Assembly (NCBI GenBank): GCA_903824675.1
Contig: CAIJXV010000047.1
Span: forward strand, 1-64,000
DNA length: 64,000 nucleotides
Direction of reading: 5' to 3'
DNA from: an uncultured bacterium
Lineage (GTDB): Bacteria; Verrucomicrobiota; Kiritimatiellia; CAIKKV01; CAIJXV01
Below the pieces are notes generated by a model that had not been told where the DNA came from, did no database searches, and saw only the letters and a list, made by a program, of their open reading frames with translations. Below are positions 1 to 64,000 of the stretch, one piece after another. Each line of letters begins with the position of its first letter. Positions within the stretch are counted from its first letter, which is position 1. The position numbers and the translations under genes are program-made.

Positions 1-321
1 ATCCAGTCCGCGTTGGGTCTTGAAGGAGCAGGAGTGCACAGGAGCTACATCACCGTCGAATTTCTCTGTGATCTCAGTACCCTCAAGATAACACGCGGGA
101 TGAGTTGAAAGGCAGCCTTTCAAGGCAGCCCGCCTCGGGAGCTCGAGAAGTCTACTCCTCCGTGCCTCGGTGACTCGGTGGTAAATAATCAGGAGGGAGA
201 CGAGGGGCAGGTTTAACCACAGAGGCACGAAGGCACGGAAGGAGACCGCCGATGCGGCTCGTCTTTGCGCGAGGCGCGCCAATCCAGTCCGCGTTGATCA
301 TGAGGGAGCAAGAGCGCACAT
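1..321. repeat. Imperfect direct repeat pair in intergenic DNA
   Basis: Positions 1-40 and 282-321 are imperfect copies of the same roughly 40-base sequence, both starting ATCCAGTCCGCGTTG and ending in a G-A-rich stretch with GCACA. No convincing gene is seen in positions 1-436. The stretch looks like accumulated short intergenic repeats rather than coding DNA. Confidence 0.6.
160..239. repeat. Imperfect inverted repeat of the 'ACCACAGAGGCACGAAGGCACGG' type
   Basis: Bases 216-239 read as an ACCACAGAGGCACG/AAGGCACGG unit, and bases 160-182 are its imperfect reverse complement, with about 33 bases between them. Similar CACAGAGGCAC strings are common short intergenic repeats in many environmental bacterial genomes (general knowledge). 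Their function is not known to me. Confidence 0.5.
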
Positions 322-436
322 AACACGCACTTCTGCGGACTTACTTCCTGTTATCTTTCAGCTTGTCCTCCGGGACAAAAGACCTTATTTTATAGAACGA
401 TTTGAGTAATGAATACCGATAACAACGGAGCTCCTG

Positions 437-778
437 ATGAAAAAGCATGGCATGATTTTGAGCGGGCTGGCGGGGCTGATTTTGGCGGGTTGGCTGTTGA
501 CGGGGTGTGAGCAAACAAGCGATGTCAATGGGGTTACGATATCCCCGAGCGATGTGACGATGACTTCCTCCAATTCAGTCCAGCAGTTTACGGCGAATTC
601 GAGCGGTTCGCTGGGGTTACCGCTGGTATGGAGCGTGCAGGATCCGAGCTTGGGAGTGATCGTCAGCAGCGCCGGGAGCAATGCGGTCTATGGGTCAACC
701 GGTGTGGCGGGGAACCAGGTGATCACGTGTGAAGACCAATACGGCGCCGAGGGATTTGCGACCGTCCACCAATTTTAA
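437..778 (+). CDS. Small Ig-like (BIG2-type) lipoprotein
   Basis: The 113-residue product has a basic start (MKKHG), a hydrophobic segment and a lipobox LLTGC that places the lipidated Cys near residue 24. It should therefore be exported and anchored in a membrane, probably the outer one. The rest reads like a single bacterial Ig-like domain of the BIG2 kind: a VTISPSDVTM opening, Ser/Thr-rich strands, an LVWSVQDP core and a final AEGFATV strand. A GGAG ribosome site lies just before the ATG. No function can be assigned. It stands alone between repeat-rich stretches, and its stop comes directly after the last predicted strand, so it looks complete rather than truncated. Confidence 0.65.
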   Translation: MKKHGMILSGLAGLILAGWLLTGCEQTSDVNGVTISPSDVTMTSSNSVQQFTANSSGSLGLPLVWSVQDPSLGVIVSSAGSNAVYGSTGVAGNQVITCEDQYGAEGFATVHQF

Positions 779-808
779 TCTGCTGGTGCGGGATATCTTC
801 ACGCGGAC

Positions 809-1046
809 TTCTGAAAGCGTGGCGAACTCGGCGGTTTTGCGTGCGGAAATAGCTGATCTCACGCGGAGGCGCAAAGGCGCGAAGGGGAGGGCGAGCAGGG
901 CCGCGAGGTGAGTCCCGCCTTGAAGGCGGGATGCACCCCGCGTCCGGTTCCCCGTTTAGTTGGAGCGACAGGACTCATCGCGCGATCTCCGAAAGCTTGG
1001 CGAACTCGGCGGCTTTGCGTGAGGAAATAGCCGATTTCACGCGGAG
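809..1046. repeat. Tandem-like direct repeat of about 60 bp
   Basis: Positions 809-868 and 986-1046 are close copies. Each contains GGCGAACTCGGCGG, then a T-rich TTTGCGTG, GGAAATAGC and CACGCGGAG. No gene is supported in 779-1286. This stretch holds the repeats, a hairpin, a G tract and the promoter-like motif of the next gene. The repeat is of the intergenic 'TTTGCGTG..CACGCGG' kind. Confidence 0.6.
914..930. other. Short perfect hairpin
   Basis: CCCGCCTTGAAGGCGGG is a perfect palindrome with a very small loop, located between the two 60-bp repeats. A related hairpin (CCGCCTAAAGGCGG) occurs at 11261-11274 behind the giant gene. No T tract follows either, so they are probably repeat-type hairpins rather than terminators. 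Confidence 0.5.
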
Positions 1047-1183
1047 CGCCCAGAGCGAGAATTTTTTCTACTGTGGGGGCGGACGCTGGCCGCCCAATCT
1101 CATGGCGCAAACCCTCAAGTCCGCGCCCTCAGTTTACCCTGCGAAGCCATTCGGGTCTGGCAGGGCAGCTTTGCGTGAAATCT

Positions 1184-1247
1184 GGGGGGGGGGGCGTCTC
1201 ATGCAAATTTTTGCAATTCATTGACATCTTTTTCGGGCTAATATGCT
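1184..1247 (+). promoter_or_regulatory. G11 tract and candidate sigma-70-like promoter of the giant gene
   Basis: A run of eleven G lies at 1184-1194. About 26 bases later is TTGACA (1221-1226), then TATGCT (1242-1247) after a 15-base spacer, shorter than the usual 16-18. The giant gene starts at 1287. A related string, TTTTGCAATT followed by TTGAC, also precedes the exported-protein gene at 29069, so the box may be a shared promoter element. This is motif reading only; no start site is known. Confidence 0.45.
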
Positions 1248-1286
1248 ACATTTTAAGCGAGGTTTGTTGTTAAAAATGAGGCCTTT

Positions 1287-4200
1287 ATGAAAAAATGGAT
1301 TGCCGGTTTGATGCTCGCCTATGCGGGATTGATTCTGTCCGCCGGGGCGACCGCCACCAACTCCTGGTTATTTACCGTTCCCGGTCAATACACGGTGTCG
1401 GATCCGGTCAAGATCGAGGTGAGCAACGGTGTGGCCCGATTGAAGCTCCAAGCTGAGTTGGTTCGTCATTTATCGTTTGGTGACTACTTCAGCAACACCG
1501 CGAGCCGTACCGGCCTGGCCTTTGGCCCTGACAACAGCATCACCCTGTCCAAAGCTGCGTCCTTGTTTGCAGCTTCCGGAATGTACGATTCGGAGATTTT
1601 CGATGGAGGTCTCCAGGGGCAATGGCGGAATTTTAACGTGCGCGCGTCCACCCCGAAAAGCGCGGTCTTACAGGGATTGGTCGCCTACTACCGGATGGAT
1701 AACGACAGCTGGATCGATGCGGTCAGCGGGCAATACGGCACCCCTATGGGCGATGTGGGTTTTGTGCCGCCGGGAAAATACGGTGGCTATGCCGGGTCCA
1801 TTCTGGGAAGGGCAACCAATGATACGATATACTTGGCCAATTCCCGCCTGTTGCACGGTGCAACCGAATATAGCATTTGCGTATGGGTTAATTTGGCGGC
1901 CTTTACGCCTAGTGCCGGTATTGTCATGTTATATGATCCGGTTAATATCAAAGAAAACTATTATTTGCGGCAGGGCTCGACCGGGGCCGGATCTCTGAAT
2001 GTGGGCTGGTATAAAATGCCGCCGTCGGATAATTACCGGTTTCTAGATGTTGCGGCGGCCTTGAAAACCAACACATGGGCGTTTGTTACATTGGTCATGA
2101 ATATTAACGCCAATAATGCCAAGCCGGTGGTTTATGTCGATGGCGTAAATAAGGTGGGAACCTATTCGGTGGGTCTCTTTCCGATGACGCCTGTTAAGCA
2201 AACGAGGCAATTTGAAATTGGCACGGCGGTTTTAGCCGCCAATTCAACTAATTTTATCTCGAAAGGGTCATTCGACGAGGTGATGATTTTTAATCGCGCT
2301 CTATCCGCAGCCGAAGTTTTAGAACTTTATTCAAATTCGAAATTAACCCGTCCTTTTTACACGCAAATACGATCGGGCTCCACCCCGGATCTCACCTCCA
2401 ATTTCGTCGGCCCCGATGGAACAACGAACGGCTTTTTCCTCCCCGGCAATAATTTGGTGACCTCAACGGCGGGATTTACCACAACCAATCGGTATGTTCA
2501 GGTCCGAGCCTTCATGGAGCCGACGACGGACCGATTACTGACCCCTTATCTCGATTCAATCGCCTGGTTCAAGGACCGCACCTTTAATCTGGAAAATACC
2601 CATGTCGAGTTCCAGCAGGGAACCTATCAGGCTAATGTTACCAACACGATTACCCGTCTCGATACACCCCGCCTCTGCCTGGACCTGAAACCCAATGGTG
2701 GATATTACACCGATGGAAAATTCACCTCGGCGGTTTTTGACAACGGGGGAGGAGGGACTTGGGACCAGATTGCCTGGAGTATGGCGACCGAACTGGCTGC
2801 TGGCATTCAAGGGTTGGAAGGGCTCTGGCATCTGAACGGCACCTGGGGAGATGCCTCCGGCAAGGGACGTTCAACCACCCCTCCCTCGCCCGAGCAATAT
2901 ACCGATATCGCCAAACTTGGAACCAAGGCGGCAGTGTTTAATGGGACCACCGCACGGGCGAACATCGCCTTGCCGAGCACCTTGCAGATTAAAACGGTTG
3001 AATTCTGGTTGAAGGCGGAAAAACCGACCAGCGGGATCCTGGAGTTGGTGGACAACACGACGTACCTGTCACTTTCGAATCGCATGATTTTCGTAACAGG
3101 ACTCACAAACGCGGCGTATTCGGTTTATGTGAATGGTCGCTTGGTTCCTCAGTTGGGACCGGGGTGGAATCATGTCGTACTCACGACCGAATCCACCGCG
3201 ACCAATTTAAGTTTGACGGTTGGCGAAGCCAACAACGAATTCTTAGAGGGACAAATCGACGAATTGTCTATCTACAATCGGACTTTGACGGCCGGTGAAA
3301 TCGAGGCACATTATAACAGTGCCCGTCCGCCGGTTGGTGGACGTATGCGACTGCAGGTGCGATCCGACACCAACAATCCTCCGCTGACACCATTTGCCGG
3401 ACCGGGTAACGATCCGTTGCGCTATTTTGAAGATCCCAACGGCGCTTCGCCTGGCCAAAGTCAGCGATATTTCCAGTACCAAGTTTATATGGATGGCGAT
3501 GGACTGGCCTCTCCGGCTCTGGATTCCGTAACCATTACCTATAATAGCGGGCCCCAGTTTGTGGACGACACGGAGGCGGAGTTCACGCGGGGAACATTTG
3601 ACCAAACGCATTGGGTGGGGGATGCAATGGGTGCGATCGATACCTATGCCCGGGGAGCGGCTTACATCGACGATCTGACGTTAAGCGGATTTTCGGCGAT
3701 CTGGCACATGGATGAAGAGACGTGGCCGGCCGGGGATTCCGTAAAAGACGCATCCGGACTGGGTAATCACGGGACGCCGATGGGGCGGGCCTTTCCGGTC
3801 CCTGGCGCCAAAGTGGGGTCCCGGAGCGGACTGTTTTACGGCAACAATGACGCCGTCTCACTGGCGGTGCCAGTGGGTGCGGGTAATTTTACCGTGGAGG
3901 CCTGGTATAAAACGACGGCCACCAATCGGTGTGCGATCCTCTCCACTTTCCTGGATGCGACGTCCCCCTATCTGGCCTTGGAATTGAACAGCGATGGCAC
4001 GGATACTCCGGCACCCGGCAGGGTGGCCTTCGTGTTGAGTGACGGCGTCACGCCCCAGGCGGCCGCATTTGAGCGCACGGGATTGAACGACGCGGTCTGG
4101 CATCACCTCGCTGGGGTGCGCGCCGGTGCCCAAATGCATCTCTATCTGGATGGGGTGCGGGTGAAGACGGTGGAGATCGGCACGGGATATCCGAGCCCGG

Positions 4201-7200
4201 GCAATGCGGGTGGATACGTTGCCAAGATGGGGTCGCGTAATGTGTATTTCGGGGGACTCCTCGACGAGGTGGTGGTGTTCACCCGCGCTCTATCGGATGC
4301 CGAAATGGCCGATCAGGCGGCGGCGGGTTACAATACGCGAACTCCAGCTGTATTCACCGGACCGGTGGTCAACCTCGGCCGTTCCGCCATCTGGGACAAA
4401 CTTCGTTGGGCGACCGATGGCCGCTATTCCCGTCCAACCGAATCCGGGGATGTCGATCTACGCGGGTTATGGCCTCTGAATGCCGTGACGGCAGGACAAG
4501 TGGTTGATATCAGCGGCAATGGCCGGACCGGTTTGGTAACCGGGGCTGCGATAGATACAGCGGGAAAATTCAGTAATTGTGTGTCTTTCACCGCAGGGGC
4601 TGACCAACGCATTGCCGTCGCCGATCGCGCGAGTCTGGAACCGGCTCAGTTTACCATCGAGGCTTGGATTCGACCGACGCTTTCGCGCGATTTCGTGGTG
4701 ATCGACAAGAGCGACGAATCCGTCGGCTACCGATTGGGAGCGGACAGCACCGGCCGCTATTACTTCTGGGTCAATGGGACCCTTGCGGGCGATTACGAAC
4801 TCTTGCGGGCAGACCAATGGACACATCTGGCCGGAGTGTATGATGGGGCCGCTTTGCGTCTGTATGTGAACGGAATTCCGCGGGGCAAGGCAACCCTGCC
4901 GGGTGCGTTGGTCGATTCGGCGTCCGAATTGCGCATGGGATTGGACCACAATAACAATGGCGATTTTGGCGGACGGATGGATGAGGTATCCCTGACGGCG
5001 CGGGCCTTGAATGTGGGCGAGATGTGGAATCATTACCTGGCCGGCGCGGCGACGTTGAAGATGCAGGCGCGGTCTTGGGATCCGGCCCCCCAGGGCAATT
5101 TTATCGGGCCCGACGGAACTCCCAACACTTATTTTACGGTCTCCGAAGGGAGCGACCTGCTCGGGGTGATTGGGATGAACCAGAATTTCCAGTATCAGGC
5201 CGTGCTGGCGACCGAAGATTTTCGCTGGACACCCCATTTACATGGGGTCTGGGTCAATGTGTCTGGATATCCGGTCGATGATCCCTGGGTGATCCCGGCG
5301 GATGGATTTGGCTTCCCATTCCTGGGCCGGTTGACAGGCTTTGCCGAAACTCCGGGTCCCTTGAATCAGGGGAGCATGAAGTATTTCCTTTCGGGCGATA
5401 ATGGGACCAACTGGTACTACTGGAATTCCAGTTGGCAGAATGCAAATGGATTTGGAGCCGATCTGGCCAATAACGCGGTGCAGGTGCAGACGCACGTCGG
5501 AACATTCCGGGATGAGGTCTATCCGAATGCCGGAGGGACCTTCAAGTTCAAAGCTTTCCTCAATTCAGATGGAAGCGAACGGAGTGAATTGGACCGTATC
5601 GATCTGGCTCATGCTGTCGGTCGGCTGGTGGTAACCGTGCCCAACGGGTCGGAAGTCGGGGAACGGTCCTGGATGGTGGGGTACACCCATACTATTCTCT
5701 GGGCGACGGAGGGGCTGGTCAGTGACAATCTGGCGATCGAGTATTCGATCAACAGCGGGGCGAGCTGGCTGCCGATCGCGACCGGGGTCAGCAATAGTGG
5801 TAGTTATGTCTGGACTACCCCGGGTTCGGCTGTACAGGATGAACAAAACCATGTCCGGATTCGGATCAGCGATCTGAACGACAGCACCATCTGGGATATG
5901 TCCGACAGTGACTTCGAGATCAAGTGGCGGTTCAATGTGACCGCACCGAACGGGGGAGAGAAATGGTACATCGGCCGGACCAACTCCATCCTCTGGGAAG
6001 CGGCCCGCAACTTGAACACCGTGGTAATCGACTATTCACCGGATGGCAGTAATTACAGCCGGAATATCGTTTTTGGTTACGGAGGGGTCGGCGGTACCAG
6101 TAATGTCTATGTTTGGGCCTCCACCAACCAAACCGCCGGATATTATGCCAACTGGGTTTCCGAGATGGGCCGGATTCGGATTCAAACCCTGGCTGGGTTC
6201 GGTTCCGATGCGTCTGATAGCCCGTTTACATTGGCGGGGATTGTCGTCACCGATCCAACCTCCGCTTCCGCGTGGAAAAAAGGCAACGCGTTCAATATTC
6301 ATTGGGTTTCCGCCGGAGGTGGATCAACGGTTAAGATTGAATTTTCAGCGACCGGACCAGCCGGATCCTTCGTTACGATCAACGCCGCGGCCCCCAATGT
6401 AGCCGGATCCAATAGTTATAACTGGCTGGTCAATGTCATTCCGACTCCACTGGCCGTTTTACGGATCACCTCCAATTCCGACCCGGCGCTGGTAGGGCTG
6501 TCCGAGGTGTTCACGGTAGCCGATATTGCGGTGCAGGATCCGTCCAGTGAGACGAATTGGCTGATGAATGCGTCCTATCCGATCCACTGGCTGTCGGCGG
6601 GCGCCGGGTCGGAGGTCAATCTCTATTTTTCCACCAATAGCGGATTGGGCTGGATTCCGATCACCACGGTGCCGGTGGTCAATCTGGATACCCCGGCCAC
6701 CAATGAATATATCTGGACCGTCGAACCCTTCCCGACCCGTTATGCGCGGATCCGGGTAGAGTCGGTACTCGACCCTGAAAACCTATACGGTCAATCGTCC
6801 GACTTCAATATCGCCGGGGTTAAGATGCTGTCCCCCAATGGGTATGAGAAATGGAATAAAGGATCGCTTTCGAATGTATTGGTGTGGACCCACCAGTCTG
6901 TGGGGGCCACCGCCAAGTTGAAATTCTCCTATGATGGGGGCCTGACCTATGTGGATGTGGCACCCTTTAGCGTCAATCTCTCGGACTTCGCTTTCCCCTT
7001 TGTGCCGGCGATTCCGACGATTAAGGGGACGGCGCGAATTGAAGCCAATGGCGTTTCTCAATTTACTAATGTGGCGGATAATTCCGACAATCCTATGACG
7101 ATCGCCGGGATCCTGATGCAGGCGCCGACCAATGGTGCGGTTTATACCATTGGCACCAGCAATGACGTGAAATGGATTTCTGCTGGGTCCGAAGATCCCC

Positions 7201-10200
7201 TCGGGTTGGCGCGAATCTATTACGCCAGCGACGGGGTCAACTACACGAATATGATTGCGCCTCCGGTCGGTAACAACCAGTCGTTTCCCGGCGGCAATAG
7301 TTTCACCTGGGTGGTCTCGCCGCTGACTGAACCGTCAGCCATTGCCCGTATGCGAGTGGAATCAGGGGGGTATACCCATGAAACCCCCACCTTTACTTTG
7401 CGCGGAATTCGCCTTAACCGTCCCTCGTCCGGAGAGGCGCTGACGATTGGCGGCAATTCGCCGGTCACGTGGAAACAGGCCGGGTTATCATCCGATGCGA
7501 TGGTGGATATGTATTTGTCGACGGATGGGGGGGCGACTTGGAGTCCGACCCCGCTGAACACCGTCCCCTGGCCGGTAAATGCTGAGGTTTATGCCTGGTC
7601 CCCGGTCGCGCCCTCCGCCGATCCGACGACCAATGCGATGATCAAAATGGTGATTGTCTCCTCATCCAGAGGAGAGGATGTCGGGTACGAGGCCCGGTCG
7701 CGCTCGTTTGTTTTCAAAGGAATGAAAGTGCTTTCCCCGAACACCGGTGATATCTGGCCCTTGAATAGTATCCAGACCATTCGATGGCTCGCGGCGGGTG
7801 CCGGGTCTCCGGTAACCATTTATTATGCCGCCAATGGCGTCAGCTATGACACTCTCCGGCCGGTGGCCGCTAATCTCGCCAATGGCGATGGACTAAACAG
7901 CAATATCTGGTCTCTGGAAACCTTCCGGACTCCGTCCACCAACGCCCGGATCAAAGTGCAATCCGCGCTGACCGTGGCGATCTCGAATCCGTTCCGGGTT
8001 CCAGGTATCAAGGTGACCGCCCCGGTTGGAACGGATATTTGGGCGGTGGATGAAACCAATCGGATCAGTTGGACGTCGGTCGGAGCCGTTAGTCCATACC
8101 GCGTGGAACTGATCAAAGACGGAGGCGCACCCGAGCTGTTGGCCTCCGGGGTTGGGACCAATTATTTCGACTGGGTGGTCACGAGCAATTCGATTTCCAG
8201 TAATGCGGTGATCCAGGTGACGGACTCCATCGGTTTTAGCGGGGCTTCGCCGGTATTCAAGGTGGTCGGCGAACCGACCATCAGCATGGTTGCGCCGACT
8301 CCGGGCGAATATTGGCGGGTCAGTGATCCGGCTCAAATCTCCTGGAGTCGCGGCGGACGGATGGCGAATAATTTCAGCGTCAAGTTTTCCACTGCTCCCT
8401 ATGTCATCACCAATGACATCGGTGGCACGGTTTTCTATGACTCGACCAATAACACCTTCAACCTCCCGTGGAACGTGCCCGACCGGCTCGGCCCGACCCG
8501 GATCATCGTCCAGCACAACGACGAGCCGACCATCCGTGCCGAAACCGCGATCTTTTATGTGGTCGGTCGCTTCCAAATCCTGTATCCCAACGGCGGAGAG
8601 ACGAATCTTTTTGCCCGAAAACCGACGACGGTGAATTGGTATACCCGCGGGTCGGTCGGCGCGGTCAATCTTTATTACTCGGCGGACCCTCTCCACCAGG
8701 TCTGGTCGTTGATTGCCAATAACGTCCCCAATAACGGAACCGGCGTCGGCGACGTACTGACCACCTACGATTGGGTGGTTCCGAACCTCTGGGCAGATGA
8801 CATTGGGACCGTCCAATTCCGGGTGGAACAGGCAGACCGGATTGGAGCCTCGGATGATTCCGATTCCGATTTCTGGGTTCGCTATTACACGATTGTCTGG
8901 CATGTTTATGACCAAAACACATCGAATGAACTCGACAGCCTGAGTGTATCGGACAGCAGCGGCTGGTCGGCGGCCGGGCTGGCGTCCCCGGTGACCCGCA
9001 AGTATCCCTATGGAACCTTCGACACCATTTGGTCGCGGGCACTCTTCTTCGACAAGGTTATTTTTAACTGGTTGTCGGAGCCCTCGCGCTCCCTGTTCGT
9101 GCCCATGATCAGTTCCACCGCCGTTTCCGACTACAAGGTCATGTCTAATTTCTATTACGACCCGGCCTATAACCGGTTCCTGATTCAATCCTGGTTGGAA
9201 CGCGCCGGCAATATTCTGGGAGCTCCCTCCCTCTGCACGATTTCCATCTATGACCAGAATGGGGCCCTGATCTCTACCCTGGTTAAACCCGCAGCGGATG
9301 CGCAGGGCGTTTTCTGGCAGGAATGGAACATTCCGACCGATCTGGATCGAAAGCAGATCTATTTTGCCAAGGTGGAAATCGTCTTCTCCGGCAATAGATA
9401 TTCCTCTGGTGTCACGTACTCATTGCGCTTGCCGGCCGATTTGGAGCAGGCCGAAGTGCTGCTCAGCGCGATTGATAATGCTCGCACCAGTATCCTGGCC
9501 AATGTCTCATCGGTGGGGACCAATGTGATCAACCTGGCGTCGGCTGAGGCCGCCTTCCGGATGAGCGCGGGGGCCCGTCTGGATACCCTGACCAATCTGA
9601 CCACGCGAATTGCGGCCGGGGTGACCAATCTGGATGCTAGCCTGGCGGACTTCCGCGCGGAATCGTTGGACCGTCTGGATACCCTGACCAACACGATCGG
9701 CGTGATTGGCCCCGGCGGCACCTCCCTGGTGGAGCGGATTGATGATCTGGTGAATAACGGCATACAAACAACCACGGCCCGAATCTTGTCCCGGGCTACG
9801 GCTGTTCGTCTCGGGTCCACGATATCCATCTTCTATCGGACCAAACCAGCCGTGACGCCTGCCCCGACGCTCCGGGTGCGGAATTCGCTGGGAGTGGTGA
9901 AGCAAAGCGGCGCGATGACCGAAGAAGCCCTCGGAACCGGTATCTTCGAATATTCGATTCATTTCGATCCCCTGATCTACGCTGTGGGCGAGTATTGGAT
10001 CGAATGTTCCGATGACACGGGCAATGATCGCATCGGCATCCAGGTGACCCAGTTCGCCCTTGATGATTTTGCGAATTTGCTGGAGGTCAGCAATCAACTG
10101 GACCAGATCAGCATACTGTTCAGCAACCTCCAGACGACAGTCGGCACTTTGGCGCCCCTCACCAATCTAGCCTCGGTCGTCAGTCGGGTTGAGTCCGAGG

Positions 10201-11084
10201 TCGCTTCTCTGACCAATCTGCCGGGGCAGGTTGACCGGATGGATCTCGCCATGAGTAACCGCTTGGATCAAATCAATTTGGGGTTGGACCAGGTGATTCA
10301 GGTGTCCAGCAACCTTCAGGCGGCCGTCACCCTGCTGGCGACGATCACTAACCTCGACACTCGTCTGGCGCCATTGACGAATATGACGCCGGTCTTAAAC
10401 GAGCTGTCTTCGACGCTCAAATCCGTCGATCTGCCGACCATGGCAGCCCAGGTGGATAAATTGGCCTTGAACCTGGCGAACTACCAACCGGGATCCTCGA
10501 ATAGTTTGGACTCGGCGGCAATGATGAAATCCCTGGAGGAGGTCAAGACCGAATTGGGGCGGCAGGCCGGGATGGACGCCCGGGTGACCGAAGCGATCAA
10601 GAAAGCTCAGTCAGCGTCTTCAGCGGCTTCCAAAGCGGGTACTGCGGCGCAATCGGTCAAAAACGAACTCGGGCAAGGCCGTATTTCCGAGGCCTTGAAA
10701 ATGCTGTCCGATTTGCGTCAGACCTTGAGCGAAACGAAACCGGGGACGGGCGAGGAATCGTCGTCAGTAACGACTCCGGAATTGGATCGACAGCTCGATG
10801 CGCTGATCCGGCGGATCAACGAACTGGCGGCTCAGAAAGGAACCGGCCCCCTGATCACCGGGAAAGGACCGGCTCTTTCGCCTGAAGAAAAGGCGGCGCT
10901 TGGCAAGCCGATGGAGATGACCGGGACAGGCGCTCCGCCCCCCACCAGCGATCACGATGCCATTGTCCAGCTCAATGCCCGGTTGGAAGAAGTGCGGGCC
11001 ATGATGGCGATCTTGCAGTCCCTGATGGAGCAGACGGTTAACAAACCCGTGGTCGTGGATTGGTTGGAAAGCGGGACGCCGTAA
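1287..11084 (+). CDS. Giant exported multidomain protein (LamG-like domains, PNGGE-type beta modules, helical C-terminus)
   Basis: This 3265-residue protein starts with a Sec signal (MKKWIAGLMLAYAGLILSAGA). Four jelly-roll, LamG/concanavalin-like domains lie near residues 130-352, 509-682, 802-1016 and 1060-1254. Each opens with a GLW/YxM-D or L-N strand and closes with a 'DEVxxFNRALSxxE' motif. Residues about 1445-2530 hold roughly eleven modules of about 100 residues, each starting like 'VTAPNGGEKW' and followed by 'IxW', as in Ser/Thr-rich Kre9/KNH-like beta modules. Residues about 2700-3265 are helical, with repeated 'LDTLTNL' heptads, a likely coiled coil or stalk. No C-terminal membrane anchor or sorting signal is evident. 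LamG domains usually bind glycans or proteins, so a surface adhesin or stalk role is inferred. GAGG precedes the ATG. Confidence 0.85.
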   Translation: MKKWIAGLMLAYAGLILSAGATATNSWLFTVPGQYTVSDPVKIEVSNGVARLKLQAELVRHLSFGDYFSNTASRTGLAFGPDNSITLSKAASLFAASGMYDSEIFDGGLQGQWRNFNVRASTPKSAVLQGLVAYYRMDNDSWIDAVSGQYGTPMGDVGFVPPGKYGGYAGSILGRATNDTIYLANSRLLHGATEYSICVWVNLAAFTPSAGIVMLYDPVNIKENYYLRQGSTGAGSLNVGWYKMPPSDNYRFLDVAAALKTNTWAFVTLVMNINANNAKPVVYVDGVNKVGTYSVGLFPMTPVKQTRQFEIGTAVLAANSTNFISKGSFDEVMIFNRALSAAEVLELYSNSKLTRPFYTQIRSGSTPDLTSNFVGPDGTTNGFFLPGNNLVTSTAGFTTTNRYVQVRAFMEPTTDRLLTPYLDSIAWFKDRTFNLENTHVEFQQGTYQANVTNTITRLDTPRLCLDLKPNGGYYTDGKFTSAVFDNGGGGTWDQIAWSMATELAAGIQGLEGLWHLNGTWGDASGKGRSTTPPSPEQYTDIAKLGTKAAVFNGTTARANIALPSTLQIKTVEFWLKAEKPTSGILELVDNTTYLSLSNRMIFVTGLTNAAYSVYVNGRLVPQLGPGWNHVVLTTESTATNLSLTVGEANNEFLEGQIDELSIYNRTLTAGEIEAHYNSARPPVGGRMRLQVRSDTNNPPLTPFAGPGNDPLRYFEDPNGASPGQSQRYFQYQVYMDGDGLASPALDSVTITYNSGPQFVDDTEAEFTRGTFDQTHWVGDAMGAIDTYARGAAYIDDLTLSGFSAIWHMDEETWPAGDSVKDASGLGNHGTPMGRAFPVPGAKVGSRSGLFYGNNDAVSLAVPVGAGNFTVEAWYKTTATNRCAILSTFLDATSPYLALELNSDGTDTPAPGRVAFVLSDGVTPQAAAFERTGLNDAVWHHLAGVRAGAQMHLYLDGVRVKTVEIGTGYPSPGNAGGYVAKMGSRNVYFGGLLDEVVVFTRALSDAEMADQAAAGYNTRTPAVFTGPVVNLGRSAIWDKLRWATDGRYSRPTESGDVDLRGLWPLNAVTAGQVVDISGNGRTGLVTGAAIDTAGKFSNCVSFTAGADQRIAVADRASLEPAQFTIEAWIRPTLSRDFVVIDKSDESVGYRLGADSTGRYYFWVNGTLAGDYELLRADQWTHLAGVYDGAALRLYVNGIPRGKATLPGALVDSASELRMGLDHNNNGDFGGRMDEVSLTARALNVGEMWNHYLAGAATLKMQARSWDPAPQGNFIGPDGTPNTYFTVSEGSDLLGVIGMNQNFQYQAVLATEDFRWTPHLHGVWVNVSGYPVDDPWVIPADGFGFPFLGRLTGFAETPGPLNQGSMKYFLSGDNGTNWYYWNSSWQNANGFGADLANNAVQVQTHVGTFRDEVYPNAGGTFKFKAFLNSDGSERSELDRIDLAHAVGRLVVTVPNGSEVGERSWMVGYTHTILWATEGLVSDNLAIEYSINSGASWLPIATGVSNSGSYVWTTPGSAVQDEQNHVRIRISDLNDSTIWDMSDSDFEIKWRFNVTAPNGGEKWYIGRTNSILWEAARNLNTVVIDYSPDGSNYSRNIVFGYGGVGGTSNVYVWASTNQTAGYYANWVSEMGRIRIQTLAGFGSDASDSPFTLAGIVVTDPTSASAWKKGNAFNIHWVSAGGGSTVKIEFSATGPAGSFVTINAAAPNVAGSNSYNWLVNVIPTPLAVLRITSNSDPALVGLSEVFTVADIAVQDPSSETNWLMNASYPIHWLSAGAGSEVNLYFSTNSGLGWIPITTVPVVNLDTPATNEYIWTVEPFPTRYARIRVESVLDPENLYGQSSDFNIAGVKMLSPNGYEKWNKGSLSNVLVWTHQSVGATAKLKFSYDGGLTYVDVAPFSVNLSDFAFPFVPAIPTIKGTARIEANGVSQFTNVADNSDNPMTIAGILMQAPTNGAVYTIGTSNDVKWISAGSEDPLGLARIYYASDGVNYTNMIAPPVGNNQSFPGGNSFTWVVSPLTEPSAIARMRVESGGYTHETPTFTLRGIRLNRPSSGEALTIGGNSPVTWKQAGLSSDAMVDMYLSTDGGATWSPTPLNTVPWPVNAEVYAWSPVAPSADPTTNAMIKMVIVSSSRGEDVGYEARSRSFVFKGMKVLSPNTGDIWPLNSIQTIRWLAAGAGSPVTIYYAANGVSYDTLRPVAANLANGDGLNSNIWSLETFRTPSTNARIKVQSALTVAISNPFRVPGIKVTAPVGTDIWAVDETNRISWTSVGAVSPYRVELIKDGGAPELLASGVGTNYFDWVVTSNSISSNAVIQVTDSIGFSGASPVFKVVGEPTISMVAPTPGEYWRVSDPAQISWSRGGRMANNFSVKFSTAPYVITNDIGGTVFYDSTNNTFNLPWNVPDRLGPTRIIVQHNDEPTIRAETAIFYVVGRFQILYPNGGETNLFARKPTTVNWYTRGSVGAVNLYYSADPLHQVWSLIANNVPNNGTGVGDVLTTYDWVVPNLWADDIGTVQFRVEQADRIGASDDSDSDFWVRYYTIVWHVYDQNTSNELDSLSVSDSSGWSAAGLASPVTRKYPYGTFDTIWSRALFFDKVIFNWLSEPSRSLFVPMISSTAVSDYKVMSNFYYDPAYNRFLIQSWLERAGNILGAPSLCTISIYDQNGALISTLVKPAADAQGVFWQEWNIPTDLDRKQIYFAKVEIVFSGNRYSSGVTYSLRLPADLEQAEVLLSAIDNARTSILANVSSVGTNVINLASAEAAFRMSAGARLDTLTNLTTRIAAGVTNLDASLADFRAESLDRLDTLTNTIGVIGPGGTSLVERIDDLVNNGIQTTTARILSRATAVRLGSTISIFYRTKPAVTPAPTLRVRNSLGVVKQSGAMTEEALGTGIFEYSIHFDPLIYAVGEYWIECSDDTGNDRIGIQVTQFALDDFANLLEVSNQLDQISILFSNLQTTVGTLAPLTNLASVVSRVESEVASLTNLPGQVDRMDLAMSNRLDQINLGLDQVIQVSSNLQAAVTLLATITNLDTRLAPLTNMTPVLNELSSTLKSVDLPTMAAQVDKLALNLANYQPGSSNSLDSAAMMKSLEEVKTELGRQAGMDARVTEAIKKAQSASSAASKAGTAAQSVKNELGQGRISEALKMLSDLRQTLSETKPGTGEESSSVTTPELDRQLDALIRRINELAAQKGTGPLITGKGPALSPEEKAALGKPMEMTGTGAPPPTSDHDAIVQLNARLEEVRAMMAILQSLMEQTVNKPVVVDWLESGTP

Positions 11085-11162
11085 GGCGACCGGGGTAAGT
11101 TTCACGGTTGATGTGGATCGGGTGGGGCCTCGTCTGCCGAAGACATTTACCCTTTAAAGAAA

Positions 11163-11211
11163 GCCGGACGGGATATTCCGCTGTTTCGACGAAATAGCCC
11201 GGCCCTTTTTT
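11163..11211 (+). terminator. Probable rho-independent terminator after the giant gene
   Basis: GCCGG at 11163-11167 can pair with CCGGC near 11200. Inside this, GCTGTTTCG (11180-11188) pairs with CGAAATAGC (11190-11198). A run of six T follows at 11206-11211. The stem is interrupted, so strength is uncertain, but the position 80-130 bases after the stop fits. Confidence 0.5.
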
Positions 11212-11235
11212 CCCCGGATGGCAAAGCTAGGGGGA

Positions 11236-11473
11236 GCATCTGCGATTCGGTGCACAAAAGCCGCCTAAAGGCGGTACCCCAACAGGTTTAAATCGATGTC
11301 GGCCCTCCCTGCATAGTATCTCTGTGGCGGGCGCCTGGAGATGGAGGGGGATGGATCTGCGGCCGCCGGGCGCAGAGGCCCGGCCAACAACAACGGGGAA
11401 TCATGGGGTGGGTGAAGCCTCACATGGGTGGTTTATTACGGAAATAGGCGAATTTCCACCGAATCGCAGATGC
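11236..11473. repeat. Perfect 17-bp inverted repeats about 200 bp apart
   Basis: GCATCTGCGATTCGGTG at 11236-11252 is repeated as its exact reverse complement at 11457-11473. The 204 bases between contain the CCGCCTAAAGGCGG hairpin (11261-11274) and GC-rich palindromic strings, but no convincing gene. It resembles a small non-autonomous element or a decayed insertion. No target-site duplication was recognised. The remaining intergenic DNA to 11606 holds nothing else I can name. Confidence 0.5.
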
Positions 11474-11606
11474 GCCCTAAGCAGGGCCTGTCGTTCTTCG
11501 CTCTGCGAACAATCGGCTGAACCCTGGGGAACGTTGCGTGATGAATCTCAGGGATAAAGCACAAATGTCAATGACCTATACGTATCCAGCAAGAACCTTC
11601 TTTTTC

Positions 11607-12440
11607 ATGAAACCTCTTCTTACTCTTCTATCTTTCCTGGTCGGATCGGTTCTTTACGTTTCGGCGGGGGAACTGCCCCCTGCTGAGGCCTATCGCCATG
11701 CATATGAAATTGAACAAGGGGGGGGCGACCCGGCCACGGCTCTCGATCTTTATGTCCAGGTAGCGTCCGGCACCGATCGCGGGCTGGGGTTTCGCGCACG
11801 GTACCGTACGGGGTTCTGCCAGCGTCTGCTCGGGCGTGATGAGGAAGCCCGTGCCACGTGGGAAAATCTGAAAAACGAACCCGATCTGCCTGCCGATCTG
11901 GCTGCCGCTCTGACCGGGTTGCTCGCGGGCCTGATGCGCGACCGTAACCTGCGCTCCTGTCAGGGGCGGGTAGTCGATCCCCGCGGGAAGGAGGTGGTGG
12001 GCGCTACGGTTTGGATTGGCGATTGGTCGGTCGATCCCCCGGTCATTACGGGAACCGGGGGGTTATTTCAAGCTACCCGGCGGTATAGTGGATGGGATGG
12101 CGTCGGGAATCCTTATCTTCTCCTTTTTGCACGAGACGACCGGGGTCGGATGGCCGGGGTGGGACTCTTGGATGGGCCCGCCGTTGCCGGCGAGGAGCCG
12201 CTGATCCTCCATTTATCGTTTGTTCGCCATTTGACGGGACGGGTGGAGACGGGTGCCGGGCAGCCGTTGGCCGGGGCCCGGATTATCCGGGAGACGTTTT
12301 TACCCGTCCAGCGGAATTCCCGGGATGAAAAAGGGAACGCGCCCATTCCGATCTATCTCCCGCTCGACCGGCTCTCTCCCGATTCCGTAACCGACGGGGG
12401 GGGGAATATGAGGTGGAAGAGGTGGGGGGAACGCTTCTGA
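11607..12440 (+). CDS. Exported protein, N-terminal part (helical repeats plus carboxypeptidase-regulatory-like domain), frameshifted at a G tract
   Basis: The start chosen is the ATG before MKPLLTLLSFLVGSVLYVSA, a clear Sec signal; upstream in-frame ATGs would bury it. Residues about 25-115 look like TPR-type helices (PPAEAYRHAYEIEQ, RARYRTGFCQRLLG). Residues about 118-230 resemble a transthyretin-like/CarboxypepD_reg fold (GRVVDPRGKEVVGATVWIGD, then TGRVETGAGQPLAGARI). The frame ends shortly after nine G at 12396-12404. One extra G would let translation run on into the frame of the next entry with continuous sense (DGGGEYEVEEVGGTLLKI). The full product would be about 476 residues. It lies between the giant gene and the 13129 membrane protein, so it may serve the same surface apparatus. 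Confidence 0.65.
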   Translation: MKPLLTLLSFLVGSVLYVSAGELPPAEAYRHAYEIEQGGGDPATALDLYVQVASGTDRGLGFRARYRTGFCQRLLGRDEEARATWENLKNEPDLPADLAAALTGLLAGLMRDRNLRSCQGRVVDPRGKEVVGATVWIGDWSVDPPVITGTGGLFQATRRYSGWDGVGNPYLLLFARDDRGRMAGVGLLDGPAVAGEEPLILHLSFVRHLTGRVETGAGQPLAGARIIRETFLPVQRNSRDEKGNAPIPIYLPLDRLSPDSVTDGGGNMRWKRWGERF

Positions 12441-13036
12441 AAATCCGGGCCGAACATCCCGCGTTTCCCCGCGTGGTTTTTCCCGAGATCGAACCGGATC
12501 AACAAGGGCAACGCCTGCCGGTGTTGCGTCCGATCGCGGATCCCGGTGCCCGGCGGGTATCGATCGGGCGATGGATCCGGGGGGAGCGAATGGATTCCGC
12601 GGCGGGTTTGGACGATTTGAAGGGGCGGTGGGTGGTCCTTCATTTTGGATCGGCCTATGCGGCGGCGGAGATCCGACGGCAGGGAGGGTCGGATCGGACG
12701 TTGTTGGATTATCTACAATCGACATTTACCGCGCGGGGAGTTGAGTTTGTCTGGGTTTTGCCGTCGGATGAGGATCGGGCTGAGGTATGGGGATTAATTC
12801 CTGAAGGGGTTGAATATCGGGTGGGCGTGGATCGGGAAGGATTGACTCAGGCGGCCTACCCGGAGGCCTCGGTGCGAGGAAATTGCATTCTGGACCCGAC
12901 CGGTCGCGTCCGGGTGGAAGGTTGTCGGGACAGCGAACTCTGGTGGTGGCTGAACCGGTTGACGGAAGGCGAAGGGGCCAGTGGTGAATTCAAGGTTCGA
13001 AACGCTGGGGCGAAACCCCCCGGTCCTGCTTTATGA
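12413..13036 (+). CDS. C-terminal part of the frameshifted exported protein, redoxin-like domain
   Basis: This frame overlaps the end of the preceding one by 28 bases and lacks a convincing ribosome site, so it is best read as the second half of that gene. It holds a thioredoxin/redoxin-like domain (LDDLKGRWVVLHFGSAYAAA, then FVWVLPSDEDR, YRVGVDREGLTQAAY and NCILDPTGRVRVEG). The position of the usual CxxC reads SAYAAA, so no redox-active cysteine pair is seen and thiol chemistry is doubtful. Proteins joining a CarboxypepD_reg domain to a redoxin domain are frequent in Planctomycetes and relatives (general knowledge). The break may be a sequencing error, a true mutation or slippage-based switching. 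Confidence 0.6.
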   Translation: MEEVGGTLLKIRAEHPAFPRVVFPEIEPDQQGQRLPVLRPIADPGARRVSIGRWIRGERMDSAAGLDDLKGRWVVLHFGSAYAAAEIRRQGGSDRTLLDYLQSTFTARGVEFVWVLPSDEDRAEVWGLIPEGVEYRVGVDREGLTQAAYPEASVRGNCILDPTGRVRVEGCRDSELWWWLNRLTEGEGASGEFKVRNAGAKPPGPAL

Positions 13037-13128
13037 GCCATTCTGTCCCGGGTTTACCGCCGGTGAGTCCCCCTTAATTTTCATATGGCGGCCCCGCGAA
13101 AATTTCGGTAGCCTATAGAGGTTTAATA

Positions 13129-14490
13129 ATGAAAACAGTACCCGATTCATTCTGGACCGCCGGTCGGCGGGTTCTTGTCATGGCAGCCGCAGTGCTGATG
13201 GCTTGGCCTGCTGTTGCCGAAACCGTTATTTTGCGCCTACGGGCAGCCAATCCCTCGACCACCACCAACCAGACCGTAACCGTTTCTTCGGTTTTGCCTA
13301 AACCGGCCCAGCCGGCCGATGTGATTGACGCCGGGGGGTTCGAGATCAGCTATGATTTGCACAATGGCTATTATGCCATCCGGCAGGAGGTGACCCTGGC
13401 GCCTCGGGAAGTGCGTACTTTCCGGCTCGAACTTCGGGATCTCTGGATGATTTCCGAGGAGGATTTGACGGCGTTGGAGACCCATGTTGCCCGACTGCGC
13501 GATTTACTCAAGGGATCCCGTCAGAAAGTCACGGTCGAGGAGTTGTCAGAGTTGATCCTGCGGCAAATCGGGGCTATGCGGGAACGTCAGAATGCCGCGA
13601 AACTACCCGAAGGGCGGGTGGTGGATCACTTGCGCGCCTGGGAAACGAATCGCGAAGTGTTACAGCGGGTACGTAAGGATTTGGGGGTTTTGGAAAATCT
13701 GGTCTTTGGGGCCGGCAAGGATCCCGGTGTGCTTGAAGGCTCCGCCCGCGCCCAGCCCGATGCCGTTCCCATGGAATTCGCCGCCGGGACGGTCACCAAT
13801 GAATTGACCCTGAAGATCCGAATGACCAATCCCACGGATCGTTCGCAATCCCTGCCGATCCGGCAGGATTTACCGATGGAAATCGGACCGGCCGATATTC
13901 TGGATGCGGGGGGCTTGGAGGCGTTATTTGACGCCAATCGCCAGATGACTTACGTGTATTCCGCCGGGATCGAACTAGGGCCACGGCAGGAACGGGTTTT
14001 TGAAGTGCGCATCCGCGACCGCTGGCGGCAGAATACGGATCACTTGGACCGCTTGACAGGCCGCGCGACCAACCTGTTGTCGATTGCCCAAACCTTCAAG
14101 GAATATGGCTCGATCCTGACCCTGTCACAGGGGTTGGTGGCGGAGTTGGATGCCCTGCGGACCGGGGGAGTTCCGACCATGGTCAATGCTGAATACGTGG
14201 CGCAGGCCCGGGATCGGGAACGGCGAATTCAGACCGTCGAGTCGAAGATTTTGCGCCTTGAGGAATTATTCCGACCGCAGGAGATCCAGCGCAAGCTGCC
14301 TGAGGCCTCAATGCTCGATGTGCCCCGTCCCAGCACCAAGACCACTTGGTTGATCATTTACATCATCCTGGGATTCTTGGGCGTTTTCAGTCTTCTTTTT
14401 TTCCTCCGGTGGTATGGTAAGTCGCGGGCTGAAACGAATCGGTCCGAAGGAGGGGAGCCGCCGGTATCCGGCGGCACTCCGCCCACTTGA
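13129..14490 (+). CDS. Exported, membrane-anchored protein with internal duplication
   Basis: The 453-residue product has a signal peptide (up to AVAETVILRL, about residue 30) and one C-terminal membrane segment at about 405-428 (WLIIYIILGFLGVFSLLFFL), followed by a short polar, probably cytoplasmic tail. The periplasmic part is an internal duplication. Residues about 31-135 (VILRLRAANP, PADVIDAGGFEISYD, REVRTFRLELRDLW) match about 225-325 (LTLKIRMTNP, PADILDAGGLEALFD, QERVFEVRIRDRW). Each copy has a beta part followed by a helical part. I do not recognise the family. It lies 28 bases before the first ATPase gene, which suggests co-expression, and its topology would suit a link between an extracytoplasmic structure and a membrane motor. 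That role is inference only. Confidence 0.7.
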   Translation: MKTVPDSFWTAGRRVLVMAAAVLMAWPAVAETVILRLRAANPSTTTNQTVTVSSVLPKPAQPADVIDAGGFEISYDLHNGYYAIRQEVTLAPREVRTFRLELRDLWMISEEDLTALETHVARLRDLLKGSRQKVTVEELSELILRQIGAMRERQNAAKLPEGRVVDHLRAWETNREVLQRVRKDLGVLENLVFGAGKDPGVLEGSARAQPDAVPMEFAAGTVTNELTLKIRMTNPTDRSQSLPIRQDLPMEIGPADILDAGGLEALFDANRQMTYVYSAGIELGPRQERVFEVRIRDRWRQNTDHLDRLTGRATNLLSIAQTFKEYGSILTLSQGLVAELDALRTGGVPTMVNAEYVAQARDRERRIQTVESKILRLEELFRPQEIQRKLPEASMLDVPRPSTKTTWLIIYIILGFLGVFSLLFFLRWYGKSRAETNRSEGGEPPVSGGTPPT

Positions 14491-14518
14491 GCAACGGATA
14501 AGCCCGGGAAATGAACCC

Positions 14519-15994
14519 ATGTCGTTACCGATAAAAATCAATGCATTGCGCCTGAAAGAATATGGCGAGGTGGTCGAAATCAAGCAGGATATCGCCCATA
14601 TCAGTGGTCTTGCCAACTGCATTAACGGCCAGGCGATCACGGTGGGCGAGAATGGAACGCGGGGGGTGGTGGTCGGCTACGAAAGTGAATATGTCCTGGC
14701 CCTGATCATCCAGCATCATGGCGAAAAGACCCGGCCCGGCGATCAGGTGCAGTCGACGATCGATAGTTTCACGGTTCCGGTCGGGGGAGGGTTTATCGGA
14801 CGGACCGTGAATGGACTGGCCCAGCCGGTGGATGGACGCAATCCGATCCCGGCCGATGCCTTGTATCCGATTTTTGGATCGGCCCCGGGGGTCTTGGAAC
14901 GCGAGCCGCTGAGCGAAGCCCTCGAGACCGGCGTTAAAATTGTGGACATGATGAATCCGGTCGGCAAGGGTCAGCGTCAATTGATCTTGGGCGACCGGTC
15001 GACGGGCAAGACGGCGATTGCCCTGGATACGATTCTCAACCAGCGCGGCAAAGATGTGCTGTGCATCTATTGCTGCATTGGCAAGGCCGAGACGTCGTTG
15101 GCAAAAGTGGCCGATCTATTTGCCGAACGCGGGGTGATGGATTATACGACGATCGTGGCGGCGACCGCCTCGGATCCGGTCGGCCAGCAATACCTGGCGC
15201 CCTATGTGGCGGCGAGTATCGGCGAATATTTCATGAACGAGAAACGGCGGAATGTGCTGGTGGTGTTTGACGATCTGACCAAGCACGCCTGGGTTTACCG
15301 TCAGATGTCTCTCCTGTTGGGCCGCTCTCCGGGCCGCGATGCCTATCCCGGGGATATTTTCTATCTGCACTCCCAGCTCGTGGAACGCGCCTGCCGGCTC
15401 GGCGCCGCCCGCGGTGGCGGATCGATGACGTTTCTGCCGGTTGTCGAAACCGTGCAGGGAGATGTGACCGGTTACATTCCCACCAACATCATTTCCATGA
15501 CTGACGGGCAGTTATACGTCAGCACCCCGCTCTTTAGCGAAGGGTTCAAACCGGCCATCGACATCGGTCTTTCGGTGTCCCGTATCGGCAACAAGGTTCA
15601 ATGGCCGGCGATGCGCAGCCTGGCGGGGATTCTGCGGCTGGAATACATCCAGTACAAGGAATTGGAGAAGCTGACGCGGATCAAGGCGGGTGTGTCGCAG
15701 GCGGTCGAGCGCCGTCTGAAAAAGGGTCGGGTGGTCGCTGAGATTCTGAAACAGGGGAACACCGATCCTGTGCCGATCGTCGACCAGGTCCTCATACTCT
15801 ATGCCCTGACGGCGGGGGCGATGGACCAACTGGAGCCCGCCCAGGTATCCGCTTGGCAGAAGGGCCTGTCCGCTTTCATCCGGCGCGAACGGCCGGATAT
15901 TATTCGCGACCTGGAAGTGCAGAAAAAATTGACCCCTGAACTCAAGGAGGCGCTCAATGCGCAACTCGCCACATACGGTGGTAGCGCCCTTTAA
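14519..15994 (+). CDS. atpA: F-type ATPase alpha subunit, copy 1 (arginine finger present)
   Basis: This 491-residue protein aligns along its length with F1 alpha. The N-terminal beta barrel carries EVVEIKQDIAHISGLANC. The nucleotide domain has Walker A GDRSTGKT (Lys164; the usual Gln is Ser) and the Walker B region VLVVFDDLTKHAW. The C-terminal helices follow SVSRIG, whose Arg355 matches the alpha arginine finger. The N-terminus is shorter than in standard alpha, lacking the delta-binding helix. The ATG at 14519 is chosen because MSLPIKINALRLKEYGEV starts the conserved barrel. It is the first of seven ATPase genes (14519-21136), 28 bases after the membrane protein gene. Divergence from housekeeping alpha and the second alpha next door mark an alternative F1-like ATPase. 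Confidence 0.9.
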   Translation: MSLPIKINALRLKEYGEVVEIKQDIAHISGLANCINGQAITVGENGTRGVVVGYESEYVLALIIQHHGEKTRPGDQVQSTIDSFTVPVGGGFIGRTVNGLAQPVDGRNPIPADALYPIFGSAPGVLEREPLSEALETGVKIVDMMNPVGKGQRQLILGDRSTGKTAIALDTILNQRGKDVLCIYCCIGKAETSLAKVADLFAERGVMDYTTIVAATASDPVGQQYLAPYVAASIGEYFMNEKRRNVLVVFDDLTKHAWVYRQMSLLLGRSPGRDAYPGDIFYLHSQLVERACRLGAARGGGSMTFLPVVETVQGDVTGYIPTNIISMTDGQLYVSTPLFSEGFKPAIDIGLSVSRIGNKVQWPAMRSLAGILRLEYIQYKELEKLTRIKAGVSQAVERRLKKGRVVAEILKQGNTDPVPIVDQVLILYALTAGAMDQLEPAQVSAWQKGLSAFIRRERPDIIRDLEVQKKLTPELKEALNAQLATYGGSAL

Positions 15995-17444
15995 GATGCG
16001 GTTCACCGAAAAGGGAATCATCAAGGACATCAAGAAGATCATCGTGCGAATCGATGGATTGCCCTCCTGTCTCAATGGACAGATCATCGATTTGGGCGAC
16101 CAGAATCGCGCGATTGTCATGGGATTCAATGAGCAGGATGTGCTGGCGCTGATCCTGGGCGATGAGTCCAAGGTGCGCATGGGGCAGGCCGCGTCGGGGG
16201 CCAGCGAGCCGTTTACGATTCCGGTGGGCGACGCCTTGTTGGGGCGCATGGTGGATGGGTTGGGACAGCGATGCGATGACGGACCGCCGATCGAAACCAC
16301 CGAACAACTCCAAGTGTTCAGCCCCTCCCCCTTGATCACGGAGCGGGCTCCGGTGGACCAACCGTTGCTGATGGGGACCAAGGTGGTGGATGCGTTGGTG
16401 GCGGTGGGGAAAGGTCAGCGCCTGCTGATTTTGGGCGACCGCATGACCGGCAAGACGGTGATCGCGACGGACGCGCTATTGAACCAGCTCGGGCGGAACG
16501 TGATCGGCATCTATTGTTGCGTGGGAAAATCGGTGTCGGCGCTTGAAAAGGTGGTCGGTACGCTGGCGGAAAAGGGGGCGCTGTCGCAGACCGTCGTGGT
16601 GGCGGCGACCGATAACGCTTCGGTGGGCGAGCAATACATTGCGCCCTTTGTGGCGGCGACGATCGGGGAACATTTCATGCGGCATGGCCGCGATGTGCTG
16701 GTGGTGTTCGATGATCTGACCAAGCACGCCTGGGCCTACCGCCAGTTGTCCCTGTTACTGGAACGGCCGCCCGGCCGCGAGGCCTATCCCGGTGACATTT
16801 TTTATATTCACACCCAGTTGATGGAACGCGCCGGCCGACTGAACGCGGCCAATAGCGGCGGTTCGATGACCTTTCTGGGGGTGGCGGACACCCTTCAGGG
16901 GGATTTGACCGGCTATATCCCCTCGAACCTGATTTCGATGTGCGACGGCCAGATTTGCCTGACCACGGCGCTGTTCAGCGAAGGCCATCGTCCGGCCATC
17001 GATTTCGGTCTCTCCATGTCGATTCTCGGGGGGAAAGCCCAATTGCCGGTTCTGCGCGAATTGTCCAGTACCCTGCGGGTGGAATTTCTCCAGTATAGCG
17101 AATTGCTTCGGCTCAGCAAACTGCAGAGCGGGGTATCGCGTGAAGCCGAGCGGATTCTTAAGAAAGGGGCAGCGATTCTCGCCATCCTGCAACAGACGCA
17201 AAACCGGCCGGCACCGGTGAGGGAGCAGGTTCTCCTGCTTTACGCCCTGCGCGAAGGGCGACTGACGGATCTCGCTCCCGATGAGCGAACTCGGTTCAAG
17301 GAGGCGATTTGCTCCTTTGCCGCCGAGCGTGACGAAGGGTTGCTACAGGAATTCGACGAAACCGGAACCCTAACGCCCGAGCGCGAGGCGCGCCTGCGGC
17401 GGATCATGGATGACTATTTTGGAGCGGCGGCGCCGGGAGGGTAA
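15957..17444 (+). CDS. atpA: F-type ATPase alpha-like subunit, copy 2 (arginine finger replaced by Ile)
   Basis: A second, clearly different alpha-like protein of 495 residues. The nucleotide domain keeps Walker A GDRMTGKT (Lys166) and VLVVFDDLTKHAW. At the arginine-finger site, where copy 1 reads SVSRIG, this one reads SMSILG (Ile356, codon 17022-17024). Hydrolysis at a beta site facing this subunit should therefore be impaired or altered, which is inference from F1 mechanism. The start at 15957 overlaps copy 1 by 38 bases and has AAGGAGG six bases upstream; an ATG at 15996 is possible. Having two alphas and one beta in one operon suggests a hexamer with two kinds of alpha, or two alternative hexamers. 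Confidence 0.88.
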   Translation: MRNSPHTVVAPFKMRFTEKGIIKDIKKIIVRIDGLPSCLNGQIIDLGDQNRAIVMGFNEQDVLALILGDESKVRMGQAASGASEPFTIPVGDALLGRMVDGLGQRCDDGPPIETTEQLQVFSPSPLITERAPVDQPLLMGTKVVDALVAVGKGQRLLILGDRMTGKTVIATDALLNQLGRNVIGIYCCVGKSVSALEKVVGTLAEKGALSQTVVVAATDNASVGEQYIAPFVAATIGEHFMRHGRDVLVVFDDLTKHAWAYRQLSLLLERPPGREAYPGDIFYIHTQLMERAGRLNAANSGGSMTFLGVADTLQGDLTGYIPSNLISMCDGQICLTTALFSEGHRPAIDFGLSMSILGGKAQLPVLRELSSTLRVEFLQYSELLRLSKLQSGVSREAERILKKGAAILAILQQTQNRPAPVREQVLLLYALREGRLTDLAPDERTRFKEAICSFAAERDEGLLQEFDETGTLTPEREARLRRIMDDYFGAAAPGG

Positions 17445-17468
17445 GTCCCCCGGGCTGGCGGAAAACGT

Positions 17469-17750
17469 ATGGCGACAAAAACCCTGACCGTCAAGGTTTT
17501 GAATCCGAAGCACGTTCTCTTCGAGGGCGAGGCTCGAAGTGTATTTCTGCCCGGGGATCTTGCAGAGTTTGAGATTATGCCCTATCATGCTCCGATTGTC
17601 AGTTTGTTGAAGGCCGGCGAAGTGGTGATCGATTGGACCGTGCGCATTCCGATCATCCGCGGGATGGTGAAATATTACCACAATGAGTGCATGGTGCTGG
17701 TAGAGGAGGAGCGCCGGGGCCCGGGAGAACCGGCGGTGAAACCGTCATGA
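17469..17750 (+). CDS. atpC: F-type ATPase epsilon subunit, short form
   Basis: The 93 residues match only the N-terminal beta-sandwich of F1 epsilon (LTVKVLNPKHVLFEGEARSV, then LPGDLAEFEIMPYHAPIVS). The C-terminal two-helix domain that inhibits ATP hydrolysis in standard epsilon (usually 130 or more residues) is missing. It should sit on the central stalk with gamma and touch the c ring. It lies 24 bases after the second alpha and overlaps the c gene by four bases (ATGA). The loss suggests an enzyme without this inhibitory device, as would suit an ATP-driven motor. That reading is inference. Confidence 0.82.
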   Translation: MATKTLTVKVLNPKHVLFEGEARSVFLPGDLAEFEIMPYHAPIVSLLKAGEVVIDWTVRIPIIRGMVKYYHNECMVLVEEERRGPGEPAVKPS

Positions 17751-17959
17751 AAAATACCGTTATCTTTATCGTCATTTTCCTGACGGTGGTAGGGCCCTCG
17801 GCGGTGATCGCCTCGATCGGCTATGCCAGCATCCGGGCCTTGGGGCGGAATCCCTCGGCGGCCAATAAGATTCTACAGGCGATGATTATCGCCCTGGTGT
17901 TTGCCGAGTCGATCGCTGTAATCGCCCTGCTGATTCTTTTTCAGTTGTTTGGACGGTGA
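17747..17959 (+). CDS. atpE: F-type ATPase subunit c (proteolipid)
   Basis: The 70-residue hairpin has two membrane helices, about residues 3-25 and 45-68, joined by a polar loop with ALGRNPSAA (the RxP loop that contacts gamma/epsilon). The ion-binding carboxylate is Glu54 in VFAESIAV. Helix 1 does not carry the Gln of the sodium-binding signature; in my alignment Ile takes its place, so proton use is more likely. The start at 17747 overlaps the epsilon stop. No gene for subunit a, the other half of the ion path, lies anywhere in this operon. Confidence 0.85.
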   Translation: MKNTVIFIVIFLTVVGPSAVIASIGYASIRALGRNPSAANKILQAMIIALVFAESIAVIALLILFQLFGR

Positions 17960-18026
17960 GGCGACGGGACGGTCGCGGCGCGGACCGTCCGGAAAAGCAA
18001 CGGCGCCGGAAAAGGGAAGGTGACAG

Positions 18027-18770
18027 ATGATGGTCCCGATCGGAGTGTTGGTGGTCGTCCAGCTCGCGGCGTTTGCCGTCCTGGCGTTTGTTCTCAAACG
18101 GCTGGTGTTGAGCGACACCCTGAAAGCGGTGGCGCAATTGCGACAGGTGGAGGCCGAGGTGGGGCATAAAGAGGAAGCCATGCGCCGGCGCCTCGAGGAA
18201 AACGAGCGGGAATTCCAGCGGAAAAACGCCGAGGCGCAGGAAGAGGCGCGCAAGGCCCGCGAAACGGCTGAAAAAGAGCTGGCCAAAACCCGTGCCAACC
18301 TGATTGAGGAATCGAAAAAGGAACGCGATCGGATCATCGCCGAGGCGGAGAAGCATAAGGACCGTCTGCGCCAGGAATTGTTACGCGAGGCCGACAAGCA
18401 ATCCGTGGACTACGCGGTTCAGATGTTTGGTATGGTTTTCAGTGATCGGATCAGCGCGGAGCTCAATCGCGGATTCGTCGAGGAACTGCTGGCGGCGCTC
18501 GAGGAGGTCGACGGCGACAGTATTTCCGTGGACGCCGAGGCGGTTGAACTGACTGCCAGCCACACCTTGGCCGACGATCTGCGCCAACGGGTCGGCGATC
18601 TCCTGCAGCGTAAATTCCATGTCGAATCCGGGGTTCGGGAACGGGTTGACCCCGACTTGATCGCCGGCATCAAGATCAAGCTGGGCAGTCTCGAGATCGA
18701 TGGCACTCTCCGCAACCGGATGGGGGAGGCGATTGAAGAGGCTCGCAAGCAGCGGGGTGTGTCGGCTTGA
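18027..18770 (+). CDS. atpF: F-type ATPase b-delta fusion subunit
   Basis: The 247-residue protein begins with a single membrane helix (about 5-25, VLVVVQLAAFAVLAFVLKRL), then a long charged helix to about residue 140, as in subunit b (peripheral stalk). The last about 100 residues match the C-terminal part of subunit delta, with DPDLIAGIKIKLGSLEIDGT near the end. The N-terminal helical domain of delta, which binds alpha, is not apparent; this agrees with the short alpha N-termini. Similar b-delta fusions are known in some F-ATPases. The stalk would bridge membrane and F1 head. It lies between the c and gamma genes, without an intervening subunit a gene. Confidence 0.85.
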   Translation: MMVPIGVLVVVQLAAFAVLAFVLKRLVLSDTLKAVAQLRQVEAEVGHKEEAMRRRLEENEREFQRKNAEAQEEARKARETAEKELAKTRANLIEESKKERDRIIAEAEKHKDRLRQELLREADKQSVDYAVQMFGMVFSDRISAELNRGFVEELLAALEEVDGDSISVDAEAVELTASHTLADDLRQRVGDLLQRKFHVESGVRERVDPDLIAGIKIKLGSLEIDGTLRNRMGEAIEEARKQRGVSA

Positions 18771-18785
18771 CGGGGGGATGCGAGC

Positions 18786-19694
18786 ATGGCGCAACTGAAT
18801 GAATTGAAGAAGGAACTCCGATTTAATATCGAGTTCCTCCAGCTCATCCAGACGCTCAAGAATATTGCGGCGTCGCAATACCATCTGCTCGAAAAAGAGA
18901 AGGAACGGTTCGATGCCTTCATGCTGGCCTTCGTCGATTTTTTCCGGGTGGTCAACCTGGTGGGAGTTGAAAATCCCCTGGTTGCGGGGGGAAACGACGT
19001 GTTGGGGATCGTGGTGGTGACCTCGGATTCGGGGTTCATGGGCGGACTGAACGCGGGCGTGATTGAGGCGGCCCGCAAGGAGCAGGGCGACCTGCCGGAA
19101 GACCGAGTGCGGTGGATCGTGATCGGGGATAAAGGGGCCTCGCATTTCCTGGATCATAACCGGGTGTTCAAGTTTTTTAAAGGAATCAGTCAGGACACGC
19201 GGTACGAGCAGGCGCTGGAGATCCGCGATTACATCGTCGGGGAGGTGGTGGCCCGGCGGATCGGGCGGATCTCGCTGGTATATCCGCATCCGGTGTCCTT
19301 CACCCAGCAGACGATCGAAACGATCCGGATCCTGCCCTGTGCCGATCTGTTCGATCAGACGGCTGCGCCTGAGCCCGGAGGAGTTCCCGAGCCGCTGGCG
19401 GCCAATCTCTTTTTGCGGGCGTCGCGCGAGGTGCTGGTCGAGTCCTCTTTCGATGACATGGTCCGTTATCTCGCTGAGGTCTGGGTGGCGTCCCGGCTGT
19501 ATGAAGTGTTTGAGGATAGTAAATTATCGGAATACGCCGCCCGGGCCATGCACCTTGAAGGCAGTGTCCAAAAGTTGGAGAAGGATTTGAAACAGTTGCG
19601 CCACCGCTGTTTCCGGGCGTCGCACGAGATGGTCGACAAAGGCATGCGCGAATCCTTCTCCTCGCGCAAAAAGAAGAAAAAACCCGCCGCCTGA
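18786..19694 (+). CDS. atpG: F-type ATPase gamma subunit, divergent
   Basis: The 302-residue product has the two terminal helices of gamma (MAQLNELKKELRFNIEFLQL; C-terminal SRLYEVFEDSKLSEYAARAM and RHRCFRASHEMVDKGM) around a Rossmann-like core with VVTSDSGFMGGLNAG, corresponding to the TSDRGLCGGLN motif. Conservation is weak elsewhere. The C-terminus ends in a polybasic tail (RKKKKKPAA) that standard gamma, whose end sits inside the alpha/beta hexamer, does not have. A tail at that end could protrude above the head or contact another component, which is inference. The gene lies 15 bases after the b-delta gene. Confidence 0.85.
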   Translation: MAQLNELKKELRFNIEFLQLIQTLKNIAASQYHLLEKEKERFDAFMLAFVDFFRVVNLVGVENPLVAGGNDVLGIVVVTSDSGFMGGLNAGVIEAARKEQGDLPEDRVRWIVIGDKGASHFLDHNRVFKFFKGISQDTRYEQALEIRDYIVGEVVARRIGRISLVYPHPVSFTQQTIETIRILPCADLFDQTAAPEPGGVPEPLAANLFLRASREVLVESSFDDMVRYLAEVWVASRLYEVFEDSKLSEYAARAMHLEGSVQKLEKDLKQLRHRCFRASHEMVDKGMRESFSSRKKKKKPAA

Positions 19695-19726
19695 CCGAGG
19701 GTGGTCCGGCGAGAGAGGATTCCTAA

Positions 19727-21136
<1,410 letters not shown>

Positions 21137-21149
21137 GGACGGTTTTGAC

Positions 21150-22799
21150 ATGTCCCAGCGAATCGGCGAAATGCTGATTGAAAACGGACTGTTGACCGGG
21201 GCTGGGTTGGCGGAAGCGCTGGCTTCTGCCCGGGCACAGAACGAACCGTTGATCCGGATTCTCTTGCGTGAGGGCCGGGTTCCGGAAGAGCCGTTATTGC
21301 GATTATTGGCCGAGCAACACCATTTACCTTTCGCGCGTCTGCGCGAATGCGAGCCGGAACCCGCGGCGCTGAAGGCGCTGACCGCCCGCCAGGCCGCCCA
21401 TTACCATGTGATGCCCCTGCGCCTCTCCGGGACGACGCTGACGCTGGCAGTGTCGAACCCCTTCGAATTGGGAGCGGTCGAGGATATCGGCACCTTGCAG
21501 GGTTATCGCGTGGAGCGGGTGGTGGCCTGTGCGGGGGAAATCCAGGAGGCCATTCGTCGCCATTACGGGGTTGGCGCCGATACCGTGGACCGGATTTTAG
21601 AGGATTCCGCCGGGCCGGCCGAGGCGATGCCCCAGGAGGAATCCCATGACCTGGAAAAGGCGCTCAGTGACGCTTCGGTTGTCAACCTGGTCAACCAGAT
21701 GCTCCAGCAAGCCATTGCCGAGCGGGCCACCGATCTCCATTTCGAGCGCTATCGCGACGAGATCCGGGTGCGACGGCGGGTGGATGGTCTCCTGCACGAC
21801 ACCCCTGTTCCCACCGCTCTCGGCCAACTCTATCCGGCTATCATCGCCCGGATCAAATTAATGGGCGGCCTCAACATCGTCGAACGGCGGCTACCTCAGG
21901 ATGGGCGCGCCCGTGTCCGCATCGGCGCCCGCGATTACGACCTGCGGATTTCCGTCATGCCGACCCTGCATGGTGAAAACGTGGTCGTGCGCATCCTGCC
22001 CACCCACTTGATGATCCGGTTTGAGGAACTCGGCCTCGGCCCCCGTCATCGCGACTTGCTCGAAACCCTCCTGCGCCAACCGCATGGTATTATTTTCGTG
22101 ACGGGGCCGACCGGGAGCGGCAAGAGCACCACTCTCTACGCATGCCTGAACCGGCTCAATACATCAGAGCGAAAAATTGTCACCATCGAGGATCCGGTCG
22201 AGTATGAATTGAAGGGCGTTACCCAGACCCCTGTTCAGCCGCGGATTGATCTGACCTTTGCCCGTGCGTTAAGAGGTATGCTCCGGCATGACCCGGATAT
22301 CATGATGGTGGGGGAGGTGCGGGATCGCGAGACGGCCGAAATCACCATTCAAACCGCTTTGACGGGGCATCTTGTTTTTAGCACGCTTCATACCAACGAC
22401 GCAGCCGCGGCGGCGGTCCGACTGATTGACATGGGCATCGATCCCTATCTTGTGGCCTCCACCGTGCGCGCATTTATTGCCCAGCGCCTGGTGCGAGTAC
22501 TCTGTCCGGCCTGCAAAGAACCGGCGCCCGCAGATGTCCAGGGACGGATTTTTTATCGGGCGCGCGGTTGTTCACACTGCAGCCAGACAGGATTTTTTGG
22601 GCGGGTGGCAATCTATGAATTCATGATGGTCTCCCGGTCGATCCAGGAGTTGATTTTACACAAAGCTTCGGCGCCCCAGGTCCGCGACCAGGCCATTGCC
22701 CAAGGGATGGTCACCCTCGCCGATGACGGTTGGGAAAAAGTCGCTGCGGGGATCACCACGGCCGAGGAAGTTCTGCGGGTGACCCAGCTTCCCGATTGA
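21150..22799 (+). CDS. gspE: GspE/PilB-type secretion ATPase
   Basis: The 549-residue protein opens with a T2SSE N-terminal (MshEN-type) domain (about 1-150), followed by the hexameric ATPase core. Walker A is GPTGSGKSTTLYACL (Lys325), then the Asp box IVTIEDPVEYE, Walker B IMMVGEVRDRETAEI and the His box (GHLVFSTLHTNDA). Near the C-terminus a tetracysteine motif, CPAC and CSHC, is present, as in GspE and PilB. It drives pseudopilus or pilus assembly at the inner membrane with GspF and GspL. Its position 14 bases behind an F-type beta gene is unusual. Confidence 0.92.
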   Translation: MSQRIGEMLIENGLLTGAGLAEALASARAQNEPLIRILLREGRVPEEPLLRLLAEQHHLPFARLRECEPEPAALKALTARQAAHYHVMPLRLSGTTLTLAVSNPFELGAVEDIGTLQGYRVERVVACAGEIQEAIRRHYGVGADTVDRILEDSAGPAEAMPQEESHDLEKALSDASVVNLVNQMLQQAIAERATDLHFERYRDEIRVRRRVDGLLHDTPVPTALGQLYPAIIARIKLMGGLNIVERRLPQDGRARVRIGARDYDLRISVMPTLHGENVVVRILPTHLMIRFEELGLGPRHRDLLETLLRQPHGIIFVTGPTGSGKSTTLYACLNRLNTSERKIVTIEDPVEYELKGVTQTPVQPRIDLTFARALRGMLRHDPDIMMVGEVRDRETAEITIQTALTGHLVFSTLHTNDAAAAAVRLIDMGIDPYLVASTVRAFIAQRLVRVLCPACKEPAPADVQGRIFYRARGCSHCSQTGFFGRVAIYEFMMVSRSIQELILHKASAPQVRDQAIAQGMVTLADDGWEKVAAGITTAEEVLRVTQLPD

Positions 22800-22812
22800 T
22801 CGGACAGGCTCC

Positions 22813-24018
22813 ATGGCGATTTTTAAATATCGTGTCAAAGGCGGACCGAACCGGACGCTGGACGGCGAAATCCAGGCAGATAGCCCGGCGATGGCCATCA
22901 GCCGTCTGGAAGCGCAGGGCTTCACCCCGGTCTGGGTCCGTCCGGCGGATGGATCTGGGATCGGCACGGGATCGGCGTCCCTGCGAATTTCACGTCAGGA
23001 TTTACTGACTTTTACCCGGCAATTGGCAGGTCTGCTCAAGACCGGCGTTCCCATCCTGCGCGCCCTGCGGACACTTCGGGAGCAGACCACCGACCGCAGC
23101 ATGATCCGGATGGTGACGGAACTGGAGGATCGGGTGCGGAATGGGGGGATGCTATCGGACGCATTGGGCGCATTCCCCCGCATTTTCCCGCCCCTGTATA
23201 TTGGAATGATTAGGGCCGGAGAGGCGGGCGGGGCGGTGGATGAAATCCTGCGCCGTCTTGCCCAGGCGCAAGAGGATGAGGATGAAGTGCGCGGTAAGGT
23301 TTTGGCGGCACTGGCCTATCCGGGTTTAGTTTTGGCCTTGGGCGGGGTTAGTGTCGTCGTCCTGTTGACTTATTTCATGCCTAAAATTGCGGCTCTATTC
23401 GTCCATTCCCCACAAGCTCTGCCCTGGCCCACGCGATTCTTGATTGGAGCCAGTGCGCTGTTGGTCCATCATGGGATCTGGGTTTTAGCAGGGGTGATCG
23501 TATTGGGTTTTATCGTGATGTGGATTTGGCGGTCGGCATACGGGCGACAGGCCCTTGATCGCTTTCTGCTCCGGCTTCCCCTGGTCGGCCGGTTTCTCCG
23601 GGATGCCGATCTGGCCCGGCTGGCTCGGACGCTGGCGCTGTTGATCGAGACCGGGGTGCCGATCCAGCGGGCGTTGGATTTGAGCGCGGGCGCTCTGCGC
23701 AATACCGTTTTGCGCCAGGACTTGGCGGCCGTCAGCCGGAACACGGTTCAACAAGGGGGTACTTTGGCGGCAGGCTTGAAGAATCAGCCGCGTATTCCGC
23801 TCTTCCTGACCCATCTAGTGGCGGTTGGGGAGGAGAGCGGGCGACTGGAGGAAGCCTTGACCGAGGCCGCCCGTTTTTACAATCTGGAACTGACGACGGG
23901 GGTTCGCTTGATCACAAACCTGTTGGAACCGTTGCTGATCCTGCTGGTGGGGGCGGTGGTGGGATTTGTCATTTTCGCCGCGCTCCTGCCGATTTTTGAA
24001 ATCGGGCGGGTATTGTAG
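22813..24018 (+). CDS. gspF: GspF/PilC-type inner-membrane platform protein
   Basis: The 401-residue protein has an N-terminal helical lead (MAIFKYRVKGG), then two copies of the GspF domain. The first carries FTRQLAGLLKTGVPILRAL and the second LARTLALLIETGVPIQRAL. Three membrane segments lie near residues 168-190, 215-240 and 370-395. It forms the inner-membrane base of type II secretion or type IV pilus machines and contacts the GspE ATPase. It starts 13 bases after gspE. Confidence 0.92.
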   Translation: MAIFKYRVKGGPNRTLDGEIQADSPAMAISRLEAQGFTPVWVRPADGSGIGTGSASLRISRQDLLTFTRQLAGLLKTGVPILRALRTLREQTTDRSMIRMVTELEDRVRNGGMLSDALGAFPRIFPPLYIGMIRAGEAGGAVDEILRRLAQAQEDEDEVRGKVLAALAYPGLVLALGGVSVVVLLTYFMPKIAALFVHSPQALPWPTRFLIGASALLVHHGIWVLAGVIVLGFIVMWIWRSAYGRQALDRFLLRLPLVGRFLRDADLARLARTLALLIETGVPIQRALDLSAGALRNTVLRQDLAAVSRNTVQQGGTLAAGLKNQPRIPLFLTHLVAVGEESGRLEEALTEAARFYNLELTTGVRLITNLLEPLLILLVGAVVGFVIFAALLPIFEIGRVL

Positions 24019-24067
24019 CCCAGTTCGGGTGAGACGAATTCAGAAGATGGACGATAGGAGAGAAGAC

Positions 24068-24487
24068 ATGAAAAATCATGAGCAAGCCGGCCGGAAAGGC
24101 TTCACATTGATCGAGTTGATGATTGTGGTGATCATTATCGCCGCGTTGGCGGCGATGGTCGCGCCCCGGTTGATCGACCGATCCGACGAGGCTAAAGCCA
24201 ATATCGCCCGGGGCGATCTCAGTAATCTGGATGTTTCCTTGAAACTATTCCGGCTCGACACGGGACGATATCCGACGACCGATGAAGGTTTGCAGGCGTT
24301 AATGGCCCGGCCCGGCGGGGTGACCCAATGGAAGGGGCCCTACCTCGAGCGAAAGCCGCTTGATCCCTGGAAACGGGCGTATCACTACCGGTTTCCCGGA
24401 GCCCGAAATCCTGGAGGGGTCGACCTCTTTTCCGCCGGATCGGACGGCCAGGAGGATACGGCCGACGATGTCAATAATTGGGAGTGA
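24068..24487 (+). CDS. gspG: GspG, major type II pseudopilin
   Basis: The 139-residue prepilin has the cleavage site and methylation motif KGFTLIELMIVVIII with Glu at mature position 5, a short basic leader, and the GspG C-terminal domain (GRYPTTDEGLQALMARPGG, then WKGPYLERKPLDPW). It ends with the calcium-site sequence DLFSAGSDGQEDTADDVNNW. The ATG at 24068, preceded by AGGAGAG, gives the normal short leader. The calcium site marks it as type II secretion rather than a type IV pilin. It polymerises into the periplasmic pseudopilus. Confidence 0.93.
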   Translation: MKNHEQAGRKGFTLIELMIVVIIIAALAAMVAPRLIDRSDEAKANIARGDLSNLDVSLKLFRLDTGRYPTTDEGLQALMARPGGVTQWKGPYLERKPLDPWKRAYHYRFPGARNPGGVDLFSAGSDGQEDTADDVNNWE

Positions 24488-24497
24488 AGAGGATGAG

Positions 24498-25250
24498 ATG
24501 GTGAAATCGGATTCGGGCGACAAACACGAGGACGGTATGGGCACAAGTTGCCCGTGGCTTTTCGCTCCTCCCTCCCCCCGGTGCGGGGGAGGGCCCGGGG
24601 TGAGGGGGAGCCACCGAAGCGAGTCCCGGGTTTCCAGAGATCCCCCTCACCCTGCCCTCCCCCGCGCCGGGGGGAGGGAAGAACCCGCAACTCCCGCGAA
24701 ACCCGATAAGTTATTGGGGAAGGCTGGGGAAGAGCCGCTGATTTCACTGCGAACCCATCGCTGGCGACCGGCGGACCGCGGGCGGGGTGGAATCCGACCC
24801 TCCCTCTTCCGGGTTAAAGCCGAAGGTTTTCACCCCTGGGGGGACGGATTGCACGCCGTCCGGGGTTTCACGCTCATCGAGGTTTTGATCGGGACGCTGA
24901 TCCTGGCCTCCGCCGGTGTCGCCCTGACGCGGGCATTGGCATCGATTGCCACGACTGATGCCGCTGCGATGACCGTTTTGGCGGAGGGGGAAGCCGTTCG
25001 CGATGAACTGAATCAGGTGGAGACGGACTTGGTGCAGAATCCGGAAGAGCGGCGGCCCGAATTTTTCAATCGGGATCTGCAACCTCGTGACCGGCCGGGA
25101 TGGACGATTCGAACCCGATGTCGGGCCACCGTGCGCGATCCGGAACGGTTGTGGGAAGTTCAGACAACGATTGAGGGGGGCCGCTGGAAGACCTCGACGA
25201 CAACCTGGTTTTATCGGCCGCCGCTGCCGACGGAAGGGGCGGCGCAATGA
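24498..25250 (+). CDS. GspI-like minor pseudopilin with a leader lengthened by a palindromic repeat
   Basis: A prepilin motif (RGFTLIEVLIGTLILASAG) is followed by about 120 residues typical of a minor pseudopilin (GspI/PilV-like). From the operon-proximal ATG at 24498, which has a fair ribosome site 11 bases after gspG, the motif is reached only after about 122 residues. Much of this leader is the translation of a REPIN-like element (24561-24685). Prepilin leaders normally have 5-30 residues. An in-frame TTG at 24849, just behind a G-rich stretch, would give the short leader MHAVRG and is a plausible functional start. Either the gene uses that start or peptidase processing is disturbed. It overlaps the next gene by four bases. 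Confidence 0.7.
   Translation: MVKSDSGDKHEDGMGTSCPWLFAPPSPRCGGGPGVRGSHRSESRVSRDPPHPALPRAGGREEPATPAKPDKLLGKAGEEPLISLRTHRWRPADRGRGGIRPSLFRVKAEGFHPWGDGLHAVRGFTLIEVLIGTLILASAGVALTRALASIATTDAAAMTVLAEGEAVRDELNQVETDLVQNPEERRPEFFNRDLQPRDRPGWTIRTRCRATVRDPERLWEVQTTIEGGRWKTSTTTWFYRPPLPTEGAAQ
24561..24685. repeat. REPIN-like palindromic element, copy 1
   Basis: The left arm, TTCGCTCCTCCCTCCCCCCG..GCGGGGGAGGG, and the right arm, CCCTCCCCCGCGCC..GGGGGAGGGA, are inverted versions of the same GC palindrome about 40 bases apart. The same element occurs at 35626-35752 with different spacer sequence. Two inverted REP-type palindromes around a variable spacer are the layout of a REPIN. It lies inside the reading frame of the pseudopilin gene. 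No REP-associated transposase (RAYT) gene is seen in the window. Confidence 0.75.
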
Positions 25251-25837
25251 AACGACGGCGAGGGCGACGGGGATTCAGTCTGCTGGAAGTTTTGATGGCA
25301 GCTGTGCTGGGGGCGTTGGCCCTACTGGCCGTGATGGGTTTATTCACGGGTGGTTTGCGGGTGGCCGAGCGGCTAAAAACGAGTCGGGAAGATGCCGGCC
25401 TGGCGCTTGCCGGGGAACAGGTGGAGCGGGATTTAAGAAACGCTTTTCCCTTTTATGCGATCGGTTTTGAGGGGCGCCCGGATGGAATGGAATTTGCCGG
25501 ATGGTCGACGGATGTAACGCCCCCTTGTCCCGTGCGGATCCGTTATACCTGGGATGCGCCCCGAGGCGCCCTATGGCGTTCTATATTACTATTTCCCGGA
25601 GAAATCCCGATACAGAAAGATTTACTGATTGAAGGGTTGAGCGAGTGCGAATGGACTTATCTAAATCCAGAATCGACCGGGTCTTCCGCTCCTGTTTGGC
25701 TGACGGGTTGGAGTGACTCAACGCGCCCGCCCCCCGCCGTTCGCTGGAATGTTCGTCGGCCGGGGCCGGATCGGCCGACGCATCGGCGAATTTTGACCTT
25801 GCCCCGGGGGGCGCAAATTTTTTACAGAAAGACTTGA
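25247..25837 (+). CDS. GspJ-like minor pseudopilin
   Basis: The 196-residue prepilin has a basic leader, MKRRRGRRG, and the motif GFSLLEVLMAAVLGALALL with Glu5. A soluble domain with EQVERDLRNAFPFYAIGFEG follows, as in GspJ-type minor pseudopilins, which have long beta-rich C-terminal domains and help start the pseudopilus tip. It overlaps the previous gene by four bases (ATGA). GspJ is the best guess; GspK and GspH are not found. Confidence 0.75.
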   Translation: MKRRRGRRGFSLLEVLMAAVLGALALLAVMGLFTGGLRVAERLKTSREDAGLALAGEQVERDLRNAFPFYAIGFEGRPDGMEFAGWSTDVTPPCPVRIRYTWDAPRGALWRSILLFPGEIPIQKDLLIEGLSECEWTYLNPESTGSSAPVWLTGWSDSTRPPPAVRWNVRRPGPDRPTHRRILTLPRGAQIFYRKT

Positions 25838-25925
25838 AAGACGGTCCGATTCCGATTATTGTTAGAGTTTGATCCAGTCTGAATGGGTAGTGAGACCGTC
25901 TGAGTACCACGGGGCCGTAACGGAT

Positions 25926-27335
25926 ATGTCGAGCAGACGAATAACGGTAATCGAATGGGCCGGGGATTGGTTAAAGTTGGCCCGTGCCGAAAATGCGCGG
26001 GTCACCGGCTTATGGTTTCGGCGGGTGGAGGGTGATCCCGTACTGGCTTTGGCCGGACTTCTGCGGGAATTACCCGGTGATCCCGGCACGGTAGTGGCGA
26101 TCCTGCCCCGACCGATGGCTACTTTACGCCTCCTGGAATTTCCTTCTCTTGATCCCCGTGAAATCCGGGACATGGTGGAGTTGCAGATCGGCCGACTGAC
26201 GCCTTATTCCCGCGACGAGATGGTCGCGGATTTTAAAATCATCGGTTCCGAACGGGCCGGGTATGGCCGGGTGCTTCTGGCCATTGCTCCCGCCTCTGCA
26301 GCCCGGCAGCGCTTCGGATTGCCGGAAGAGTGCGGGTTGACCGTCGAACGTTTGACCGTTGGCACGGAAGCGCTGATGAATGTTGCGGCTTTGCGCGACC
26401 GGCCGGATGTCGGAGTGCTCGATTTGGACTCAAATGCCGCTGAATTTTGTGTGCGGCATGGAGGTCAGCCGGTCTACAGCCGAACCATTCCGGTGGGCGT
26501 CACCGCGCTGACCCAGCAGACGGTCGAGGAAGAGCATCGGTTTTTACAGGAATTTCACCGGGCCGTAGACGGTTATCGCAACGAGAATCCGGGTGCGCGG
26601 CTGGAAACCGTTTTAGTCACCGGGGCGGCGTTGCCCTCGGAGGACTGGCTGGCGCGATTGCGCACCGAGGCCGGAGTGGCGTTGGAGACCGCGCCTGTGG
26701 ACAGTGATCTGCCGGAAGAGGCCCGTACGACCTTGGCAGCGGCTGTTGCGGCGGGGGTGTCATTAAGCGCTGTGTTGGGTGCTGCACGGGCTCCGGATCA
26801 ATTGGGGTTGAACCTGATTCCAGAGACGGTCCTATCCCGGCGTACCCTCGAAAAGCGTGCGCGTCAGTTGACCGGCTTGGGAATTTTGGTGTTGGCCCTC
26901 CTGACCCTGGTGTCGTTGGCTTTGGAGGGCCGCATGGCCCGGCGCCACAATCTATTGAGCGAACTGCGGCGCGAGCTGGCGAAGACCAGCCCGGCGGCTG
27001 CGCGGGTCGAGGCGCATACCCATCAAGCGCTGGTGGCCGGAGCACGATTGGACGCCCGCAAAACCGCGGTCCGCGTCCTGTCTGAATTACACGCCCTGAT
27101 TCCCGAGACGGTAACCTTGACCGCGATCCAGATCGACCGCGCGACTCCGGTGGGGCAGGCCGTTCCGACCTTGGTCATCACCTTGCGCGGACAGGCGCCC
27201 ACTGTCGGCGACACGGTTCGGCTGGTCGGTGTGTTGGAAGAATCTCCGGCGTTGGCCAATGTCCGCAGTACTCGGACAGCTACCGTGCGGGATAAAACCG
27301 ATTTTGAAATCACCTGTGAAGTGGAGGCACCATGA
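25926..27335 (+). CDS. GspL-like / PilM-PilN fusion assembly protein
   Basis: The 469-residue protein starts with an actin-fold cytoplasmic domain of PilM/GspL type (RRITVIEWAGDWLKLARAEN, then VLDLDSNAAEFCVRHGGQPV). It has one membrane helix near residues 318-340 (TGLGILVLALLTLVSLALEG), a coiled stretch and a ferredoxin-like periplasmic domain (VRVLSELHALIPETVTLTAI), as in PilN/GspL. It would anchor the GspE ATPase at the membrane. The start at 25926 (MSSRRITVIEW) is chosen because the domain begins there; an upstream in-frame ATG adds 19 unrelated residues. An 88-base gap after the GspJ-like gene is the largest in this part of the operon. Confidence 0.8.
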   Translation: MSSRRITVIEWAGDWLKLARAENARVTGLWFRRVEGDPVLALAGLLRELPGDPGTVVAILPRPMATLRLLEFPSLDPREIRDMVELQIGRLTPYSRDEMVADFKIIGSERAGYGRVLLAIAPASAARQRFGLPEECGLTVERLTVGTEALMNVAALRDRPDVGVLDLDSNAAEFCVRHGGQPVYSRTIPVGVTALTQQTVEEEHRFLQEFHRAVDGYRNENPGARLETVLVTGAALPSEDWLARLRTEAGVALETAPVDSDLPEEARTTLAAAVAAGVSLSAVLGAARAPDQLGLNLIPETVLSRRTLEKRARQLTGLGILVLALLTLVSLALEGRMARRHNLLSELRRELAKTSPAAARVEAHTHQALVAGARLDARKTAVRVLSELHALIPETVTLTAIQIDRATPVGQAVPTLVITLRGQAPTVGDTVRLVGVLEESPALANVRSTRTATVRDKTDFEITCEVEAP

Positions 27336-27886
27336 GCGGGTGGCTGGAACGTTTAAGCGGGTTGACGGGGCGGCAACAGATGGGGTTGACCGTGGCGTTG
27401 GCCCTGGCGGTGGTGGCAGGATTGAATCTGGCGGCGATCCCGATCCGTAAATGGTTCGCGACGACCGCGCGGGCGATCGAGGTCGAAGGCAAGCGGGTGG
27501 CTCACAACCGGAAGGTTTTGGAGCCGGGTTTAACCGAGGCCGTGGAAGAAGCCTATCGGAAGGTGGAGTCCGTTCTAAAGAAGAAGGGATCCACGGCGGA
27601 AGAAACGGCGGCCATGTTCGGGACTCTGGAAACCTTGGCGCGGGAAGCGCGGGTGAATCTGGCCGGGGTCAAGCCGCAGGAACCCCAAGTGGGGGCGGAC
27701 GGAGAAACCTACCGGGTGGATCTGGAAATCGAAGCCGACATGACGGGATTGTTAAAGTTCCTGCACGGCGTCGAATCGTCGCCGCAGGTTTTGCGAGTCG
27801 ATCAGCTTCAGTTACAGCCGGTGACGAAGCCGGACGCCCTGCCATTAAAGGGGCAAATGACCATTTCGCAACTGGTTTTTTTATAA
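27332..27886 (+). CDS. GspM/PilO-like inner-membrane protein
   Basis: The 184-residue product has one membrane helix near residues 17-36 (MGLTVALALAVVAGLNLAAI), a coiled stretch and a C-terminal ferredoxin-like domain with LEIEADMTGLLKFLHGVES, the usual signature of PilO/GspM-type proteins. It starts inside the stop of the GspL-like gene (four-base overlap). It is expected to form a dimeric complex with that protein in the inner membrane. Confidence 0.78.
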   Translation: MSGWLERLSGLTGRQQMGLTVALALAVVAGLNLAAIPIRKWFATTARAIEVEGKRVAHNRKVLEPGLTEAVEEAYRKVESVLKKKGSTAEETAAMFGTLETLAREARVNLAGVKPQEPQVGADGETYRVDLEIEADMTGLLKFLHGVESSPQVLRVDQLQLQPVTKPDALPLKGQMTISQLVFL

Positions 27887-27890
27887 GGTT

Positions 27891-28946
27891 ATGGCCATGG
27901 CCGACGGACGAAAAACCCTGATGAGAACCACAGCCCGAAATCGAGCAGGCTTCCAAGTGACGGCGTTCAATTTCATGGTCGCAGTGATGGCCGTGGGTTT
28001 GGCGTTCACTTTGATTTGGATTGGCGTCGGGATTCATTGGTCGAGGCAGAACCGACAGGTTGTGCGAAGCGCGGATGAGGTTCGGGCGCAAACCACGGCG
28101 CAATTGGCTTATTATGCCGCCGAGATGCTGACCCTGTCCGCCCAGGTGCAGAACGTTCAGGATGATGTGCGACAGGCCATCGGCCTGGCTCGGGAACAAG
28201 GCGATGCCCGGGTTCGGGACGGGAGCGTACTCAAGAGCGATTTACAGCGATTCGGCGAATGGGTGGAGGCTGGGCAGGCACGTCAGGCGCGAACGATTCT
28301 GGAACTCCAAACCCGGATCGAGGAATTGCAGAAGCAACAAGGCCGGGACAGTCAGACGTGGGAAGCGTGGCGCCAGACGGCGTCGGTATCCGCTACGGGC
28401 GATGCCTCCTTGTCTCCTGTCCGAGCGCCGCAACCGGTGGCTGCATTGACGACCGAAACGCCGACCGAAAGCGTGCCTTCCGCTTCAGCGACCGTAGCGC
28501 GGATCACGTTGAACCTGCCCGGGGGAGACCGGTATGAGGGCGGATTGCGCGATGGTCTTTTTGATGGAGCCGGCGATTTGCATTATGCCAACGGGAACCG
28601 GTATGTGGGATCTTTCCGACTCGGCCGAAAGCAAGGGACAGGCACCTTCACCTTTGCCAACGGCGACGTCTATGTCGGAGATTTTGTGCAGGATCAACGC
28701 CACGGACGGGGAATCTACACCTATCGAGATAAGAGTCGCTATGAAGGGGAATTTCGTAATGGATTGCGCAACGGGAAAGGGCGCTATACGTACAAAACGG
28801 GGGGGGAATATATTGGTGAATTCAAGGACGGAAAGAAGTCTGGTCGAGGGACTCATCTATTCCCGGATGGGACCACAATGGAAGGATACTGGCGTGATGA
28901 TCGGTTTATAGGCGCTACAGTATCCGAAAGCGGTCCAAAGAAATAG
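27891..28946 (+). CDS. Membrane protein with coiled coil and MORN repeats
   Basis: The 351-residue protein has one N-terminal membrane helix near residues 24-46 (FNFMVAVMAVGLAFTLIWIG), a helical stretch to about 160, a low-complexity Thr/Ala linker, and six MORN repeats from about residue 210 to the end (YEGGLRDGLFDGAGDLHYAN, YVGSFRLGRKQGTGTFTFAN, YVGDFVQDQRHGRGIYTY and so on). MORN repeats bind lipids or proteins. It is the last gene of the secretion-like cluster, five bases after the GspM-like gene. It is not a known type II secretion component, so it may be a lineage-specific scaffold. An in-frame ATG at 27897 is an equal start candidate. Confidence 0.78.
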   Translation: MAMADGRKTLMRTTARNRAGFQVTAFNFMVAVMAVGLAFTLIWIGVGIHWSRQNRQVVRSADEVRAQTTAQLAYYAAEMLTLSAQVQNVQDDVRQAIGLAREQGDARVRDGSVLKSDLQRFGEWVEAGQARQARTILELQTRIEELQKQQGRDSQTWEAWRQTASVSATGDASLSPVRAPQPVAALTTETPTESVPSASATVARITLNLPGGDRYEGGLRDGLFDGAGDLHYANGNRYVGSFRLGRKQGTGTFTFANGDVYVGDFVQDQRHGRGIYTYRDKSRYEGEFRNGLRNGKGRYTYKTGGEYIGEFKDGKKSGRGTHLFPDGTTMEGYWRDDRFIGATVSESGPKK

Positions 28947-29063
28947 AAATTTTGCAATTGACTTTTACCTGAAAATTTAAGATCATTTCGAAAGTGAATA
29001 TGTAAGGTTTAATTGTAGGACATGATGATTTGATTAGGTGACAGCATAAAGGACGTATGGAGG
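28947..29063 (+). promoter_or_regulatory. AT-rich promoter region of the exported-protein operon
   Basis: After the MORN gene the sequence becomes AT-rich. It contains TTTTGCAATTGACT (28950-28963) and TAAGAT (28978-28983). The TTTTGCAATT plus TTGAC combination resembles that at 1209-1225 before the giant gene. A GGAGG at 29059-29063 serves the GTG start at 29069. Spacing is not ideal, so exact promoter boxes are uncertain. Confidence 0.35.
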
Positions 29064-29068
29064 ACCCC

Positions 29069-31588
29069 GTGAAAATTAAATGCGGCCTAATGTTGGGCGT
29101 GGCGGGGATAGCATGCCTGTTGGCCTCGGGAGCAATGGCGTCATCGATGGATTTGCGTGACGATTTTGAGACCGGGTATACCAATGGTCAATCGGTGGAT
29201 GGGGGCGGCGGCTGGGGCGCAAATTCCATTGATGTCAAAGTATTTACAAACATCGGGTATGGCAGCACCAAGGGCGTGGCGTTACCTATTGACGTGACCT
29301 TGTCCAATATGTTTTCAAGCAGTTCCGCCACCAATGTGTGGAGCGACTTCTTTGTGCGGCCGGCCTTTTACGTTCCGGTAAGCACCAATTCAGCAAATCC
29401 GACCGTCGACACCAATTCGTCGGCGATGTTCTATTTTAATAGCAATGGATATCTGATGGTTGCCGACCTGCCCTCGCCATCCACAACCAATTGGTTGAAG
29501 TTGACCAATAGTCCGCTCCCGGGCGCCAGTGGCAAAGTCATGCCGATTGCGGAAAGCGACTGGACACGTGTGAGTGTTTATCATCGGTATGCCCAAACCA
29601 ATTTTGCAGTATTTGTTAACGGGATTCTGTTGCGGGAAGGTCTGACCAACGTCAACAAGGCGTTGAGTTGGTATTCCAAATTTCAGGTTTACAATGGCGG
29701 CGGAATTACCGCCTATGTGGACCAGGTCAATATTGTCACTTCTGCGCCTCCGGCCGATTTAACGGGGGACTATGACGGTGATGGTATGCGCGATGCGTGG
29801 GAAATTCATTTCTTTGGAAGTACCACTTCGGCCAATGTTTCAAGCGGAGATCCAGACACTGATGGATTTAGTAATGCAGAGGAATCGGCGGCGAATAGCA
29901 ATCCGAATGATCAAAACAGCATGCCGGTGACAGTGGGGCTGCCGTATTATGAATCGTTTGATAGTCGGGCGGCGGGAAATGTTAACGGCAAAAACGGCTG
30001 GACTGCATCTGGTCTCAATATGCAAATCCAATCGTCGGTAAGGTTTACGGCGGCAGGGCAAACATTACGTATGGGTTCTGGCGAGGCACAGTTAACCAAT
30101 ATCGTCAACTCCGCCACCTATACCAGCGTCTGGACTGAATTCGTAATCAAGACAACGCCTGACATTATGTTTACTAATGATGCGACGGCACTCAAGGTTG
30201 ACAACAATGGATATGTCAATGCATGGAATGGATCAACTTGGCTGGTTTTGACCAATTATTTAAACGGAGCGGTTACTAATGAGCAACCTGTTGCGGTGCC
30301 TGTAACCCAATGGGCGCAGTTTGTTGTGTATTGTGATTATGTCAGCCAACAATGGGCGATATGGGCTTCGACCAATGCCCTGAACACGAATGGTTTGCTG
30401 CGGCAGATCGGCAAAAATATACCCTTTGCCGCTAATACTGGTTATTATCGTGGATTCCGTTTGGTCAACACTCAGAGTGTGGATGGATATCTGGACAATG
30501 TGTCGATTACGCTGACAAAGCCTAATGACCTCGATTCGGATGGCGACAATGTTCCAGATGTATATGAGGAAGCCAATGGTCTCACGGAACTGAATAATGA
30601 CACGCTCGATAGCGATAACGACGGAATGACTGATTTGCAGGAATATATTGCTGGAACCGATCCGAAGGATGCCAATTCCTTCTTGCGAATCCTATCGGTG
30701 GATCTCCCGTCTGCTGGGTCAACCGATGTTAAGTTGATTTTCAACACGGCCATTGATGCGGATATTACGGTACTCGGGTCGGCCAACCCGCGAGGAACGC
30801 GGTCGTCCTTGGGAACGTTCTATACCGGTCTGTATGGGGAGTCCAATAGCTTCACGCATACATCAGGCGCGACCAATACCTGGTTCTTCTATCAGGTGGC
30901 GAGTGTTCGCCGGGGTTCGGGCGTGACTAATACGGAAGAATTTGTGGGTCATATGCAGCCTCGGACTCAATCCAACAAGTACTACTTTGTCGCCGTGCCG
31001 ATTGACGGTATGACCAATCTCGCGACCGAACTGGGGACCTACCTGAAGAGAGGCCTTTCGGTTGGCGACAGCGCCTATATTCTGAACGATGGCAGCGCGA
31101 CGTGGGCGCAGTTTGACTTGAATGCTCTCAATGAATGGAAAGTGCATAACGGGCCTGTGGTGTCAGATTATCCTGTTGCGGTTGGAACCGGGATCCGTTT
31201 GCATCAACGTGGGGCGCCGACGGCTATCCCGCGCGCAAACTTCTTCGGGCGGCGCTATACGAATGCTACAACGACCATTACGGTTCCTACGGGTTGGTCG
31301 TTCCGTGCCTGGCCCTATGACACCGCCACCAATTATCCAAGTGGAACGAATTCGTTCGGAATTCCCGGAACTGCCGGTGGATCCTCGACCAACAATTCCG
31401 ACTATATTTGGACCTATCGGCAGGATGGTGCCTTGGTTTGCGTGCGTCTGGCTGACAATGGAAAATGGTATTACTACGGTGGCAATGGTGGCATAGGAGA
31501 AGCTACCGGGCTGCAGTTAAGAGGCGGGTTCTGGTACTACAACCATCTTGGTGGGAACATGAGCTGGGTTCCGCAACGGCCCCAATAA
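29069..31588 (+). CDS. Exported protein with two jelly-roll domains and calcium-type Asp repeats
   Basis: The GTG at 29069 is preferred: GGAGG lies five bases upstream, and the product then starts with a signal peptide, MKIKCGLMLGVAGIACLLAS. The in-frame ATG at 29057 overlaps that ribosome site. The 839-residue protein has two related LamG/concanavalin-like domains (about 30-230 and 290-470). Each is followed by an Asp-rich TSP3-type stretch: DYDGDGMRDAWEIHFFG near 235-250 and DSDNDGMTDLQEYIAGTDP near 515-535. The C-terminal about 300 residues are beta-rich and unassigned. It probably acts at the cell surface or outside. It heads a three-gene unit (29069-33607) ending at a terminator. Confidence 0.75.
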   Translation: MKIKCGLMLGVAGIACLLASGAMASSMDLRDDFETGYTNGQSVDGGGGWGANSIDVKVFTNIGYGSTKGVALPIDVTLSNMFSSSSATNVWSDFFVRPAFYVPVSTNSANPTVDTNSSAMFYFNSNGYLMVADLPSPSTTNWLKLTNSPLPGASGKVMPIAESDWTRVSVYHRYAQTNFAVFVNGILLREGLTNVNKALSWYSKFQVYNGGGITAYVDQVNIVTSAPPADLTGDYDGDGMRDAWEIHFFGSTTSANVSSGDPDTDGFSNAEESAANSNPNDQNSMPVTVGLPYYESFDSRAAGNVNGKNGWTASGLNMQIQSSVRFTAAGQTLRMGSGEAQLTNIVNSATYTSVWTEFVIKTTPDIMFTNDATALKVDNNGYVNAWNGSTWLVLTNYLNGAVTNEQPVAVPVTQWAQFVVYCDYVSQQWAIWASTNALNTNGLLRQIGKNIPFAANTGYYRGFRLVNTQSVDGYLDNVSITLTKPNDLDSDGDNVPDVYEEANGLTELNNDTLDSDNDGMTDLQEYIAGTDPKDANSFLRILSVDLPSAGSTDVKLIFNTAIDADITVLGSANPRGTRSSLGTFYTGLYGESNSFTHTSGATNTWFFYQVASVRRGSGVTNTEEFVGHMQPRTQSNKYYFVAVPIDGMTNLATELGTYLKRGLSVGDSAYILNDGSATWAQFDLNALNEWKVHNGPVVSDYPVAVGTGIRLHQRGAPTAIPRANFFGRRYTNATTTITVPTGWSFRAWPYDTATNYPSGTNSFGIPGTAGGSSTNNSDYIWTYRQDGALVCVRLADNGKWYYYGGNGGIGEATGLQLRGGFWYYNHLGGNMSWVPQRPQ

Positions 31589-31611
31589 CACCTGGTGAGG
31601 ACAGACATAAA

Positions 31612-32871
31612 ATGAACAAAAAAGCAACCATAGTCGAGAAGCTGGTTCTCTGGGTGGCGGGAATTCTGGTTCCAGGGCTCCTTTGGGCGGGCATGGCGAA
31701 TGTGCCCACCCAGTGGTCTAATGGATTGGAAAATTGGTCCGCCAGTTCAGATAAAATGGCGATGCGGGTGACCAATGAGAATGGTGCAGTCGTTCTAATG
31801 TATGCGGCTTCGGCTACCTATCCCGGGTCTGAGGAAGGTAAATTCGTTGCCGACGAAACCGCCTCCTATGGGATGTATGCCGGAGACATTTTGAACATTG
31901 GGGCGACCGCTGTCACGTTTAGAGTGACCGGGGTGGGTGCAGTCTTAAGCCAATTGGCGGCAATGATTGAGACGACCGATGGCCATGTCTGGACCTTTTT
32001 AATGACGCCGCCCCAACCTAATCAATCGAAGGTATATCAGATTCCGCTGATTCATGGGCAAGGGTGGTGGAATGAAGATGGTTATGCGGGAACAGAGACT
32101 GAGTTTGCAGACGCTTTTAGCCGGGTCAAGTTGTTTGGAATTAAAATTACTCGGGGTGCTAGCACGTTAGCGCATGGCTGTGTGTTGGACGACTTCAAGC
32201 TGATTGGACCGACGATTAGTGGTGCCGGTTTATATGCAGGCGAACAATCTGGAAACTTACTGAAGGTTCGGGCTGAAGCCGTCTCCGCTCCGGTACTCAA
32301 TCAATCCGTGCCCCGCACGTATGCTGTGTCGGCTACTGCGCCCGTGGGAACTTTCCGAATCACCGATGCCGCGGCACCGCAAACCTATCGGCTCAAAGCC
32401 TTTCTCGATATAAATGGCAATGACGTGCTCGATTTCTGGGAGCCCCGTGGCGAATGGGGTGGTGGTGAATTCATCTTAACCGCACCGATGGAATCGGCTG
32501 ACATTGTATTATCGGATCCCACAACGGATGATAATGTGCCCTATTGGTGGCTGGTTAAAAATTGTGGAGCAACGTCTGAGGAACAGATCCGAAGCCGGAC
32601 CGGGGATGATTGGATTCGGGACTGGGCTGGCAGTAACTTTACTGTTCGAATTGTTAATCTTGGAAATGGTGAGGTTGCACTGCGATGGAAACACATTCCG
32701 GGTCGACAATTCCAGATTGAAGGTGGCGAAACACCTGAAAAATCTGGTTTGGTGGATCGTGGCTCACCTGTGCAAAGTCTGAATTCGACCGGTGACGAGG
32801 AAAACGAAGTGAGACAGTCGATCATCGGGTCGTCTGCACAATTTTACCGGGTTAAGTTGGTAACGCCGTAA
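31612..32871 (+). CDS. Exported protein of unknown function
   Basis: The ATG at 31612 gives a signal peptide (KLVLWVAGILVPGLLWAGMA). The upstream in-frame start would add 49 residues read from the end of the previous gene, which is unlikely. The 419-residue product has an N-terminal carbohydrate-binding-like beta domain, a middle part with LKAFLDINGNDVLDFWEPRG (an Asp/Asn calcium-like loop), and a C-terminal beta domain (FTVRIVNLGNGEVALRWKHI) seen in exported proteins of Kiritimatiella-like bacteria. I cannot assign a function. It lies 23 bases after the preceding gene and 13 before the PEP-CTERM gene. Confidence 0.65.
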   Translation: MNKKATIVEKLVLWVAGILVPGLLWAGMANVPTQWSNGLENWSASSDKMAMRVTNENGAVVLMYAASATYPGSEEGKFVADETASYGMYAGDILNIGATAVTFRVTGVGAVLSQLAAMIETTDGHVWTFLMTPPQPNQSKVYQIPLIHGQGWWNEDGYAGTETEFADAFSRVKLFGIKITRGASTLAHGCVLDDFKLIGPTISGAGLYAGEQSGNLLKVRAEAVSAPVLNQSVPRTYAVSATAPVGTFRITDAAAPQTYRLKAFLDINGNDVLDFWEPRGEWGGGEFILTAPMESADIVLSDPTTDDNVPYWWLVKNCGATSEEQIRSRTGDDWIRDWAGSNFTVRIVNLGNGEVALRWKHIPGRQFQIEGGETPEKSGLVDRGSPVQSLNSTGDEENEVRQSIIGSSAQFYRVKLVTP

Positions 32872-32884
32872 GCGAGGAAATGCA

Positions 32885-33607
32885 ATGAATAAAACAACAC
32901 TACATATACTATGCGGGTTTATGGCCTTGGGTTTGTTGGGCTCGGTTTGGGCTACTCCCACGGTAAACACTCCGGAGACTTGGGATAGCACCACTGCAGG
33001 TTGGCAACAAAACGGTGGTGCCGTATTAGGAAATCCAGGGTCCGGTGGTAATCTTGGTGGGTATTTGCAGGCTGAACTACCTGTTGCGGAAGGCAACATG
33101 AATTACCAGATTTTTGCCGATGGGACGACGGCGGGTGGAATTTATGCGGGAAATCAGAATTATGGGGGCCTCTCTGATCCAACGATGGTTGCTTTTTTTG
33201 ATTTCCGGTACGATGGCGTTGCGCCTGCAGGACTTTCGCTCTATTTTTCAAACGGCGGAAATGAATGGATCCGACCGGTCGATTCACTACCTGCCGAAGG
33301 CGCTTGGGGAAGTTATTCGATTCCTTTCCTTTGGGGAGATGGGACGACTTGGAACTTGGCCGGTGGTGGCGGAGACGAGAATCTGTTTTTATTGGATCTA
33401 TTGAGTGTTGATCGCGTTGGCTTCTGGGTCGGCGTGGGAATGGAGCCGAGTTCTCAGTACGCCAGCTTCGACAATTTTGAATTGCGTATTCCTGAACCCA
33501 ATACGGTTTTCTTCCTCTCCGCCGTATTGCTGTCCCTCGGCGCTTCTTTCCGCCGAAATGTGGCCGACGGTTTGCGCTGGGCACGTGCGTTGGTTATGAA
33601 GGTGTGA
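32885..33607 (+). CDS. PEP-CTERM sorted exported protein
   Basis: The 240-residue protein has a signal peptide (up to about residue 23, SVWATPTV) and a beta-rich middle. A PEP-CTERM signal near residues 201-223 comprises PEPNTVFFLSAVLLSLGASF followed by RRN. PEP-CTERM proteins are cleaved by an exosortase and tied to exopolysaccharide export (family knowledge). No exosortase gene is in this window. The tail after the membrane segment is about 17 residues, longer than usual. GAGGA precedes the ATG, and the gene ends just before a strong terminator. Confidence 0.75.
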   Translation: MNKTTLHILCGFMALGLLGSVWATPTVNTPETWDSTTAGWQQNGGAVLGNPGSGGNLGGYLQAELPVAEGNMNYQIFADGTTAGGIYAGNQNYGGLSDPTMVAFFDFRYDGVAPAGLSLYFSNGGNEWIRPVDSLPAEGAWGSYSIPFLWGDGTTWNLAGGGGDENLFLLDLLSVDRVGFWVGVGMEPSSQYASFDNFELRIPEPNTVFFLSAVLLSLGASFRRNVADGLRWARALVMKV

Positions 33608-33625
33608 TTCTTGGGTGATAATGTC

Positions 33626-33657
33626 AAAGGCCGGACTTGGAAAAGTCCGGCCTTTTT
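33626..33657 (+). terminator. Strong rho-independent terminator
   Basis: AAAGGCCGGACTT (33626-33638) pairs perfectly with AAGTCCGGCCTTT (33643-33655) across a GGAA loop, with a T-rich tail. It lies 19 bases after the PEP-CTERM gene and ends the exported-protein operon. Confidence 0.92.
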
Positions 33658-33752
33658 GTTTTACTGTGATGAGGTTAGTAAACCCGAAGGGCTAGAAAAT
33701 TAGCGCAATAATGGTTCTTCCAGTGATGACGTTATGGATGTAAGGAACAAAT

Positions 33753-34787
33753 ATGAAGGTTGCTTTATTGGGATACGCGCAGTCGGGAAAAAAGACCTTG
33801 TTCAGCCTGTTGACCGGTCGCTCTCTTCCTGCCGGGCACCGGGAGGGAGAAGCGCTGGAGGGAATTGCTGCTATTCAAGATCCTCGAGTAGACGCCATCT
33901 CCGCCATTGCGAAGCCACAAAAAATCAAATATGCAGAATTGAACGTTGTACTCTGTCCGGATTTAGAGGAAGGCACGGGGTCTCGACCTTGGCTTGAGGC
34001 TGTTCGACGGTGCGATCTACTGTGTGTGGTGGTGCGCGGGTTTGCTTCAGATGAAGTCTATCACCCCGCGGGATCCGTGGATGCGGTACGCGACCGGTCG
34101 AATATTGAAACTGAACTTATTTTCGCCGATCTGGAAATGACCGAGAAGCGGCTGGAACGGTTGGAAAAAGAAAAACGGGCCGGTCTGAATCCGGTTCAGC
34201 AGTTGGAAGAAAAAACCTTGTTGCGCATCCGTGAAGGGCTGGGTAACAACCGTCCGGCTTCAGCTTTGGAATACACCGCACAAGAAACGGCGGCCATTCG
34301 CAGCTTGGGCTTGGTGACCTTGGCTCCGGTTCTTTGGGCTTATAATGTCGGCGAAAGTGAAGTGGCCCAGGTCTCCAGCTCATCCAATGAATTTCGAGTT
34401 TCTTGCCGGATTGAACAGGAGATCATGGCCTTTGACGATCCTGTTGAGCGGATCGAATATTTGAAGGGATTGGGTTTGGAAGAGTCTGGCTTGGCGCGGC
34501 TGAACCGGGCGGCCTATGACACCTTGGGATTGATGTCGTTTTATACAATGGGGCCTGATGAATGTCGGGCGTGGACCATTCGAAAACAGACCCCGGCACC
34601 GATGGCGGGCGGTAAAATTCACAGTGATATTGAGCGCGGCTTTATTCGGGTGGAAGTCATAAAGTACGACGATATCATCGCGTTGGGATCTGAAGAAGAA
34701 GTCAAAAAACAGGGCCGGGCGTTATTAAAAGGCCGTGACTATATCATTGAAGATGGCGATATCTGCCACTTCCGGTTTAATGTTTAA
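33753..34787 (+). CDS. Degenerate YchF/OLA1-like GTPase family protein
   Basis: The 344-residue protein follows the YchF layout: an N-terminal nucleotide domain, a helical coiled insert (DLEMTEKRLERLEKEKR) and a C-terminal TGS-like domain (LGLMSFYTMGPDECRAWTIR, GGKIHSDIERGF). It keeps the NxxE motif (NVGE) typical of this ATP-preferring family. The P-loop reads GYAQSGKKTL instead of GxxNVGKST, so the Mg-binding Ser is Lys. The switch II DxAG motif is not visible (CPDLEEG). Nucleotide binding may persist, but hydrolysis is doubtful. It may be a paralogue of a normal YchF elsewhere. It ends three bases from the convergent recO gene. Confidence 0.8.
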   Translation: MKVALLGYAQSGKKTLFSLLTGRSLPAGHREGEALEGIAAIQDPRVDAISAIAKPQKIKYAELNVVLCPDLEEGTGSRPWLEAVRRCDLLCVVVRGFASDEVYHPAGSVDAVRDRSNIETELIFADLEMTEKRLERLEKEKRAGLNPVQQLEEKTLLRIREGLGNNRPASALEYTAQETAAIRSLGLVTLAPVLWAYNVGESEVAQVSSSSNEFRVSCRIEQEIMAFDDPVERIEYLKGLGLEESGLARLNRAAYDTLGLMSFYTMGPDECRAWTIRKQTPAPMAGGKIHSDIERGFIRVEVIKYDDIIALGSEEEVKKQGRALLKGRDYIIEDGDICHFRFNV

Positions 34788-34789
34788 TT

Positions 34790-35566
34790 TTATTTGGGTG
34801 AGCCACCCGAAATCAAATTGAAAGCGATGGCGCGACTGGGCGGCATCAGTTCCAGGTGATAATGAAGGAACTCTCCAAGCGCGGACCGGAGGATGTTTTG
34901 CTGGCGCGCTGAGCAGACGGTCCTTAAGGCTTGCTGAGGGGTTGGCGCGGCCTCCCAATCCTGAAGAACGGCGAGTACGTCGGGAGTCAGGGTATGACGC
35001 GACTCGGTGTGGCCAGCCGCGCAATCAGCGCAAATGAGACCGCCTTCAACCGCGGAAAAATGTGCGGGACTCGATTGAGACAAGACGGGTTCGGAACAGA
35101 GCGGGCAGGTGGTGAGCCGCGGGGCGAGCCCCATGAGAGCGAGCAAACGTAATTCGAACCAGAAGAGCAAGACGACTTGAAATCGCGCAGTCGGCAAGGA
35201 ATTGAGTGTTGCGCCTAAAAGATCGAATAATTCCGGATGGGGCGAATCAGGTGGACAGAGTCGGGCGGTGAGATCGCAGAGATAAGAAGCGCAGGCGCAA
35301 GCGCCAGGGTCGGATCGAAATTCAAGTCGCAGATCCAGGACAGAGCACTCTTTGAGGATATTCAATCGGGGTGTTTCACGAGGATAATAGAGTAATTCAC
35401 AAGTATAAAATAGATCGCATTGGCCTTGGCTCGTATATTTTGGGCGATAGGCACCTTTGGCCAGGGTCGCAATCCGACCGTGGTTCGGGGTCAGCCAAAC
35501 GGTGATTTGAGAAGTGCGCGAATAAGGCTGGATTCGGAGCACCAAACCCTGAGATTTAACGATCAT
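34790..35566 (-). CDS. recO: DNA repair protein RecO
   Basis: The 258-residue protein has the RecO N-terminal OB fold (MIVKSQGLVLRIQPYSRTSQ; LTPNHGRIATLAKGAYRP), a helical middle, and a C-terminal zinc-finger region with CPLC and CADC. RecO loads RecA onto SSB-coated gaps together with RecR. It is transcribed on the minus strand after an intergenic stretch with a REPIN-like element. Confidence 0.9.
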   Translation of the reverse strand: MIVKSQGLVLRIQPYSRTSQITVWLTPNHGRIATLAKGAYRPKYTSQGQCDLFYTCELLYYPRETPRLNILKECSVLDLRLEFRSDPGACACASYLCDLTARLCPPDSPHPELFDLLGATLNSLPTARFQVVLLFWFELRLLALMGLAPRLTTCPLCSEPVLSQSSPAHFSAVEGGLICADCAAGHTESRHTLTPDVLAVLQDWEAAPTPQQALRTVCSARQQNILRSALGEFLHYHLELMPPSRAIAFNLISGGSPK

Positions 35567-35625
35567 GCACCGGTTCTCCGCTTAAAAAATCAATCGTAGC
35601 GACTCTACTGCGAAGCCGACAGCAT

Positions 35626-35752
35626 TTCGCTCCTCCCTCCCCCCGGCGCGGGGGAGGGTGGGGTGAGGGGAATTCTTTTCGATAAAAAACAGACATTGCT
35701 TGGTCGGTTCCCCCTCTCCCCGGGCCCTCCCCCGCGCTGGGGGGAGGGAGGA
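35626..35752. repeat. REPIN-like palindromic element, copy 2
   Basis: The arms CTCCCTCCCCCCGGCGCGGG and CCCTCCCCCGCGCTGGGGGG, in opposite orientation and separated by about 60 bases of AT-richer spacer, match copy 1 at 24561-24685. Here it lies between recO and ybeY in non-coding DNA (35567-35853), the usual place for such elements. Nothing else was recognised in this gap. Confidence 0.8.
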
Positions 35753-35853
35753 AACAAAAGGGCGAATGATCTTCCACCGTTGGAGGCGGGGTGCCCTCAC
35801 CACGAAATCTTTCGGCCTGGGGGCTGATATCAAAGTGGTTCATGATTACCTGG

Positions 35854-36333
35854 TTATTTTACAGATCGAAAAATCTGAGGTTTCAAAAGACCGGCCGCAC
35901 GGGCGCGTCGAAGCCAGCCCAGTTCGCGCTGCCGCATGGCTCGACGCCGGGCGGGAGTATTGTCGTCGGCCCCGGTGAGATGGTCGAGCCCATGAGCGAG
36001 ATAGAGTGCCAGTTCATGGGTTTCGCCACCCAGACGTGGGCCAACATCGATCGCCTGCTGGACATTTACGATCAAGTCGCCGATGGCGGCTCCAGCGAGA
36101 GCCGGCGGGGGGGCCTCATAGGTGAAGGCGATGACATCCGTGGTGACATCCTGTTTCCAATACCGTTGCTTCAGCGGGCGTATATGTTCATGATCGACCA
36201 GGGTCAGAGTAATTTCAATAGGGCGGAGCTTGCCTGGGGCAAAAGCACAATCCGCAAGGAAGTGTGCCAGGGCGATCAAAGGGGTCCGGCGAATCGACCT
36301 AATTCGCTGACGGTTGAGCAAGATGAATTTCAT
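35854..36333 (-). CDS. ybeY: Endoribonuclease YbeY-like, variant metal site
   Basis: The 159-residue protein has the YbeY core: DVIAFTYEAP, GDLIVNVQQA, then LAHGLDHLTGADD. YbeY is a metal-dependent RNase for 16S rRNA 3' maturation and ribosome quality control. The standard site is HGxLHLxGYDH with three His; here the third His position reads Asp (HGLDHLTGADD). Whether Asp can bind the metal is unclear. It overlaps the end of the upstream HD phosphohydrolase gene by 35 bases; YbeY and PgpH-type genes are commonly neighbours. Confidence 0.85.
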   Translation of the reverse strand: MKFILLNRQRIRSIRRTPLIALAHFLADCAFAPGKLRPIEITLTLVDHEHIRPLKQRYWKQDVTTDVIAFTYEAPPPALAGAAIGDLIVNVQQAIDVGPRLGGETHELALYLAHGLDHLTGADDNTPARRRAMRQRELGWLRRARAAGLLKPQIFRSVK

Positions 36334-37861
36334 CTTTGGGATAGGCGATTCGGCTGTGGAACATGCTGGTGAGGGTGAAAATGAAGGATTCGCGCAGGCG
36401 GTTGAGCTCGGCCAGGGTCAGTCCGCACTCGTCGAATTGACCGTCCAGCAATTTCCCCCGAATGAGGTCTGAAATCAGGTCGCGAATATGGCCTGGGGTG
36501 GGTTTGGCGAGGGACCGGGAAGCGGCCTCGACCGCATCGGCGATCATGACGATGGCGGCTTCGCGAAATTGGGGTTTGGGGCCGGGGTAGCGAAAATCGC
36601 TTTCATTAACGGGAGTGGCGGAACCGGGAAAACCGGGGCGCCCCTCCCGTTTTTTGTCGATTTCATTCTGGACTTTGGCTTTATGGAGAAAGAAGGCAAC
36701 CGGTCCGGTTCCGTGGTGTTGCTTAATAATGTCAGTGACGGCTCGGGGCAGTTTGCAGAGGAGTGCGAGGCTGACTCCTTCCTTGACATGGGACGTGATG
36801 AGTAACGCGCTCATATGGGGCGAAAATTCATCGTGGGGGTTTTCTTGGGCCTGCATATTTTCGGTATACAGGCCCGCCTTACCGAGTTTGCCGATATCAT
36901 GATAATAGGCTCCAGTTTGGGCAAGGAGGCTATTGGCGCCAATCGCTTGGGCCGCGGATTGGGCCAGGTTGGCAACCACCAAACAATGGTGATAGGTCCC
37001 GGGGGCTTCGATCGCCAGCCGTTGAAGAAGGGGGTTTCCCAGATCCGCCAAGTCGGACAAAGTGATGGGAGAAGAGAGGTCGAAGACCGATTCGAGCAAG
37101 GGGAGGAGCAGGGCAGCCGCTATGGCTGTGAACAAACCATTGGCCAAACAAAGGACGGCCTGCAACAAGAGGGTGGAGGGGGATCCGTCCGTGGCAATAT
37201 TTTGTGCCACGGCACCGTAGATCAACGCCAAGCCGGATAAAAGACCGATTTTCAGCAAATGATTGCGGCGACGCACCCGTCGGGTAAGACTGACGATCAT
37301 TCCGGTTTGCAGCAGACCGAATAGAAGCACCATGAAATGGTTGCCGGTCAATAGCGCGGCAACGCAAGCCGTCCACAGACCCAGAACGAGAGCCGCTGAG
37401 GGACTGAGAAGCAGAACCGCCAACAGGGGAGCCAATCCCAAGGGGAAAAGAAAGATCAGACTGTCGTGAGCGAGGAGTGGAGGCCAGAGAACACCCGCCA
37501 AAGGAATAAGTCGGATGGGAATCAGGGTCAAAACCGCTAGAATAATCAGGAGCAAGATGGATTGTTGTCGTGAGCGAAAAGCAGGAGACGTCAGGGCGCG
37601 GAGGAAGGTGGCGCCGATCATCAGGGTGATGATCATCAGAAAGGCATCACCGAAGATGGCCAGCGCGGCGTTCCAAGTGACAGGAAAATGATGGCCATCT
37701 TTGAGTAGTAGAACAGAAAATCCGGCAAGAAAGGCGAGAAATAAAGAACTCCGGGGTTGACGCCAACCTTGCTGGGTGGCATCGGTTTGGAGGGAACGAC
37801 CGGCTTCCTTCAATTCGAGGCGCGCTTTTTGCAGGCGTAATTTGGAAATCCAGTCGTTCAT
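36299..37861 (-). CDS. PgpH/YqfF-type membrane HD phosphohydrolase
   Basis: The 520-residue protein begins with a cytosolic stretch, then about seven membrane helices (residues 35-270), and ends with an HD domain. That domain shows HHCLVVANLAQSA, AYYHDIGKLG, HMSALLITSHVKEG and IIKQHHGTG, carrying the paired metal His/Asp residues. Family members (7TM-HD) degrade cyclic di-AMP. The usual large extracytoplasmic 7TMR-HDED domain seems to be missing, so it is shorter than Bacillus or Listeria PgpH (about 710). It forms a unit with ybeY and is divergent from holA. Confidence 0.85.
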   Translation of the reverse strand: MNDWISKLRLQKARLELKEAGRSLQTDATQQGWRQPRSSLFLAFLAGFSVLLLKDGHHFPVTWNAALAIFGDAFLMIITLMIGATFLRALTSPAFRSRQQSILLLIILAVLTLIPIRLIPLAGVLWPPLLAHDSLIFLFPLGLAPLLAVLLLSPSAALVLGLWTACVAALLTGNHFMVLLFGLLQTGMIVSLTRRVRRRNHLLKIGLLSGLALIYGAVAQNIATDGSPSTLLLQAVLCLANGLFTAIAAALLLPLLESVFDLSSPITLSDLADLGNPLLQRLAIEAPGTYHHCLVVANLAQSAAQAIGANSLLAQTGAYYHDIGKLGKAGLYTENMQAQENPHDEFSPHMSALLITSHVKEGVSLALLCKLPRAVTDIIKQHHGTGPVAFFLHKAKVQNEIDKKREGRPGFPGSATPVNESDFRYPGPKPQFREAAIVMIADAVEAASRSLAKPTPGHIRDLISDLIRGKLLDGQFDECGLTLAELNRLRESFIFTLTSMFHSRIAYPKDEIHLAQPSAN

Positions 37862-37935
37862 AAACCCCAGCGTGACAATCGGGTTAGAATGTGATATCTA
37901 CCCATATTATCGCTTCACTTGGAGGCTGGCAAGGG

Positions 37936-39075
37936 ATGAATCAAAGGTTGGCATCGGTTTATATCTACTATGGCGACGACGAATTTCCGGTGACTACCCG
38001 GGCGCATGAACAGGTTGATGCCTTGGTCCCGGAAGCCGAGCGAATGATGAGCCTGGAGACACTCGATGGCCGAGCTGATTCGACCGAAGCGGCATTGCGA
38101 ATATTACGCCAGACTCTGTCGGCGTTGAAAACCAGTGGTTTTTTCGGTGGACGGCGGGTTGTCTGGCTCAAGGATACCAACTTATTTTCTGATCGAGCGG
38201 GAGGCTGGTCGGAAGAGGTAAAAGCGCTGATCCAGGAAGTCACCACCCTGATTGAGGCGGGACTGCCCGAGAGTCACACCTTGGTAGTGACCGCGCCGAA
38301 AATTGACGGACGGCAAAAATTCCTCAAGGTTTGCAAAGCCATCGGCAAGGTTGAAGAATTCGCGATGCCCGAAAAAAGCTGGGCAGCCGACCAGCAGGCG
38401 CTTCCTCGGATCCGGGATGCTTTTCGGGCGGAGGGATTGACGGCGGCTGAAGATGTAACGGCCGTTTTTCTTGAAAAAGTTGGGGTGGATTCCCGCCAGA
38501 TTGCGAATGAAGTCGCGAAACTGGTTTTGTGGATGGATTCTCGAAAAACGGTTACTTTGGCGGATATCGAAGCGGTTACGGTGGCGAGTCGGGGACGAAT
38601 GGCGTGGGATTGGACCGAAGCGGTGATGGAGCGCAAAACAAGTCGGGCACTGATACTGTTGCGCCAATTACTGGCTCAAAAAACATCGGAAGTATGGATG
38701 ATTTCATTGTTGGCCGATCGGATCAATGAATTGCTGATATTTCGCGAAGCCTTGGATCGGAAGTGGGCCATATTACAACCGGGTCAGCGGGGGGGGCTCC
38801 AGTGGCAATCATTGGCCCCGGCAGTGGAAACAGCTTTAGCGGGCGATGTTGTGAAGGATCCGCGCAAAATGCATCCCTATCGCGCGGGTTTGTTGGCCCG
38901 GCAGGCGGGGGAATGGACACGGCGCGATTTGGAACGAGCCCGGCGCGAGGCTTTAGGGGTTTATGAACAACTTTTATCCGGCGGTTTGGGGGCTGAACTA
39001 TTGCTCTCTTTTTTGACCTTGCGCATTGGACGGCTTGCCGTCGGAGTCAACGTCGGTTCAGCCGTATCCCGGTAA
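37936..39075 (+). CDS. holA: DNA polymerase III delta subunit
   Basis: The 379-residue protein (ATG at 37936; an upstream in-frame ATG adds 15 unconserved residues) fits HolA. It has YIYYGDDEFPV near the N-terminus, FFGGRRVVWLKDTNLF, VTAPKIDGRQKFLKVCKAIG, QIANEVAKLVLWMD, and a helical collar domain with MAWDWTEAVMERK. Delta opens the beta clamp within the clamp loader. The Walker region is degenerate, as is normal for delta. It precedes the kinase gene by 11 bases. Confidence 0.88.
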   Translation: MNQRLASVYIYYGDDEFPVTTRAHEQVDALVPEAERMMSLETLDGRADSTEAALRILRQTLSALKTSGFFGGRRVVWLKDTNLFSDRAGGWSEEVKALIQEVTTLIEAGLPESHTLVVTAPKIDGRQKFLKVCKAIGKVEEFAMPEKSWAADQQALPRIRDAFRAEGLTAAEDVTAVFLEKVGVDSRQIANEVAKLVLWMDSRKTVTLADIEAVTVASRGRMAWDWTEAVMERKTSRALILLRQLLAQKTSEVWMISLLADRINELLIFREALDRKWAILQPGQRGGLQWQSLAPAVETALAGDVVKDPRKMHPYRAGLLARQAGEWTRRDLERARREALGVYEQLLSGGLGAELLLSFLTLRIGRLAVGVNVGSAVSR

Positions 39076-39086
39076 AGGATTGAGCG

Positions 39087-40058
39087 ATGGCAGACAAACA
39101 GACCCTCTTTAAAAAAATAACTTCCGCGACTAAATTGGAAGGGAACAAGCCGGCTCGCCGGCCGATTCTATTCAAAAAGCCCCAGCTTCGAATCCGGCGG
39201 GGGAGGGCTTCGGCCGCGATCAAGGCCGGAACCCCACCTCGCGAAAAGACGGTCCTTGATTTTTTCGCAGACCCAAATCAAACCCGATATGAAATGTTGG
39301 GAGTCGTGGGGGAAGGGGGGATGGGCCAGGTTTATACGGCTCGGGACCGGATGTTGAACTTGACGGTGGCCCTGAAGTTTTTGCCGCCGCATCTGGTTGA
39401 AAAAACAGAAGCGCTGGAGGCGTTCAAAAACGAAGCCCGGATCGTGATGCAATTGTCGCATCAAAATATCGTCAAGTTGCACAATCTTGAAAGCGGGTCC
39501 GCCGGGTTATTTCTGATCATGGAATACGTCGATGGCCGTGATTTTCGCGCTATTCTCAAGGATCTGGGCCGGCTAAGTCTGGGTAGCGTGGTTCAGATTG
39601 TCCGTTCCTGCGCGAAGGCCTTGGATTATGCCCATAGCCGATCGGTGTTGCATAAGGACTTGAAGCCGGCCAATCTGATGTTGGACAAAGAGTCTTGCCT
39701 GAAAATAGTTGATTTTGGGATTGCCGGCCAGATTACGGGTGCGGATGAAATGGGGGGCGACTATTTGGAAGGGACCATTCCCTATATCAGCCCCGAGCAG
39801 ATCGAGGGGCTACCTTTGGATCAGCGGTGTGATGTATATTCGTTGGGCGCGGTCATCTACGAACTCCTTTCCGGTCGACCGGTGTTTTCGCCGCAGACGG
39901 CTCCAGAGGAGTTGTTGGAATTGGATCCGGAGCTGATTCCGGGATTGAATGACGGCATCATGCAAGCTTTGCTGAAAGCCTTGGCGAAAGATCGGGATGT
40001 TCGCTGGCGATCGGCCGGCGATTTTTACCAGGCTCTTTCGTCTGCCCATTTGGAATAA
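39087..40058 (+). CDS. Serine/threonine protein kinase with HKD catalytic loop
   Basis: The 323-residue soluble kinase has a basic N-terminal extension of about 60 residues, then a glycine-rich loop (VVGEGGMGQVY), Lys97 in VALKFL, the catalytic loop HKDLKPANLM (His189-Lys190-Asp191, so the Arg of HRD is Lys), DFG (209-211) and YISPEQ for substrate binding. The kinase domain runs to the C-terminus with no membrane segment or sensor domain. It is a eukaryotic-like (PknB-type) kinase. Lys in place of the HRD Arg suggests it may not need activation-loop phosphorylation; this is inference. It sits behind holA; its substrate is unknown. Confidence 0.88.
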   Translation: MADKQTLFKKITSATKLEGNKPARRPILFKKPQLRIRRGRASAAIKAGTPPREKTVLDFFADPNQTRYEMLGVVGEGGMGQVYTARDRMLNLTVALKFLPPHLVEKTEALEAFKNEARIVMQLSHQNIVKLHNLESGSAGLFLIMEYVDGRDFRAILKDLGRLSLGSVVQIVRSCAKALDYAHSRSVLHKDLKPANLMLDKESCLKIVDFGIAGQITGADEMGGDYLEGTIPYISPEQIEGLPLDQRCDVYSLGAVIYELLSGRPVFSPQTAPEELLELDPELIPGLNDGIMQALLKALAKDRDVRWRSAGDFYQALSSAHLE

Positions 40059-40105
40059 AAAATTTTTCGGTGGCGGTCAGACAAAAATATGGCATTCTAC
40101 AGGGC

Positions 40106-40567
40106 ATGAACGCCCCACTTAAACGCCCGGGCTGGGATGTCTATTTCATGGACATCGCGCACGTGGTCAAAACGCGCAGTAATTGCAGTCGGCGACAGGT
40201 TGCCGCGGTGATCGTGAGGGACCACCGCATCATTTCCACCGGATACAATGGCACTCCCCGGGGGATTCGCAATTGCGCGGAAGGCGGCTGTCCCCGATGC
40301 GCCGGTACGGCGCCCTCAGGGAGTGATCTGGATGAATGCATCTGTTGCCACGCCGAAGAAAATGCGATCACCCAATCCGCTTACCATGGGATTGCCCTGC
40401 AAGGCGCCGTGATATACAGCACCATGAGCCCTTGTCTGACCTGTGCCAAGATGATCATCAATTCCGGGATCCGCGAGGTGATTTACGAAGAAGAGTACTG
40501 CTTCAACGAGCAGACGCGAAAGCTGTTACATGAGGGCGAAGTCCGGTTCAGGCATTTGATCCGGTAG
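40106..40567 (+). CDS. dCMP deaminase family protein (ComEB-like)
   Basis: The 153-residue protein has the zinc deaminase motifs HAEENAI and MSPCLTCAKMI, and an extra zinc-type stretch with CAEGGCPRC, as in dCMP deaminases, which convert dCMP to dUMP for thymidylate supply. The ATG at 40106 places the conserved PGWDVYFMDIAHVVKTRSNC at the N-terminus; an in-frame ATG at 40070 would add 12 residues. It overlaps the convergent lipB gene by 20 bases at the 3' ends. Confidence 0.88.
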   Translation: MNAPLKRPGWDVYFMDIAHVVKTRSNCSRRQVAAVIVRDHRIISTGYNGTPRGIRNCAEGGCPRCAGTAPSGSDLDECICCHAEENAITQSAYHGIALQGAVIYSTMSPCLTCAKMIINSGIREVIYEEEYCFNEQTRKLLHEGEVRFRHLIR

Positions 40568-41252
40568 GAGCGGGCCAGGTATCTTCAAGGGGTCGGGGAA
40601 CGCAGGTCCGTCCGAAGATATGTTCGCAGTGGGCCATTGCGCGGGTGCGAACGGTCTCCACTGACGGACTCCCGTCGCCCAACAGGGCGCGGAAGGACGT
40701 CACGGGTTCATGCGCCAGTCCACAGGGTACGATCAAGTCGAAGAGTTTTAGATCCAGATCGATATTGAGACTCAGTCCGTGAAAAGAGACCCAGTGGCGG
40801 AAGCGCACCCCGATCGCTCCCAACTTGCCGCATTCGGTCCAGATCCCGGTTAATCCCTTGCGGCGAAAAGCCGTCAGGCCGAAATCGGCGGCGATTCGGA
40901 TACCGAGTTCCTCCAATCGATGGACATGGTCCCCTGCCGATGCTGCAGCACCGGAGAGCTTGAGAATGGGATAGATCACCAATTGGCCTGGGGCATGGAG
41001 GGTGACTTCTCCCCCGCGGGAAGAGGGAACCCGGTCGATACCGAGGGCCTCGAGTTGGGCTGCGGGAATGCGAACATGTTCGTCGCGTCCGCGCATCCCC
41101 AGAGTGATGACCGGGGTGTGCTCTAGAAAAAAGAAGGCGTCGCCCGTTCGATTTTCAACGCGGGCGGCGACCCAGGCTTCCATGGCGGCCAGTGCAGGGG
41201 CATAGGCGAGGGGCCGTTTGAAATAATAACCGGGAATGAGGGGAGCGCGCAT
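40548..41252 (-). CDS. lipB: Octanoyltransferase LipB
   Basis: The 234-residue protein shows the LipB motifs SSRGGEVTLHAPGQLVIYPI, GKLGAIGVRFRHWVSFHGLS (catalytic Lys) and DLIVPCGL (nucleophile Cys). LipB moves octanoyl from acyl carrier protein to lipoyl domains. It is the last gene of a minus-strand unit (crcB, DUF190, ispA, lipB), beginning three bases after the ispA stop, and ends inside the dCMP deaminase gene. Confidence 0.92.
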   Translation of the reverse strand: MRAPLIPGYYFKRPLAYAPALAAMEAWVAARVENRTGDAFFFLEHTPVITLGMRGRDEHVRIPAAQLEALGIDRVPSSRGGEVTLHAPGQLVIYPILKLSGAAASAGDHVHRLEELGIRIAADFGLTAFRRKGLTGIWTECGKLGAIGVRFRHWVSFHGLSLNIDLDLKLFDLIVPCGLAHEPVTSFRALLGDGSPSVETVRTRAMAHCEHIFGRTCVPRPLEDTWPAPTGSNA

Positions 41253-41255
41253 GAT

Positions 41256-42167
41256 TCAATTTTTTCGGGCGATGGCATATCGCGCGAAGGCCTGCAGCGG
41301 TTCCACGGGCCCCGGAAATGCCGCGAGGGCAGAGCAGGCTTCGGCCGTAAGCGTTTCTGCGCGCCGTTGGGCGACTTCCAGACCAAAAACCCGGACATAG
41401 GTCATTTTTGAACGTTCACGGTCGGACCCGGTAGCTTTCCCGAGTTTTTCAGGGGTGGAGGTTTCATTGAGGAGATCATCGGCGATTTGGAAGGCCAGGC
41501 CGGCGGCCTCACCATACCGGGCAAGGGCCGCGAGGTGGTCGTCGTCAGCCCCTGCAGAGAGTCCGCCGAGAAGAACGGAGGCACGGAGAAGGGCTGCGGT
41601 TTTAAGGCGATGAATGGACTCGACGCGGGCGGCGGAGGGGGCGGCGCCTTCGGCGGCGAGATCTTCAATCTGTCCGGCAATGACGCCGCGATGACCGGCG
41701 GCTTCGGCGAGGGTCCGGACGAGATCGGCGGGCGTGCGGGGGGGCTGGGGTTGACTGCGGGCAAGCCATTCGAAGGTGAGGGTCAGAAGGGCGTCGCCTG
41801 CAAGGAGTGCGTTGGCTTCGCCAAAGACCTTGTGGCTGGTGGGCCGCCCCCGCCTCAAATCGTCGTCATCCATGCAAGGCAAGTCGTCGTGAATCAGGGT
41901 GTAAGTGTGGAGAATTTCGACCGCGAGGGCCGGCAGAAGGGCGGTGTTGGTTGGTGCGCCGCACGCCTCGCAAGCGGCCAAACAAAGAAGAGGACGCAGG
42001 CGTTTGCCGCCGGCGAGAACGCTATAGCGCATGGCTTTGTGGAGTATTTCCGGCGATTCGTCTTCCGGCGGAAGGTGGGCGGACAAGGCTGTGTCCACGG
42101 TCTGTCGGCGCATGGCACAGTAGGCGTCGAAGTCAAAAGGCAAAAGAGGGGTGATGGAAGGGGTCAT
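41256..42167 (-). CDS. ispA: Polyprenyl (farnesyl/geranylgeranyl) diphosphate synthase
   Basis: The 303-residue protein is an IspA-type trans-prenyltransferase: GGKRLRPLLCLAACEACG, the first Asp-rich motif DDLPCMDDDDLRRGRPTSHK and the second region FQIADDLLNET, where the third Asp of DDxxD is Asn. It makes C15 or C20 diphosphates for isoprenoid quinones and carriers. It overlaps the upstream DUF190 gene by four bases. Confidence 0.9.
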   Translation of the reverse strand: MTPSITPLLPFDFDAYCAMRRQTVDTALSAHLPPEDESPEILHKAMRYSVLAGGKRLRPLLCLAACEACGAPTNTALLPALAVEILHTYTLIHDDLPCMDDDDLRRGRPTSHKVFGEANALLAGDALLTLTFEWLARSQPQPPRTPADLVRTLAEAAGHRGVIAGQIEDLAAEGAAPSAARVESIHRLKTAALLRASVLLGGLSAGADDDHLAALARYGEAAGLAFQIADDLLNETSTPEKLGKATGSDRERSKMTYVRVFGLEVAQRRAETLTAEACSALAAFPGPVEPLQAFARYAIARKN

Positions 42168-42514
42168 GGTTTACTGCGGCGGTAGAGGAGGATTTCAACC
42201 CGTTCGAGTGTGACCAAGCCGCCTGAGTCTGCCTGCTCGAACAACTCCTTGAGCCGGGGTAAGAAGGCTTCAATTTTTTCGGCGGTATCGGCGATTTCAA
42301 TGATAATGGATAGATCGGCAGAGAGGTCCATGATTTTAGCAGAACGAATTCGGCTGTCGGGTCCATAACCCAGGAGACCCCGCCAGGCGGTCGCTCCCGC
42401 GAGGCCCGCCTGGCGTGCTTCGCGAACGATCACTTCGAAGAGGGCCACATGATGGAGCTTGTCGGATTCTCCGACAAAAATTCGCAGGAGCTTGGCTTCG
42501 CCTTTCAATTCCAT
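42164..42514 (-). CDS. DUF190 family protein
   Basis: The 116-residue protein starting at MELKGEAKLLRIFVGESDKL matches DUF190, a PII-like ferredoxin fold often encoded beside crcB: FEVIVREARQAGLAGATAWRGLLGYG in part, then DLSIIIEIADTAEKI. The start at 42514 fits the family; the longer frame would read back through crcB. Its role with the fluoride channel is not settled. It overlaps crcB by 10 bases. Confidence 0.85.
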   Translation of the reverse strand: MELKGEAKLLRIFVGESDKLHHVALFEVIVREARQAGLAGATAWRGLLGYGPDSRIRSAKIMDLSADLSIIIEIADTAEKIEAFLPRLKELFEQADSGGLVTLERVEILLYRRSKP

Positions 42515-42915
42515 AGGGCACCAGGACCTTTCAGCAGGAGCAGGACAACCAGACAACCGAGACCGAAGGCGAGAAAAGACCCGATGAGAGTCCCGAGCAC
42601 GTAAGCGCCGGCGAGAAACCATTCGGCTGATCGGACGAATTGAACGGTTTCAAACGCAAAGGCCGAGAGGGTTGTGAATCCGCCGCAGAATCCAGTAGCG
42701 AGCAGCAGCCGCACGGCCGGTGGGATCCAGTTGGTTTCAGTTGCGAGTTGGGCGATAATCCCGATCAGGAGGCATCCCAGCAGGTTGGCGCCCAGCGTTC
42801 CCAAGGGAAAGACAATGGACCCTCTTTGGCAGGCGAGGCTGAGTCCATAACGGGCGAGGGCACCGGCGAATCCGCCGAGACCGACCATCAGCGAAAAATA
42901 AAGGGCTTTGGGCAT
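42505..42915 (-). CDS. crcB: Fluoride channel CrcB/FluC
   Basis: The 136-residue protein has four membrane helices with the CrcB motifs GGFAGALARYGLS, GTLGANLLGC and GFCGGFTTLSAFAFE (sodium-site and Phe-box region). It exports fluoride as a dual-topology dimer. I chose MPKALYFSLMVGLGG (42915) because the first helix starts there; the longer frame adds 14 residues. No fluoride riboswitch was recognised upstream. Confidence 0.9.
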   Translation of the reverse strand: MPKALYFSLMVGLGGFAGALARYGLSLACQRGSIVFPLGTLGANLLGCLLIGIIAQLATETNWIPPAVRLLLATGFCGGFTTLSAFAFETVQFVRSAEWFLAGAYVLGTLIGSFLAFGLGCLVVLLLLKGPGALWN

Positions 42916-43037
42916 AAGAACGGAATGCTTTCCAATGGCAGGCAGTATAAAACGCAACGCGATTTATTCAATAATAAAGGTTCCAGCCCCCCCTACCTGG
43001 CGACGTGGTGGTGAGTAACGGTTAGCGGGTCGTATGG

Positions 43038-43063
43038 GGTGATTTCTAATCATAAATTTCACC
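43038..43063. promoter_or_regulatory. Possible operator in the crcB-nagA divergent region
   Basis: GGTGA (43038-43042) and TCACC (43059-43063) form an interrupted near-palindrome, GGTGAtttctaat..aaatTTCACC, about 50 bases before the amino-sugar operon. It could be a regulator site for that operon (for example GntR-like), but only five pairs per arm match. The rest of 42916-43112 shows nothing else distinct. Confidence 0.25.
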
Positions 43064-43112
43064 TTGTGTCGGCGGAAAGGGGGGAGTAGATTCACTTGCG
43101 GAAATTCAGTGT

Positions 43113-44285
43113 ATGAAACAAGATCCCTTCGATATTATTGCCAACGGGCGGGTACTGTTGCCGGATGGGGAAACGGCGGCTGTGGATCTCCGAATTCAGC
43201 AGGGCTTGATTGTTGAAATCGCACCTCGTTTGAAGGGTAAAAAAACACTGGATGCGGCAGGGGACTATGTGCTCCCCGGCTTCGTCGATCTGCATTGTCA
43301 TGGAATGGGTTTTTGTTCGCTCGAGAAAGGATCCTTGGCCGAATGGGCAGCACTTGAGGCCCAACAGGGAGCCACCCGTTTTTTTCCAACGTTGTTTGGT
43401 CCGCCCGAGAATTTAATCGAATTAATGCAGCAACATCTCCGGGAAACCGACCAATTAAAAGCCACCCCACAAGTGGGCGGGTTCCGCTTGGAATCTCCCT
43501 ATCTGGCGCAGACGGGTGCGGGACGCGGTGAAGATCTGGCACCGATCCTACCCGAATTGACCGATCGCCTGTTAATCGCGGGGGGCGGACACATCCGGAT
43601 CTGGGATTTATCGCCAGAATTGCCAGGAGCGGTGGAAACCATCGCCCGCCTAAGCGGGCAGGGGGTGGTATGCAGTCTGGCCCACACGCGAGCCACGATC
43701 GAACAGGCACGCGCGGCGGTTGATGCCGGTTTGCGGCTCGTGACCCATCTTTTTGATACCTTTGCGGTACCTGAAATGATCGATCCCGGTGTTTATCCGG
43801 CGGGCTTGGTGGATTACTTGCTGGTCGAGGACCGGGTAACTTGTGAGATCATCGCCGACGGGACGCATGTCCATCCTTTGCTGGTGGAGAAAGCGCTGCG
43901 ATGTAAAGGGCCGAAGGGTGTGGCCTTTGTAACCGACAGCAATTATGGCGCAGGATTGCCACCGGGAGATTATCGGTTGCCTGCAGGATGGGGCGAGGCC
44001 CGGATCCGGGATCGGAATAATGGGGTCCGCTTGATTGCGCGGGGACTGGTATTGGCAGGAAGTGCGCTGACCCCGTTGAACTGTTTCCAAAATGCCGTTC
44101 AATTATTTGGAAAAAGCCTGGCGGTTGCCAGCCGGTTATGTTCAGCGAACCCGGCCCGACTCTTAGGATTGAATGCCGGAGAGGTGGCCCTGGGTCGGAA
44201 TGCCGACCTCGTAATGCTAGATGCCGATTTGAATTTAAAAACGACCATTGTTGCAGGTCGAGGTGTTTTTGGCGTTTACGAATAG
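43113..44285 (+). CDS. nagA: N-acetylglucosamine-6-phosphate deacetylase-like amidohydrolase
   Basis: The 390-residue protein has the NagA/amidohydrolase layout: a small beta domain, GFVDLHCHGMGF metal motif, FFPTLFGPPENLIE, VVCSLAHTRATIEQARAAVD, THLFDTFAVPE, then VTCEIIADGTHVHPLLVEKA and FVTDSNYGAGLPPGDY. NagA removes the acetyl group from GlcNAc-6-phosphate. The neighbouring NagB-like gene and oxidoreductase support amino-sugar breakdown. The ribosome site is weak (GGAAATTCAGTGT before ATG). Confidence 0.82.
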   Translation: MKQDPFDIIANGRVLLPDGETAAVDLRIQQGLIVEIAPRLKGKKTLDAAGDYVLPGFVDLHCHGMGFCSLEKGSLAEWAALEAQQGATRFFPTLFGPPENLIELMQQHLRETDQLKATPQVGGFRLESPYLAQTGAGRGEDLAPILPELTDRLLIAGGGHIRIWDLSPELPGAVETIARLSGQGVVCSLAHTRATIEQARAAVDAGLRLVTHLFDTFAVPEMIDPGVYPAGLVDYLLVEDRVTCEIIADGTHVHPLLVEKALRCKGPKGVAFVTDSNYGAGLPPGDYRLPAGWGEARIRDRNNGVRLIARGLVLAGSALTPLNCFQNAVQLFGKSLAVASRLCSANPARLLGLNAGEVALGRNADLVMLDADLNLKTTIVAGRGVFGVYE

Positions 44286-44344
44286 ATCGATGATCATCAG
44301 CCGAATAGGGTCGGGTTTAATAAATAGGAATAAGAGGAGCCATC

Positions 44345-45280
44345 ATGAGTAAATTTACATTCCGTCCGTCTCACTGGGTCCCGTTTCGGGATCTCAAGGA
44401 AATCGAGCGCGTTCGAAAAATCAAGACGAAGGATCTAGCCCGCCACAAGAATCCCGATTTTCAAATCCGGATTCTGCCCGCCGCCGATATCGAAATGCTC
44501 TGGGTCGCAGACATGGTGACCCGGCTCAAGCAGTCCGCCGTTACGGGTGAAAAAGTCGTCATGATCCTGCCCAATCCCTGTCCCACCTACCGGCATGTAG
44601 CCACCCTGGTCAACCAGTTGAAAATCAGTTGTAAATATCTGGTGGCTTTTGCAATGGATGAATATGCAAATGAGAAGGGCGAAATTGCGCCGGCGACCTG
44701 GCCATACGGTTTCACCTATGCCATGAAGAACTATTTCTGGTCCCGGATTGATCCTGAATTGCGACCGAAAGAATCAAATTTCGTTGGATTCACGAATAAG
44801 AACATCAAGGATTACGGTAAACTGATTGAGGATGCGGGAGATGCCGACATCTGTTATAGCGGTCCGGGATGGACGGGGCACCTTGCTTTTATTGAACCCG
44901 ATGCGCCGGAATTCAAGGCGAAAAGCTTGAAGGAATGGATGAAAATGGGTCCCCGGGTTTGCACGTTGAGCCCTTTTACTCTGGCCCAAAACTCCATGCA
45001 TGGCAGTTTTGGAATGAGTGGCGATCTTGCCGCGGTCCCGCCTAAGGCGGCGACCATCGGGCCAGCCCAGGTCATTGCTTCCCGGCATCGCATCGATGTC
45101 AGCGCCATTACGGTCCACGGCACCACGACGGCTTGGCAAAGGATGATCGCCCGGCTTTGCCTGCATGGACCGGTGACGCCGTTATTGCCGACCTCGATTC
45201 ACCAGTTGTTGCGAACCGACAGTTATGTGTCGGATGTCATCGCTCAAAACATAGAGGCGGATTGGGATAAAGGCTATTGA
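44345..45280 (+). CDS. Glucosamine-6-phosphate deaminase-like protein (NagB family)
   Basis: The 311-residue protein matches the NagB/6-phosphogluconolactonase fold: VVMILPNPCPTYRHVATLVN, AFAMDEYANEKG (catalytic Asp region) and SGPGWTGHLAFIEP (compare GGIGxDGHIAFNEP). It is longer and more divergent than standard NagB (about 266), so substrate and reaction may differ. Its place after nagA fits conversion of an amino-sugar phosphate to a ketose phosphate plus ammonia. AGAGGAG lies before the ATG. Confidence 0.75.
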   Translation: MSKFTFRPSHWVPFRDLKEIERVRKIKTKDLARHKNPDFQIRILPAADIEMLWVADMVTRLKQSAVTGEKVVMILPNPCPTYRHVATLVNQLKISCKYLVAFAMDEYANEKGEIAPATWPYGFTYAMKNYFWSRIDPELRPKESNFVGFTNKNIKDYGKLIEDAGDADICYSGPGWTGHLAFIEPDAPEFKAKSLKEWMKMGPRVCTLSPFTLAQNSMHGSFGMSGDLAAVPPKAATIGPAQVIASRHRIDVSAITVHGTTTAWQRMIARLCLHGPVTPLLPTSIHQLLRTDSYVSDVIAQNIEADWDKGY

Positions 45281-45282
45281 AT

Positions 45283-46233
45283 ATGAAACCTTTGGGACAG
45301 CGACAGATTCGATTGGCCATGCTGGGAATGGTGGACGGGAATGGGCACCCCTATTCCTGGAGTGCCATGTTTAACGGATATGACAAAGCGGCCATGGCTG
45401 AATGTCCATTTGCGGGCATTCCAGTCTATCTCGGTAAGGAGCCGGCCTCAGCCCTGTGCATTCCCGGGGCGAAAGTCACCCACATCTGGACCGATGATCC
45501 TGCCGATGCTCCCAAAGTTGCGAAGGCTTCCTTGATCCCGAATGTGGTAGAAAAGCCGGAAGCGGTGATCGGCCAGGTGGATGCCGTAATAGTGGCGACC
45601 GACAAAGGCCATGAACACGTGGCTCGATGTCGGCCTTTCATAGAGGCGGGCTTGCCGGTGTTTGTGGACAAGCCGATGGTGGATAATACTGCAGATTTAC
45701 GGATCATGATGGAGTGGGAACAACAGGGGGCGGGATTAATGTCCTCGAGTTGCATGCGGTATGCCAAGGAATTCCTGCCTTATCGCCTCTCGACGCATGA
45801 GTTGGGGGAGTTGCGTTATGCGAGCATTACCACCCCGAAAAGCTGGGAACGATATGGGATTCACGCCTTGGAGGGGCTCTATCCCATTTTGGGCCCTGGG
45901 TTTGAGACGGTACAAAATACCGGAACCCTCGATCGGAATGTTGTACATCTCAAGCATGACCGAGGCGTGGACTGCACGGTGGTCGCCAACAAGGATATGT
46001 ATGGCGCTTTTGGTGTGCTCCAATTGTGCGGAACGACCGGACATGTTAATGTGGCTTTGGGCGACACGTTTTTTGCCTTCAAGTCACAGTTGGAAGCTTT
46101 TATCGCCTATCTACGAACCGGGGTTAGGCCGTTTCCCTTTGATGAGACGGTGGAACTGATGAAAATCATCATCGCTGGAATTCAAAGTCGTGAACAAGGC
46201 GGACGAATGGTGCGCCTGGAAGAAATCAAGTAA
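45283..46233 (+). CDS. Gfo/Idh/MocA family oxidoreductase
   Basis: The 316-residue protein has an N-terminal Rossmann fold (RQIRLAMLGMVDGNGH, VDAVIVATDKGHEHVARCRP), the family motif VFVDKPMVDN (the EKP-type Lys) and a C-terminal alpha/beta domain. Such enzymes oxidise or reduce sugars with NAD(P). The N-terminal glycine motif is unusual (GMVDGNGHPYSW in place of GxGxxG). The ATG at 45283 is likely; a TTG at 45277 overlapping the previous stop is possible. It probably completes the sugar pathway begun by nagA. Confidence 0.82.
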   Translation: MKPLGQRQIRLAMLGMVDGNGHPYSWSAMFNGYDKAAMAECPFAGIPVYLGKEPASALCIPGAKVTHIWTDDPADAPKVAKASLIPNVVEKPEAVIGQVDAVIVATDKGHEHVARCRPFIEAGLPVFVDKPMVDNTADLRIMMEWEQQGAGLMSSSCMRYAKEFLPYRLSTHELGELRYASITTPKSWERYGIHALEGLYPILGPGFETVQNTGTLDRNVVHLKHDRGVDCTVVANKDMYGAFGVLQLCGTTGHVNVALGDTFFAFKSQLEAFIAYLRTGVRPFPFDETVELMKIIIAGIQSREQGGRMVRLEEIK

Positions 46234-46903
46234 CCGTTGTGGTCACCGATGGGCTGCGTGCCCGGTTTTCTCCTTGGTGGCGCCCGAGATTCTGAAATCG
46301 AAACCAGACCTAAACTTGTCGAGCATGAAGCGTTGCTGAATCCGGACAAGGCGGTTTCTGACAGAGTGTGGACGGGTAACCGTAGAAGCGGACGGACTAG
46401 CTCGCCTTCGGGTCGATTCTACGCCCTTGATGATCAACGCGCCAAACATCAGCAGGAAGTTTTGCGACGGTTGGCTCAAAGGGTGGTCAACAACGCTATG
46501 CATCAATCGGACGAACAAGATCCGCATCTCTGTTGCCTGGTATGTGCGGCAAGGAAGAAAGTTATCAGTGCGATGCGGGCAGAATGGCTACGGTCAAGAC
46601 CCAGGGCTATGAAGTCCGGGAATGCGATCGCGATATCACCCGTGAGACCCCGGTGAAGATCCAGAAATGATGGGCCCGGCACGGATTGACACCTGCCATG
46701 CAAAAGCCCGGCCGGCAAGTTCGGCCTATATGACCAGAGGAGGAGGGCTGAGTCAGGATCAACCACTCAGGGGTTGTCTCCTAAAGGGGTATAAACCTTT
46801 TATATTTAAGATAAGTTTTATCTTGATTCTCTAATACACCGGGGCTATTTTTAGACTAGAGTAAATGGCATTTTGATGGGGCGCACAAAACAGGAGGTGT
46901 TTC
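46234..46903. other. Non-coding gap with candidate promoter and operator before the PhnD-like gene
   Basis: No gene is supported in most of this 670-base gap; short frames on both strands lack ribosome sites and family features, so decayed DNA is possible. Near its end AAGATAA (46808-46814) and TTATCTT (46818-46824) form a 7-bp inverted repeat. It overlaps a promoter-like TTGATT (46823-46828), 17-base spacer, TATTTT (46846-46851). AGGAGG stands before the ATG at 46904. The palindrome overlapping the -35 box would suit a repressor or activator site for the sensor operon. Confidence 0.4.
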
Positions 46904-47863
46904 ATGACTCTGAATCATCGAATGGTTTGGGTCGGAACTTGCCTACTCATCGGGGGGGCGTTATTTACTTTATGGCTGGGCTTATTCAGCGGGGTCGGCA
47001 TCTCGCGGATAGATTTTCAAAAAGTCACTTCTGGGGAGGATCCGAACAAGGCGGGGGACACCCGTCCCATTCTTCGGGTCGCGGTCGGAGCCATGATTTC
47101 GCCCACGATCACGAAGCAGTATTATGAAGATCTGTTGAAATGGGTGGGCGATCAAGTCGGAATGCGCACGGTGTTTACCCAGCGAAAAACATACGCAGAG
47201 GTGAATAATCTTCTTGAAAGCCAGTGTGTCGATCTGGCCTTTGTGTGTTCGGGCCCCTATGTTGCCGGACACGCCAAGTTTGGAATGGAAATTATTGCCG
47301 TTCCGGTCGTGAATGGCAAATCAGAATATTATTCTTATGTTCTGGCTAACAAGGATAGCCCGATCGGAACATTGGATGAATTGAGGGGAAAACGATTTGC
47401 CTTCACCGACCCCAATTCAAACACCGGATGCTTGGTTCCGCGGTTCCTTCTCGCCCAGAAGGGCGAAACCCCCGAAACCTTTTTCAGCGAGACCTTTTAT
47501 ACCTACAGCCATGACAATTCGATCAAGGCCGTTGCGGAAGGGATGGCGGATGGCGCTGCAGTAGATTCGCTCATTTGGGAATTCATACAGGCGACAGAGC
47601 CCGAAACCGTTGCCAACACAAAGGTGATACGTAAATCGTCCCCCTATGGTATTCCCCCCGTAGTTGTCCATCCGGCACTGGATCCTGTGCTTAAGGCGAA
47701 GCTTAAAAAAGTTCTTCTCTCCCTGCATCAGGATCCCTTTGCTTTGTCACTGATTCAAAAGCTTCGCATCGAGAGATTTGAGGAAGGGGACGATTCGCTT
47801 TATCAGACGGTGAGGGAAATGGAGGCCTGGATCAAGTCTTCCCAATCAGGGCATTCGCTGTGA
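46904..47863 (+). CDS. PhnD-like periplasmic binding protein linked to a sensor kinase
   Basis: The 319-residue protein has an N-terminal hydrophobic signal or anchor (WVGTCLLIGGALFTLWLGLF) and a PhnD-type phosphate/phosphonate-binding fold: LRVAVGAMISPTITKQYYED, VDLAFVCSGPYVAGH, DELRGKRFAFTDPNSNTGCL and DGAAVDSLIWEF. No ABC permease or ATPase follows. Instead the next gene, overlapping by four bases, is a histidine kinase. So it likely serves as the ligand-sensing partner of that kinase rather than as a transporter component; such PhnD-kinase pairs are known. Confidence 0.85.
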   Translation: MTLNHRMVWVGTCLLIGGALFTLWLGLFSGVGISRIDFQKVTSGEDPNKAGDTRPILRVAVGAMISPTITKQYYEDLLKWVGDQVGMRTVFTQRKTYAEVNNLLESQCVDLAFVCSGPYVAGHAKFGMEIIAVPVVNGKSEYYSYVLANKDSPIGTLDELRGKRFAFTDPNSNTGCLVPRFLLAQKGETPETFFSETFYTYSHDNSIKAVAEGMADGAAVDSLIWEFIQATEPETVANTKVIRKSSPYGIPPVVVHPALDPVLKAKLKKVLLSLHQDPFALSLIQKLRIERFEEGDDSLYQTVREMEAWIKSSQSGHSL

Positions 47864-50040
47864 GACAAAAAATCTTTTTCAGATTATTGGCCCTGCTGGC
47901 CCTGTTAATCGCCTGTGCGGCGATCGCCATGACTGCGTACGAGGTTTTGTTGAATCGACAACAACACCGGGATCAAGCGCGGGGGAAAACGCGCATTTTG
48001 GCTCGACAACTCTCACAACTGTTGCTGTGGGATGATCGGGTGGCGGTTCGAGATCTACTCGATACGGCCGTCGCCGCCGACCCGCTCATTCGTTATGCGT
48101 TCATTGAACGCAAGGACGGATTTTACGCGCACACGTTCCGGTCCGGAGTTCCCACGGATCTACTGGGCACTCATAACGGCGCCCACGCTCTGATCGACCG
48201 CACCATTCGTAACACAACCGGGACGGTATTGTATGATATCGTCAGCCGAATTGAGCCAACGGGCGACATCCTCCATCTGGGTTTCGATCGCGACGCTATT
48301 GATCGAAAAAGCCTCCCGGTCATTGCCGATATCTTTTCGATCAGCCTCTTCTTCCTCGTTCTGCTCATCTATCCGGCATGGATCGTTTCGGCTACCATCA
48401 CTCATGAAATTGACCTGACAACGGGGAAGCTCATAGAGGTCAATGAAACCCTTGAAGCCCGGGTGATGGATCGCACCGCCGCGTTGGCCGACATGAATAA
48501 ACGCGTGGGGGAGGAGAGGGAATGGTTGGCCGTTACCCTGCGGTCGATTGGCGATGGCGTGATCACCACCGATATGACCGGACGGATTACATTATTCAAT
48601 CCGGTAGCCGAGGGGCTCACCGGATGGAAACAGGAAGAGGTGCTGGGACGAGTCTTGGCCGATGTTTTTAATATTGTCAACCAAGGCAATCGGGAAAAGC
48701 TTGAAAACCCGGTCGACCGGGTTCTGCGGAGCGGGAGCATGGTCGGACTGGCGAATCACACCCTGCTCATTTCCAAAGATGGCAGTGAACGGGTGATAGC
48801 GGATAGCGGGGCTCCTATACGGGACTCCGTCGGCCATATTATCGGGGTGGTGCTGGTTTTTCGCGATGTCACAGACAAAGAACGATTAGAGGTAGAACTC
48901 CAGCGGTCCGAAAAGCTTGATTCCATAGGCGTCCTGGCAGGAGGGATTGCGCATGATTTTAATAATCTCCTGGCCGCAATCTTGGGAAATCTCAATTTGG
49001 CCCAACTCGAGGTTCCACCCTCCGCTTCCACTCAATCGCTGTTGGAAAATGCTGAAAAGGCGACTTTGCGTGCCAAAGATCTGGCCTTTCGGCTCCTGAC
49101 CTTTGCGAAAGGGAGTGAGCCGGTCAAGACGACTTGCTCCATAGAGGAGATTGCGCGCGATGCGGCCCGGTTTGCACTAAGTGGATCCAAGTCCATCTGT
49201 CGCTTCGTTTTTGAGCCCAACTTGCCTGCGGTCGAGATCGATGCCGGCCAGATCAGTCAGGTGATTCACAACTTGCTCCTGAATGCGGATCAGGCCATGA
49301 CGAACGGCGGGGGGGAAATCATTCTGCGTGGCGAAGCCGTTGTGGTGGGACGGAGGGAGGATCTGCCTCTTGCGCCCGGGCATTACGTTTGCATCCGTGT
49401 TGAGGACCATGGAAGTGGCATTCCGGAGAGCCATCTCATCAAACTTTTCGATCCCTACTTCACTACCAAGCCGCATGGGAGCGGGCTCGGGCTGACGGTT
49501 GCCCACTCGATTATCAAAAATCACAATGGGCACTTCACGGTGACGTCGCAGCTCGGGAAGGGGACGACGTTTTCGTTTTATCTGCCGGCGAGTGGGGGAG
49601 TACCTCGAAAACCAGACGAAAAACAGCCTGCCATAGGAGACGGGAAAGGATTGATTCTCGTAATGGACGACGAGGAGGCTGTGCGCGACGTATTGCAGGG
49701 GATGCTTGCCAAAATCGGATACACGATCGAGTGTGCCGCCCATGGTGAGGAAGCGATGGCCAAGTGTCTTAGTGCTCGTGCGCAAAGTCAACCGTTTGAC
49801 CTATTGTTCTTTGACCTGACGATTCGCGGTGGGATGGGGGGGGTGGAAGCTCTTCGCCGAATACGCCAGGAAGGGATCCTGACCCCGGCGATCGCCTCGA
49901 GTGGGTACTCGTTGGATCCCGTCATGGCCAATCCACGCGCCTATGGTTTTTCGGCCGCCGTACCAAAGCCCTACAACCTAGGGGAACTTTCCCGGGTGAC
50001 CCGGCAAGTCATGGGGCGTGGTGAGACGACCAGCACGTGA
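47860..50040 (+). CDS. Hybrid sensor histidine kinase with PAS and receiver domains
   Basis: The 726-residue protein (GTG start inside the previous stop) has membrane helices near residues 6-28 and 155-182 around a periplasmic sensor domain. A short coiled linker leads to a PAS domain (about 225-340, GDGVITTDMTGRITLFNPVA), then a HisKA H-box (GGIAHDFNNLLAAILGN, His near 365) and an ATPase domain (NADQAM, DHGSGIPESH, FTTKPHGSGLGL). A C-terminal receiver follows (LVMDDEEAVRDV, phospho-Asp near 652 in LLFFDLTI, Lys in VPKPYN). It probably reads the state of the PhnD-like protein. No output regulator gene is adjacent. Confidence 0.9.
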   Translation: MRQKIFFRLLALLALLIACAAIAMTAYEVLLNRQQHRDQARGKTRILARQLSQLLLWDDRVAVRDLLDTAVAADPLIRYAFIERKDGFYAHTFRSGVPTDLLGTHNGAHALIDRTIRNTTGTVLYDIVSRIEPTGDILHLGFDRDAIDRKSLPVIADIFSISLFFLVLLIYPAWIVSATITHEIDLTTGKLIEVNETLEARVMDRTAALADMNKRVGEEREWLAVTLRSIGDGVITTDMTGRITLFNPVAEGLTGWKQEEVLGRVLADVFNIVNQGNREKLENPVDRVLRSGSMVGLANHTLLISKDGSERVIADSGAPIRDSVGHIIGVVLVFRDVTDKERLEVELQRSEKLDSIGVLAGGIAHDFNNLLAAILGNLNLAQLEVPPSASTQSLLENAEKATLRAKDLAFRLLTFAKGSEPVKTTCSIEEIARDAARFALSGSKSICRFVFEPNLPAVEIDAGQISQVIHNLLLNADQAMTNGGGEIILRGEAVVVGRREDLPLAPGHYVCIRVEDHGSGIPESHLIKLFDPYFTTKPHGSGLGLTVAHSIIKNHNGHFTVTSQLGKGTTFSFYLPASGGVPRKPDEKQPAIGDGKGLILVMDDEEAVRDVLQGMLAKIGYTIECAAHGEEAMAKCLSARAQSQPFDLLFFDLTIRGGMGGVEALRRIRQEGILTPAIASSGYSLDPVMANPRAYGFSAAVPKPYNLGELSRVTRQVMGRGETTST

Positions 50041-50201
50041 TGTTTCGGGATCGCGAAACTGAACGCTGACCATCAGGGGAATGACCCGTCAGGGCGCCAG
50101 AAGACCTTCGCTTTCGTCTTGCCTTTCAAGGCTTAGGTCTCTAACTTCAGCTCATAAGCAGTCTTCCCTTCAGCTTAAATAACAGATTCAGGAGAACCTA
50201 A

Positions 50202-51029
50202 ATGCCCATGAATATGCGACCGAGTCGGGTTTTGAAACAGTTGCGCGAAGGACATCTGGCCACTTGTTTCAAGATGAACTTTTCCGATGCCCGGGCGGTG
50301 GAAATCGCCGCAATGGCCGGCTTCGATTGTATTTGGCTGGACATGGAACATGTTGCCAATGATTTCTCCGCGATTGAGAATGGGATCTGGGCGGCGAAGA
50401 GTCAGGATGTCGATATTATGGTCCGCGTGGCTCGGGGGGGGTACAGTGATTATGTCCGTCCCTTGGAACTCGATGCCGCGGGAATCATGGTGCCGCACCT
50501 GATGAGTCTGGCGGATGCGCGATATGTGGCGCGAACGACCCGGTTTCATCCGATCGGGCGCCGTCCGGCGGATGGGGGGAACGCGGATGGGGCCTATTGT
50601 GGAGTCGAATTCACGGAGTACATCAAGCAGGCAAATGAGCAGCGGTTTGTGGTGGTACAAATCGAGGATCCTGAACCGATGGATGAATTGGAAGCCATTG
50701 CTGAGGTGCCGGGAATCGATATGCTCTTTTTCGGGCCCGGTGACTTCAGCCAAGGCATCGGTGCGCCGGCCCAATGGGATGATCCGCGCCTGATTGCTGC
50801 CCGTCGAAAAGTCGCTGAAGTAGCGGTGCGCCATGGAAAATTCGCCGGAACGGTTGGCGCGCCGTCCAACCTGCAGTCGCTGGTTGATCAGGGGTATCGC
50901 TTTGTCAGCATGGGAGCCGATGTCATTTCGTTGAGCAATTATTGCAAGGAAATCATGGCCGGGTTCAACCAGGTCAACGGTAAGGAGAAAGATCATGCCC
51001 AGACGCGATCCATTTACGCTCACCGGTAA
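50202..51029 (+). CDS. HpcH/HpaI-type class II aldolase
   Basis: The 275-residue protein has the HpaI aldolase fold: AAMAGFDCIWLDMEHVAND (catalytic His), VRVARGGYSDYVRPLELDAA, GIMVPHLMSL, VVQIEDPEPMDELEAIAEVP (metal Glu) and DMLFFGPGDFSQGIG (metal Asp). These enzymes cleave 2-keto-3-deoxy acids to pyruvate and an aldehyde. The SDR and AKR genes directly behind suggest oxidation or reduction of the same sugar acid. GGAGA stands before the ATG, and the 3' end overlaps the SDR gene by 35 bases. Confidence 0.87.
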   Translation: MPMNMRPSRVLKQLREGHLATCFKMNFSDARAVEIAAMAGFDCIWLDMEHVANDFSAIENGIWAAKSQDVDIMVRVARGGYSDYVRPLELDAAGIMVPHLMSLADARYVARTTRFHPIGRRPADGGNADGAYCGVEFTEYIKQANEQRFVVVQIEDPEPMDELEAIAEVPGIDMLFFGPGDFSQGIGAPAQWDDPRLIAARRKVAEVAVRHGKFAGTVGAPSNLQSLVDQGYRFVSMGADVISLSNYCKEIMAGFNQVNGKEKDHAQTRSIYAHR

Positions 51030-51780
51030 GGTGGCCTTGGTAACCGGAGGTGCTGGAATTGTTGGACAAGGTATATTCCGTGCTGTGGCCGAAGCCGGGG
51101 CGACGGTGATCAGCGCTGCGCGCACGTTTGAAAAAGGCGACCAGTTGGCGGGGATCTTGAGGTCTGAAGGACTGGATGCCCAAGCGATGATTTGCGATCA
51201 AGCCGACGAAGCTTCGGTCCTGTCGCTGCGAGACCAGATTCTGGCCCAATGGGGGCACATCGACATTTTGGTGAACAACGCCGTGACCCGGCCCATGAAG
51301 GAGGGCCACTCGGGGCCTGCCTCCACTTTTGCCGCCAGCATGGAGGTGAATGCCACCGGTCTTTTCATCATCACTCGCGCCTTCGCTGACGTCATGGCGG
51401 AACAGAAACAGGGTTCGATCGTGAATATCGCATCAATCCAGGGAGTGATCGGGCCGGACGCGACGCTGTACGAAGGGCTGCCTATGAGCGGATGGTATCC
51501 TGATTACTTTTTTCATAAGGGTGGAATGATCAATTTCACCCGATATGTGGCCAGTTATTACGGTCGCTTTGGAGTGCGGTGTAATGGCCTGATTCCCGGA
51601 GGTTTTATTCAGGAGACCACTTCCCCCGAATTTGTCCGGCGTTACAGTGCCCGGACTTTCCTGGGGCGCATGGCGAATCCGGAGGATATCGGCGGAGCGG
51701 TGGTGTTTCTCGGCGGAGATGCATCGGCCTATATCACGGGCGCCAACCTTCCGGTGGATGGAGGATACACGGCGAAATGA
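50995..51780 (+). CDS. Short-chain dehydrogenase/reductase
   Basis: The 261-residue protein shows the SDR motifs: cofactor site VTGGAGIVGQGI, HIDILVNNAVT, SIVNIASIQG (catalytic Ser), YFFHK (YxxxK) and a C-terminal ADxxGAVVFLGGDAS-like segment with ITGANLPVDGGYT. It starts inside the aldolase gene with AAGGAG upstream. It likely acts on a sugar or sugar acid related to the aldolase substrate; cofactor preference is not clear. Confidence 0.9.
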   Translation: MPRRDPFTLTGKVALVTGGAGIVGQGIFRAVAEAGATVISAARTFEKGDQLAGILRSEGLDAQAMICDQADEASVLSLRDQILAQWGHIDILVNNAVTRPMKEGHSGPASTFAASMEVNATGLFIITRAFADVMAEQKQGSIVNIASIQGVIGPDATLYEGLPMSGWYPDYFFHKGGMINFTRYVASYYGRFGVRCNGLIPGGFIQETTSPEFVRRYSARTFLGRMANPEDIGGAVVFLGGDASAYITGANLPVDGGYTAK

Positions 51781-52676
51781 CCGCCCTCTCCCGTCTGACC
51801 TTGGGAACCGTCCAATTCGGTCTGCCGTACGGGATTGCCAACCGGAGTGGGCAACCCACCTACGAGACCGCACGGGACATTATCGCCTGCGCTTTTGAGG
51901 GCGGGGTGAACTGCTTGGATACGGCGGCGGCCTATGGTGAGAGTGAAGCCGTCATCGGACGGGCATTGGCGGAGTTGGGTCTGACGGATCAGATGCAGGT
52001 GGTGACGAAGGTCCCGCCGATTCCCGCCCATCTGACCGGGGTGGAGGTGGACCGTTTTGTGAATGCTTCCGTATGCAAGTCCCTGGCCGCTTTGCGACTT
52101 GAGAAATTGTTTCTTTGTCTGTTCCATCGGGAAGAGGATGCCGGCCACATCGGGGCGCTGGAAAAACTTCAGGCGCAAGGATTGATTGAGCGGATCGGGG
52201 TATCGACTTATCTGCCGACGGTTACCGCGAAAATCCTGTCCGATGGCCGAAGCCAGGCCATTCAAACTCCAACCAGTATTTTGGATCAACGGTTCATCCG
52301 GACCGGGGTATTCGATCAAGCCCGGCAACGGCAGGTGACGGTTTTTGTCCGGAGCGTGTATCTGCAAGGATTGTTGCTCATTCCGCCGGATCGATTGGAT
52401 CCTTTTTTTGAGCCGGTTGTCGCATTGCATCCCAAACTGGAGCAATGGGCCCATGCGGCCGGTATCTCTCTGGCCGAACTGGCGGTACGGTTCGTCTTGA
52501 GTCTGGACGGCGTAACCAGCCTGGTATTGGGGGTGGAGACGGTGGAGCAGGTTCAGGAAAACATCCGATTGTGTGGGCGATCGCCTTTGCCGCCAGACCT
52601 CTTGCATGAGATTTTAACGGGGATTCCTGATTTACCCGATCGTCTGCTGATGCCCCCGTTTTGGCCGAAGAAATAA
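51777..52676 (+). CDS. Aldo/keto reductase
   Basis: The 299-residue protein is a TIM-barrel AKR: LTLGTVQFGLPYGIAN, NCLDTAAAYGESEAVIGRAL (Asp and Tyr of the site), VVTKVPP (Lys), FLCLFHREEDAGH (His), and a C-terminal GVSTYLPTVT and VTSLVLGVETVEQVQENIRL. It overlaps the SDR stop by four bases and closes the three-gene unit. The convergent lon gene ends 23 bases away. Confidence 0.9.
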   Translation: MTALSRLTLGTVQFGLPYGIANRSGQPTYETARDIIACAFEGGVNCLDTAAAYGESEAVIGRALAELGLTDQMQVVTKVPPIPAHLTGVEVDRFVNASVCKSLAALRLEKLFLCLFHREEDAGHIGALEKLQAQGLIERIGVSTYLPTVTAKILSDGRSQAIQTPTSILDQRFIRTGVFDQARQRQVTVFVRSVYLQGLLLIPPDRLDPFFEPVVALHPKLEQWAHAAGISLAELAVRFVLSLDGVTSLVLGVETVEQVQENIRLCGRSPLPPDLLHEILTGIPDLPDRLLMPPFWPKK

Positions 52677-52699
52677 ACCGCCGACTTCGGAGCGGTCGA

Positions 52700-55126
52700 T
52701 CAAGGCTGAAAGCAAATTTGGATGACTTCGGGGAAAGTGGCGACGAAGTGGGGTTTCAGACCTTTGCGAATCTGAGCGGGGAGCTCATCGAAGTCCTTCT
52801 TGTTTTCCTTCGGGAACACCAGGTTGGCGATCCCGGCGCGTTTGGCCGCGATGGCCTTTTCCTTAAGGCCGCCAATGGGCATGACCAAACCGCTCAGCGA
52901 CAATTCGCCGGTCATCGCGAAAAGGGGTTTAATGGCGCGACGGGTGGCGAGCGAATAAAGAGCGGCTGCCATGGTGATGCCCGCCGAGGGGCCGTCCTTC
53001 GGGGTCGCTCCCGCCGGCACATGCAGATGGATGAAGTGTTTCTGGAAGAAATCGAGAATTTTCGGCTGATTGTTGAAATACGAGCGGATATACGTGTAAG
53101 CGATTTCCGAGGATTCCACCATGACCTGACCCAGCTGACCGGTTTGCTTGAAACCCGGACTGGCCGCCGCCACGCTTCCGGCTTCGATGTGCAACACCAC
53201 GCCACCCATGTTGGTCCAGGCCAAACCGGTGACTACGCCGACCCGCCGCTTTTGGAAAGGGTCTGTATCTGAGAAGAGGCGGCGTCCCAAGAGCGGCCCA
53301 ATGTCGCCCGGTTTGATCGTGAGGCGGGTGGAGGCATCGCCCACAATTTTGCGGGCCGATTTCCGGCAAATTCGTTTGATGTGGTTTTCCAAGCCGCGGA
53401 TGCCTGGCTCGCGGGCAAAGCCGTCGATGATTTCCCGGAGCGCCGGGTCGGTTATCTGAAGCTGGTTGATCTTGAGGCCATGGGCCGCCAGTTGTTTGGG
53501 GATCAGAAATTTACGGGCGATCTGAAGTTTTTCCTCGAGGATATAGCCCGATAGCTTGATTACTTCCATCCGGTCAAGCAGGGCGGGGGGGATGGTGTCC
53601 GTTTGGTTGGCGGTACAGATGAACAACACATGCGACAGATCGAACCGCACGTCCAGGTAATGGTCGAGGAAGGACCGGTTTTGCTCGGGATCGAGGACCT
53701 CGAGCAGGGCGGAAGCCGGATCACCTTGGAAACTTGCGCCGATCTTGTCAATTTCATCTAGCATAATGATCGGATTGGCACTTTTACAGACTTTGATCGC
53801 CTGGATAAATTTTCCGGGCAGTGCTCCGATATAGGTGCGCCGATGCCCCTTGATTTCAGCCTCATCGCGCATGCCGCCGAGGGAGAACCGATAAAAGTTG
53901 CGGTTGATACTGCGGGCGATTGACTGCCCGATGGAGGTTTTACCGACACCGGGTGGCCCGACGAAAAGAATGATTGACCCGGAGATGTTTCCTTTCAGAA
54001 TGCCAACGGAGAGGAATTCCAGGATGCGCTCCTTGACATCATCCAATCCGTAATGATCCTGGTTCAGAATGCGGGCGGCTTTCTTCAGGTCGTAACTATC
54101 CTGGGTAAAGACGCCCCAGGGCAAGCAGGTCAGCCAGTCGAGATAATTACGCGAGACATGAAATTCGGGAGAGGAGGGTTCAATGAGGCTGAGCTTGTTC
54201 ATCTCCTCTTCAATGCGTTCATGCGCTTCGTCGGATAATGTCAGTCTTTTAAGACGTTCGCGAAACTCATCGAGTTCGGTCTCTTTGCCTTCCTTGCTAA
54301 TACCGAGTTCCTTTTTGATGGCCTTGAGTTGTTCGCGAAGGAAGAATTCCCGCTGTTGCTTGGATAGCTTTTCTTCAATTTGTTTGCTGATTTTGTTTTG
54401 GAGCCGAGCGAGATCGACTTCCTTTTTCAGGAGATAAAGAACTTTTTCAAGGCGCGGACGAAGGGGGAAAGTGGCCAGGATATCCTGCAATTCCTGGGCG
54501 CTGGAGGTGGTCATAGCCGCCGCAAAGTCGGCCAATCGCCCGGGTTCCTTAATATTGATCCGGGTCAGGAAGAGATTTAATTCCTCTTTAAACAGGGGAT
54601 TGAGGGGGATGAGATCCTTGATGGAACTGATGATGGAGAGGGCAAAGGCTTTCAATTCCTCGGTCATCGGTTCTTCGCCATCAAATACGTAATCGACAGC
54701 GGCCACCAGATGGGGCTGCTCGGTGACATAGTGGGAAACGGTAAAGCGCTCGAGCACCCCGACCATGATTTGAATAGGAGCGTCGGGTGCCGCCTGATTG
54801 GCCTGTATGATTTCGGCAATCACCCCAACGGGAAAAAGGTCACGGCCCAGATGTGGTCCTTCATGGGGCGGCTCGCCATCGGCGGGTTCACGGGCTAAAA
54901 TCAGACCCACAAACTTCGACGGTTGTTTGACAATATCGGCAATGGCGGATTTCGCCGTCAGATCTTCAATGACGAGCGGCACCATCATTTTTGGGAAAAT
55001 CGGGCGATTGGTGAGCGGGATGATCGGCAGGGTATTGGGAAACACCATACGGGCCGGCACGATTTGCTTGTGATCCGCTCCATTGCCGGGGGGAACAATT
55101 TCGATTTCGGGTTCTTTATCAGGCAT
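52700..55126 (-). CDS. lon: ATP-dependent protease Lon
   Basis: The 808-residue protein has the Lon N-terminal substrate domain ([20 protein letters not shown]), a coiled middle, an AAA+ module with [15 protein letters not shown] and [11 protein letters not shown], and the Ser-Lys protease domain with [12 protein letters not shown] (Ser714) and [14 protein letters not shown] (Lys). It degrades misfolded and regulatory proteins in the cytosol. GAGGAG precedes the ATG. Length is normal for LonA. Confidence 0.96.
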
Positions 55127-55160
55127 TTTTGCTCCTCAAAAAGGGCTTGGAAAAGTTTTC

Positions 55161-56156
55161 TTATGGCCTGCAACAGGCGTGCAGAATGCGATAGGGACAG
55201 AATTCGGGCTGTGAGAAGCGGATGGAGTCAAATCCGGCAGTGATCAAGGCGGCAGACAATTCAGTTTCATCGAAGACATGAGCGGTGGGGCGCAAAAGGC
55301 GCATGTTAAGGGCGAAAAGCGCCGAGAAAATGGGTTCGCTTCGGTTGGGGGCCAGAAGAAAATCAGCGAGGATCAGGCGCCCGCCGGGTCTCAGGGCGGC
55401 ACGGAAAGCGGGAAACAGACGGCCGACCGATTCGGGGGTTTCCTGATGGAGTGCGCCGCAAAACAATAGGGTGTCCTGCTGAGCGGGAAGCGGATCCCGA
55501 TGATAATCCCCCGGATGAAAGGTGATTTGTGCGGAGATGGGGGTGTCGGCCATCAAGGACCGGGTTGCGTCAAGAATAGGGGGCAGATCGAAAAGGGTGA
55601 CCTGAAGATCGGGATTTCGGGCAGCCAAGGCGCGACTGAAAACGCCCGGTCCAGAAGCGACATCGAGCAGTCGTCCATTCGTCAGGAAATCGAGGGCTGG
55701 CAGTAAAATGGGGGCGATCGCTCGTCCCCGGCTGTGCATCCCCTTGACGAAACGAAGTGTTTGAGCGGGATCTCCGCCTAAATGGGCATGGGGTGCTTGG
55801 GCTGGGTGTCCGTCTCTGACACAGTTGGCGAGCCGGCCCCAAAGCGGATAAAGATCCCCATTAAAATGCAAAGCATCGAGGAGGTTATCGGGCGAAGCAG
55901 GGTCGAGGAAGGATTGAGCGGAAGATTCCACCTGATAAAGGGGGCCCTGGCGAACCAGGATACCGGCTCCGACCAGAGCGTCGAGCAGAAGCCGGGTCAT
56001 TTCCGGAGAGGTCCCGGCGCGTTGGGCGATCGTGTCGGCCTCCGCTCCGGGTGGTGCGAGGAAGGCAAATAAATTCAACTGGACAGCGGAATTAAGTGCC
56101 GCTGAAGCCCAATAGCCAGTGGAGAGTCGGGTGAGACTTTCGAAATTCCAGGTCAT
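55161..56156 (-). CDS. O-methyltransferase of the Methyltransf_2 type
   Basis: The 331-residue protein has an N-terminal dimerisation/winged-helix part (LFAFLAPPGAEADTIAQRAG, MTRLLLDALVGAGIL) and a SAM-binding Rossmann domain (LLDVASGPGVFSRALAARNP, VTLFDLPPILDATRSL, DTLLFCGALHQETPE, GGRLILADFLL), as in hydroxyneurosporene or plant-type O-methyltransferases. The substrate is unknown. It lies between lon and the zinc-finger gene on the minus strand. Confidence 0.83.
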   Translation of the reverse strand: MTWNFESLTRLSTGYWASAALNSAVQLNLFAFLAPPGAEADTIAQRAGTSPEMTRLLLDALVGAGILVRQGPLYQVESSAQSFLDPASPDNLLDALHFNGDLYPLWGRLANCVRDGHPAQAPHAHLGGDPAQTLRFVKGMHSRGRAIAPILLPALDFLTNGRLLDVASGPGVFSRALAARNPDLQVTLFDLPPILDATRSLMADTPISAQITFHPGDYHRDPLPAQQDTLLFCGALHQETPESVGRLFPAFRAALRPGGRLILADFLLAPNRSEPIFSALFALNMRLLRPTAHVFDETELSAALITAGFDSIRFSQPEFCPYRILHACCRP

Positions 56157-56167
56157 AGAGGGACCCT

Positions 56168-57337
56168 TTAGTTTTTCAAAGCCTTTTGGCGCTCGCGGAT
56201 ATCCTGAATTCGAGCCTCCGCAACGGCCTGTTCGGTTTCGAAATAACGGGCCAATTCTTCCCGGCGTACCTTAAGATCCTTGAGTCGATTTTCGACAGAG
56301 GCGAATTCATTTTCGTAATAACGGGCCAATTCCTCGCGACGGGACTCGAGTTTGGCATTAAGATCGCCGACCAGATGGTCCTTGAATTGTTGTTGAACTG
56401 TCGCGGCTTCCGTTTCGTGTTGGGTGAGCGTATTTTTGAGCGCGCGGATTTCGGCTTCCAATTCGGCAATCCGGCGACCGCTGGTAACCGTTTCGATGGC
56501 CCGCTGGCCGGCCAGGTTCTGGAGTTCTTTTTCCGCCTCGGTGGCGCGACGATCAGCTTCAGCACTTCGGCGTTCCAATTCTTGGGCCTGATTTCGCAAG
56601 GTTTGGAGTTCGGCTTGAACTTCGGGGGGAACGACAGGCTTGACATCCAAGTCGATCGGAGTCAGGGTCAGAGGCTCAGGGTCGGGGGGCGTTGGTGCCA
56701 AGGGCACGGGCGGCGTCGGAGTTGCAGCCAGTATAGGGGCGACCGGTGATGTGATCGGAGGCGCGCCGGGAAGCGTGACGGGCGGAGCAACCGGAGAGGG
56801 TGGCGTGACTTCTGGTGCGACGGGAGCAGTCGTTATCGGAGAGAGAGGGGGCATCGGCGTCGGAGGGGATGTCGTCGGACTTGCGGACGGGACAGTTACG
56901 ATTTCAGAGCACTGTTTACAGCGGATTTTTTTGCCCGCATAGGCTTTAGGCAATGAGACTTCGCGGGCACATTTAGTGCATTTAAAAAAGATATTATTTG
57001 ATTTTTCGGATTCTGTGGCAGAAGGGGATACCGCGAGAGGCCGCCGGACGGCTGAATGAGCGCCAGACGGCGGAGGGGTTGCCGACACGGGGGTCGCAGG
57101 GGACGGTGCGACGAGAGTTGCGGTTTCCGCCGACGTAACGGTTTCTGATGGTGGAGCCGTATTCGGGGTCGGCGGATTGGCCTCCGGGGTGGACAGCGGT
57201 AAAGGAACGAGGACAAAACGTTTGCCACACTTGAGGCATTTCATCTCCTTCATGATTTTAAGCTGGGCTTCTTTAAGGCGGTAACGGGCATTGCAATGGG
57301 AACAGGCCACAGCCACTTGAACGGGTATAGCACTCAT
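56168..57337 (-). CDS. Zinc-finger (MJ0042-type) protein with Pro/Thr-rich linker and coiled coil
   Basis: The 389-residue protein starts at MSAIPVQVAVACSHC, seven bases behind a strong AGGAGGT; an upstream frame start has no such site. It has one MJ0042-type zinc ribbon (CSHCNARYRLK..MKCLKCGKRF), a second (CTKCAREVSLPKAYAGKKIR..CKQC), a long Pro/Thr/Ala-rich linker (about 160-235) and a C-terminal coiled coil rich in Glu and Arg. The coil holds two similar units (REELARYYENEFASVENRLK and REELARYFETEQAVAEARIQ). No enzymatic domain is seen. Such two-ribbon proteins occur in Myxococcota and PVC bacteria; function is unknown. Confidence 0.72.
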   Translation of the reverse strand: MSAIPVQVAVACSHCNARYRLKEAQLKIMKEMKCLKCGKRFVLVPLPLSTPEANPPTPNTAPPSETVTSAETATLVAPSPATPVSATPPPSGAHSAVRRPLAVSPSATESEKSNNIFFKCTKCAREVSLPKAYAGKKIRCKQCSEIVTVPSASPTTSPPTPMPPLSPITTAPVAPEVTPPSPVAPPVTLPGAPPITSPVAPILAATPTPPVPLAPTPPDPEPLTLTPIDLDVKPVVPPEVQAELQTLRNQAQELERRSAEADRRATEAEKELQNLAGQRAIETVTSGRRIAELEAEIRALKNTLTQHETEAATVQQQFKDHLVGDLNAKLESRREELARYYENEFASVENRLKDLKVRREELARYFETEQAVAEARIQDIRERQKALKN

Positions 57338-57437
57338 GGAACCTCCTGCAGATTCAAATCCCTTGAAAAACATCCTTAACTGTTTTCTTTTAACAAAATC
57401 AGGCTGCCCGGCTCAACTGTTATCTTTTTTGTGGCTG

Positions 57438-58790
57438 CTAGATGGAAAGCGCATCCAGCGCGACGCGAAGCAATTGTTCCCCGGCCGCGGGAGCGAAGAG
57501 GCTGTTGGCGGCTTCATAGCCGCCAGCTTGGGCGGCTTCCGGCGTCACGATATAGCCCTGAAGATCGCCGTTAACCAAGCTGACCCCGAAGGCGGCGTCT
57601 CGGGACGCTTTTCGCAGGGCCAGTCCGTATTCCACAAATAGTTCAGATGGAAAACCCACCAGGCTCCGGGAGCCGATGGTCAGGATCTGAACTTCCGCGG
57701 GTAGAAAATCCTTCAGCCGCCGCGCAATGCGGCCTTCGGCCTGGGCTCGGGCCAGGCTAACCGTTTCTTCAGCGCCGAAAACGGCGCATTCGGCGGTGCG
57801 CACAGGGCCATGGGGCGCGCCGGTGGCCTTGAGATGTTCATAGGTTTGACGGGATATGGCCAGCAGCTTCTCTGCCTCGATGAGGGAGGGGAGTTGACGG
57901 CGGGGAAGATCGGTGGTGGCGATGCGGCCCTGAAGAATAGCCGAACGCGAGAAGGCCGAATCCGGCAGGGCGAGGAGTGAGTTGGCGACACCCGCGCCGA
58001 GGCGTCGCCCGAGGCGTTCGGCTTCCGCGAACGTTTGGGCCTTCACCGAATAACGCGGGCTCTGATTGCCGCTGGGGCCCATGTGATAGAGAATGGCGAC
58101 ATCGGGCCCCAGTTGTTCGCGCAACTGAAGGCGGGTAAAGGCGGGGAAATCCGCACTGACCAGGAACGAATCTTCGTGCAGGACGGTGGGGTGCATGCAA
58201 TAAGTGAGGGAAACCGCCAGCCATCGGTTTCCTTCCACGGTGCGCAGGGCGAGGATTTGCGCATCGCGGTCGGCCGGTCCCTCAGGGGCCAGACGATAAC
58301 CGCCCACGCCGGAGACGGTGGCGGTGGTCCAGGCCCATTGAGCGGGTTGCATACGTCAGGCGGCTTCAACGGCGGCCTGGAGAATGCCGTCTTCGAACAA
58401 GCGCATATAATCGGGGTCCGGCTCAGGTACGACTGGATCGGACTCCCAGGCAATCATCGAATGGGTGACCGGACCAGAATGGGTATGTGAACAGGAGATG
58501 AATACCGATTCCTCTGCCATGCCGGTGGCGTCAGCGAGGGTTTTACGGAGTCGTCGCGCGGTGGGCGGGTTGATAAAAAGAATATCGACGGCAACGAGCA
58601 GGACCGCGTCGGCACCTTGCCGCAGGCAGAGAGCCGTGGCCAGGAGCGGATCGTGAATGCCGGTCGAAATCCGTTGGACATGCGGGTAGCCCACCAGGAA
58701 CAGAGGGCGGGTGGGGCTGATGTCACGACTGGCGGCGCCGGCGAAGAGGGGGGTGGGCATGGGGGAGGTCCTGACACGGATGGAGAGCAT
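57438..58790 (-). pseudogene. Neutral ceramidase-like hydrolase gene interrupted by an in-frame TGA
   Basis: Two frames form one continuous protein: 58790-58356 ends ILQAAVEAA-stop, and the same frame resumes at once with R-MQPAQWAWTT. The codons read GCC-GCC-TGA-CGT-ATG, so a single C-to-T change of CGA (Arg) would explain it. The joined product (about 450 residues) resembles the N-terminal domain of neutral/alkaline ceramidases: LFVGYPHVQRISTGIHDPL-like opening, ISCSHTHSGPVTHSM (metal His), YCMHPTVL and YHMGPSGNQSPRYS. Ceramidases usually carry a signal peptide; none is seen here. Sequencing error, mutation and recoding remain possible. It overlaps the Nudix stop (TAATG). Confidence 0.65.
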
Positions 58791-59416
58791 TAACCCACTT
58801 TTCCTCGGAGGAATAATTCATCGATTGCATCAAAGCAAATTTGAGACCAGGTTTCCATGCGATCGCGGAGGGGGCGGAGCTCTTCGATCGATTTGAAGCC
58901 GGCTTCGGCAATCGCCAGTTCATTGGGTCGCACCTCGTCGGAAGGAGCGATGAGCACGTGCACGACGCCGAGGTGGACGGTGCCGACGGGGGTGGCGTCG
59001 TCATTCAGCAGAGCGACAATGGTCTGGGTGCAACCGGCGGGCAGGACAACTTCCTCCGCCAATTCACGGGATGCGGCACGGGTGTAGACGCCCTCTCCGC
59101 CATCGGCACCGGTATCCTGGGGGTTGATATGCCCCCCGATCCCGAGGGAAACCTTGGCGACTAAGCGGCCTTCACCCGACGTTTTGCCGCGAGTATAGGT
59201 CCAGATGCGCCGGTTACAAACGATGATGAAATAGGGAATCAATTGTTTGAAAGAAGGATCGGGTTCGGCCACCGGACGGGGGAGGAACCGGTGGTTACGG
59301 TCATTCAGCAGAACGGGAAGGTAGCGGTCAACTTCGAAAGTCAGACCCTGAAAGGAACCGCATTGATCCAGCAGACGACGTTCAACCACCAACACCTGTT
59401 CAATTTCAGAAGACAT
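58790..59416 (-). CDS. Nudix-family hydrolase
   Basis: The 208-residue protein carries a Nudix box (about residues 85-120): GIGGHINPQD, then YTRAASRELAEEVVLP, with the RExxEE core. It has an N-terminal extension (VVERRLLDQCGSFQGLTFEV) and a long C-terminal helix. Nudix enzymes hydrolyse nucleoside diphosphates linked to other moieties; the substrate is unclear. It lies 14 bases after the Hsp70 gene and its stop overlaps the start of the ceramidase-like gene. Confidence 0.82.
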   Translation of the reverse strand: MSSEIEQVLVVERRLLDQCGSFQGLTFEVDRYLPVLLNDRNHRFLPRPVAEPDPSFKQLIPYFIIVCNRRIWTYTRGKTSGEGRLVAKVSLGIGGHINPQDTGADGGEGVYTRAASRELAEEVVLPAGCTQTIVALLNDDATPVGTVHLGVVHVLIAPSDEVRPNELAIAEAGFKSIEELRPLRDRMETWSQICFDAIDELFLRGKVG

Positions 59417-59430
59417 GCGGGACCTTGGGT

Positions 59431-61014
59431 TTAGGAGTTACGAAAGATTTCAGCGGTCAGCGATTGCTTGTCCTTGAGGCGGCGGATGCGCACAGTGATA
59501 ATACCATCGCTATCACACTGGTAGGTTTCGCGGATACGATCGCAGGCTAGATCGTCGCGAGGAACGATAGATTGGGCTTGGCAGGGCAGGTCGAGAGGGA
59601 CTGCCGGGTCGTAGGGAAAGAAGAGTTCAGACCAGGGTCTCAGTCCCTGGGCGGGGCGTCCGGACGCATCGAGATCGGCGCATTCGAGATACCGGAGGTG
59701 GCCGATGTTGTGGCGGGGCGTGTATTCAGCCACAACTTCATGCGGCGGTGCGCCCGCGGGAGGAAGGGTCATTCCAGCAGGGAAGATGAGATCGAACACT
59801 TCGCGGCGGCCGCCTTCGGCCAGGCGAATGACGCCGAAATGCCGGGCGAGCCGCTCGCGCAGAATCAACCCTTCCGCGCTTTGAATGGCCGCGCCCATGG
59901 CCGTTGAAGAGAAGGGTTTGTCACTGGCGACGATCGCGATTTTGGGGAAGGCTTCTCGAATCATATCGGCGACGAGGGGCAGGCGGGAGGACCCCCCGAC
60001 CAGGTAAATGGCTCCCAACGTATCGGGAGTGATGCCGTCGGCCTGTACGGCAGGATCGTCGAAAAGACCGCGCAATTTGGCGATGGCGGGTTGGATCAGG
60101 GGCCGCAAGGCCGCAGCGTATTCGGCTACGTCCAGCGGAATGGGCGATGCGGTGAGTCCGATGTCGGTGGGGTCGAAAATCATTCGACGGAAAACTCCGG
60201 CACTAAGGCTTTCCTTAAGGCGGCAGGCTTGGAGAGTCAACAACATGGACTGCCAGGCCGGCAGAGAGGCGGGATCGATGTTGAGACGGGCGGCAATGAT
60301 TTTCACCAGGACGGCATCGAAATCGTCACCGCCCAGGGATTCGATGCCGGCCGTGGTCAAAACGTGATAGTGGCCGCCAGCGATGCGAATGAGGGCGGTG
60401 TCGAAGGTGCCTCCGCCCAGGTCGAAGACAGCCACTTGGGTGGCGACCCGGCGGGCGGCCTGACGGAAGCCGTGAGCGATACGGTCGGCATATTCAATGG
60501 CCGCGGCAGCCGGCTCCGACAGGGTTTGACGAACGATAAAACCGGCATCTTGGAAAGCGCGGCGGGTAATGTGGCGTTGGGCGCCATTGGCGTTGGCTGG
60601 CCAGGTCAATACGGTTTCGAGCGGTTCGGAGTCGATGACCAGCCCCGATTGGCGGATGGACTGGCATAAAGCTTCGGCAAAGCCGGTCAATAGGTGGCGG
60701 ACGGAAACCGGCCGATCAGCGGCGCCGGGAAAGGTCAGGGTTTGTCCATCATGGTAATGGCGCAAACTACGTTTAAGTGAACGCAGAAGGAGATAACGTC
60801 CGGGCGTTCCCGGTTGGACCAGAAGGCGTTCCGCGTCCGGCCCATATAGGAATTGGTTCGATTGCGTATCGAATGCGATGAGGGAGGAAAAAACTTCGCG
60901 GAGAACCGGTCCAACAGCGGTGGGAACGGAATGCGGGAGGACCGCATAGCGGCCCCGGTCGCCGAGAACGGCGACGGTATGGGTGGTCCCATAATCAAGA
61001 CCCAGGAGTGCCAT
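59431..61014 (-). CDS. Short Hsp70/DnaK-family protein
   Basis: The 527-residue protein has the Hsp70 ATPase domain: phosphate loops LGLDYGTTHTVAVLGD and VFDLGGGTFDTAL, SEPAAAAIEYA, and YLVGGSSRLPLVADMIREAF. After about residue 360 only about 165 residues follow (standard DnaK about 250), with a beta-like part and no obvious alpha-helical lid or EEVD-type tail. It is probably a specialised chaperone. The gene directly upstream encodes a GrpE-like exchange factor two bases away, which suggests a dedicated pair separate from housekeeping DnaK. Confidence 0.85.
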   Translation of the reverse strand: MALLGLDYGTTHTVAVLGDRGRYAVLPHSVPTAVGPVLREVFSSLIAFDTQSNQFLYGPDAERLLVQPGTPGRYLLLRSLKRSLRHYHDGQTLTFPGAADRPVSVRHLLTGFAEALCQSIRQSGLVIDSEPLETVLTWPANANGAQRHITRRAFQDAGFIVRQTLSEPAAAAIEYADRIAHGFRQAARRVATQVAVFDLGGGTFDTALIRIAGGHYHVLTTAGIESLGGDDFDAVLVKIIAARLNIDPASLPAWQSMLLTLQACRLKESLSAGVFRRMIFDPTDIGLTASPIPLDVAEYAAALRPLIQPAIAKLRGLFDDPAVQADGITPDTLGAIYLVGGSSRLPLVADMIREAFPKIAIVASDKPFSSTAMGAAIQSAEGLILRERLARHFGVIRLAEGGRREVFDLIFPAGMTLPPAGAPPHEVVAEYTPRHNIGHLRYLECADLDASGRPAQGLRPWSELFFPYDPAVPLDLPCQAQSIVPRDDLACDRIRETYQCDSDGIITVRIRRLKDKQSLTAEIFRNS

Positions 61015-61016
61015 GG

Positions 61017-61616
61017 TCAGCCTTTCCGATGGACGGCGACACGCGCCTTGGCGACGACACGCCCGCGGGACGTTTTGAATCCCGGGCGGAGGGTCGCGGC
61101 GACGGTGCCTTCCGGTTCGGTGGGGCTGGGGCGTTCCTCGACCACCAGGTGGATCAAGGGGTCAAAATAGTCGAGGACTTCAGCTTCAAAACGAGTGGCG
61201 CCGAGATCGTCGAGAATCCGATCCATGCTTTGAATGATGCGGGACAATCCCGCTGAGGAGGCGATTTCAAGATCGAGCCGCAATTGGACCAGTTGTTCGA
61301 TGACGGATTCCATGCGTTGCTCGATGAGATCACTGAGCATCCGCCGGAGGGTTTCGGCCGATTGATCGATCAGCAGAGCGGTCCGGGGCGAGGGGATGGG
61401 AATGGTTTCCACCCGGGCTCGGTGGGCGCGGAATTCGGCCAGCAATTCGGCGAGCGGATCAGGGAGGGTTACCTTGGGCACACCTGCCGGTTTTTCCGGG
61501 ATCCCCCGTTTGATCTTGGCGCCGGGTTTCACTTTGGCGGTGGTCAGGGGTTTAGCGGCTTTGGCGATGGCCGGGCGGACGACTTTGGCCGTCGATTTTT
61601 TGGGTGCAGATTTCAT
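61017..61616 (-). CDS. GrpE-like nucleotide exchange factor, divergent
   Basis: The 199-residue product (start at 61616, MKSAPKKSTAK; an upstream in-frame ATG adds 14 residues) has a Lys/Pro/Ala-rich N-terminal part (about 60 residues), a long helix (RTALLIDQSAETLRRMLSDL, MESVIEQLVQLRLDLEIASS), and a C-terminal beta part: GATRFEAEVLDYFDPLIHLV, then EGTVAATLRPGFK and VVAKARVAVHRKG. The helix-plus-beta layout with a GxxxFDPxxH-type core and G[YF]K turn resembles GrpE. The following Hsp70 gene supports this. The match is weak in sequence, so confidence is moderate. Confidence 0.65.
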   Translation of the reverse strand: MKSAPKKSTAKVVRPAIAKAAKPLTTAKVKPGAKIKRGIPEKPAGVPKVTLPDPLAELLAEFRAHRARVETIPIPSPRTALLIDQSAETLRRMLSDLIEQRMESVIEQLVQLRLDLEIASSAGLSRIIQSMDRILDDLGATRFEAEVLDYFDPLIHLVVEERPSPTEPEGTVAATLRPGFKTSRGRVVAKARVAVHRKG

Positions 61617-61762
61617 GGTATCGGATATCCTCTGGGTGATATTGGAAAGCAATGCCATCCTAGCGTATTGCGGGATGAGGACTCAAGGTTATTGTGGAGG
61701 CAAAGCGACCTTGATTATGCAGGCGAAAACGAATAATCTGCATTCGATGGAATCAGGGAACT

Positions 61763-61786
61763 CTAACGGTTGTTTTCCGCCGTTAG
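61763..61786. other. 7-bp hairpin upstream of the phosphate transport genes
   Basis: CTAACGG (61763-61769) pairs with CCGTTAG (61780-61786), in the 199-base gap between the divergent Hsp70/GrpE unit and the DUF47-PiT unit. It has no T tail. It could be a regulatory hairpin or simply a repeat. No Pho-box-like repeat was recognised. Confidence 0.3.
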
Positions 61787-61857
61787 CCCGGGACCCATCC
61801 GTTGCGATCGTGGAAAATTAAATTCTAAACCCCCATTGGATCAGAACAGGAACTCCC

Positions 61858-62493
61858 ATGAACATGAAATTCATCCGAAAACTCATCGGATCTGACGAGA
61901 CCTTTTACGACCTGCTGGAGGCGAGTTCCAAGGAAGCCGAGAGCAGTGTCCAATTGCTGGTGCAGTTGCTCAAGAATCCCGGGCAGGGTCCGGCTTTGGA
62001 TGAGTTCATTCAGACCCGGCGGAAGGACAAGCGGATCACCGAACAGATCTCCGAACAGCTGTGCAAAACGTTTGTCACCCCGCTGGAACGGGAAGACATC
62101 GAGGCCTTATCCACCGCGTTGTATAAAATCCCGAAGATTGTGGAGAAATTCAGCGAGAAGTTCATTTTATGCGCAGGGCATGTCCGCGAAATCCAATTCG
62201 ATCCACAGGTTGAGTTGTTATCGCAGTCGACCGCCACGGTGGTGAAGATGGTCGGCAAGCTTCGACAGCGGGCGAACCTGGAGGAAATCAAGGAACTCAA
62301 TGACCGGTTGCATTATTTCGAAGGCGAGGCGGACAAGATCATGTTGCACCAGATCAAGGACTTGTACAGCGGGCAGCATGATCCATTGAAGGTCATTGTG
62401 GCGATGGATTTATATGAAACTTTGGAGAAGGTGATCGACCGGTGTCGTGACTCCGGGAATGTGATTTTTCAGATCGTATTGAAATATTCATAA
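61858..62493 (+). CDS. DUF47 family protein (PiT-associated phosphate regulator)
   Basis: The 211-residue, wholly helical protein matches the PhoU-like DUF47 family (TIGR00153 kind): KFIRKLIGSDETFYDLLEAS, ALYKIPKIVEKFSEKF, INDRLHYFEGEADKI-like segment (ELNDRLHYFEGEADKIMLHQ) and YETLEKVIDRCRDSGNVIFQ. Such proteins are encoded next to PiT transporters and probably control them. It lies 19 bases before the pit gene. An in-frame ATG at 61864 is also possible. Confidence 0.9.
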   Translation: MNMKFIRKLIGSDETFYDLLEASSKEAESSVQLLVQLLKNPGQGPALDEFIQTRRKDKRITEQISEQLCKTFVTPLEREDIEALSTALYKIPKIVEKFSEKFILCAGHVREIQFDPQVELLSQSTATVVKMVGKLRQRANLEEIKELNDRLHYFEGEADKIMLHQIKDLYSGQHDPLKVIVAMDLYETLEKVIDRCRDSGNVIFQIVLKYS

Positions 62494-62512
62494 CCGGCAG
62501 GATGATTCGCGT

Positions 62513-63589
62513 ATGATTTTTATTTTTGCGATCCTCTTAGTGGCGTTGGCCTTTGAATACATCAATGGCTTTCACGATACGGCCAATTCCATTGCCACCT
62601 CGGTGTCGACCAAAATCCTAACCCCGCGACAGGCCGTGGTATTGGCCACCTTCTGTAATCTATTGGGCGCGATGGTGGGGGTGGCGGTGGCCACGACCAT
62701 TGGAAAAGGGCTGGTGGATACCACCTATGTAACCACTCAAACTATTTTCAGCGCCTTGCTGGGGGCTATTGTCTGGAATCTGGTGACGTGGTGGCTGGGA
62801 TTGCCGTCCAGTTCCAGTCATGCCCTGATCGGGGGGTTATGCGGAGCGACCTTGGCCTCCGCAAAGGGAAATTGGAGTGTCATCCATTGGGCGGTTCATA
62901 ATCCGCTCTCGGGAAAAGTGGAGGGGATCTGGCCCAAGGTGATCCTTCCCATGATCAGTTCACCTCTTTTAGGAATTGCCGCGGGATTTATTTTGATGAC
63001 GTTGTTGATCTTGCTGCTCCATCGGTTCACGCCCCGGTTGATCAACCGGGTTTTCAGTAAACTCCAATTAGTCAGTGCGGCTTGGATGGGATTCAGCCAT
63101 GGGACTAATGATGCCCAAAAGACCATGGGTATCATCGCCTTGATTCTTTTCACGGCGACCAAAAACGGGACGTTTGACCATCTTCCCACCGGATTGGGCT
63201 TTTTATATACGCCGCAGTTCGCGGTGGCGTTTTGGGTGAAGCTGGCGTGCGCCCTCACGATGGCGGCAGGAACGGCGGCGGGCGGGTGGCGGATCATTAA
63301 AACGATGGGTCACAAATTGGTCCGGCTCCAGCCGATTCACGGCTTTGCCGCCCAATCGACGGCGGCGGGAATCATTCAACTGGCCTCGCATTGGGGTATT
63401 CCGCTATCCACCACACATGTCATTTCCACCTCCATTATGGGGGTGGGGGCCACCAAGCGGTGGAGCGCGGTCAAATGGGGGATTGTCGGCCGGATGGTGT
63501 GGGCATGGGTATTGACCCTGCCCATTACCGCGGCGTTGGCCTATTGGATGGAACGGTTGTTACTTTGGGTAACCCCGGGGCCGGGCTAA
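62513..63589 (+). CDS. pit: PiT-family inorganic phosphate transporter
   Basis: The 358-residue membrane protein has about ten helices and the two PiT signature repeats, FEYINGFHDTANSIATSVST near the N-terminus and WMGFSHGTNDAQKTMGIIAL in the second half, along with LPSSSSHALIGGLCGA and PLSTTHVISTSIMGVGA. It is a low-affinity phosphate symporter (proton or sodium). DUF47 lies directly upstream. Confidence 0.93.
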   Translation: MIFIFAILLVALAFEYINGFHDTANSIATSVSTKILTPRQAVVLATFCNLLGAMVGVAVATTIGKGLVDTTYVTTQTIFSALLGAIVWNLVTWWLGLPSSSSHALIGGLCGATLASAKGNWSVIHWAVHNPLSGKVEGIWPKVILPMISSPLLGIAAGFILMTLLILLLHRFTPRLINRVFSKLQLVSAAWMGFSHGTNDAQKTMGIIALILFTATKNGTFDHLPTGLGFLYTPQFAVAFWVKLACALTMAAGTAAGGWRIIKTMGHKLVRLQPIHGFAAQSTAAGIIQLASHWGIPLSTTHVISTSIMGVGATKRWSAVKWGIVGRMVWAWVLTLPITAALAYWMERLLLWVTPGPG

Positions 63590-63608
63590 GACGAGTGCCG
63601 GGTCGCCC

Positions 63609-64000
63609 TCATCGGTTGCGAAAGGCACGCCGGACAAAATCATACGCCAGCTTGGGCCGGCGGTATTCATCCAGTGTTCCCTTGTCGTTGATCGTGCGCG
63701 GTCGCTTGAGGGCATGGGCGCTGGTGTAGGTCCGGGCGTCGGCAAAATGCCAGAGCGCGATGCCGCTGATGCGGGGCCGAGCCATGACGAAGCGGCAGAT
63801 AGTGTCGAGCATCTCGGCCTGGAATTCCTCGGACCAGTGCGCCCGGAAGCGGTCGCGCCAACCCCAGATGGCACCAGCCCCGAATTCGCTGATGATAAAC
63901 GGTTTTTGTCCCAGGCCTCGCTCATCGAGCTGGCGGATGAAATCATCGAAAAAAGGGACGACTTCACCCACCGGCCGGACTTTCTCCATGTCTTGAGCGT
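63609..64000 (-). CDS. C-terminal part of a GH2-type (beta-glucuronidase-like) glycosidase, cut by the window edge
   Basis: The minus-strand frame is open to the end of the window, so only the last 130 or so codons are visible. It shows a TIM-barrel end of GH2 type: PFIISEFGAGAIWGW, with the Glu of SEFGA fitting the catalytic nucleophile, EFQAEMLDTICRFVMARP, GIALWHFADARTYT and RPKLAYDFVRRAF. Family 2 enzymes include beta-glucuronidases and beta-galactosidases; the specificity cannot be read here. It converges on pit with 19 bases between. Confidence 0.72.
   Translation of the reverse strand, partial: AQDMEKVRPVGEVVPFFDDFIRQLDERGLGQKPFIISEFGAGAIWGWRDRFRAHWSEEFQAEMLDTICRFVMARPRISGIALWHFADARTYTSAHALKRPRTINDKGTLDEYRRPKLAYDFVRRAFRNR

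Follow-up and report, generated by a model that had tools for sequence, protein, structure and literature searches.

A pseudopilin gene start apparently rebuilt by mobile palindromic repeats in a bacterial type II secretion operon

Results

A pseudopilin gene preceded by repeat DNA

The window, a stretch of 64,000 nucleotides that forms part of contig C47 in a 4.24-Mb draft genome (G000), carries a type II secretion operon in the order gspE-F-G-pseudopilin-J, with gspE at 21150, gspF at 22813 and, as further members, genes for a PilM/PilN-like protein and a GspM-like protein. After the gspM-like gene lies an ORF with MORN-like repeats (YEGGLRDGLFDGAGDLHYANGNRY..., 27891-28946). The minor pseudopilin encoded downstream of gspG has the GFxxxE motif with a hydrophobic helix, reaches 23.4 bits with the N_methyl model PF07963 (cut-off 21.2) and shows coding-like codon use in its mature part (+0.32 bits/codon). 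With the GspI model TIGR01707 it scores 16.0 bits and its relative in genome G004 40.3 bits, below the cut-off of 44.35, and the gene is therefore called gspI by position only. Between the gspG stop (24485-24487) and the GFTLIE motif at 24864 lie 376 nt, of which about 289 (~77%) are derived from two unrelated repeat families, here elements A and B (Table 1). The ATG at 24498, the TTG at 24849 and the GFTLIE motif, which a sequence-only reading of the locus had singled out, are all located as it had described and share one open frame.

Table 1. Features of the pseudopilin locus and the second long element A copy (window coordinates)
Feature	Position	Strand	Remarks
gspG, major pseudopilin	24068..24487	+	NCBIfam TIGR01710, 136.9 bits; Pfam T2SSG
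ATG24468, in gspG tail, in frame with GFTLIE	24468..24470	+	three-frame comparison with L081-L088; AGGAGGA 11 nt upstream
ATG24498	24498..24500	+	10 nt past gspG stop; Shine-Dalgarno-like sequence upstream
Element A, long form	24518..24720	+	left extension 24518-24555, core 24556-24689, right extension 24690-24720
Element A, inverted-repeat core	24566..24682	.	arms 24566-24606 and 24642-24682
Element B, 86-nt inverted repeat	24778..24863	+	unrelated to element A; diverged copy
GGGGGGA and TTG start candidate	24838..24851	+	right arm of element B; low predicted accessibility
Minor pseudopilin, mature part (GFTLIEV...), gspI position	24864..25250	+	N_methyl; codon use; alignment with relatives
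gspJ-like gene, normal short leader (MKRRRGRR-GFSLLE)	25247..25837	+	N_methyl; T2SSJ below cut-off
Element A, second long copy	35622..35760	-	

Two repeat families within the insert

A whole-genome search gave 111 alignments of element A. Many of these count a single palindrome on both strands, and the actual number comes to about 12 long copies plus tens of halves; no match was found in the other 115 genomes of the class that were searched. The 125-base palindrome of the earlier reading and its copy at about 35626 thus belong to a genuine repeat family. The repeat DNA is larger than proposed, since the flanks beyond the core recur elsewhere, the left one in the C89 copy and the right one in the copies on C108, C46 and C123 (0 to 4 of 500 shuffles matched as well), so that element A extends over approximately 24518-24720, and a second repeat, element B, had been missed altogether. 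The latter fills the stretch up to the GFTLIE codons, which it abuts, and is present elsewhere in the genome in about eight long copies, a few of which, at contig ends, may be one and the same, and in several single arms. The divergence of its window copy indicates that the insert is not very recent.

Inspection of open frames near about 20 copies, made without gene calls, located element A often directly ahead of genes, apparently as 5' untranslated DNA. In most copies most forward frames are open and stops are few in any of them; a stop-free frame through element A was accordingly rejected as stand-alone evidence of translation. On contig C111 (10293-14974) about nine half copies are clustered in mixed orientation, many of them 110-310 nt apart. 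The copy at 1501-1634 on C123 (locus L002) is preceded by an ATG and lies in an open frame that leads, some 35 residues further on, into a signal-peptide-like stretch in a coiled-coil-like protein. On the minus strand of C10 (L027) two half copies in an open frame precede, or sit at the N-terminus of, a zinc-finger anti-sigma-like ORF.

The elements had been described as REPIN-like. The two palindromic units in inverse orientation that mark REPINs and BIMEs are indeed present, but the GTAG/CGTC foot 5' of the palindromes is absent from the window copies (GTAG, where present, lies inside one arm). Three Y1_Tnp matches, two of them above cut-off, were detected in the genome, and the DNA inspected around them, on contigs that end nearby, contains no element A or B sequence. 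The definition of REP sequences asks for a GTAG-type foot and for a link with TnpA-REP (PMC8266576), and as neither was found we do not file the elements as REPINs. The terminal inverted repeats of MITEs are present, as GCGGCTTTTCGCTCC...GGAGCGAAAAGCCGC-like ends in the less decayed copies of element A and as the inverted arms of element B. Rfam returned only chance hairpin matches far under the gathering scores, all but one to microRNA families, and the single terminator-like site (24536-24556) is at chance level.

Related operons with a short leader

Searching with the window GspF as a single query recovered no related loci, and the sister family was found with an alignment. The titles of relatives sharing this operon describe them as PVC group, Verrucomicrobia or Lentisphaerales MAGs or as uncultured bacteria, several of them from lakes; the comparison comprised eight genomes, all of the sister family and none of the window's own. 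Their GspF proteins are 46-51% identical to that of the window and the gene order is collinear. Six of the eight operons have no insert, and in all six the leader is short: in G004, G008, G014, G015 and G012 an ATG within the last gspG codons is followed by the prepilin motif after about 8-11 residues, and in G011 a GTG just beyond the end of gspG would give a leader of about five. Short repeats that read as LNNLTTQQLNN / ITTQQLDN occur just before gspG in G013 (locus L084) and G008 (locus L088); the operon gathers repeats at several junctions.

The conserved overlapping start in the last gspG codons is retained in the window, where ATG24468 is the homolog, within one codon, of the ortholog start in most sister-family operons, with GAC GAT GTC of gspG in the next frame. 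It is this ATG, and not the operon-proximal ATG24498 30 nt further downstream, that corresponds to the start of the gene in the relatives. A long leader of the same kind without a repeat, which would speak against a remodelling by repeats, was not found among the eight operons; the insert is missing from six, and in the remaining two another kind of mobile repeat occupies this site, in agreement with the proposal that a mobile repeat remodelled the gene start.

The collinearity of gspE-F-G-pseudopilin-J with the relatives on both sides of the insert also bears on the question whether a repeat joined two unrelated contigs during assembly; some repeat copies do lie at contig ends in this MAG, but against this gene order we consider such an artefact scarcely credible. 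That the insertion broke the gene, ending production of the pseudopilin and leaving the operon to decay, might be suspected from a large structured insert between start and mature part. Since the mature part is open with coding-like codons, the prepilin motif and the operon genes are intact, and the diverged element B copy shows the insert to be not very recent, we regard this as highly improbable.

A third repeat in the leaders of two relatives

In the two remaining relatives, G013 and G010, this leader is occupied by a third repeat, unrelated to the others and about 300 nt long, which has the inverted ends AAGATTTACCAC / GTGGTAAATCTT and dozens of matches in these genomes; in G013 alone it is bounded by a repeated, duplication-like CGCCTTCAC. 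Related copies of this MITE are also located in the gspJ and gspK leaders of both genomes (the gspI and gspJ copies of G010 are cut by the contig end), and in gspK they lie in frame within a few codons after the start (L205 in G013, L212 in G010). In G013 the leaders of gspI, gspJ and gspK are open and in frame from the upstream start to the mature motif over 117, 113 and 99 codons, with dinucleotide shuffles being stop-free at P = 0.018, 0.0075 and 0.022, respectively. The copies in gspI and gspJ, 81% alike, are perhaps not independent of each other; gspK reads the MITE in a different frame from both, which argues against one lucky frame, and its start still shares an ATGA with the gspJ stop, immediately ahead of the repeat. 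No purine-rich Shine-Dalgarno sequence was seen by eye near the downstream in-frame GTGs of G013 gspI and gspJ.

Leader indels between G013 and G010 are all multiples of three (none in gspK, 30 nt in gspJ, 30 and 6 nt in the part of gspI available), whereas other MITE copies compared with the gspI copy have many non-triplet indels. In the gspK leader the substitutions are spread over the codon positions (12, 12, 7; dN 0.120, dS 0.089); the mature part, in contrast, is under strong constraint (2, 2, 20; dN 0.013, dS 0.315). Judged from these patterns, the leaders of G013 and G010 are probably translated yet unconstrained, having to stay open but being free in sequence. The evidence for their translation is moderate, because the triplet indels are only three and other MITE copies are open into genes that start later. 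A further copy in G010 (L211; C149, 958-1236, minus strand) continues in an open frame into what resembles a signal peptide (SVVSFLFFLSLVGPVLA-AEE) in a seemingly exported protein, and the right end of the copy seems to provide the beginning of that signal peptide.

Candidate starts in the window

Three starts can be considered in the window. Predicted Shine-Dalgarno pairing amounts to -10.3 kcal/mol for ATG24468 (spacing 11), -8.1 kcal/mol for ATG24498 (spacing 9) and -9.3 kcal/mol for TTG24849, at a short spacing of 4 nt, and the leaders would measure 122-132 residues from ATG24498/24468 and six (MHAVRG) from TTG24849, compared to the usual 5-30 or so. From ATG24468 to GFTLIE the frame is stop-free over 132 codons, as are 5.9% of dinucleotide shuffles, and an open stretch that is also in frame is expected by chance in about 0.059 x 1/3 = ~2%; the open frame is only suggestive of translation. 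The earlier observation that the repeat keeps the frame open is correct, although weak alone, with 6-11% of dinucleotide shuffles stop-free in this frame (9-11% from ATG24498). Moreover, open frames run from copies of both repeat types into genes with a natural start downstream, for a HypE-like protein (L005) and a glycosyltransferase (L183), and an open frame through these repeats is thus no proof of translation. The leader lacks gene-like codon use (-0.13 bits/codon), as expected of inserted repeat DNA whether translated or not. If the long leader is translated, peptides such as VKAEGFHPWGDGLHAVR are expected ahead of the cleavage site.

TTG24849 and its Shine-Dalgarno-like GGGGGGA are both within the right arm of element B, so that this proposed alternative start is not an old in-frame start left behind. 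Accessibility was predicted to be lowest here, as the site is inside hairpin B: the mean unpaired value of the region is 0.25, against 0.36-0.56 at seven other gene starts. The predicted fold of 24468-24900 reaches -239.6 kcal/mol (z = -7.2).

Discussion

Taken together, comparison with the sister family supports well that the start of this gene was rebuilt by mobile repeats. On our preferred reading, to which we give somewhat better than even chances, the repeats were inserted in a pseudopilin gene with a short leader and are now read through as a leader of 122-132 residues. The ancestor would have had an ATG overlapping the gspG end and a leader of about 8-10 residues, and elements A and B would have entered between this old start and the prepilin cleavage site, leaving the frame open. 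As the prepilin peptidase removes everything before the conserved F, the insertion would alter only a discarded peptide and may have been tolerated for this reason. The main product would then be a pre-pseudopilin with the long leader, made by ribosomes that arrive from gspG and translate through the repeats, and cleaved by the prepilin peptidase, with TTG24849 in element B perhaps adding a short-leader form (MHAVRG). Both repeats are present in the window, relatives retain the empty state, the frame is open from the homologous start and in-frame MITEs occur in parallel; against the long leader stand its lack of codon bias, the strong predicted Shine-Dalgarno pairing of TTG24849, the very stable hairpin in the path of the ribosomes and the fact that the parallel MITEs lie in genomes of another family.

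The repeats could instead be an untranslated spacer, with the old start cut off and translation starting at the TTG24849 that element B supplied (MHAVR-G). No coding signal is found upstream of 24849, the GGGGGGA-4-TTG arrangement yields a canonical short leader and element A often appears as 5' untranslated DNA upstream of genes; but the codon is predicted to be buried in hairpin B, the older starts are still in frame and open, and the G013/G010 parallels point to read-through. We favour read-through, at a little over one half, over such a restart, at about one third. By analogy with Geobacter PilA (PMC6201914), both starts could be in use together.

The spacer might also be kept for its RNA structure, with hairpin A shielding the 3' end of the gspG mRNA and lowering expression of the minor pseudopilins that follow, which can coexist with the other readings. 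The major pseudopilin is required in excess over the minor ones, which counts in favour of this role. The intergenic structure of malE-malF, which acts in mRNA decay, offers a precedent (PMC5927463), and both the strength of the predicted fold and the presence of another repeat at the same junction in G013 and G010 are consistent with it. Any such palindrome would give a comparable fold energy, however, and six of the eight relatives have no repeat there, their genes overlapping or nearly so; we hold this role to be unlikely, with perhaps one chance in four.

More broadly, and tentatively, since we put it at rather less than even, unrelated mobile palindromes may land time and again in the pseudopilin leaders of this lineage, where in-frame inserts would be cut off by a prepilin peptidase able to take leaders longer than 100 residues, and the repeats would serve as disposable coding sequence. 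If so, selfish repeats can enter the operons of working machines harmlessly, via a removed peptide, and the leader length accepted by the prepilin peptidase and the pilus assembly machine becomes a testable question. Gene-start annotation is unsafe in repeat-rich genomes.

Like the REP/BIME/REPIN elements mobilised with TnpA-REP (RAYT), elements A and B consist of paired inverse palindromic units, occur in many copies and lie mostly near genes (PMC8266576, PMC3733652), but they differ in having no conserved GTAG/CGTC foot, no adjoining RAYT found and fewer copies. Small palindromic repeats fused in frame to bacterial genes were described in Rickettsia and others (PMC2229807, PMC10969869). The Rickettsia palindromic elements (RPE) and other bacterial MITEs are likewise palindromes of ~100-150 bp that are both intergenic and in-frame and read open, and the product is thought to tolerate the repeat, as here (PMC2229807, PMC10969869). 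In contrast to RPE, the target here is a removable pseudopilin leader, two families are stacked in it, and in relatives of the window organism leaders of this kind contain a third family. In Yersinia a YPAL/RU-2 MITE is part of the signal peptide of YPO1552 (PMC2229807), so that there, too, a mobile repeat provides the N-terminal part of a putative exported protein, whereas the window repeats lengthen a hydrophilic leader ahead of an existing prepilin motif. In Geobacter, one pilin, PilA, is made with short (10) and long (29) leaders, which are both cleaved (PMC6201914), although the long one has 29 and not more than 120 residues and involves no repeat. Our literature search found no description of unrelated repeats landing repeatedly in pseudopilin leaders, which does not prove that none exists. 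While in-frame MITEs in proteins are known already, prepilin leaders as their recurrent targets seem to be new.
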